Assembly (NCBI GenBank): GCA_036003045.1 | Contig: DASYSS010000083.1 | Location: 1-32,962, forward strand | Source of the DNA: Gemmatimonadaceae bacterium | Lineage (GTDB): Bacteria; Gemmatimonadota; Gemmatimonadetes; Gemmatimonadales; Gemmatimonadaceae | Length of the DNA: 32,962 bases | Direction: 5' to 3' | Shown: piece after piece, positions 1 to 32,962 of the stretch | Position numbering within the stretch: position 1 is the first letter of the stretch | Layout of the letters: each line of letters starts with the position of its first letter | Position numbers and translations under genes: made by a program | The notes under the pieces: model-generated | The model's input: only the letters and a program-made list of their open reading frames with translations | Told to the model about the DNA's origin: nothing | Database searches by the model: none

Positions 1-7
1 CGATTTC

Positions 8-123
8 GCTGGCGACTAGAGCGTAGGGGCCACACTCGTTCCCATTCCGAACACGATCGTTAAGCCCTACAGCGCCGATGGTACTCCGCTCGCGAGAGCG
101 CGGGAGAGTAGGCCGTCGCCGGC
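8..123 (+). rRNA. rrf: 5S ribosomal RNA
   Basis: Structural RNA of the large ribosomal subunit. The ends (8-16 and 115-123) pair as a 9-bp helix I with one G-U pair. The interior carries the conserved 5S loop stretch CCATTCCGAACACG near 42-55 and the GATGGTACT block near 77-85. The length of about 116 nt fits the family. No 16S or 23S sequence is in the window, so this is taken to be the last gene of an rRNA operon whose 23S gene lies to the left. The exact ends are uncertain by 2-3 nt. Confidence 0.93.
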
Positions 124-158
124 ACCCCCTGGTCTCCGACCGCTCGGTCGCTGACCTT

Positions 159-196
159 CAAATGCCTCAGCCTTTCCGCTGAGGCATTTGTATTTT
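159..196 (+). terminator. Intrinsic terminator after 5S rRNA
   Basis: A perfect 12-bp stem (159-170 with 179-190, arm CAAATGCCTCAG) with an 8-nt loop is followed by TATTTT. A smaller hairpin, arm CGACC with a GCTC loop, sits just upstream at 137-150. Together they most likely end the rRNA transcript and process or protect its 3' end. Confidence 0.9.
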
Positions 197-263
197 CGTA
201 CCCTCGTCGCGCACCACCCCGCGCGCCATTCGTCTCGCTCCCCAGCATCCTCCTCACGACAGC

Positions 264-1145
264 ATGCCACGCGCCGGCATCGTTACCGTCGCCGGGAAAC
301 CCAACGCCGGAAAGTCGACGCTGCTCAACCGTATCGTCGGCGAAAAGCTGGCGATCGTGAGTCCCAAGCCGCAGTCCACCCGCGACCGCATCGTCGGCAT
401 CCACTCGACCCCAGAAGCGCAGATCGTCCTTCTCGACACGCCCGGACTCCTCGATCCTCGCTACGCGCTTCAGCGCGCGATGCGCGCGACCGCGCTCGCC
501 GCGCTGGCCGACGCGGACGTGATCCTCTATCTCGCCGACGCGACCGATGGCGAGCCCCAACCGCTGGCCGAGGTGGCGGGCCTCGACCGCCCGCCTCGCG
601 TACCGATCGTACGGGCGCTCAACAAGGTCGATCTCCTGTCCGCGTCGGCCCGTGCGGAGCTCGCGGCGAAGGCCCCCGACGCGGCGCTGGTGAGTGCGTC
701 GAACGGACAAGGAATCGACGACCTGACCGCGAGGCTGGCATCGCTCCTTCCCGAGAGCCCCTTTCTGTACCCGGAAGACGAGCTCAGCACGCAAACAGTG
801 AGATTCTTTGCGGCGGAGCTGGTGCGGGAGACTGCCTTCGAGCAGCTCGAGGAAGAGTTGCCATACGGCGTGGCGTGCGTCATCGAGGAGTTCCGAGAAT
901 CGCAAACGCCGGTGTACATTCGAGCGGTCCTCCATGTCGAGCGCGAAAGTCAGAAGCGCATCCTCATCGGCTCGGGGGGCCGGCGGATTCGCGCGATCGG
1001 TCGCGATGCCCGCCGGAAAATCGAGACGCTCGTGGGGTCGCCCGTTTACCTCGACCTGTGGGTCAAGGTCCTACCGAACTGGCGACGTAATCCGAGCGCG
1101 CTCGCGCGGCTTGGTTACAAGATTCCCGAGGACGGATCTCCATGA
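264..1145 (+). CDS. era: GTPase Era
   Basis: Era is an essential GTPase that binds the 3' end of 16S rRNA and helps mature the 30S subunit at the membrane. The 293-residue protein has the P-loop GKPNAGKS at 11-18, the switch II DTPG at 58-61, NKVD at about 120-123 and an SAS G5 motif near 145. The C-terminal KH domain is visible ([11 protein letters not shown], then [21 protein letters not shown]) and ends in the usual NWRR..LARLGY tail. The ATG at 264 fits the family N terminus directly before the G domain. No Shine-Dalgarno sequence is seen upstream. The gene follows an rRNA terminator and overlaps the next gene by ATGA. Length and motifs are standard. Confidence 0.97.
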
Positions 1146-1315
1146 CAGTGCGCCCCCCCGAGCAACTGCTCGCCCTTCTCGTCTGCCCGAAGTGCAAGGG
1201 CGATCTCGAATTCGTCGAGAACGAATCGGTGCTCGTGTGTCACAAGTGCCGGCTGCGGTACCCCGTGCGCGACGGGATTCCAGTGATGCTCATCGACGAG
1301 GCGACGCCGTTCTGA
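1142..1315 (+). CDS. Trm112-like small zinc-ribbon protein (UPF0434/YcaR family)
   Basis: A 57-residue protein that starts on the ATGA overlap with the era stop. It has the family pattern [14 protein letters not shown], then [19 protein letters not shown]. The four cysteines at 15, 18, 33 and 36 can hold one zinc ion. Archaeal and eukaryotic Trm112 proteins activate methyltransferases. The bacterial YcaR-type relatives are small and mostly of unknown role, so a partner methyltransferase is only a guess here. Translational coupling to era suggests co-expression. Recognition of the family is secure; the function is not. Confidence 0.85.
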
Positions 1316-1320
1316 AGCTG

Positions 1321-2331
1321 TTGGTCTCCGCGTGTCGCCGGCTGTCGTTGCGCCGCGGCCGCCCTCTGTTGGTGTCGTTGCTCGTCGCCGCCATGCACCG
1401 CGTCGCGCTCGCGCAGAGCGGGAACGGCGCGCAGGGCGGTTTGGATTTTCTGCTGCCGATCGGCGCGCGTACCGTGGGCATGGGCCAGGCGGGAACGGCG
1501 ATCGCCGTCGGCTCCGACGCGCTCTGGTGGAATCCGGCCTTGATCGCGCGCGGGCCGCGCGAAGCGTCGATGCAAATCACGCAGACGCTCGCGACACAAA
1601 CGGGCGCGGACGCCGGCGTGGCCTTCATCTACGCGGTGCCGCGAGTGGGCGCGGTCGGACTGAGCCTGCGTTATCTCAACTACGGCGAGCAGGACGCGAC
1701 CGATTCGACGCAACAGCTCACGGGCAAGTTCGCGCAAACGGGCACGATCGTCGCGGCGACGTTCGCCGCGCCGTTCGGCGACCGCTTGGCGATCGGGCTC
1801 ACGGCAAAGCTCCTTCGCGTCGGCTTCCCGTGCACCGGCGATTGCTCGTTCACGATCGGTAACGCGGCGTCGCCGCAAACGGGGGCGCTCGACCTCGGCG
1901 CCCAGTATCTCGTGACGGGCGATTCGCTCCTCACGCTTGGGGCCGCGGTTCGCAACGTCGGCTTCAAGCTGCAGGTGAACGACACGCCGCAGGCCGACGC
2001 GCTCCCGGGCCGTTTGTATCTCGGCGCCGCGGCCGCGCCGAAATGGGGGCAGCTGCCGAAGGATGTACGCGTGCGAGCGGCCGCCGATCTCGTGTGGCGC
2101 CTCTCGGACGCCGGCACGCCGGGGCTCAACCTCGGCGGCGAGCTATCGTTCAAGGAACGCTATCAATTGCGCGCGGGCTATGTCGTGAACGGCGCGACCG
2201 GGTCCGGGCTCACGTTTGGTGCCGGCATCTCCACCGGAAAGCTCCAGATCGACTTCTCGCGAATGCTGAACGACGTGAGCCAGCAGTCCGGCGTGACGCC
2301 GACGTACGTCGCGTTGAGATATCTCTATTGA
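1321..2331 (+). CDS. PorV/PorQ family outer-membrane protein
   Basis: A predicted exported barrel protein of about 336 residues. An Arg-rich N terminus and hydrophobic stretch (LLVSLLVAAMHRVALAQ) look like a signal peptide cleaved after ALAQ. The mature start LDFLLPIGARTVGMGQAGTA and then SDALWWNPA is the hallmark of the PorV/PorQ (UPF0164, FadL-like) family. The rest has alternating beta-strand patterns and ends in an aromatic (RYLY). In Bacteroidota, PorV belongs to the type IX secretion apparatus; elsewhere the family has no settled role. The start is uncertain: no ATG precedes the signal peptide, so a TTG at 1321 (alternatives CTG 1312, TTG 1348) is assumed. The reading frame stays open far upstream, but that part overlaps era and is not credible. 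It overlaps the next gene by one base (TGATG). Confidence 0.8.
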   Translation: MVSACRRLSLRRGRPLLVSLLVAAMHRVALAQSGNGAQGGLDFLLPIGARTVGMGQAGTAIAVGSDALWWNPALIARGPREASMQITQTLATQTGADAGVAFIYAVPRVGAVGLSLRYLNYGEQDATDSTQQLTGKFAQTGTIVAATFAAPFGDRLAIGLTAKLLRVGFPCTGDCSFTIGNAASPQTGALDLGAQYLVTGDSLLTLGAAVRNVGFKLQVNDTPQADALPGRLYLGAAAAPKWGQLPKDVRVRAAADLVWRLSDAGTPGLNLGGELSFKERYQLRAGYVVNGATGSGLTFGAGISTGKLQIDFSRMLNDVSQQSGVTPTYVALRYLY

Positions 2332-3185
2332 TGCCGAGCATGCTGTCACTTCCTCGTTTAGGCGCGCGAATCGCCACGATCGTCGCCCTTTCGGCGGCGC
2401 GAGCTTCGCTTCGCGCGCAAGTCGCCGACGCGGTCGGCGGTGTGATGCCGGCCGGCGTGACGCGCGCCGAGCGGCCTGCGACGGATTCCACGTTCAAGAC
2501 CGGGCCGGATTCCATCCGCCGCGGCAGCCCGCGCATCGAGGATCTCCGCGTTCGGCGATTCGCGCCGGTGGCGTCGGCGATCCTTCCGGGGAGCGGACAA
2601 TTCGCCCTCGGGAACGATCGCTCGATCATCTACACGGCCGCGGAGATCGTCGGCTGGTGGCGGTTCAGCAAGAGCTGGCGCGAGCAATCGCAGCAGGAAT
2701 CGGCGTTCAAGGCGATCGCGCGCACGGTGGCGCGGTCCCACTTCTCGAGCGCGCCGCCCGACGGCGACTGGACCTACTACGAAAACATGCGGGATTTTCT
2801 CGAGAGCGGCGTTTACTCGATGGCCAACAACGGGTCGGTCATTCCCGAGACGGATACGCTCACGTACAACGGCCATCTGTGGCAACAACTGCTCGCCACG
2901 AATGCCACGACCAGCGCCGCGTTGGCGGCGTACGAATCGCAGGCGGTAAAGCCCAATTTTCAGTGGTCGTGGCGAAACGCGCAGCTTCAGTACGACCAGT
3001 TCATCCGAACGACCGACAAGCGCAACGACGCCTCCCACGCCGCGGTCCAGGATCTGATCTTCTTGGCCGCGAACCACGTACTCAGCATGGTCGACGCCTT
3101 CGCGACGTTCCGGCTGCAAATTCGTCCGGAGGCAGGGGGGGGCGGACGGCCCGGAGCGTCGTTCAGTGCGAGCGCGCGCTGGTGA
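2331..3185 (+). CDS. Secreted protein of unknown function, DUF5683-like
   Basis: A 284-residue protein with an N-terminal signal peptide (hydrophobic stretch at about 13-27, ending SLRAQ). The conserved-looking core is VASAILPGSGQFALG followed by a hydrophobic helix (IIYTAAEIVGWW). This resembles the PGxGQ..N segment of DUF5683-type proteins, but I am not certain of the assignment. The middle is rich in Trp, Tyr and Gln (WSWRNAQLQYDQF). A second hydrophobic segment (LIFLAANHVLSMVDAF) precedes a Gly-rich tail. Its start codon overlaps the stop of the PorV-like gene, so the two are probably made together and may act together at the envelope. No catalytic motif is visible. Confidence 0.75.
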   Translation: MPSMLSLPRLGARIATIVALSAARASLRAQVADAVGGVMPAGVTRAERPATDSTFKTGPDSIRRGSPRIEDLRVRRFAPVASAILPGSGQFALGNDRSIIYTAAEIVGWWRFSKSWREQSQQESAFKAIARTVARSHFSSAPPDGDWTYYENMRDFLESGVYSMANNGSVIPETDTLTYNGHLWQQLLATNATTSAALAAYESQAVKPNFQWSWRNAQLQYDQFIRTTDKRNDASHAAVQDLIFLAANHVLSMVDAFATFRLQIRPEAGGGGRPGASFSASARW

Positions 3186-3266
3186 CCGGTTTCAGCCGAG
3201 TAGCGCGCTTGAACCGCGCGGGCGCTGGAACTGTCCGCGCGTCTTCGTTTGATTTGATTCGAGGCC

Positions 3267-3288
3267 CGCGCCGCCAGGAGGCGCGTTT
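3267..3288 (+). terminator. Weak candidate terminator
   Basis: A 6-bp GC stem (CGCGCC 3267-3272 with GGCGCG 3280-3285) with a 7-nt loop is followed by only TTT. It lies in the 138-base gap between the secreted-protein gene and the GGDEF-type gene, a plausible place to end the era transcript. The short T run makes this uncertain. The rest of the gap (3186-3323) shows no clear promoter. Confidence 0.3.
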
Positions 3289-3323
3289 CGCTAGCCGCTC
3301 CAACCCGCCGACAACGCAACAGA

Positions 3324-4379
3324 GTGGCAACCGTTAGCGCGATTCTGTTTTCCGGCGAAGGCGCCGCTCCGCTCGAGCCGGTCGACCGGTGGCTCGAGGC
3401 GTTGGACGTCCCCGTCGTCGCGCTGGCGGACGTCGACACGTTGATGTCGATCGCGCTTCGCAGCCGTCCGCGCGTGGTCGTCTTCGACGCGCGCAAGGCC
3501 ACCGCACGGATCCTGGACGCGCTCCGCCGGCTCAAATCCGACTCGTACACGGGCATCGTGCCGGCGGTGGTGCTGACGGTGGACGACCCCGCCGTATTCC
3601 AAACCGCGTTCGAGGCCGGCGCCGACGAGGTGATTCGCGAGGGCGTTCCGCGGGCCGAGGTCGACGTGCGGTTGGCCGCGCTCCTGCGGCGATCGGACCG
3701 CGACCTCTACGTGCACCCGTCGACGCGCTTGCCGGGCGCCGTGGAAATCGAGGCGGACATCGCCCGGCGCCTCGAGTCCGGGGCCTTGTTCGCGGCGTGC
3801 TATGCGGACCTGGATCACTTCAAGGAGTTCAACGACCGATACTCCTATCACGAGGGGGATCGCGTCATCAGGATTCTCGCGCAGATCCTGCACGATGTGG
3901 TCAAGGGGCAGTGTCACGAGCACGGATTCGTCGGCCACATCGGCGGCGACGACTTCATTTTCATCGTGCCGCTGCCCGACGTGAACGACGTCTGCGAGGA
4001 AATCGTTTCGATCTTCGATACTCTGATTCCGTATCAGTATTCCGAGCAGGACCGGCGAGCCGGGTACTTCTTCGGCAAGGATCGCCGCGGCCAGCTTCAC
4101 CGCGTACCATTGATGACCGTCTCCATCGGGGTCGTGACCAACGAGCGCCGCCGGTTCGGTCACGCGGCGCAGGTGAGCGCGCTGGCGACCGAGATGAAGA
4201 GCTACGCGAAGACATTGCCCGGTTCGGTGTATTCGATCGACCGTCGCACCGACGCCGTGACGGAGCGCCCTGGAGAGCCGGAGCGGGCGCTGTCACACGG
4301 CGGCGCGGCGAGCGGTGGCGGGGGGGGGAGCGGAGAAGGAAACGCGCGATCCGAAAGTGGAGGAAAAAAGATCAAGTGA
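3324..4379 (+). CDS. Receiver-like/GGDDF domain protein (degenerate diguanylate cyclase family)
   Basis: A 351-residue cytoplasmic protein. Residues 1-130 resemble a response-regulator receiver fold: RPRVVVFDA places Asp55 at the phospho-acceptor position, but the usual paired acidic residues near the N terminus and the C-terminal Lys are not evident. Residues 135-320 form a GGDEF domain: YADLDHFKEFND with Asp162 and Asp164, YHEGD, and the signature at 207-211 reads GGDDF instead of GG(D/E)EF. No RxxD inhibitory site lies five residues upstream. Catalysis of c-di-GMP synthesis is therefore doubtful, and a signal-binding role is possible. The C terminus is a Gly/Ser-rich tail. The GTG start at 3324 is chosen because the fold begins there; no good ribosome-binding site is seen. 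It overlaps the next gene by GTGA. Confidence 0.8.
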   Translation: MATVSAILFSGEGAAPLEPVDRWLEALDVPVVALADVDTLMSIALRSRPRVVVFDARKATARILDALRRLKSDSYTGIVPAVVLTVDDPAVFQTAFEAGADEVIREGVPRAEVDVRLAALLRRSDRDLYVHPSTRLPGAVEIEADIARRLESGALFAACYADLDHFKEFNDRYSYHEGDRVIRILAQILHDVVKGQCHEHGFVGHIGGDDFIFIVPLPDVNDVCEEIVSIFDTLIPYQYSEQDRRAGYFFGKDRRGQLHRVPLMTVSIGVVTNERRRFGHAAQVSALATEMKSYAKTLPGSVYSIDRRTDAVTERPGEPERALSHGGAASGGGGGSGEGNARSESGGKKIK

Positions 4380-5425
4380 ACGTTTCGTGTCCGGAATGCA
4401 ACTCGGTGTTCCGCGTCGACCCGACCAAGGTTCCGTCGGGCGGCGTTCGCGCACGATGCTCCGTATGCGGCGGCGTCATCATCGTCGGCGCGGGCGCTCC
4501 GATCGAAGAGGAGTTCGCGCCGATCGCGAGGGCCGTGTCGCCGGCCGCACACGCGCCGATCCCCACACCGATTGCTGCGCCGATGCCGGCGCCGGCATCC
4601 GCTTCATCCACCGTCGCTCCGTCGAGACCGGCGCCCGCTGCGCCAACTCCCTCGACGGCGAGACCCGCGATCGTACCTCCAGCCGCGGCCGCGCCGTCGG
4701 CGATTCCGTTTCCCGCACCCGCGACTCGGCCGCCGCCCGCGCCGCAGCAACGTCCGACTCCGGCGTCGGCACCGCAGGCGCCTCCAGCTGCCCCAGCCGC
4801 GTCATCGCCGACTCCGTCGGCTCCGGCGTCCCGTCCGGTGGTTTTCGCGGCGCGTGGTCCCGCGACCCCGCCCGTCTCCGCCCGTCCAACGCAGCCGCCC
4901 TTCGCCGGGCCCGCCGGAACGCAGCGTCCGCCAATCGCACCGCGGCCTTCGGGCGCGATGCCGGTGCCACCGGCGGGGCCGCGCCCGGCGGTGCGGCCGG
5001 CGCAAAGTACGCCGGCTCGACCCGCGACACCGATCGTTCCGGCGCGACCGGTTCCGCCGTCGGGGCCGGCCGGAGGCGCGATCCCGCCTCGCCCGTCCGG
5101 CTCGATGCCGGCACAGCCCGCAACTCAGGGCGGCTCCTCACCGTCGACGCCGACGCGCGCGCCGATCAATCCGTTTCTCGCCAACGACCCCAACGCGAAG
5201 GCTCGTCGTTTGGCGCGCGCGCTCGTGTCCGATCTCGTGACGTACTTCCCGCAACGTCGCGACGAAGGGCTGCGCGACGGAACGTTGCGCGAGCTCTTTC
5301 GTGAAGAGATCAAGAAATCACAGGAAGAGTACGTCGAGCAGGTCGGTCGCGATTTCGCCGAATCGACGACGCACTTTCAGGACGCACTGAACGAGATTCT
5401 CGCCGGAGGCCAGCGCATCTTCTGA
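4376..5425 (+). CDS. Zinc-ribbon (MJ0042-type) protein with Pro/Ala-rich linker
   Basis: A 349-residue protein in three parts. Residues 1-36 are an MJ0042-type zinc ribbon (CPEC at 5-8, CSVC at 28-31). Residues about 50-260 are a low-complexity Pro/Ala/Arg/Ser linker, very likely disordered. Residues about 263-349 are a charged helical domain (NPFLANDPNAKARRLARAL, then DLVTYFPQRRDEGLRDGTLRELF) that looks structured but that I cannot name. The GTG start at 4376 overlaps the previous stop and follows GGAGG at 4359-4363. Similar ribbon-plus-linker proteins occur in bacteria with complex signalling, but the function is unknown. Coupling to the GGDDF protein suggests a shared regulatory role (inference). 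Confidence 0.8.
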   Translation: MNVSCPECNSVFRVDPTKVPSGGVRARCSVCGGVIIVGAGAPIEEEFAPIARAVSPAAHAPIPTPIAAPMPAPASASSTVAPSRPAPAAPTPSTARPAIVPPAAAAPSAIPFPAPATRPPPAPQQRPTPASAPQAPPAAPAASSPTPSAPASRPVVFAARGPATPPVSARPTQPPFAGPAGTQRPPIAPRPSGAMPVPPAGPRPAVRPAQSTPARPATPIVPARPVPPSGPAGGAIPPRPSGSMPAQPATQGGSSPSTPTRAPINPFLANDPNAKARRLARALVSDLVTYFPQRRDEGLRDGTLRELFREEIKKSQEEYVEQVGRDFAESTTHFQDALNEILAGGQRIF

Positions 5426-5486
5426 TGCGACGGGCCTGCGCCGTCAGGAATGTGGCGCTAGGTTGACAGGTGTGAGTTTGACATGC

Positions 5487-5516
5487 GAGCCGTCCGTCGC
5501 GACCGCGGGACGGCTC
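5487..5516 (+). repeat. 9-bp inverted repeat upstream of prfB
   Basis: GAGCCGTCC (5487-5495) and GGACGGCTC (5508-5516) form a perfect 9-bp stem with a 12-nt loop in the 117-base gap between the zinc-ribbon gene and prfB. No T run follows, so it is a poor intrinsic terminator. It may be a leader hairpin about 26 nt ahead of the prfB start. The gap also holds two TTGACA hexamers (5463-5468 and 5478-5483) without a convincing -10 element. Confidence 0.45.
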
Positions 5517-5542
5517 GTCTCATACCCGGGGGAGAACGATCG

Positions 5543-6668
5543 ATGGCCGAAAGCGAGCGAGCACGCCAGCTCAGGCAATACGCTGAGCGACTGGCGGAGC
5601 TGCGGAGGTACCTTTGACCTCGATGCGAAGCGCGAGATGCTTCGTTCGCTCGAGGAGCGCATGGCGGCGCCCGGGTTCTGGAACGACCAGCAGGCGGCGC
5701 AGGCCGCGGTGCAACAAATAAAGGCGGTCAAGATCTGGGTCGAGCCGTTCGACGCGATCGCCGGAAGAATCGAGAGCGCGCGCGAACTGGAAGAAATGCT
5801 GCAGTCCGAGCCGGACGCCGACATGATATCCGAGCTCGATCGGGAGATCTCGGCGCTCGGGCGCGAGATCGAGGCGTTCCGACTCCGTTCGCTGTTGTCG
5901 GGACCCGACGATCACCGCGACGCGCAGCTCGAGATCAGCGCGGGAGCCGGCGGCACCGAGGCGCAGGATTGGGCGTCGATGCTGATGCGGATGTACACTC
6001 GCTGGGCCGAGCGAAAAGGCTACACCATCGACATCCTCGACATGAGCGAGGGCGAAGAGGCCGGGATCAAAGGGGCGGTGCTCGAGATCAAGGGCTCGTA
6101 CGCCTACGGCTTTCTGAAGGCCGAGATCGGGGTTCATCGGCTCGTGCGCATCTCGCCGTTCGACGCGCAGGCGCGACGGCACACCAGCTTCGCGTCGGTG
6201 TTCGTGTATCCCGTGGTCAACGAGGAAATCAACGTCGAGATCCGCGACGAGGACATTCGGATGGACGTCTTCCGTGCGTCGGGCGCGGGGGGACAGCACG
6301 TCAACAAGACGAGCTCCGCGGTGCGTCTCACTCACATTCCGACGGGCATCGTCGTGTCGTCGCAGCAGGAGCGGTCGCAGCACAAGAACAAAGGCACGGC
6401 GATGAAGATGCTGAAGAACCGTCTCTATCAACTCGAGGCGGAGCGGCAGGCGAAAAAGAAGGCGGAGCTCGACGCGACGAAATCGGACGTGAGCTTCGGC
6501 AACCAGATTCGCAGCTACGTCTTCCAGCCGTACACGATGGTGAACGACCACCGCACTGAACTGAAGATTCCCGACGTACAGCGGATCATGGACGGCGACA
6601 TCGATCCGTTCGTCGAAGCGTATCTCACCTCACTCGGCGGCAACGGCAGCGGGGCATCGGCGGCGTGA
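5543..6668 (+). CDS. prfB: Peptide chain release factor 2 (programmed +1 frameshift)
   Basis: RF2 reads UGA and UAA stop codons and triggers peptide release. The ATG at 5543 has a good ribosome-binding site (GGGGGAG at 5529-5535). The first 24 codons end at an in-frame TGA (5615-5617); the rest of the protein is in the +1 frame from GAC at 5616, giving about 374 residues in total, the usual RF2 length. The stop-recognition tripeptide SPF is at about 204-206 and the catalytic GGQ at about 249-251, followed by HVNKTSSAVRLTH. Coordinates cover both frames, so a simple translation from 5543 stops after 24 residues; this is normal and not a pseudogene. It overlaps lysS by GTGA. Confidence 0.96.
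5603..5618 (+). promoter_or_regulatory. prfB: prfB programmed +1 frameshift site
   Basis: The sequence CGGAGGTACCTTTGAC contains the three known elements: an internal Shine-Dalgarno-like GGAGG (5603-5607), the slippery CTT (5612-5614) and the in-frame TGA followed by C (5615-5618). When RF2 is scarce, ribosomes pause at UGA, slip forward one base and read GAC (Asp25). This is the classical RF2 autoregulation circuit. Confidence 0.95.
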
Positions 6669-8194
6669 GCGACGAAACGAACTTCGTCCGTCGGGCGCGG
6701 CGCGAGAAACTGGACGCACTCGTCGAGCGTGGCGTACAGCCGTTCGCGTACGGATTCGACCGCACCCACGATGCGGCCGAGGCGGTGCGATTGCATCCGG
6801 CCGGTCACGAGGGAGAGGGCGATGTGGTGCGCGTCGCGGGGCGCATCGTGGCATGGCGCGCGCACGGCAAGACGACGTTCGCGCACCTCGCCGACGAGAG
6901 TGGCCGCATTCAGCTCTACTTCAAGAAGGACGGGCTGGGCGATCAGGTCTATTCGACGCTCGAGCTGTTCGACATCGGCGACGTGGTGGGCGTGACGGGG
7001 CCGCTCTTTCGGACACGCACCGGCGAAGTGACGGTGCGGGTGACCGACGTCTGTCTACTGGCGAAATCGCTGCGCCCCCTGCCATTCGGCAAAGAGGAGG
7101 AGGTCGGCGGCGTGAAGGTTCGCCACTCCGGATTCGCCGACGCGGAGCAACGCTACCGGCAGCGCTACGCCGACCTCGCGGTGCATCCCGAGGTTCGCGC
7201 GTTGTTCCGCGCGCGGTCGAGAATGATCGCCGAATTTCGTCGCGCGCTCGACGAGTGGGGCTACCTCGAAGTCGAGACGCCGGTGCTGCAGCCGCTCTAC
7301 GGTGGGGCGTTGGCGCGGCCGTTCACGACACACCACAACACGTTGGACATGCCGCTGTATCTGCGCATCGCCGACGAGTTGTACCTCAAGCGGCTCGTCG
7401 TCGGCGGGTTCGACCGGGTCTACGAGATCGGCCACGATTTCCGGAACGAGGGGATCGACCGGACGCACAATCCGGAATTCACGATGCTCGAGTTCTACGA
7501 GGCGTACGCCGACTACGCGGGTATGATGACGCGCGTCGAGACGCTGGTGACGCGGGCGGCCGCCGCGGTGAAGTCGGTCTGGTCGCCGCCTACCACCGAA
7601 GGCGCCGTGGAGCACGGTTCGGAGCCGGTCCCGGAATTCGAGCCGCCGTTCCCGCGCGTCGAATGGTTCCCGTCGCTCAACCGCGCGCTCGGGGCGGGGG
7701 TCGACGCAGCGGCGCTCGGCGACGAGGAATTACGGAACGCGGCGCGTCGTGCCGGCGTACAGAAGGTGGAATCCATGAGTCGGCCGAAAATCCTCGACGA
7801 GATGTTCCAAACCCTGGTGGAATCAAAACTCGTGTCGCCCACGTTCGTGGTGGATTATCCGGTCGAGTTGTCACCGCTCGCGAAACCGAAGCGCGGCAAC
7901 CCAGGGCTGACCGAACGGTTCGAGCTGTTCGCGCGGGGCCGCGAAATGGCGAACGCGTTCAGCGAATTGAACGATCCGATCGACCAGCGGCGGCGCTTCG
8001 AGGCGCAGGCCGCATTGCGCGCTGCGGGCGACGAAGAAGCGGTCGGCGTGGACGAAGACTATCTGCGAGCGATGGAGTACGGGATGCCGCCCATGGGCGG
8101 CGTTGGCATCGGCGTCGACCGGCTATTCATGTACCTCACGAACACGCCGAACATTCGCGACGTGATCCTCTTTCCCACGCTGCGGCCCGAGTGA
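6665..8194 (+). CDS. lysS: Lysyl-tRNA synthetase, class II
   Basis: Charges tRNA-Lys with lysine using ATP. The 509-residue protein has an N-terminal OB-fold anticodon-binding domain (about 50-150: VVRVAGRIVAWRAHGKTTFAHLADESG). The class II catalytic core follows: motif 1 around EVETPVLQP, motif 2 at about 259-272 (FRNEGIDRTHNPEF) and motif 3 near the C terminus (GIGVDRLFMYL), ending NIRDVILFPTLRPE. The GTG start overlaps the prfB stop by GTGA, so translation is probably coupled. The prfB-lysS pair and the following lol genes form a common bacterial gene order. Nothing is missing. Confidence 0.97.
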   Translation: MSDETNFVRRARREKLDALVERGVQPFAYGFDRTHDAAEAVRLHPAGHEGEGDVVRVAGRIVAWRAHGKTTFAHLADESGRIQLYFKKDGLGDQVYSTLELFDIGDVVGVTGPLFRTRTGEVTVRVTDVCLLAKSLRPLPFGKEEEVGGVKVRHSGFADAEQRYRQRYADLAVHPEVRALFRARSRMIAEFRRALDEWGYLEVETPVLQPLYGGALARPFTTHHNTLDMPLYLRIADELYLKRLVVGGFDRVYEIGHDFRNEGIDRTHNPEFTMLEFYEAYADYAGMMTRVETLVTRAAAAVKSVWSPPTTEGAVEHGSEPVPEFEPPFPRVEWFPSLNRALGAGVDAAALGDEELRNAARRAGVQKVESMSRPKILDEMFQTLVESKLVSPTFVVDYPVELSPLAKPKRGNPGLTERFELFARGREMANAFSELNDPIDQRRRFEAQAALRAAGDEEAVGVDEDYLRAMEYGMPPMGGVGIGVDRLFMYLTNTPNIRDVILFPTLRPE

Positions 8195-8210
8195 TGCCGG
8201 TATTCGCGCC

Positions 8211-9467
8211 ATGATGACCCGTCTCGAGCTCTCGATCGCATGGCGTTACATGCGCAGCCGGCGGGGATCCCGCCTGCTCTCGCTCATCAGCACGATCGCG
8301 ATCCTCGGCGTGACGGTGGCGGTGAGCGCGCTCATCGTCATCATCGGCGTGATGGACGGTCTGCAGACGGATCTACGGGAAAAGATCCTGATCGGCAGCC
8401 CGGACATTCGCGTGATGAATTTCGGCGAAGATCTCGTGATGAACGACTGGCATTCGGTGCTGGACAAGGTTCGTCGCCAGAAGGGCGTGGTCGCGGCCGG
8501 GCCGTTCGTGCACACGCAAGCGCTCGTGCTCGCGGGACACCACAAGTACATGGAGGGCGTGTTTGTCGAGGGTCTCCCCCCGGAAGGACCGAACGCGCCC
8601 GAGGTGACGACGATTCGCCAGCGGGCCACGGCCGGCAACTTCCGGTTCGAGACGGCGGACGGGCAGCATCGCGGCGCGGTGCTCGGCTCGAAGCTGGCGG
8701 AAAAGCTCAACGTCACGCCGGGCATCGACTCGATCACCTTGCTCAGCATCGACCAGAAGCACATCGATCCGGTCACCGGGTACCCGACGGCCAAGTCGAT
8801 GCAGCTCGAGGTGACGGGCATCTTCGACACGGGGATGTACGAGTACGACAATTCGTACGTCATCGTCTCGCTCGAGACGGCGCAGCAGCTGGCGCAGCTC
8901 GGCAACGCGGTCACCGGGATCGAAGTCAAGACGCCGACTCGATGGGTGGCTCCGGACATCGCGCAACAGTTGATCGACAGCCTCGGCGCGCTGCGCGTGC
9001 TCGATTGGCATCAGCAGAACAACCAGCTGTTCAGCGCGCTCAAGCTGGAGAAGCTGGGGATGACGGTGATCCTGCTGCTCATCGTGTTGGTTGCCGCCTT
9101 CAACATCATCAGCACGCTGGTCATGGTCGTGACCGACAAGACGCGTGAGATCGGCATTCTGCGGGCGATGGGAATGCCGGCGCGGTCGATTCGGCGCCTG
9201 TTCTTCGCGCAGGGGCTGGTCATCGGCGTGGTCGGGACCGGCGCGGGGCTCGTGGTCGGGTTGGCCGCGGCCATCATCATCGGGCGGAACAAGCTCATCG
9301 CTCTCGACCCGACCATATATTTCATCGATCATTTGCCCGTCGCGACCCAGCCGCTCGATGTGACGCTCATCGTCGTCGCGAGCCTCGCGGTGGCCGCGCT
9401 GGCAACGGTGTATCCCGCGTTGCAGGCAGCTCGCCTGTATCCCGTCGAGGCGATCCGGCACGAATGA
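8211..9467 (+). CDS. lolC: Lipoprotein-releasing ABC transporter permease (LolC/LolE family)
   Basis: Inner-membrane subunit that extracts mature lipoproteins for transfer to the outer membrane. The 418-residue protein has the family layout: one N-terminal membrane helix (about 22-46, with SLISTIAILGVTVAVSAL), a large periplasmic domain (about 47-280) and three C-terminal helices (about 284-307, 330-358, 384-405). The FtsX-type motif VMVVTDKTREIGILRAMG lies between the second and third helices. Only one permease gene is present, so it may act as a homodimer; LolC and LolE cannot be told apart from sequence alone. Two adjacent ATG codons (8211, 8214) are possible starts. It overlaps lolD by ATGA. 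Confidence 0.92.
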   Translation: MMTRLELSIAWRYMRSRRGSRLLSLISTIAILGVTVAVSALIVIIGVMDGLQTDLREKILIGSPDIRVMNFGEDLVMNDWHSVLDKVRRQKGVVAAGPFVHTQALVLAGHHKYMEGVFVEGLPPEGPNAPEVTTIRQRATAGNFRFETADGQHRGAVLGSKLAEKLNVTPGIDSITLLSIDQKHIDPVTGYPTAKSMQLEVTGIFDTGMYEYDNSYVIVSLETAQQLAQLGNAVTGIEVKTPTRWVAPDIAQQLIDSLGALRVLDWHQQNNQLFSALKLEKLGMTVILLLIVLVAAFNIISTLVMVVTDKTREIGILRAMGMPARSIRRLFFAQGLVIGVVGTGAGLVVGLAAAIIIGRNKLIALDPTIYFIDHLPVATQPLDVTLIVVASLAVAALATVYPALQAARLYPVEAIRHE

Positions 9468-10270
9468 TGGTGCTCGAGGCTGTGGACTTGGGGAAGGAAT
9501 ACCGCGGCGGCGACGGCGGCACGATCACCGTCCTCGACGGCGTGAACCTGCAAGTCGCCCGCGGCGAGATGGTGGCCGTGGTCGGGGCGAGCGGTGCGGG
9601 GAAAAGCACGCTTCTGCATCTGCTGGGCGCGCTCGACGAGCCGACGCGCGGCGAGGTCTTCATCAACGGCATCCGATTGCCGGCGTCGCGCGCCCGCGCC
9701 GGGAGTGACGTTTCATCCGAGCGCGGCAGTTCCACTTCAGAGACGCGGGTGAGTCGGTTCCGCGAGCGACGGGCCCGCCGGCGGCTCGCCGGAAAGCGCG
9801 ATCTCGAGGTCTCGTCGCTTCGGAACCGGTCGGTCGGGTTCGTGTTTCAGTTTCATCACTTGTTGCGGGAGTTTACGGCGTTGGAGAATGTCGCGATGCC
9901 CCTTCGCATCGCCGGATGGGACGAGGGTCGCGCGCACAAGCGCGCGGCCGAGTTGCTCGAGCGCGTCGGCCTCGGCGCGCGAATGCAGCATCGGCCATCT
10001 GAGCTGTCAGGAGGAGAGCAGCAGCGCAGCGCCGTGGCGCGCGCGCTGGCCATTGATCCGGCCGTCGTGTTGGCAGACGAGCCGTCGGGCAACCTCGACC
10101 ATATGACGAGCGAACGGCTGCACGACTTGTTCGTCGAGCTTTCGCGCGACCTGGAGATCGCGATGGTGATCGCGACGCACAACAGGTCATTGGCGGCGCG
10201 CGCGGACCGCACCCTGCTGCTGGAGGACGGGCGTCTTACGCCGACCGACGTGCGGGAGGTCGTTCCCTGA
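9464..10270 (+). CDS. lolD: Lipoprotein-releasing ABC transporter ATPase LolD with an insertion
   Basis: ATPase that powers the LolC/E permease encoded just upstream. It has Walker A GASGAGKST (41-49), the Q-loop region FVFQFHHLL with Gln129, the signature LSGGEQQR, Walker B VVLADEPSGNLD and the H-loop VIATHN. At 268 residues it is about 35 longer than usual LolD. The extra length sits between the ING strand (67-69) and LRNR (119-122), roughly residues 74-112: a Ser/Arg-rich, low-complexity stretch where E. coli LolD has only a short helix. The reading frame is intact on both sides, so this is an in-frame insertion. The stop overlaps the start of mcsA by one base (TGATG). Confidence 0.93.
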   Translation: MMVLEAVDLGKEYRGGDGGTITVLDGVNLQVARGEMVAVVGASGAGKSTLLHLLGALDEPTRGEVFINGIRLPASRARAGSDVSSERGSSTSETRVSRFRERRARRRLAGKRDLEVSSLRNRSVGFVFQFHHLLREFTALENVAMPLRIAGWDEGRAHKRAAELLERVGLGARMQHRPSELSGGEQQRSAVARALAIDPAVVLADEPSGNLDHMTSERLHDLFVELSRDLEIAMVIATHNRSLAARADRTLLLEDGRLTPTDVREVVP

Positions 10271-10764
10271 TGGTCTGCGACGTTTGCAAAGAGCGGGACG
10301 CGGCGGTGCATCTGACGACGATCGAAGACAATGCCGTGCACCAGCTGCATCTCTGTGAAAAGTGCGCGGCGGAGCGCGGCGTCGAGACGCCGGCGGCGGC
10401 GCCCAATCACCCGCTGGGTGAGTTCCTGCACGACGTGCAGCAGCAGGTCGCGCTCACCGGGCTGACGTCCGGCGAATCGCCGCGGTGCCCGTTTTGCAAC
10501 ACGACCATGGCGGATTTTCGCACCACGGGCCGGTGGGGATGCGCGCGGTGCTACTCGAATTTCGAGGCGGGGATCCGAGAGCTGTTGCGGCGCGTCCAGG
10601 GCAACCACCGGCACGTAGGGCGGGTGTATCGGCCGCCGGTCGGCGAAGCGCTCGAGCGCGTCGCGGCGATCGGCGAACTTCGTGAGCGGCTTCGTCGGGC
10701 GATCGAAAGCGAGCAATTCGAGCTCGCGGCGGATCTGCGCGACAAGATTCGGGTGATGGAATGA
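10270..10764 (+). CDS. mcsA: McsA-like zinc-binding activator of McsB (UvrB/UvrC motif)
   Basis: A 164-residue protein with two zinc sites, CxxC pairs at Cys3/6 with Cys29/32 and Cys73/76 with Cys91/94, and a C-terminal UVR motif (ELRERLRRAIESEQFELAADLRDKI is split here as ELRERLRRAI then FELAADLRDKI, about 138-162). This is the layout of McsA, which in Firmicutes binds and activates the arginine kinase McsB and responds to metal or thiol stress. The gene starts on the lolD stop and overlaps mcsB by ATGA. The neighbouring mcsB and clpC make the assignment strong, although its activity outside Firmicutes is inferred. Confidence 0.9.
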   Translation: MVCDVCKERDAAVHLTTIEDNAVHQLHLCEKCAAERGVETPAAAPNHPLGEFLHDVQQQVALTGLTSGESPRCPFCNTTMADFRTTGRWGCARCYSNFEAGIRELLRRVQGNHRHVGRVYRPPVGEALERVAAIGELRERLRRAIESEQFELAADLRDKIRVME

Positions 10765-11852
10765 CGGTGGATCTTTCGTTGCTGCCCGACGGCGGCGTCG
10801 GTTGGCTGGACGCGTCGGGGAAGAATTCGGACATCGTGTTGTCGACGCGCATTCGCCTGGCGCGAAACGTCGAGGGCTACGCCTTTACCGGTCGGGCGCG
10901 CGACGGCGAGCGGCTTCGCGTGCTCTCGCAGGTGCGCGAGGCGGTGACGTCGATCCCGGCGATGAGCGATTCGGTCATGTACCGCCTCGACGAGCTGCCG
11001 TCGACGGCTCGATCATTGTTGCACGAACGCCACCTGGTGAGCAAGGAGCTCGCGGGGCTGGAGCCGCCGCACCCGCTTCGCACGGGGGCCGCGGTCTTTT
11101 TGGCCGACGGCCTCGGCGTCATGGTGAACGAGGAGGATCATCTTCGCCTCCAATCGCTGCGCTCGGGATTTGCATTACAAGAAGCGTACGCCGCGATCGA
11201 CAAGCTGGATCGCGAGTTGGGCGCACGGGTGCCCTACTCGTACCACGGAGAATTCGGCTTTCTAACCGCATGTCCGACCAACGTGGGTACCGGCCTCCGG
11301 GGCTCCGTCCTCATTCACCTGCCCGGTCTCGTTCTCACCAAAGAGATCGCCAAGGTGCTCAACAGCCTTCAGCAGATGGGGCTGACCTACCGGGGACTAT
11401 ATGGGGAGGGAAGCGAGGTCGTTGGCAACTTCTTCCAGATCTCCAACCAGACCACGTTGGGACGGTCGGAGGAGGAATTGCTCGACCAACTGTTGCGCGT
11501 GGTCGGTCACGTCGTCGAACGAGAGGCGGAAGCTCGCCGTGTTCTGCTACGAGACGCGGGTTATATTATCGAGGACAAGCTTTGGCGCGCATACGGCACG
11601 CTTCGATACGCACGCAGCCTCACTTTCGACGAGGCGATGAATTACCTCAGCGGCGTTCGGCTGGCTGTCGGGCTGAAACTGATCTCCTCGCTAAGTGTAT
11701 ATACCCTCAACAAGCTCCTGATCTTTTCGCAGGCCGCACACCTGGCGTACGCAGAAGGCGGTGGCCGGGCGTTGACGGAAAGCGAAACCAACTTGGCGCG
11801 CGCGCGGTACGTGCGACGAGCGCTGGAAGATGAAACGGGCTCTGTTGGGTGA
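10761..11852 (+). CDS. mcsB: Protein arginine kinase McsB
   Basis: Phosphagen-kinase-fold enzyme that phosphorylates arginine residues on proteins, marking them for ClpC-ClpP degradation. The 363-residue protein shows LSTRIRLARN (27-36), NEEDHLR (123-129), the CPTNVGTGLRG loop with Cys171, and GEGSE (215-219) followed by SNQTTLG. There is no N-terminal creatine-kinase domain, as expected for McsB. The C-terminal position where Firmicutes McsB carries the phosphoarginine-sensing RDxxRA motif appears to read TNLARA (343-348), so allosteric control may differ (alignment by eye). It is coupled to mcsA by ATGA, and a hairpin covers its stop codon before clpC. Confidence 0.94.
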   Translation: MTVDLSLLPDGGVGWLDASGKNSDIVLSTRIRLARNVEGYAFTGRARDGERLRVLSQVREAVTSIPAMSDSVMYRLDELPSTARSLLHERHLVSKELAGLEPPHPLRTGAAVFLADGLGVMVNEEDHLRLQSLRSGFALQEAYAAIDKLDRELGARVPYSYHGEFGFLTACPTNVGTGLRGSVLIHLPGLVLTKEIAKVLNSLQQMGLTYRGLYGEGSEVVGNFFQISNQTTLGRSEEELLDQLLRVVGHVVEREAEARRVLLRDAGYIIEDKLWRAYGTLRYARSLTFDEAMNYLSGVRLAVGLKLISSLSVYTLNKLLIFSQAAHLAYAEGGGRALTESETNLARARYVRRALEDETGSVG

Positions 11853-11867
11853 CCATGGCGGTCACCC
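11847..11867 (+). promoter_or_regulatory. Perfect hairpin over the mcsB stop, upstream of clpC
   Basis: GGGTGACC (11847-11854) and GGTCACCC (11860-11867) form a perfect 8-bp stem with a 5-nt ATGGC loop. The mcsB stop TGA (11850-11852) lies in the left arm, and the clpC ribosome-binding site GAGGGG (11874-11879) begins 6 nt after the right arm. No T run follows, so it is not a normal terminator. It could tune clpC translation, protect RNA ends after processing, or act as a palindromic operator. The role is inferred from position only. Confidence 0.5.
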
Positions 11868-11882
11868 CGATGTGAGGGGAAA

Positions 11883-14372
11883 ATGAACGGCTATAACTTC
11901 ACCGAGCGTGTACGCAAGGTCCTCGCAATGGCCCGCGAGGAAGCCGCGCGTCTGCACCACGAGTACGTGGGCACCGAGCACATTCTGCTCGGGTTGATTC
12001 GCGAAGGTGAAGGAGTCGCCGCCCAGGTGCTCCAGAACCTCAGCGTCGAGCTGGACGACATCCAGCAGAAGATCGAGGAGACGGTCAAGAAGGGCAAAGC
12101 CGGGCAGACCACCGGCCCCGATCTCCCGTATACGTCGCGCGCCAAGAAGGTCCTCGAATTGGCGATGGCCGAAGCGCGCGACCTCAATCACAGCTACGTC
12201 GGAACCGAACACCTCCTCCTTGGGCTTCTCCGTGAGGAAAAGGGGATTGCGGCGCAAGTGTTGACCGATGCGGGCGTCAATTTGGACGCCGCCCGCGCCG
12301 AGACACTGCGCATCCTCGGCACGGAGATGCCTCAGGGAGGCGGCCAGCAACCCGCGGGCACCGCGCCCGCGCAGACCCCGCCGAAGGGCGAGAAGAAGTC
12401 CAAGACGCCGGCGCTCGATCACTTCTGCCGCGATCTCACGCAGCTCGCGGCCGAAGGACAGCTCGATCCGACGATCGGACGCTCGAAAGAAATCCAGCGC
12501 GTGATGGAAGTGCTCACGCGCCGCAAGAAGAACAATCCGGTGCTCATCGGCGAACCAGGCGTCGGCAAGACGGCGATCGTCGAGGGACTCGCGCAGCTCA
12601 TCGCCAACGGCGAGTGCCCCGAGTCGCTCCGCGACCATCGCGTCCTGTCGCTCGACATGGCCGCCGTCATCGCCGGCACGAAGTATCGCGGCCAGTTCGA
12701 GGAGCGCCTCAAGGCCGTGATGAACGAGATCGCGCAGAACAAGCAGATCATCCTGTTCATCGACGAGCTGCACACGCTCGTCGGCGCGGGTGCTGCCGAA
12801 GGAGCGATCGACGCGTCCAACATGTTGAAGCCTGCGTTGGCACGCGGAGAATTGCAGTGCGTCGGTGCGTCGACGCTCAACGAGTATCGTAAATACATCG
12901 AGAAGGACGGCGCGCTCGAGCGTCGCTTCCAGACCGTGATCGTGGATCCGCCGTCGGTCGATGAGACCGTCGAGATCCTGCGTGGCCTCCGCAAGAAGTA
13001 CGAGGACCACCACAAGGTCACGATCCCGGACATCACGCTCGTTTCGGCGTCGAAGCTCTCGGAGCGCTACATCACCGACCGGTTCCTGCCCGACAAAGCG
13101 ATCGACGTGATCGACGAGGCGGGTGCACGGGCGCGCCTTGCTGCCCAGGCGCCGCCGCCGGAAGTCGCGGCGCTCAAGGCCGATCTCGAGAAGGTGAACA
13201 CGGAAAAAGAAGCTGCCGTCCGCGACCAGAACTTCGAGCGCGCCGCGTCGCTGCGCGACAAGGAACGCGAGATTCAGGGCGGCATCAAGCAGAAGCAGGC
13301 CGAGTGGGAAGCGCGGCGGCAGTCGCACCGTCCCGTGCTCGGCGAGGAGGAAATCGCGTTCATCGTCAGCCGGTGGACGGGAATTCCCGTGACGCGCCTG
13401 CAAGAGGCCGAGACCTCACGGCTGCTTCGAATGGAAGACGAGCTTCACGAGACCGTGATCGGCCAGGACGAGGCGATCAAGGCGATCTCGAAAGCGATCC
13501 GCCGCAGCCGCGCGGGACTCAAGGATCCGCGGCGGCCGATCGGGAGCTTCGTGTTCTCTGGCCCGACAGGCGTCGGCAAAACGGAGTTGGCTCGCGCGCT
13601 GGCGAAGTTCCTGTTCGCCGACGAGAGCGCTCTGATCCGCGTCGACATGAGCGAATACATGGAGAAGTTCTCCGTGTCGCGTCTCATCGGCGCCCCCCCG
13701 GGCTACGTCGGCTACGAGGATTCGGGCACGCTCACGAAGGCCGTGCGTCGCAAGCCGTACAGCGTGATCCTGCTCGACGAGATCGAGAAGGCGCACCCGG
13801 ACGTGTTCAACATCCTGCTGCAGGTGCTGGATGAAGGGCACCTCACCGACAACTACGGCCGCGTCATCGACTTCAAGAATACGGTCGTGATCATGACGTC
13901 GAACGTCGGCGCGCGTGATCTGAGCAAGTCGAAGGCGCTCGGCTTCACGTCGGGCGACGACAAGGCGAATTGGGAGCGGCGCGCCGAAAAGGTGCGGGAC
14001 GAGTTGAAGAACGTGTTCAACCCGGAATTCCTGAACCGCCTCGACGACGTGATCGTGTTCCACCCGCTCAGCCGCGAGCACATCGCCTCGATCGTGGGCG
14101 TGCTGCTCAAGGACATTCGCCGCCGGCTGTCCGAGGAGGATCTCAGCCTCCGCCTGACCGAGACGGCGACCGACTTCCTCGTGAAGCACGGGTACGACGA
14201 GCAGTATGGCGCGCGCCCGCTCAAGCGGGCGATTCAGAAGTTCATCGAGGACCCGCTGTCGGAAAAGATTCTGATGGGCGAGTTCTCACGCGGCGACGAG
14301 CTGGAGGTCGATGCCGCGGCCGACGGCGAGCACCTGGACTTCCGCGTACTGACCGGCTCGACACAAGCGTAA
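11883..14372 (+). CDS. clpC: ATP-dependent Clp protease ATP-binding subunit ClpC
   Basis: Hexameric AAA+ unfoldase that feeds substrates to ClpP. The 829-residue protein has two N-terminal Clp-N repeats (about 1-150, with [10 protein letters not shown] and [10 protein letters not shown]) and a Pro/Gln-rich linker. AAA1 carries Walker A GEPGVGKT (223-230) and Walker [11 protein letters not shown] ClpC-type middle domain with a UVR-like motif ([15 protein letters not shown]) follows, then AAA2 with GPTGVGKT (560-567) and [13 protein letters not shown]. The short middle domain fits ClpC rather than ClpB. The GAGGGG ribosome-binding site lies 3 nt before the ATG. It stands directly after mcsA-mcsB, as in Firmicutes, but no ctsR repressor is present in the window. 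A strong terminator follows. Confidence 0.96.
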
Positions 14373-14387
14373 AGAAATTCAAGCCTT

Positions 14388-14435
14388 GCACCCGGCAGGT
14401 GCCCGCTATTTGCGGGACCTGACCGGGTGCTTTTT
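14388..14435 (+). terminator. Strong intrinsic terminator after clpC
   Basis: A long GC-rich hairpin in which the outer arms GCACCCGG (14388-14395) and CCGGGTGC (14423-14430), plus inner CAGGT..CCCG pairing with CGGG..ACCTG, enclose a TATTTG-type loop. It is followed at once by TTTTT. It ends the prfB-to-clpC transcript 18 bases before the bamA start. Confidence 0.93.
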
Positions 14436-14438
14436 GTG

Positions 14439-14444
14439 TATATT
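14439..14444 (+). promoter_or_regulatory. Candidate -10 element for bamA (possibly leaderless)
   Basis: TATATT stands right after the clpC terminator and 8 nt before the bamA ATG. A start site 6-8 nt downstream would fall at or within two bases of the ATG, and no Shine-Dalgarno sequence is present between. No convincing -35 hexamer is found; the best match (CTGACC, 14419-14424) is only 14 nt upstream and lies inside the terminator stem. Confidence 0.45.
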
Positions 14445-14452
14445 GCGGGATT

Positions 14453-16870
14453 ATGCGACGTGCGCGTCTCCTAGCCAGTTTGATCGGCGTGGTCGTGGCC
14501 GTTCCGGCCGTCCGCGCCCAACAGCCGTCTACCGGCACGACCGGAACCTGCGCGACCCCCGACAGCGTGGCATTTCGCGGCCTGTCGCGGATTCCGGAAG
14601 CCGACGTCAGGTCGGATATCGGGATCCAACCCAAGACCGCGATCAGCAGCCGGGTCGTCACGCAGGCGCTCAAGAACCTCTACGCCACGAACAACTTCGA
14701 GCCGAACGGAACCGCCACGTGCGAGACCATCGACGGCAAGACCGTCCTGGTCTTCAACCTGACGGAGCGCCGGATTCTCAGCGAGGTATCGGTGGTCGGC
14801 GCCAACAAGGTGTCGCCATCGTCGGTGAAGGACCGGGTGGACATCCTGATCGGGAAGCCGATCAACCCAGCCCAGGTGGCGAAGGACGTCGCGCGGATCG
14901 ACTCGCTCTATCAAGCCGAGGGGTATTTCCTGGCCAAAGTGGTCGTGGACACCGTCAAGGACGGGGCCGCGACCACTCTCGTTTTCAGGATCGACGAAGG
15001 GCGACGCCTGGCGATCTCGGGTGTCCAGGTCGAAGGAAACAAGGCGCTTTCCGCCAAAGAGATCGTGGGCGCGATGAGCACCAGCCCCGAGGGCTTTTTC
15101 TGGTGGAAGAAGGGTGAGTTCGACCAGGACAAGTTCAACGAAGACATCTCGAAGTCGATCCCGCAGCTCTACGCGGCACACGGCTACATCGACGCGCAGG
15201 TGGTGAAGGACACCCTGATCGTCGACCGGAAAGAGGGAAAAGCCCTCGTGCGGCTGACGGTGCAGGAAGGACCGCAGTACCGCATCGGCAGCTTCGAGGT
15301 CAACGGTTCGAAAGTCTTCTCGAGCGACCAGCTCGCGCTGTTCTATCCCTTCGGTCCGCGCAGCAAGACGATGGGCGAAGCCGTGAAGGGGCTCGTCGGC
15401 CGCGGCGCGCAGAAGGGCGTCTTCGACCAGTCGGCGTGGGACGCCGCCACGGACCGCGTCCGCGACGCCTATGAAGATCAGGGTTACATCTACGCGACCA
15501 TCGCCCCCGTCGTGGAGCGCCGCAAGGCGGGCCCCGACTCGGTCCCGACCGTCGACCTGCGCTGGGAAATCGACGAGCGGACGCCGGCCATCATCAACCG
15601 CGTAGACATCCTCGGCAACGACGTCACGACCGAGACGTGTATTCGCGACCAGCTGTTCGTCGTGCCGGGCGACGTGTTCAACAAGCAGCGCTTCATCGAC
15701 AGCTATCGCAACATCGCCAACCTCGGGTTCTTCGAGCAGGACATGCCGGTGCCCGAGACGCGCCCGATCAACGACAAGGGCGACATCGATCTGATCTTCC
15801 ACGTCAAAGAGAAGCGCACCGGAAACGTGAACTTCGGCGCCTCGGTGGGTCAGGGAACCGGCGTCGGCGGATTCATCGGGTTCGACCAGCCGAACCTCTT
15901 CGGCGAGTGCAAGCGCGGCTCGCTGCAGTGGCAGTTCGGCCAGTACATCAGAGATTTCTCGCTGAGCTACAGCGATCCGCGCATCAAACAGTCGAACGTG
16001 TCCGGGACCATCTCGGCGTACCACCAGCAGTCCCGCTTCATCATCCGCGACATCGGCCAGTCGGTCACGACGGGTGGCCAGCTGCAGTTCGGCTTCCCGG
16101 TGTTCAACTCGCGGTCGACGCGGTTTTACACGAGCTACGGCGGTGAGCACGTGAAATACGGCGGCGACGGCTTGGTCGCCACCATCCAATGCAACGGCTG
16201 CTTCCGATCGACTCTGGGAATGCAGCTCGACCACGACACGCGATTGGGAATGCCGTTCCCCGTGGCCGGTGTGCACGAGAACCTCTCGCTGCAACTGAAC
16301 GGCGGACCGCTGGGCGGCACGGCGAGCTTCCAGCGCATGACGGCGGAGATGCACGGCTACACGCCGATCGCGACGCTTGGCAAGGCGATCGGGGCGGAGC
16401 CGGCGCAGGTGGTCTTCGGTCTGACGGCGCGGGCCGGCGCGGTGTTCGGCGATCCGGGTCCGTTCTTCGTCTCGCAGTCGTTCAGCATGGGCGGCGTGCA
16501 GTACGGCGAGCCGCTCCGCGGCTATCCGGAGTTCTCGATCACTCCGTTCGGCTACCTGCCGAACGCCGATCAGCTTCAGGCACAGCGGACGTCCTTCGGC
16601 AACGCATTCTTCCGGGGGACGGCGGAGCTTGGGATCCGCATGAATCAGCAGCTCTACTTCGACGCCTTCTACGACGCCGGGAACCTCTGGGAGCGTCCGC
16701 GCGATTTCGACCCGACCCAGCTGTTCCGGGGTGCGGGCGTCGGTGCGTCGCTGGTGACGCCACTGGGTCCTCTCGGAGTCGATTTTGGATACGGGTTCGA
16801 CAAGACCAACGCGGCGGGGCAGCCTGCGCCGGGCTGGCAAGTGCACTTCAAGTTCGGGAACATCTTCTAA
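14453..16870 (+). CDS. bamA: Outer membrane protein assembly factor BamA
   Basis: Omp85-family barrel that inserts beta-barrel proteins into the outer membrane. The 805-residue protein starts with a signal peptide (LLASLIGVVVAVPAVRAQ). A run of POTRA domains follows (about 35-450, with repeated patterns such as ISEVSVVGANKV-like and ISGVQVEGNKALS strands). The C-terminal 16-strand barrel carries the conserved loop-6 motif as LRGYPE (688-693) and ends in the beta-signal VHFKFGNIF with a terminal Phe. Cys pairs (such as CNGC in the barrel) are a small oddity. A new transcription unit probably begins here, after the clpC terminator. Skp follows 15 bases downstream, the usual order. Confidence 0.96.
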   Translation: MRRARLLASLIGVVVAVPAVRAQQPSTGTTGTCATPDSVAFRGLSRIPEADVRSDIGIQPKTAISSRVVTQALKNLYATNNFEPNGTATCETIDGKTVLVFNLTERRILSEVSVVGANKVSPSSVKDRVDILIGKPINPAQVAKDVARIDSLYQAEGYFLAKVVVDTVKDGAATTLVFRIDEGRRLAISGVQVEGNKALSAKEIVGAMSTSPEGFFWWKKGEFDQDKFNEDISKSIPQLYAAHGYIDAQVVKDTLIVDRKEGKALVRLTVQEGPQYRIGSFEVNGSKVFSSDQLALFYPFGPRSKTMGEAVKGLVGRGAQKGVFDQSAWDAATDRVRDAYEDQGYIYATIAPVVERRKAGPDSVPTVDLRWEIDERTPAIINRVDILGNDVTTETCIRDQLFVVPGDVFNKQRFIDSYRNIANLGFFEQDMPVPETRPINDKGDIDLIFHVKEKRTGNVNFGASVGQGTGVGGFIGFDQPNLFGECKRGSLQWQFGQYIRDFSLSYSDPRIKQSNVSGTISAYHQQSRFIIRDIGQSVTTGGQLQFGFPVFNSRSTRFYTSYGGEHVKYGGDGLVATIQCNGCFRSTLGMQLDHDTRLGMPFPVAGVHENLSLQLNGGPLGGTASFQRMTAEMHGYTPIATLGKAIGAEPAQVVFGLTARAGAVFGDPGPFFVSQSFSMGGVQYGEPLRGYPEFSITPFGYLPNADQLQAQRTSFGNAFFRGTAELGIRMNQQLYFDAFYDAGNLWERPRDFDPTQLFRGAGVGASLVTPLGPLGVDFGYGFDKTNAAGQPAPGWQVHFKFGNIF

Positions 16871-16885
16871 AAAGTGAGTTTTCTA

Positions 16886-17497
16886 ATGCACTCGATCGTC
16901 CGCGCGGCCCTGATCGCGCTTGTTCCGACAGTTGGTCTGGCCGCGCTAGGGGGAGGCCAGGCGACGAAGATCGCCTTCGTCAACACGGCGGCGCTCATGG
17001 AAGCGGCACCGGGGCGCGATTCCGCGACGGCCATCCTTACGCGTGAAGGCAACGCGTTCCAGGCGCAGCTCTCCAAGCTCCAGGACTCGGTGAACGCGCG
17101 GCTCACGAAGTTCCAGAAGGACGAGCCGACGATGACCGCTGCCAACAAGGACAAGGAGTCGAAAGCGCTCCAGGCGCTCGAACAGGAACTGCAGACCAAG
17201 AATTCGCAGTTCCAGCAGCAGTACGACCAGCGCAAGCAGGAAGTCTTGGCGCCGATCACCGACATGGTGAAGAAAGTCCTCGACGATCTGCGCGAGGAAG
17301 GCAACTACGCGATGATTCTCATGAACGATCCGGGGCAAACGCCGATCGTCTCGGCCGACAAGAATCTCGACATCACGGACAAAGCGATCTCGCGTTTGCG
17401 CGCGACGAAAGCGCCGGTAATACCAGCGACGAAGGCAGGCGCGCCTGCGGGTCCGGCCGGTGTCACGCGTCCGGGGCCCAAGCCGCCGGCGAAGTGA
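16886..17497 (+). CDS. skp: OmpH/Skp family periplasmic chaperone
   Basis: Periplasmic holdase that carries unfolded outer-membrane proteins to BamA. The 203-residue protein has a signal peptide (about 1-26, [19 protein letters not shown]). It continues with the family start [16 protein letters not shown], then a long helical coiled-coil section (about 60-140, rich in Gln, Lys and Glu, for example [19 protein letters not shown]). The tail is Ala/Pro-rich. ATG 16886 is preferred over GTG 16874 because the weak GTGAG ribosome-binding site (16874-16878) is correctly spaced for it and the signal peptide begins there. It sits between bamA and lpxD and overlaps lpxD by GTGA. Confidence 0.92.
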
Positions 17498-18582
17498 CGG
17501 CCGACTCGCCTGAAGGGGCGGGGCGATCCAACAAGACAAACGGCGGTGAGGGCGGAGTCGTCCTCACCGCCGCGGCCATTGCGGAGGCGGTCTCCGGGCG
17601 GTTGGTAGGCGATCCCGCCGTCTCGATCTCCGGGATCGCGCCGCTGGACCGTGCATCGCCGACGGATCTGAGCTTCCTCGGAGCGCCCAAGTACGCCCCG
17701 GCGTTCGCCGCGTCGCGGGCCGGCATCGTGCTGATCTCACCGGAGCTGGCCGAAGCCCCGGGGCAGGTGGCCAGCCGTGTGGTGGTCGAACGCCCGCAAG
17801 AGGCGCTGTTGTCGCTCCTGCCGCGGTTCCATCGGCGAGCCGACGCGGCGCAGGGCGTCCACCAGACCGCCGTCATCGGCCGAGGGGCGCGGCTGGGACG
17901 CAACGTCTCGATCGGTCCCTATGCCATCCTTGGCGATCGCGTCGTTCTCGGCGACAACGTCGTCGTCGGCGCCCACTCGGTGATCAGCGAAGGGGTGGAG
18001 GTCGGCGACGACTGCCGTCTCTACCCGACGGTGACGGTCTATAGCGGGTCGCGGATCGGGCGCCGCGTGATCATTCACGCCGGCGCGCGGATCGGTTCGG
18101 ACGGATTCGGTTACCTGCAGAAGGACGGCGCACATCTCAAGATTCCGCACGTTGGCCGGTGCCTGATCGAGGACGACGTGGAAATCGGCGCCAACTCGAC
18201 AATCGATCGCGGGAGCATCGACGATACCGTCGTCGGCGCCGGGACCAAGATCGACAACCTGGTGCAGATCGCGCACAACGTCCGCATCGGGAAGTTTTGT
18301 TTGATCATGGCGCAGGTCGGCATCGCCGGATCCGTCCGCGTGGAGGACGGCGCGATGCTTCTCGGCCAGGTAGGCGTATCGGGGCATCATACGGTGGGCG
18401 CCAAGTCGGTGCTTGCTGCGCAAGCCGGTGTCTTTGGCGATATTCCAGCCGGTGAAACGTGGTCGGGATACCCGGCGCGCCCTCATAAGGAAGCGCTTCG
18501 GGCCCAGGCCGCGCTCTTCAAACTTCCCAGCCTCATTCGCCGAATCGAGCGCCTGCTCGAGTCCACGCCCGATACAAAATGA
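17494..18582 (+). CDS. lpxD: UDP-3-O-acylglucosamine N-acyltransferase LpxD
   Basis: Third enzyme of lipid A synthesis; it adds the N-linked hydroxyacyl chain from acyl-ACP. The 362-residue protein has the uridine-binding N-terminal domain (about 25-115, with [22 protein letters not shown] split as usual). A left-handed beta-helix of hexapeptide repeats (about 120-320) follows, including GSDGFGY and [12 protein letters not shown]. The catalytic histidine is His261 in [12 protein letters not shown]-terminal helix ([13 protein letters not shown]) closes the trimer. About 20 extra Gly/Ser/Asn-rich residues precede the usual N terminus. The GTG start overlaps the skp stop; the stop overlaps the lpxC-fabZ start by ATGA. 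Confidence 0.95.
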
Positions 18583-19847
18583 ATCGTCGCACGATTGCTC
18601 ACCCGGTGTCGCTCGACGGGGTCGGGCTGCACTTGGGGGAACCGTGCTGCCTGCAGTTTCATCCGGCGGCCAGCGGCGCTGGAATCACCTTCCGGCGCAT
18701 GGATCTCGAGGGTTCGCCGACGATCCCGGCGCTTGCCGAACACGCGCTGCTCACGGAACGCCACACTCAGCTCGGAGCCGACCCCGTGTCGGTGCACACG
18801 GTCGAGCACGTGTTGGCGGCGGTCGCCGGCTGCGGCTTCGACGACGTCGAGATTCGGCTCGACGGCCCGGAGCCGCCGATCATGGACGGCAGCGCGGCGC
18901 CGTTCGTGGAAGCGCTCGCGTCGGCCGGCGTGCTCGAGCAGCGGGGTGAAGTCCGCTACCTCACGCTCCGCAAGCCGCTGTCGTTCGCCGACGGAGAGTC
19001 GCGCTACGAGGTGATGCCGGCGTCGGAGCTCCGGCTGGATGTCACGATCGACTTCCCGCATCCGATGATCGGGGTCCAGCGCTGCTCGTACCACCATGCG
19101 CACAACGCGTTCGCGACGGAGATTGGTCCGGCGCGCACCTTCGGCTTCATGCGGGAGGTGGACGCCCTTCGCTCGAAGGGGCTCATTCAAGGGGCGTCGC
19201 TGGACAACGCCGTGGTCCTGGACGAGACGGCGGTTCTCGGTTCGCCGCTCCGGTGGCCCGACGAATTCGTGCGGCACAAGGCGCTGGACTGCCTCGGCGA
19301 TCTCGCGCTCGCCGGCATGCGGGTGCGGGCCCACGTCACGGCGGTCAAGCCCAGTCACCGTGGGACCGTGCAACTGGTTCGTGCAATGAAAGACGCCGCG
19401 ACGGGAGGAGAAAAGGCCGTGATGGAAATCGAAGACATCATGAAGGCGCTGGCGCATCGTTATCCCTTTCTCCTCGTGGACCGGATCCTCGAGATCGACG
19501 AGAAGCGCGTGGTCGGCCTTAAGAACGTGACGATCAACGAGCCGTTTTTTCAGGGGCATTTCCCCGGACATCCAATCATGCCGGGAGTGCTGATCATCGA
19601 GGCGATGGCGCAGGTCGGTGGAATGTTGCTGATGGGTTCCGTCCCGGACCCGTCGTCGAAGGTCGTGTATTTCACATCGCTCAACAACGTGAAGTGGCGC
19701 CGGCCGGTGAGGCCCGGCGACCAGCTGCGCTTCGAGCTGGAGCTGCTGCAGGTGCGAGGAATGATGTGCAAGATGTCCGGCATCGCGAAGGTGGATGGCC
19801 AGGTGGTCTGCGAAGCCGAAATGGGCGCGGTGGTGCGCGACAAATGA
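18579..19847 (+). CDS. lpxC/fabZ: Bifunctional LpxC deacetylase / FabZ dehydratase fusion
   Basis: One 422-residue protein joins two enzymes. Residues 1 to about 275 are LpxC, the zinc deacetylase that commits UDP-acyl-GlcNAc to lipid A; zinc ligands are His77 (TVEHVLAA), His233 and Asp237 ([10 protein letters not shown]). From Met282 to the end is FabZ, the 3-hydroxyacyl-ACP dehydratase; the hot-dog-fold active site is His327 (GHFPGHP) and Glu341 (IIEAMAQ), spaced 14 apart as in E. coli FabZ. The linker is short (about [14 protein letters not shown]). Such fusions are known in Bacteroidota and some related phyla. FabZ and LpxC both use hydroxyacyl-ACP-derived substrate pools, so fusion may balance fatty acid and lipid A synthesis. 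It overlaps lpxA by ATGA. Confidence 0.96.
19403..19424 (+). promoter_or_regulatory. Internal ribosome-binding site before the FabZ domain
   Basis: Inside lpxC-fabZ, GGGAGGAG (19403-19410) lies 8 nt before an in-frame GTG (19419) and 11 nt before an in-frame ATG (19422). The ATG codes Met282, exactly where a stand-alone FabZ would begin ([18 protein letters not shown]). This could be the relic of the separate fabZ start, or a working site that yields free FabZ. The purine run also codes Gly-Gly-Glu in the linker, so chance is possible. Confidence 0.45.
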
Positions 19848-20623
19848 GCGCGTCGATTCATTCGACTGCGATCGTCCATCCGAGGGCGACCGTCGCCGAC
19901 GACGCCGAGATCGGACCGTTCGCGATGGTGGGCGAAAATTGCACGGTCGGCCCCGGATCGGTGATCGCCACGCGCGCGGTCCTCGAGCGAAACGTCTGTC
20001 TCGGGCGCGACGTGAAGGTCGGCGTGGGCACGGTGATCGGCGGCGATCCGCAGGACCTCAAGTACAAAGGTGAGCCGACGACGGTCGAGATCGGGGACGG
20101 GACGGTGATCCGCGAGTACACGACGATCAATCGCGGAACGACGCACTCGTTCAAGACCACGGTGGGGAAGAACTGTTTCCTCATGTCGTACGTGCACCTG
20201 GCGCACGACTGCCATATCGGCGACGGTGTGATCATCTCGAACGGCACGCAGCTCGCCGGCCACGTGACGATCGACTCGAAGGCGATCTTGAGCGGGCTGG
20301 TCGCCGTCCACCAGTTCGCGACGATCGGAGGCTACTGCTTCATCGGCGGCTGCTCGCGCGTCGCGAAAGACGTTCCGCCGTACGTGAAGGCGGTCGGCAA
20401 CCCGATCAAGCTTTATGGTCTCAACAGCGTGGGGCTGGAGCGAAACGGAATCCCTGAGGAAGTACGCCGAGAGCTCAAGCGCGCGTACCGGCTCTTCTTC
20501 AAGTCGGGGCTGAACCTGACGCAGGCGCGTGAGCGCGCGGCGGCGGAGCTGCACGCGTATCCGGAGATCAAGGAGTTCCTGGCGTTCTTCGACCGTAGCG
20601 ACCGCGGGTCGGTGGTGGGATGA
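19844..20623 (+). CDS. lpxA: UDP-N-acetylglucosamine O-acyltransferase LpxA
   Basis: First enzyme of lipid A synthesis; it moves a hydroxyacyl chain from ACP to the 3 position of UDP-GlcNAc (or to the 3-amino group of UDP-GlcNAc3N in some bacteria). The 259-residue protein is a hexapeptide-repeat beta-helix (about 1-190) with a helical C terminus. The catalytic base is His121 in HLAHDC. The substrate loop QDLKYKGEPT and the VPPYVKAVGNP segment are standard. ATG 19844, on the stop of the previous gene, gives the normal N terminus (SIHSTAIVHPRA); the frame is open further upstream but only within lpxC-fabZ. It overlaps the next gene by ATGA. Confidence 0.96.
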   Translation: MSASIHSTAIVHPRATVADDAEIGPFAMVGENCTVGPGSVIATRAVLERNVCLGRDVKVGVGTVIGGDPQDLKYKGEPTTVEIGDGTVIREYTTINRGTTHSFKTTVGKNCFLMSYVHLAHDCHIGDGVIISNGTQLAGHVTIDSKAILSGLVAVHQFATIGGYCFIGGCSRVAKDVPPYVKAVGNPIKLYGLNSVGLERNGIPEEVRRELKRAYRLFFKSGLNLTQARERAAAELHAYPEIKEFLAFFDRSDRGSVVG

Positions 20624-21663
20624 CGATTCGGGTCGGCGTGGTTGGCGCGGGAGCGCTCGGCTTTCATCACACCCGAATCCTGCGCGACGTTCCGGGCGCG
20701 ACGCTCGTCGGCTTTCACGATTCGGATTCGGCCCGATCGGCGACGGTCGCGTCCGAGCTCGGGGTGACGTCGTTCGCGTCGCTGGAGGCGCTGCTCGACC
20801 AGGTGACGGCGGTGACGATCGCGGTGCCGACGCCCGCGCACTTCGCCGTCGCGGCGCCCGCGCTGGAGCGCGGACTGCACGTGCTCGTCGAAAAGCCGAT
20901 CGCGGCGACGCTCGACGAGGCGGATGCGCTGTTGGCCATCGCCAAGCGTACGGGCGCGGTGATTCAGACGGGGCACATCGAGCGATTCAACCGCGCCGTC
21001 CGCGGCGCGTTGCCGTATGTCGAATCGCCGCGTTTCATCGAGAGCGACCGGCTCGCGCCGTTCAATCCGCGCGGGTCGGACGTGGCCGTCGTGCTCGATC
21101 TGATGATCCACGACATCGATCTGGTGCGGACGTTCGTCGGCGGAGGGGTGGCGTCGGTTGCCGCGGTCGGCGTGCCGGTGCTGACGCCGTTCGTCGACAT
21201 CGCGAATGCGCGGCTCACGTTCGATTCGGGCGCGGTCGCCAACATCACGGCGAGCCGCGTGTCGCGCGAACGCATGCGCAAGCTCCGCATCTTTCAGCAG
21301 AGCGGGTACCTGTCACTCGATTTGGCCGCGGGCACGGGAGAGATCTACCGTCTGCGGCGCGACGTGGACCTGGCGGCGCTCGTGCGCGACGCGCGTGGCG
21401 CGCAGGCGATCGAATCGTACGTGGAACGCATCGCCATCGACGCGTCCGAGGGAGAGCCGCTCCGGCTCGAGCTCGAGGCGTTCGTGCGCGCCGTGGGCGG
21501 AGACGGGCCGCCGCCCGTCACGGGCGACGACGGCCGCGAAGCGTTGGCCGTGGCGTTGACGATCGTCCACGACATCGAACGAACGGGCCCGCGACTCGGC
21601 GGAATGCCGACGGGCGTGATGTCGAGCGACGCGCTGGCCGGCACGGCAGGCATTCGTGCGTGA
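20620..21663 (+). CDS. Gfo/Idh/MocA family oxidoreductase, GnnA-like
   Basis: A 347-residue NAD(P)-dependent sugar dehydrogenase. It has an N-terminal Rossmann fold (VGVVGAGALGFHH, 5-17), the catalytic EKP motif (91-93) and the second conserved block LDLMIHDIDLVRTFVGG in the C-terminal domain. GHIERFNRA also resembles GnnA proteins. GnnA oxidises the 3-hydroxyl of UDP-GlcNAc so that the aminotransferase GnnB can make UDP-GlcNAc3N, the substrate for amide-linked lipid A. The position between lpxA and lpxB supports a lipid A role. However, no gnnB is in this cluster, so the true substrate is open. It overlaps lpxB by 8 bases. Confidence 0.85.
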   Translation: MTIRVGVVGAGALGFHHTRILRDVPGATLVGFHDSDSARSATVASELGVTSFASLEALLDQVTAVTIAVPTPAHFAVAAPALERGLHVLVEKPIAATLDEADALLAIAKRTGAVIQTGHIERFNRAVRGALPYVESPRFIESDRLAPFNPRGSDVAVVLDLMIHDIDLVRTFVGGGVASVAAVGVPVLTPFVDIANARLTFDSGAVANITASRVSRERMRKLRIFQQSGYLSLDLAAGTGEIYRLRRDVDLAALVRDARGAQAIESYVERIAIDASEGEPLRLELEAFVRAVGGDGPPPVTGDDGREALAVALTIVHDIERTGPRLGGMPTGVMSSDALAGTAGIRA

Positions 21664-22792
21664 GATTCTGTTCGTCGCCGGAGAAGTTTCCGGCGATTTG
21701 CACGCGGCGCGCGTGATGCGTGAGCTCGTGGCGCGCGGTGCGGCCACGCGCTTCCATGCCGTCGGCATCGGCGGCGACGAGATGCGCGCCGCCGGCGTCG
21801 AGCTCGTCGAGCACGTCGAGCAGCTCGCCGTCATGGGTTTCATCGAGGTGCTCGAGCACGTGCCGAAGCACTGGGCGCTGCTGCGGAACCTCGAGCGCCG
21901 GATCAAGAGCGGCAACGTGGCGCTCGTCGTGCTGATCGACTATCCGACGTTCAACATGAAGGTCGCCGACGCCGCCGCGGTTGCCGGCGTTCCGGTGCTC
22001 TATTACGTCACGCCGCAGGTGTGGGCGTGGGGTGCCGACCGACTCGAGCGCCTCTCGAAGACCGTGACGAAGGCGGCGGCGATTCTTCCGTTCGAGGAGC
22101 CGCTGCTCCGCGCGCACCACATCGACGCGACCTTCGTCGGCCACCCGTTGCTCGACCGGCTCGATCAGCTTCCCGATCGCTGCGAGGCGCGCCGAAACCT
22201 GGGATTGGGCGACGACGCTCGCGTGCTCGCGCTCTTCCCGGGGAGCCGGGCGCAGGAGATTCGTCGTCATCTGGACGGATTCGTCGAAACCGCGCGCGAG
22301 CTGCAACGGCGCGATCCGTCGTTGAAGGTCGTCGTCAGCGCGGCGCCGCACGTCGAGCTCGATCCACGCCGATGCCCGTTCCCGGCGGTGCGGTCCGCGT
22401 CGTTCGCGATTCTGCGCGCCGCGGACGCCGCGTTGTGCAAGAGCGGCACGACGACGCTCGAGGCCGCGGTCGCGGGGTGTCCGCTCGCGGTCGCGTACCG
22501 CACGAGCCGGCTCACCTATGCGGCGGCTCGCCGTTTGGTAAAGATCTCGAATATCGGTCTCGTGAACGTCGTGGCGGGGACCCGTGTGGCGCCCGAGTTC
22601 GTGCAGGACGCCTTTCAGCCGCCGGCAGTCGCCGACGCCCTGGCGCCGCTGCTCGACCGCGGCAGCGCCGAGCGGCGCGCGATGATCGAAGGGCTCGCTC
22701 GCGTCCGCACGTCACTTGGACAGCCCGGCGCGGCGGGCCGCGTGGCCGACATGGCGCTGTCCCTCGCCGACCGGGCCCCCGATGGCCACTGA
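21656..22792 (+). CDS. lpxB: Lipid-A-disaccharide synthase LpxB
   Basis: GT-B (family GT19) glycosyltransferase that joins UDP-2,3-diacylglucosamine with 2,3-diacylglucosamine-1-phosphate at the inner membrane. The 378-residue protein starts with the hallmark ILFVAGEVSGDLHAARVM (4-21). It carries YYVTPQVWAWG, FVGHPLLDRL, LFPGSRAQEIRRHL and KSGTTTLEAAVAG, all typical LpxB motifs. The GTG at 21656 is the only start that preserves the conserved N terminus. The product of an LpxH/LpxI/LpxG hydrolase is required as substrate, but none of these is encoded next to it here. It overlaps the next gene by 11 bases. Confidence 0.95.
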   Translation: MREILFVAGEVSGDLHAARVMRELVARGAATRFHAVGIGGDEMRAAGVELVEHVEQLAVMGFIEVLEHVPKHWALLRNLERRIKSGNVALVVLIDYPTFNMKVADAAAVAGVPVLYYVTPQVWAWGADRLERLSKTVTKAAAILPFEEPLLRAHHIDATFVGHPLLDRLDQLPDRCEARRNLGLGDDARVLALFPGSRAQEIRRHLDGFVETARELQRRDPSLKVVVSAAPHVELDPRRCPFPAVRSASFAILRAADAALCKSGTTTLEAAVAGCPLAVAYRTSRLTYAAARRLVKISNIGLVNVVAGTRVAPEFVQDAFQPPAVADALAPLLDRGSAERRAMIEGLARVRTSLGQPGAAGRVADMALSLADRAPDGH

Positions 22793-23450
22793 GGCGCCTC
22801 GGGCCGCGGCCGACGCGCGCGCCGAGCGGCGGATCGCGCGCATCGCGTGGTGGGGAACCTGGCTCGTCCGTGTTCTCGGCGCGACCTGGCGCATTCGAAT
22901 TCGCCACGACGAGCCGGTGCGCCAACGTCGCGCCGGCAAGCAGCCGATCGTGTTTTCGCTCTGGCATGGCCATCTCCTCGCGCTGCTGTATCATCATCGC
23001 AATGAGGGCGTCACAGTGATGATCAGCGAGCACGGCGACGGCGAGATCATCGCGCGCATCGCCGAGCGACTGGGCTTTCGCACGGTGCGCGGCTCGACGT
23101 CGCGCAACGCGGCTCGCGCGCTGCTGGAGGCGTCGCGCGTCATCGAGCAGCGCGGCGATGTGGCGATCACGCCCGACGGCCCGCGCGGCCCGGCGCGCAG
23201 CGTCGCTCCGGGCCTCGCGATCGTGGCGCATCGTACCGGAGCCCCGGTGATCGCGGCTGTCGCGCACGCGCGATCTCCCTGGCGGCTGTCGACGTGGGAT
23301 CGGTTCGAGATTCCGCGGCCGTTCAGCCGCATCACCATCGCGTACAGCGATCCCCTGTACGTCGATGCGGTGGAGGCTCGCGAGGCGGCGGGGGCGGTGG
23401 ATCGCGTCGCCGAGACCATGACCGCGACGGAGCGCGTGGCGCATGGCTGA
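22782..23450 (+). CDS. DUF374 lysophospholipid acyltransferase-like protein (LpxJ candidate)
   Basis: A 222-residue membrane-associated protein of the DUF374 family. It has an N-terminal hydrophobic/amphipathic segment (IARIAWWGTWLVRVLG), FSLWHGHLLALLYHH, SEHGDGEIIARIAERLGF, RGSTSRNAARALL and TPDGPRGPARSVAPG, the usual conserved blocks. To my knowledge the secondary lipid A acyltransferase LpxJ of Helicobacter and Campylobacter belongs to this family and can act before Kdo transfer. The position between lpxB and lpxK would fit such an early secondary acylation, but the sequence does not prove it. Other DUF374 roles (glycerolipid acylation) are possible. ATG 22782 overlaps lpxB; the stop overlaps lpxK by 8 bases. 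Confidence 0.85.
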   Translation: MATEAPRAAADARAERRIARIAWWGTWLVRVLGATWRIRIRHDEPVRQRRAGKQPIVFSLWHGHLLALLYHHRNEGVTVMISEHGDGEIIARIAERLGFRTVRGSTSRNAARALLEASRVIEQRGDVAITPDGPRGPARSVAPGLAIVAHRTGAPVIAAVAHARSPWRLSTWDRFEIPRPFSRITIAYSDPLYVDAVEAREAAGAVDRVAETMTATERVAHG

Positions 23451-24525
23451 TCCTCTCGCGCTCGAGCAGCTCTGGTACGGCAAGGACCCCGCGTCGGCGT
23501 TCGCGCGAACGCTGTTGACGCCGGCGTCGCTCGTCTACGGCGGCGCCGTCGGCATGCGCGACGCCCTCTACGACGTCGGATGGCTGCGCACGCACCGCGC
23601 GCCGATCTCCGTCGTGAGCGTCGGGAATCTCACGGTCGGCGGGACGGGGAAGACGCCGGTCGCGGCGTGGATCGCGCGCGGTTTGGCGGCGCGCGGCGCG
23701 CGACCGGCCATCGTGTTGCGCGGCTACGGCGACGACGAGCCGCTCGTGCATCGGTCGCTCAACCGATCCGTCCCGGTGATCGTCGGGGCCGATCGGCTGG
23801 CCGCGGTGGAACGCGCGGCGGCGGACGGCGCCGACATCGCGGTGCTCGACGACGGATTCCAGCATCGCCGCGTCGCGCGCGACGTGGACATCGTGCTGGT
23901 GAGCGCCGACCAGTGGGGAGGGGCCGGCGACGTTCGGCTGCTGCCCGCCGGTCCGTGGCGCGAACCGTTGCACGCGGTTCGGCGCGCGACGCTCGTCGTC
24001 GTGACGTGCAAGGCCTCGTGTGACGACGCGGTAGATCGCGTACACGACCGGCTGGCGACGGTCGCGCCGATCGTGCCGCGCGTGTCGGTGCGGATCGTTC
24101 CACTCGACTTGGTGAACACGATGGACCGCAGCGAGACGCGCTCGTTGTTCGCGCTCGCCGGGCTCCGCATCGGCGTCGTCGCTTCGATCGGCGATCCGAC
24201 GGCATTCGTGTCACAAGTGAGCGCGCTCGGTCCGCGCTTCAACCCGAAAGTCGACGCGCGACTCTTTCCCGACCACCACGCGTTCACCGACCGCGAAGTC
24301 GCCGAAGTCGCGCGCGATCTGAAGCACGTCGACATGGTGTTGTGCACGCTCAAGGACGCGGTCAAACTCGCCGCGCGTTGGCCTCGCCTTGGACCGCCGT
24401 TGTGGTATGTTTCTCAAGACGTGCAAGTCGAGCGCGGCGTCGGCGGCCTGGACTCCGTGCTCGATGGTGTCGTGCGCGCGCGAACGTCCCGAACCCCCCG
24501 AACGCCCTCTCAGGTCGCCGGCTGA
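23443..24525 (+). CDS. lpxK: Tetraacyldisaccharide 4'-kinase LpxK
   Basis: Membrane-bound P-loop kinase that phosphorylates the 4' position to give lipid IVA. The 360-residue protein has the N-terminal membrane-anchoring segment (LLTPASLVYGGAVGMRDALYD), Walker A GGTGKT (66-71) in VGNLTVGGTGKTPVA, GYGDDEPL and the strongly conserved LDDGFQHR. The C terminus (about 345-360) is a Pro/Arg/Thr-rich tail. It closes the lpx run. No msbA or waaA/kdtA lies between lpxB and lpxK, unlike in several other diderm clusters. A short 6-bp GCCGGC hairpin covers its stop codon (24517-24532) without a T run. Confidence 0.95.
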   Translation: MADPLALEQLWYGKDPASAFARTLLTPASLVYGGAVGMRDALYDVGWLRTHRAPISVVSVGNLTVGGTGKTPVAAWIARGLAARGARPAIVLRGYGDDEPLVHRSLNRSVPVIVGADRLAAVERAAADGADIAVLDDGFQHRRVARDVDIVLVSADQWGGAGDVRLLPAGPWREPLHAVRRATLVVVTCKASCDDAVDRVHDRLATVAPIVPRVSVRIVPLDLVNTMDRSETRSLFALAGLRIGVVASIGDPTAFVSQVSALGPRFNPKVDARLFPDHHAFTDREVAEVARDLKHVDMVLCTLKDAVKLAARWPRLGPPLWYVSQDVQVERGVGGLDSVLDGVVRARTSRTPRTPSQVAG

Positions 24526-24546
24526 CGCCGGCCTGATTGCTTCCAC

Positions 24547-25854
24547 ATGGTCACCGATCTCCGACTCCCCACCGATAGAATCGTCCGACCGGATAAAGAC
24601 CGGTTCCTCAACGAAGAAAATCCATTCGAGGCCATGATGTCGCGGTTCGACCGCGCCGCCGACCTGCTCGATCTCGAGCCGGGCCTCTACAAAGTCCTCC
24701 GACACCCCGAAAAGCAGATCACCATCTCCGTCCCCGTGATGATGGACAACGGGGAGGTCGAAGTGTTCATCGGCCACCGCGTGTTGTACAACACCTCTCG
24801 CGGTCCGGCCAAGGGCGGCATCCGGTTCGACCTGAACGTCACGATCGAGGAAGTGAAGGCGCTGGCGGCGTGGATGACTTGGAAATGCGCCGTGGTGAAC
24901 CTTCCGTTCGGCGGCTCGAAGGGGGGCGTGGTGTGCGACCCGCTGAAGATGAGCGCCGGCGAGCTCGAGCGTCTCACGCGCCGCTATACCGCGGGAATCA
25001 TCAACACGCTCGGCCCCGATTCCGACGTGCCCGCGCCCGACGTCAACACGAACGAACGCGTCATGGCGTGGGTGATGGACACCTACTCCATGCACATGCG
25101 TCACACGGTGACCGCCGTCGTCACGGGCAAGCCGATCGAGATGGGCGGATCGCTTGGCCGTCGCGAAGCGACGGGCCGCGGCTGCATGATCGTCACGCGC
25201 GAGGCGCTCAAGCACCTCGGCATGCCGATCCAGGGAACGACGGTCGCGGTGCAGGGATTCGGCAACGTGGGCTCGGTCGCGGCCGAGTTGTTGTCGCGCG
25301 AGGGGTGCAAGATCGTCGCGATCAGCGACCGCACCGGCGGCTACTTCAACCAGAACGGCCTCGACATCGAGGCGGCGATCAAGCACGTGAAGCGCGTGCG
25401 TTCGCTCGACGGCTTCGACGGCGGGGACCAAATCTCGAATGATGATTTGCTCGTATCCGACGTCGACGTGCTGCTCCCCGCGGCGCTCGAGAACGTAATC
25501 ACCAGCAAGAATGCCGCGAAGATCCGCGCCAAGATCATCTGTGAGGGCGCGAACGGCCCGACGACGGCGAGTGCCGACTCGATCCTCGACGAGAAGGGAA
25601 TCTTCGTGATCCCCGACATTCTTGCCAACGCCGGCGGCGTCACGGTCTCGTACTTCGAGTGGGTGCAGGATCGCGGCGGCTACTTCTGGACCGAGGACAC
25701 CGTCAACGAGCGCCTGCACGACATCATGTGTCGAAGCTTCGCCGACGTGCTGCACCTGTCGAAGCAGCACAAGGTCAACATGCGCACGGCGGCGTACATG
25801 CTTTCCATCAGCCGCGTGGCCACGGTGCACCGGCTGCGCGGCATTTATGCGTAA
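24547..25854 (+). CDS. gdhA: Glutamate dehydrogenase
   Basis: Interconverts glutamate with 2-oxoglutarate and ammonia using NAD or NADP. The 435-residue protein is in the small hexameric class. GPAKGGIRF contains Lys89 and PFGGSKGG contains the catalytic Lys125. [17 protein letters not shown] carries the catalytic Asp, [13 protein letters not shown] and the Rossmann [14 protein letters not shown] follow, and CEGANGPTT closes the site. Cofactor choice cannot be settled by eye. It starts 21 bases after lpxK with no clear Shine-Dalgarno or promoter. The 67-base gap after it (25855-25921) has only a weak 5-bp hairpin (TGGTG/CACCA). Confidence 0.95.
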
Positions 25855-25921
25855 GGCGTCGGCGGCGTGCCGGTGGTGTTCTCACCAAGGGTTGCGCCGC
25901 TGATGTGCGACGCTCCGGTCG

Positions 25922-26386
25922 ATGCGTATCGTCGTGGCCGTGGTCGGCAAACCGCGCGACGCCAACCTCGCCGGAGCGATTCGGGACTATGAAACCCGCG
26001 CCGCGCGATACTGGCCGCTCGACGTACGCGAAGTGCGCCAGGAGTCGGCCGCCGATCTCTCGGCGAGCCGCGCGCGGGACGCTGAAGCCAAGCGCCTGCT
26101 CGTCGCGATTCCGCCAGCCGCGCAGGTGGTCGCATGCGACGTGACCGGCCGATCGTTCACCTCGGAGCGCTTCGCCGAGTGGCTGCAGGATTTGCGCGAG
26201 CGGGCGGGGGACGTCGCGTTCGTGATCGGCGGCGCGTTCGGGATCGGCGAGTCGCTCAGAAGCCGAGCGTCGTCGTCGTTGTCGCTCGCGCCGTGGACAC
26301 TGCCGCACGAACTGGCTCGTCTCGTTCTCGCGGAGCAGCTGTACCGCGCGGGCACGATCGTGCGACGCGAGCCCTACCACAAATGA
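25922..26386 (+). CDS. rlmH: 23S rRNA (pseudouridine-1915 N3)-methyltransferase RlmH
   Basis: SPOUT-family methyltransferase that modifies pseudouridine 1915 in helix 69 of 23S rRNA. The 154-residue protein has the normal size and shows VAVVGKPRD at the N terminus. The SAM-binding knot follows as FVIGGAFGIGE, then LSLAPWTLPHELARLVLAEQLYRA and the conserved ending REPYHK. No Shine-Dalgarno sequence is visible at the ATG. bshC starts 19 bases downstream. Confidence 0.94.
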   Translation: MRIVVAVVGKPRDANLAGAIRDYETRAARYWPLDVREVRQESAADLSASRARDAEAKRLLVAIPPAAQVVACDVTGRSFTSERFAEWLQDLRERAGDVAFVIGGAFGIGESLRSRASSSLSLAPWTLPHELARLVLAEQLYRAGTIVRREPYHK

Positions 26387-26405
26387 CCCGGTCCGCCGCG
26401 CTCGC

Positions 26406-27986
26406 ATGAGCCGCCCCGAAGTTCGAACCGAGTCGCTCGGCGGATCGCCGCTTTCGGTGGCCGCGCGCGCGGGTCGCCTGCCGGATTGGTATGCGCCGCT
26501 GCCGCGCGACGCCCGAGGATGGCGCGCCCATGCCCGCGACGTCGTGCGCGACGTTCCTTCCGATTGGCTCGACGCGCTTTCGCCCGCGTTTTCGGCGCGC
26601 GGCGCCGCGGCGAAGCGCTTGTCGCTGAGCGCCCACGGACAGGGAATCGTCGTCACGACGGGTCAGCAGCCCGGCTTGTTCGGCGGCCCGATCATGACGC
26701 TCGCCAAGGCGATCACCGCCCGCGCGATCGCCGACGTGCTGCGCGACGCCACCGGCCTTTCCGTGGCTCCGGTTTTTTGGGCGGCGACCGACGACGCGGA
26801 TTTCGCCGAGACGGCGAGTGTGTGGGTGAGCACCGAGGCCGGCGCGGACGAGCTGCGGCTCACGCACGCACCGCGAGCGGGAACGCCGATGGCGCTCGCT
26901 CCGCTCGACGATTCGATTCGTCCGCTTGCCGAACGTCTTCGAGCCGCGTCGGGATCGGCGGCGCACTCGTCGTACCTCGATGAAGCCGTCGCCGCGTACT
27001 CCCGCCCGAACACGATCGGCGGGGCGTACGTCGAGGTGCTGCGCGAGTTGCTCGAGCCGCTCGAGATCGCGGTGCTCGACGCGTCGCACGAAGCGGTCAT
27101 CGCGCGAGCGCGAGGAATTCTCGTCCAGGCCGCGCAGTCGGCCGAGTCGCTCGCGCTCGCGGTGCACGCGCGGTCCGAGGCGATTCGCGCGGCCGGCTTC
27201 CATCCGCAGGTCGAAGAGGTGGCCGGACTCTCGCTGGTCTCGATCACCGAAGATGGTAAGAAGCGGCGGCTGCCGATTCGCGAGGCGGCGGCGCCGAACA
27301 TTCCGAGGAACGCGCATCTCTCGCCGACCGTGTTGCTCCGTCCGGTGGTCGAGCGGGCGATCCTGCCGACCGCCACCTACATCGGCGGACCCGGAGAGGT
27401 CGCGTATTTCGCGCAAGTGAGCGCCGTCGCGGAAACGCTGCGCGCGGCGATTCCGCGGATTGCGCCTCGCTGGTCGACGACGATCGTCGAGCCGCGCGTT
27501 CGTAAATGCCTCGACGGGCTCCGGCTGTCGCCCGACGACCTCGCTGACCCCCACGCCGCCGAGACGCGGACGGCGCGCGAGCGCGTCGCGCCCGACGTCG
27601 AGGCGGCGATTCAGCTGCTGCGCGCGGATCTGGCGCGCGCGCTCGGCGCGCTCCGCGCCGCCGACAGTCAGTTGCTCTCGCCGCGCGCGCTCGAGGGCGC
27701 CCAACGGGGAATCGAACATCGGATCGAGCGCCTCGAGCGGCGGGTGCTCGCCGGCGTGAAGCGGCGTGAGTCGGCGCTGATGCACGACATCGCCGTCGTC
27801 CGCGGGTCGCTCTATCCGGGCGGAATTCGACAGGAGCGACGCCAGGCATTCGTGCCCCTGCTCGCGAAGTACGGCCCCGCGCTCGTCGACGAGATGCTGA
27901 CCGCCGCAAAGGCGCACGCGCGCGGGCTGGTGAACGACGTCACGACGCTCGCCGCGCCGTCCGTAGAAACCGCCGCGAGAGTATGA
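26406..27986 (+). CDS. bshC: Bacillithiol synthase (cysteine-adding enzyme) BshC
   Basis: Adds cysteine to glucosaminyl-malate, the last step in making the thiol bacillithiol. The 526-residue protein shows the family blocks VVTTGQQPGLFGGP (82-95, nucleotide-fold loop), PVFWAATDDADFAE (about 120-133), the PTATYIGGPGEVAYFAQ segment and a C-terminal helical coiled coil ending near ALVDEMLT. The length is typical (about 520-540). No bshA or bshB is in the window; they are usually elsewhere. It overlaps murJ by ATGA. Confidence 0.93.
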   Translation: MSRPEVRTESLGGSPLSVAARAGRLPDWYAPLPRDARGWRAHARDVVRDVPSDWLDALSPAFSARGAAAKRLSLSAHGQGIVVTTGQQPGLFGGPIMTLAKAITARAIADVLRDATGLSVAPVFWAATDDADFAETASVWVSTEAGADELRLTHAPRAGTPMALAPLDDSIRPLAERLRAASGSAAHSSYLDEAVAAYSRPNTIGGAYVEVLRELLEPLEIAVLDASHEAVIARARGILVQAAQSAESLALAVHARSEAIRAAGFHPQVEEVAGLSLVSITEDGKKRRLPIREAAAPNIPRNAHLSPTVLLRPVVERAILPTATYIGGPGEVAYFAQVSAVAETLRAAIPRIAPRWSTTIVEPRVRKCLDGLRLSPDDLADPHAAETRTARERVAPDVEAAIQLLRADLARALGALRAADSQLLSPRALEGAQRGIEHRIERLERRVLAGVKRRESALMHDIAVVRGSLYPGGIRQERRQAFVPLLAKYGPALVDEMLTAAKAHARGLVNDVTTLAAPSVETAARV

Positions 27987-29605
27987 CCGCGGCTGTCCGC
28001 GATTCGACGAGCGACGCAGCCGTTCCACCGCCGCGCCGCAGCGGCGGCGCGGCGACGATCGTCGCCACCGGGATCATGCTGTCGCGCGTGTTCGGTCTCG
28101 CGCGGCAGACGCTCATGGCGCATTTCCTCGGCGTCAGCGTCGCCGGCGACGCGTTCACGGCGGGGTTCAAGATTCCGCAAATTCTGAACAACCTCTTCGG
28201 TGAAGGCGCTCTGTCGGCGTCGTTCATTCCCGTGTATTCGCGGCTCGTCGAGGAGGGCAAGGACGAGGAAGCGGCGCGGCTTGCGGGCGCGATCCTCGGA
28301 CTGCTGTCGTTCGTGGTCGCAATCGGCGTCCTGGTCGGCGTGCTGATCACTCCATGGCTCATTCCGCTGATCGCGCCGGGGTTCGACCCGGAGCGGCGGG
28401 CGCTGACCATCACGCTGGTGAGGATTCTGTTCCCGGGCGCCGGGCTCTTCGTCGTCGCGTCGTGGTGCCTCGGCATCCTGAACAGCCATCGCAAGTTTCT
28501 GATTTCGTACGCGGCGCCGATTCTTTGGAACGTCGCGATGATCGCCGCGCTGCTGGGGTTCGGCCCGGGGCGCGAGCCGCCTCGTCTCGCGGTGATCCTC
28601 GCCTGGGCATCGGTGGCCGGCGCCTTGTTGCAGTTCCTCGTGCAGTTGCCGACCGCGATCGCGCTCACTCGACCGTTGCGGGTGTCGCTCGACAGGAAAT
28701 CGGCGCACGTGCAGACGGTGTCACGGAACTTCACGCCCGCGCTGACGAGCCGCGGCGTCGTTCAGATCAGCGGCTACATCGACCAGTGGCTGGCGAGCTT
28801 CCTCCCGGGCGGAATGGTCGCGACGCTGAGCTACGCCCAAACGGTGTATGTGCTGCCCGTGAGTCTGTTCGGGATGGCCGTCTCCGCGGCCGAGTTGCCG
28901 GAGATGTCGCGCGCGGTGGGAAGCGAGGAGCAAATCGCCGCGCAGTTGCGGTCACGAATCAGCTCGGGCCTTCGCCAGATCGCGTTCTTCGTCGTTCCGT
29001 CTGCGATGGCGTTTCTCGCGTTCGGCGACGTGATCGCCGCGCTGCTGTTCCAGAACGGCGGGCTATTCAAGGCGACCGACTCGCGCTTGGCGTGGGGGAT
29101 TCTGGCCGGCTCGGCGGTGGGTCTCCTGGCGTCTACGCTCGGTCGCCTCTACTCCGTGACCTACTATGCGCTGCACGACACGCGGACGCCGCTTCGTTTC
29201 GCGCTCGTGCGGGTCGCTCTCACGACCGTGCTCGGCGCGCTGTTCGCGTTCGAGGGGCCGAAGGTTTTCGGGATCGATCCGCGGTGGGGCGCGGCGGGGC
29301 TGACGTCGTCGGCCGGCATCGCCGGATGGGTGGAGTTCACGCTCCTGCGAGGCCGGCTCAACCAGCGAATCGGTGTCACCGGATTGTCCGCCGGATTCGT
29401 CACAACGCTCTGGGGAGCGGCCGTCGTCGCCGCGGCGGCCGGCTGGGCCATGCGACTGTACGGCGTGGGCGACGCGAGGTTCGTAACGCGCGCGCTCGTG
29501 TTGCTGACGTTCGGCGTCGTCTACCTGGGCGCCACGCTCGCACTGGGCATTCCGGAGGCCCGCAGCGCGCTACGGCGTCTGCGGAGGCGGTCGCGCCGAG
29601 GGTAA
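27983..29605 (+). CDS. murJ: Lipid II flippase MurJ
   Basis: Polytopic MOP-superfamily protein that flips the peptidoglycan precursor lipid II across the inner membrane. The 540-residue protein opens with a short Pro/Arg-rich cytoplasmic tail. It then has the family signature LSRVFGLARQTLMAHFLG and GDAFTAGFKIPQILNNLFGEGA, followed by EGALSASFIPVYS. About 13-14 hydrophobic helices follow, and VTYYALHDTRTPLRFALVR marks the second conserved region. It starts on the bshC stop (ATGA). uvrC begins 8 bases later. Confidence 0.95.
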   Translation: MTAAVRDSTSDAAVPPPRRSGGAATIVATGIMLSRVFGLARQTLMAHFLGVSVAGDAFTAGFKIPQILNNLFGEGALSASFIPVYSRLVEEGKDEEAARLAGAILGLLSFVVAIGVLVGVLITPWLIPLIAPGFDPERRALTITLVRILFPGAGLFVVASWCLGILNSHRKFLISYAAPILWNVAMIAALLGFGPGREPPRLAVILAWASVAGALLQFLVQLPTAIALTRPLRVSLDRKSAHVQTVSRNFTPALTSRGVVQISGYIDQWLASFLPGGMVATLSYAQTVYVLPVSLFGMAVSAAELPEMSRAVGSEEQIAAQLRSRISSGLRQIAFFVVPSAMAFLAFGDVIAALLFQNGGLFKATDSRLAWGILAGSAVGLLASTLGRLYSVTYYALHDTRTPLRFALVRVALTTVLGALFAFEGPKVFGIDPRWGAAGLTSSAGIAGWVEFTLLRGRLNQRIGVTGLSAGFVTTLWGAAVVAAAAGWAMRLYGVGDARFVTRALVLLTFGVVYLGATLALGIPEARSALRRLRRRSRRG

Positions 29606-29613
29606 CTTTCGGC

Positions 29614-31533
29614 ATGGCCCTGAAGGACTCCGTTCTCGACAAGATCGCGTACCTGCCCGAGTCGCCCGGTGTCTATCTGTGGCGCGACGCGGAAGGGATC
29701 GTGCTGTACGTCGGGAAGGCCAAGCGGCTGCGGTCGCGAGTGCGGAATTACATCGCCGCCGACCACGCCGAAAGCGTCAAAACGCGGGCGTTGATGATCG
29801 CCGCGGCGGACATCGACACGATCGTGGTGCCGAGCGAGGCGCACGCGCTGATCCTCGAGGCCAACCTCATCAAGGAGCACAAGCCGAAGTACAACATCGC
29901 GCTCCGCGACGACAAGTCATATCCGTACATCAAGGTTACGATCGCCGAGCCGTTTCCGCGGGTGCTGGTCACGCGGCGCCTGATCGACGACGGGAGCCGG
30001 TACTTCGGGCCGTACACCGACGTCGGCGCGATGAGGCGCGCGCTCAACGTCGTGAAGCGGATCTTCACGGTCCGGTCGTGCAATTACGACATGCCGAAGC
30101 AGATGCCCGAGCGGCCTTGCCTCGACTACTTCATCCATCGCTGCAAGGCGCCGTGCATCCTCGCCCAGACGCAAATCGAGTACGCGGCGATGATCGACGA
30201 GGTGCTCGTCTTTCTCGAGGGGCGCACCGACGAAGTGGCTCGGCGCGTGCGGGGAAGGATGGACGAGGCGGCGGCGGCGCTGGACTTCGAGGGGGCCGCG
30301 CAACTGCGCGACGCGCTCCACCATCTCGAGTCGATGGCCGAGCCGACGGTCGTGTTGTCGATCGACGGCGGCGACCGCGACGTGGTGGGATACGCGCGTG
30401 ACGGCGACGACGCGGCGATCGCCCTGATGCGGATCCGGGGCGGCAAGCTGCTGGCGCGCGAACAGCAATTTCTCGAGAACGTCGAGGGAGAGACCGACGC
30501 CGCGGTGCTCGAGGCGTATCTCGCCGGCGGCTACGTGCGCCTGGACGACCGGGCGGCCGAGCTGCTCGTGCCGTTCGAGCCGGACGAGCGCGAGCTCGTC
30601 GAGGCCTCGCTCGAGCGTACGAAGATCATCGCGCCGCAGCGCGGCCCGCGCCGCGAGCTGGTCGACCTCGCCATCCAGAATGCGCGCCACTTGCTCGAGG
30701 AGCTTCGCCTGACGGGCGAGGAAGCCGAAGAGCGGGCGGGGGATCCGATTTACGAGTTACAACGGTCCCTTGGCCTGCAGAAAGTGCCGCGGGCGATCGT
30801 CTGTTTCGACATCTCGCACGCCCAGGGCACCGACACCGTCGCGTCGTGCATCTGGTTTCAGAATGGCCGTCCATATCGCGCGGAGTATCGCAAGTTCAAG
30901 GTGAAGACCGTCGAGGGGATCGACGACTTCGCGTCGATGCACGAAGTCGTGAAGCGGTACTTCACGCGGCGGCTCGAGGAGGATCGCCCGCTTCCCGAGC
31001 TCGTGTTGATCGACGGCGGCAAGGGGCAGCTCAACGCCGCCGCGGCCGCCCTGGAGGAGCTTTCGCTTGGCGCGATGCCAATCGTGAGTCTCGCGAAGCG
31101 CGAGGAGGAGCTGTTTCTGCTCGGGAGGCCCGAGCCGCTCCGCCTGCCGCGCCGCTCGCCCGCACTTCGAGTGCTGCAACAGGCGAGGGACGAAGCGCAT
31201 CGGTTCGCGATCACGTTCCAGCGGAAGCGTCGTTCGCTGCGTACGATGACGTCGGAGCTGCTGCGCGTGCCGGGCATCGGCGAAGCGAAGCGACGCCAGC
31301 TTCTCGAGGCGTTCGGCAGTCTGCAAGGAGTTCGCGACGCATCCCCCGAGGCGATCGCCGCGCTTCCCGGCTTCGGCCGCAAGACGGCGGATCGCATCGT
31401 CGAGGCGTTGCAGCGCAGCTCACCGACCGCGCCGGCCGCGGCGTCGACTGCGGTAGCAGAGCAGGAAGATCACGACAATTCCGAATCTCACGCGGCGTCT
31501 CACGGCGCCGACAACTCTTCAGACAACACGTGA
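29614..31533 (+). CDS. uvrC: Excinuclease ABC subunit UvrC
   Basis: Dual nuclease of nucleotide excision repair that cuts both sides of a lesion with UvrA and UvrB. The 639-residue protein starts with the GIY-YIG domain (GVY 19-21, YVGKAK 32-37). Four cysteines at 156, 169, 177 and 181 match the iron-sulfur site. A UVR motif follows (ALDFEGAAQLRDALHHLE), then the RNase H-like domain (FDISHAQGTDTVAS, LVLIDGGKGQL) and two HhH motifs (LRVPGIGEAKRRQLL, LPGFGRKTADRIV). A disordered Ser/Asp/His-rich tail of about 35 residues ends the protein. ATG 29614 fits the family N terminus; the frame is open upstream only through murJ. It overlaps thrC by GTGA. Confidence 0.96.
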   Translation: MALKDSVLDKIAYLPESPGVYLWRDAEGIVLYVGKAKRLRSRVRNYIAADHAESVKTRALMIAAADIDTIVVPSEAHALILEANLIKEHKPKYNIALRDDKSYPYIKVTIAEPFPRVLVTRRLIDDGSRYFGPYTDVGAMRRALNVVKRIFTVRSCNYDMPKQMPERPCLDYFIHRCKAPCILAQTQIEYAAMIDEVLVFLEGRTDEVARRVRGRMDEAAAALDFEGAAQLRDALHHLESMAEPTVVLSIDGGDRDVVGYARDGDDAAIALMRIRGGKLLAREQQFLENVEGETDAAVLEAYLAGGYVRLDDRAAELLVPFEPDERELVEASLERTKIIAPQRGPRRELVDLAIQNARHLLEELRLTGEEAEERAGDPIYELQRSLGLQKVPRAIVCFDISHAQGTDTVASCIWFQNGRPYRAEYRKFKVKTVEGIDDFASMHEVVKRYFTRRLEEDRPLPELVLIDGGKGQLNAAAAALEELSLGAMPIVSLAKREEELFLLGRPEPLRLPRRSPALRVLQQARDEAHRFAITFQRKRRSLRTMTSELLRVPGIGEAKRRQLLEAFGSLQGVRDASPEAIAALPGFGRKTADRIVEALQRSSPTAPAAASTAVAEQEDHDNSESHAASHGADNSSDNT

Positions 31534-32675
31534 GCACCTGGCATCTCGAATGTTCAGCGTGCGCGACGCACGAGCAGGGCAGCGCGCGCGCCACGGTCTG
31601 TCCCAAGTGCGGGCAGCCGTTTCTCGTCATCTACGACTCCGCCATGCCGCCCAAGAGCGCGATGACCGCGCGCTGGGACATGTGGCGCTACGGCCCCGTG
31701 ATGCCGCTCGGGGCGAATGAGGAGCCGGTCTCGCTCGGCGAGGGTCTCACGCCGATGCACGAGCTGCCCAAGCTCGCACGCGAGATCGGCGTCGGCCGGC
31801 TCTGGGTGAAGGACGAAGGCTTGAATCCGACGGCGTCGTTCAAGGCGCGGGGAATGAGCGCTGCCGTGACGCGCGCTCGCGGCTCGGGAGTTCCCGGGTT
31901 CGTCGTGCCGACGGCGGGCAACGCGGGCGCCGCGCTCAGCGCGTACGCCGCCGCCGCCGGACTGCCGGTGCGCGTCTACGCGCCCGATACCACTCCCAAA
32001 CCAATTCTCGACACCATTCGCGCGCTGGGCGCCGATCTTCAGCTCGTGAAAGGGCACATCGGCGACGCGGGAAAGCAGGCGCGCGCGTTCGCCGCGGAGA
32101 GCGGATTCTTCGACGTCTCGACGCTGCGCGAGCCGTATCGCATCGAGGGTAAGAAGACGATGGGCATCGAGCTCGCCGAGCAGCTCGATTGGCGGCTGCC
32201 GACGCACATCGTCTATCCGACCGGAGGCGGCACTGGGTTGATCGGTATGTGGAAGGTGTTCGGCGAAATGGAGCGTGGCGGTTGGCTCGCGAAGGACATC
32301 GCGATGCCGCACATGATCGTGGCGCAGGCCGACGGCTGCGCGCCGATGGTCCGCGCCTTTTGCGCGGGCGAGGACCACGCGACGCCGTGGGAGAATCCCA
32401 CGACGCACGCGAGCGGACTGCGCGTGCCCGGGCCACTCGGCGACCGTCTCATTCTGCGGGCGCTCTATGAGAGCAAAGGCGACGCGCACGCCGTGAGCGA
32501 AGACGCGATCCGCGCCGCGACGCTCGAGCTGTCTCGGGCGAGCGGCGTGGACACCGCGCCGGAAGGCGGATGCGCGCTGGCGGTCACGCGAGAGCTCGTC
32601 GCCGCGAACCGCATTCCGCGCGACGCGGAAGTGCTGGTGTTCAACACGGGCAGCGGCGCGTCTTACCGCTTCTGA
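31530..32675 (+). CDS. thrC: Threonine synthase with N-terminal zinc ribbon
   Basis: PLP enzyme that turns O-phosphohomoserine into threonine. The 381-residue protein begins with a small zinc ribbon (Cys8, Cys11, Cys24, Cys27) found in one branch of bacterial and archaeal threonine synthases. The PLP lysine is Lys105 in NPTASFKARGM. VPTAGNAGAALSAYAAAAG and YPTGGGTGLIGMWK form the cofactor and phosphate loops. The ending VLVFNTGSGASYRF is typical. Because the fold-type II family is broad, a related lyase cannot be fully excluded, but the layout fits ThrC best. The GTG start overlaps uvrC. Confidence 0.9.
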   Translation: MSTWHLECSACATHEQGSARATVCPKCGQPFLVIYDSAMPPKSAMTARWDMWRYGPVMPLGANEEPVSLGEGLTPMHELPKLAREIGVGRLWVKDEGLNPTASFKARGMSAAVTRARGSGVPGFVVPTAGNAGAALSAYAAAAGLPVRVYAPDTTPKPILDTIRALGADLQLVKGHIGDAGKQARAFAAESGFFDVSTLREPYRIEGKKTMGIELAEQLDWRLPTHIVYPTGGGTGLIGMWKVFGEMERGGWLAKDIAMPHMIVAQADGCAPMVRAFCAGEDHATPWENPTTHASGLRVPGPLGDRLILRALYESKGDAHAVSEDAIRAATLELSRASGVDTAPEGGCALAVTRELVAANRIPRDAEVLVFNTGSGASYRF

Positions 32676-32680
32676 CCTTC

Positions 32681-32962
32681 ATGCGCGTCGCGATCTTCGA
32701 TCCATTCAGCGGTGTCGCCGGCGACATGGCGCTCGGCGCGCTCGTCCAGCTGGGACTCGAGCGCGAGTGGCTGACGTCATTGCCCGGCGTGCTCGGGCTG
32801 GACGGCGTGCAGGTCACGATTCGCGACGTGCGCCGCGCGGAGATCTCGTGCGCAAAGGTGGACTTCGAGATCCCGCCGCAACCGCACGGGCGACACCTGC
32901 ACCACATTCGCGCGATCGTCGACAAGACTTCCGCGCCGCCGAAGGTCAAACAGCTCGCCGAC
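32681..32962 (+). CDS. larC: LarC-type nickel insertion protein (partial, cut by window end)
   Basis: The first 94 codons of a gene that runs off the window. The start MRVAIFDPFSGVAGDMALGAL is the family signature (here FDPFSGVAGDM at 6-16), followed by LVQLGLEREWL and HGRHLHHIRAIVD, which match the LarC N-terminal region. LarC inserts nickel into the pyridinium pincer cofactor used by lactate racemase and related enzymes. LarB and LarE are not in view, so pathway completeness is unknown. It lies 5 bases after thrC. Confidence 0.88.
   Translation, partial: MRVAIFDPFSGVAGDMALGALVQLGLEREWLTSLPGVLGLDGVQVTIRDVRRAEISCAKVDFEIPPQPHGRHLHHIRAIVDKTSAPPKVKQLAD

Follow-up and report, generated by a model that had tools for sequence, protein, structure and literature searches.

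Does the arginine-rich segment within the ATPase LolD of this Gemmatimonadaceae bacterium serve the transporter, or is it sequence that the protein tolerates? The segment lies in a contig stretch of 32,962 nucleotides, referred to here as the window. Below we establish its length, frame and place in the protein, follow it through the family and the phylum, compare its composition with that of neighbouring genes, and weigh the explanations for its presence.

An additional 36 codons in lolD

The reading frame that carries the segment (Table 1) has no internal stop, and its best NCBIfam model is TIGR02211 LolD_lipo_ex (E 9.1e-80), with a score of 267.3 bits against a cut-off of 307.75 and a match that is split into two stretches on either side of the insert. 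In sequence comparison, LolD chains are its best solved relatives, and the LolD proteins of LolCDE structures (7arh and 9rlj of E. coli; 9w35) and of Aquifex (2pcj) are among the top sequence and structure matches, with 9rlj_D, chain D of LolCDE, at the head of the structural ones. These proteins share with window LolD the fold, the ATPase motifs, the side helix and the Q-loop. The initial annotation had described the Walker, Q-loop, signature and H-loop motifs as intact, and indeed all ABC ATPase motifs are there (GASGAGKST at residue 41, Q129, LSGGEQQ at 181, VVLADEPSG at 201 and H239), while R120, the counterpart of E. coli R85, is invariant in an alignment of 42 sequences (alignment A1).

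Table 1. Features discussed in the text, with positions in the window
Feature	Position	Strand	Basis
LolC/E-type permease gene	8211..9467	+	TIGR02212, E 4.5e-99, 332.2 bits (cut-off 362.45)
lolD, lipoprotein-releasing ABC transporter ATPase, 268 aa	9464..10270	+	ORF list, NCBIfam profile, structural match
Zone holding the 36-codon in-frame insert	9671..9787	+	36-residue gap in compared relatives
Side helix, residues 113-122, equivalent to E. coli LolD S78-Q87	9800..9829	+	Offset 35 (query 117 = residue 82 of 7arh_F)

The permease gene overlaps the start of lolD and is the sole strong LolC/E match listed for its genome (next E 7.7e-11). Because this single strong match adjoins lolD, the ATPase probably serves the lipoprotein transporter, and the gene appears to be the only lolD of the genome. 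In all six genomes of the genus, a single LolC/E-type permease match is strong (E <=1.5e-97; next listed E 6.5e-13), which suggests a transporter with one permease type instead of LolC plus LolE. All six score below the TIGR02212 cut-off. Downstream of lolD lie a gene with a UVR motif, an ATP:guanido phosphotransferase gene and an 829-residue ORF, which we take to be McsA, McsB and ClpC, respectively, and the upstream neighbour is presumably LysS.

Counted from Walker A up to and including the Q of the Q-loop, window LolD has 89 residues, compared with 53 in 79 of 80 related loci and 54 in the remaining one (L037). The net gain is thus 36 codons (108 bp), in frame, which bears out the insertion of about 36 residues proposed by the initial annotation; the extent given there (9683-9799, residues 74-112) is correct within a few codons. 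Other comparisons return the same figure: the other 41 sequences of alignment A1 share one 36-residue gap at window residues 70-105, the BLASTP alignments of the reading frame with five congeners and one further near genome each have a single 36-residue gap, and 9w35_C, which is without these residues, pairs its residue 71 with query 72 and its residue 80 with query 117, a difference of 36. E. coli LolD, too, is of the short form, as the initial annotation had stated. The edges cannot be placed exactly (left 9671-9680, right 9778-9787): by sequence, residues 73-108 fit as the insert equally well (GIRL / LAG flanks).

Distribution among relatives

Is the insert shared with related bacteria? The 80 related loci had been picked by short exact peptides, some of them adjoining the insert site, and could favour the short form, and we therefore treat surveys of the family and the phylum as the main evidence. 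With short-form LolD as the query, a match at E 1e-50 was obtained in 137 of 138 family genomes; in 130 of the 138 the best row reached E <=2.4e-66. All but two of these strong rows (128/130) start at query residues 1-10 and differ in length by a net 0 or +1 codon over the aligned span; the two others belong to the window genome, where the row starts at 59, and to G012, where it starts at 85 and the frame is broken. The phylum survey yielded matches at E 1e-55 in 146 of 150 genomes, 53 of which are within the family. Outside the family 93 genomes matched, and in every one of the 92 that have a row among the matches listed (G200 is the one without) the row starts at 1-16 and the net change is -1 to +2 codons. 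The insert is also absent from all five congeners (G001-G005), whose LolD is 78-84% identical to window LolD over the matched part and is accompanied by the same neighbouring permease gene.

Twelve genomes that lacked a strong LolD row, among which a LolD with the insert might go unnoticed, were rechecked at E values up to 1e-38, a threshold that shorter pieces could escape. Four of these (G067, G221, G013 and G116) have a lolD that runs into a contig end past the site, without insert in any of them, and in G217 a partial LolD row at a contig start begins after the insert site. Only rows of at most 51% identity were obtained from G032, G084, G100, G152, G153 and G200, whose LolD is presumably missing from the assembly. 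Four of the twelve thus allowed a verdict on the insert, the other eight being these six, G217 and G190. In the LolD of G012 (L126, G012:C261:2900-3700) the upstream part is out of frame, and one base ahead of the Q-loop is unknown; this broken frame is probably an assembly fault, and we counted G012 as neither long nor short form.

Among all genomes that could be judged, the insert is restricted to the window genome, the one genome of its species in the survey. The extra stretch is accordingly not a feature common to all LolD proteins, the outcome that the initial annotation had named as refuting its view of a distinct insertion. The same annotation had held that conservation of length and basic pattern across the phylum would speak for function and presence in one strain for neutral expansion; since no other judged genome has the insert, the survey result points, by that measure, to neutral expansion. 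Against this reading counts that LolD is otherwise almost constant in length at this stretch, so that free variation of the site is not seen within LolD. A narrow and partial literature search on LolD insertions in Gemmatimonadota and on LolD loop insertions gave no report of such an insert.

Composition and possible sources of the inserted DNA

The segment had been described as rich in serine and arginine, and residues 73-108 do contain 11 Arg and 8 Ser in 36, with a net charge of +7. At the DNA level the insert has a flat GC profile of 0.69/0.78/0.78 over codon positions 1/2/3. Overlapping windows of 36 codons from five neighbouring genes have mean values of 0.67/0.42/0.84, and not one of these windows is as high as the insert at the second position; at the third position the insert is ordinary in comparison with these genes. 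None of 2262 overlapping coding-frame windows from six genes, a set that omits the LolD windows touching the insert, has at least 11 Arg in 36 codons. By contrast, of 12968 open 108-mers drawn at random from the window, 1751 reach this Arg content and 2871 have second-position GC at the level of the insert. An Arg content that occurs in open random 108-mers and is absent from coding windows marks the basic pattern as of the type given by GC-rich DNA in a wrong frame, and the insert looks like generic GC-rich DNA in a non-native frame and not like an evolved protein domain.

Where could this DNA have come from? No donor was found in the own genome, the five congeners, plasmids, phages or the window, nor as a peptide. 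With 40 candidates scored per genome, the search for a second DNA copy returned, apart from the insert itself, short matches of about 14-45 bases, the best at E 0.0076 in the own genome and, among the matches listed, at E 0.00125 in the congeners. The best other match to the insert peptide has E 0.095, plasmids gave weak short matches in 10 records (best E 0.03), and phages gave one record with 29 bases at E 0.009. An origin as a partial duplication of LolD was rejected, as local alignments were no better than those of shuffled sequences (199/200 and 169/200 shuffles scored at least as high on the two strands); duplication of another part of the window fared likewise (34/40 and 29/40). Tandem repeats in the insert zone amount to just one 11-nt unit in 1.9 copies (9772-9792). 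The predicted RNA fold of the insert is no better than that of shuffles (z +0.93; 164/200 shuffles at least as good), and aligned to its own complement the insert scores 38, the comparison being with the shuffle mean (33.4) only. Rfam gave no match in the insert zone at the gathering score. The only Rfam match in the window is a 5S rRNA gene at 8-124, at the start of the contig, which may break in an rRNA operon.

Structural setting and weighing of the explanations

By the alignment offset, the insert directly precedes the side helix (alpha2), in the loop between beta5 and alpha2. In E. coli LolD, the side helix S78-Q87 touches the coupling helices of LolE and LolC through S78 and R85 (PMC11671585). 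The proposal that the insert lies near the surface meeting the permease is reasonable in this light, as the insert abuts the counterpart of that helix; the further suggestion that it alters coupling or membrane contact may hold but has no support here. A single-chain model of LolD built from alignment A1 has a mean pLDDT of 85.7, with 189 of 268 residues at 90 or above. Values fall below 50 at residues 77-91, 93-95 and 99-108, which is weak evidence of disorder, as no other sequence in A1 covers the insert. In the model a helix spans 92-123 and runs into the side helix, with residues 99-108 of that span below 50; short-form LolD folded without an alignment reached a pLDDT of 39, too poor to serve as a control for this helix.

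We consider it most probable, at roughly 0.7, that the extra segment is a lineage-specific insertion of non-coding-like DNA that is tolerated in a surface loop of LolD. A single event, presumably an illegitimate insertion or else a replacement, would have added 108 bp net to the loop that joins beta-strand 5 to the side helix, with the frame kept and the new stretch open by chance; GC-rich DNA in a non-native frame would by itself give an Arg-rich peptide. The inserted residues would then form a mainly disordered, solvent-exposed loop of near-neutral effect, and the ATPase core and coupling surface, with core, motifs and side helix intact, would still work. A parallel that counts for this reading may be HisP (1B0U), which has a beta-hairpin insertion in the beta5-alpha2 loop relative to FtsE (PMC7468199). 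We equated the two loops via an FtsE alignment (query 119 = residue 78 of 6z4w): HisP, like window LolD, would thus be an ABC ATPase with additional residues between beta5 and alpha2, although these form a hairpin there and a low-confidence, possibly partly helical segment here, and sequence kinship is not implied. Against pure disorder counts the modelled helix, by which part of the insert may be structured, and the absence of a donor match counts against the stated origin by insertion.

Could the long form be an artefact instead? A local assembly error or chimera, with a true lolD of the usual short form, seems unlikely to us. The genome is a draft of 106 contigs with 4.29% contamination, and the long form occurs in this one genome; furthermore, of 20000 random 108-mers drawn from the window, 12901 were open in one frame, which together with a one-in-three chance of keeping the frame makes an open, in-frame result expected about one time in five, so not a rare one. 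Such an error has to be reconciled, however, with flanks that are both in frame and match the congeners, and a chimera between contigs would tend to leave a second copy, of which the 40 candidates scored in the own genome gave none. A mobile source is hardly probable at all. Rickettsia palindromic elements insert in frame into genes, and a clean in-frame insertion of discrete length would suit a small mobile or repeat element of this kind, but neither the own genome nor the five congeners yielded a further copy among the 40 candidates scored per genome, there is no palindromic or stable fold and no Rfam match at the insert, plasmid and phage matches are weak and short only, and a GCCGG repeat found at the edges has a spacing of 109, not 108, and so shows no target duplication.

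A functional, lineage-specific element, in which the Arg-rich half prolongs the side helix without a break and lies along the inner leaflet or the cytoplasmic loops of the permease, tuning the coupling of ATPase and permease, is in our view distinctly unlikely. Its position directly before a helix that contacts the coupling helices, its charge and the modelled helix over 92-123 would all fit such a role, whereas its absence from every other judged genome, a composition unlike the coding sequence of its neighbours and the low confidence of the single-chain model over the insert argue against it. Very unlikely is the more specific version in which an Arg-rich side-helix extension, gained from formerly non-coding DNA and contacting membrane or permease, adjusts coupling in an apparently single-permease-type transporter; this would place de novo sequence inside a presumably essential ATPase, the lipoprotein transporter being essential in E. 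coli (PMC11671585). The tolerated insertion that we favour leaves knowledge of lipoprotein transport unchanged. If real, it is an example from nature in which the loop preceding the LolD side helix has taken up 36 random-like residues, which would suggest that this loop is open to tagging or extension.

Elsewhere in the window, the LysS, permease, UVR-motif, McsB-like, ClpC-like and Omp85 ORFs show no comparable insertion relative to six near genomes, the largest being 10 residues (LysS versus G024 only). Compared with single genomes, a few other window ORFs have gaps of up to 25 residues, including overlapping frames that are probably not genes and the length-variable ORF 3389-5425. The start of this last ORF overlaps a GGDEF-domain ORF (3324-4379), and near genomes differ in the length of its part from the zinc-ribbon (residues 332-363) onward; the real start of the gene is probably close to the zinc-ribbon.
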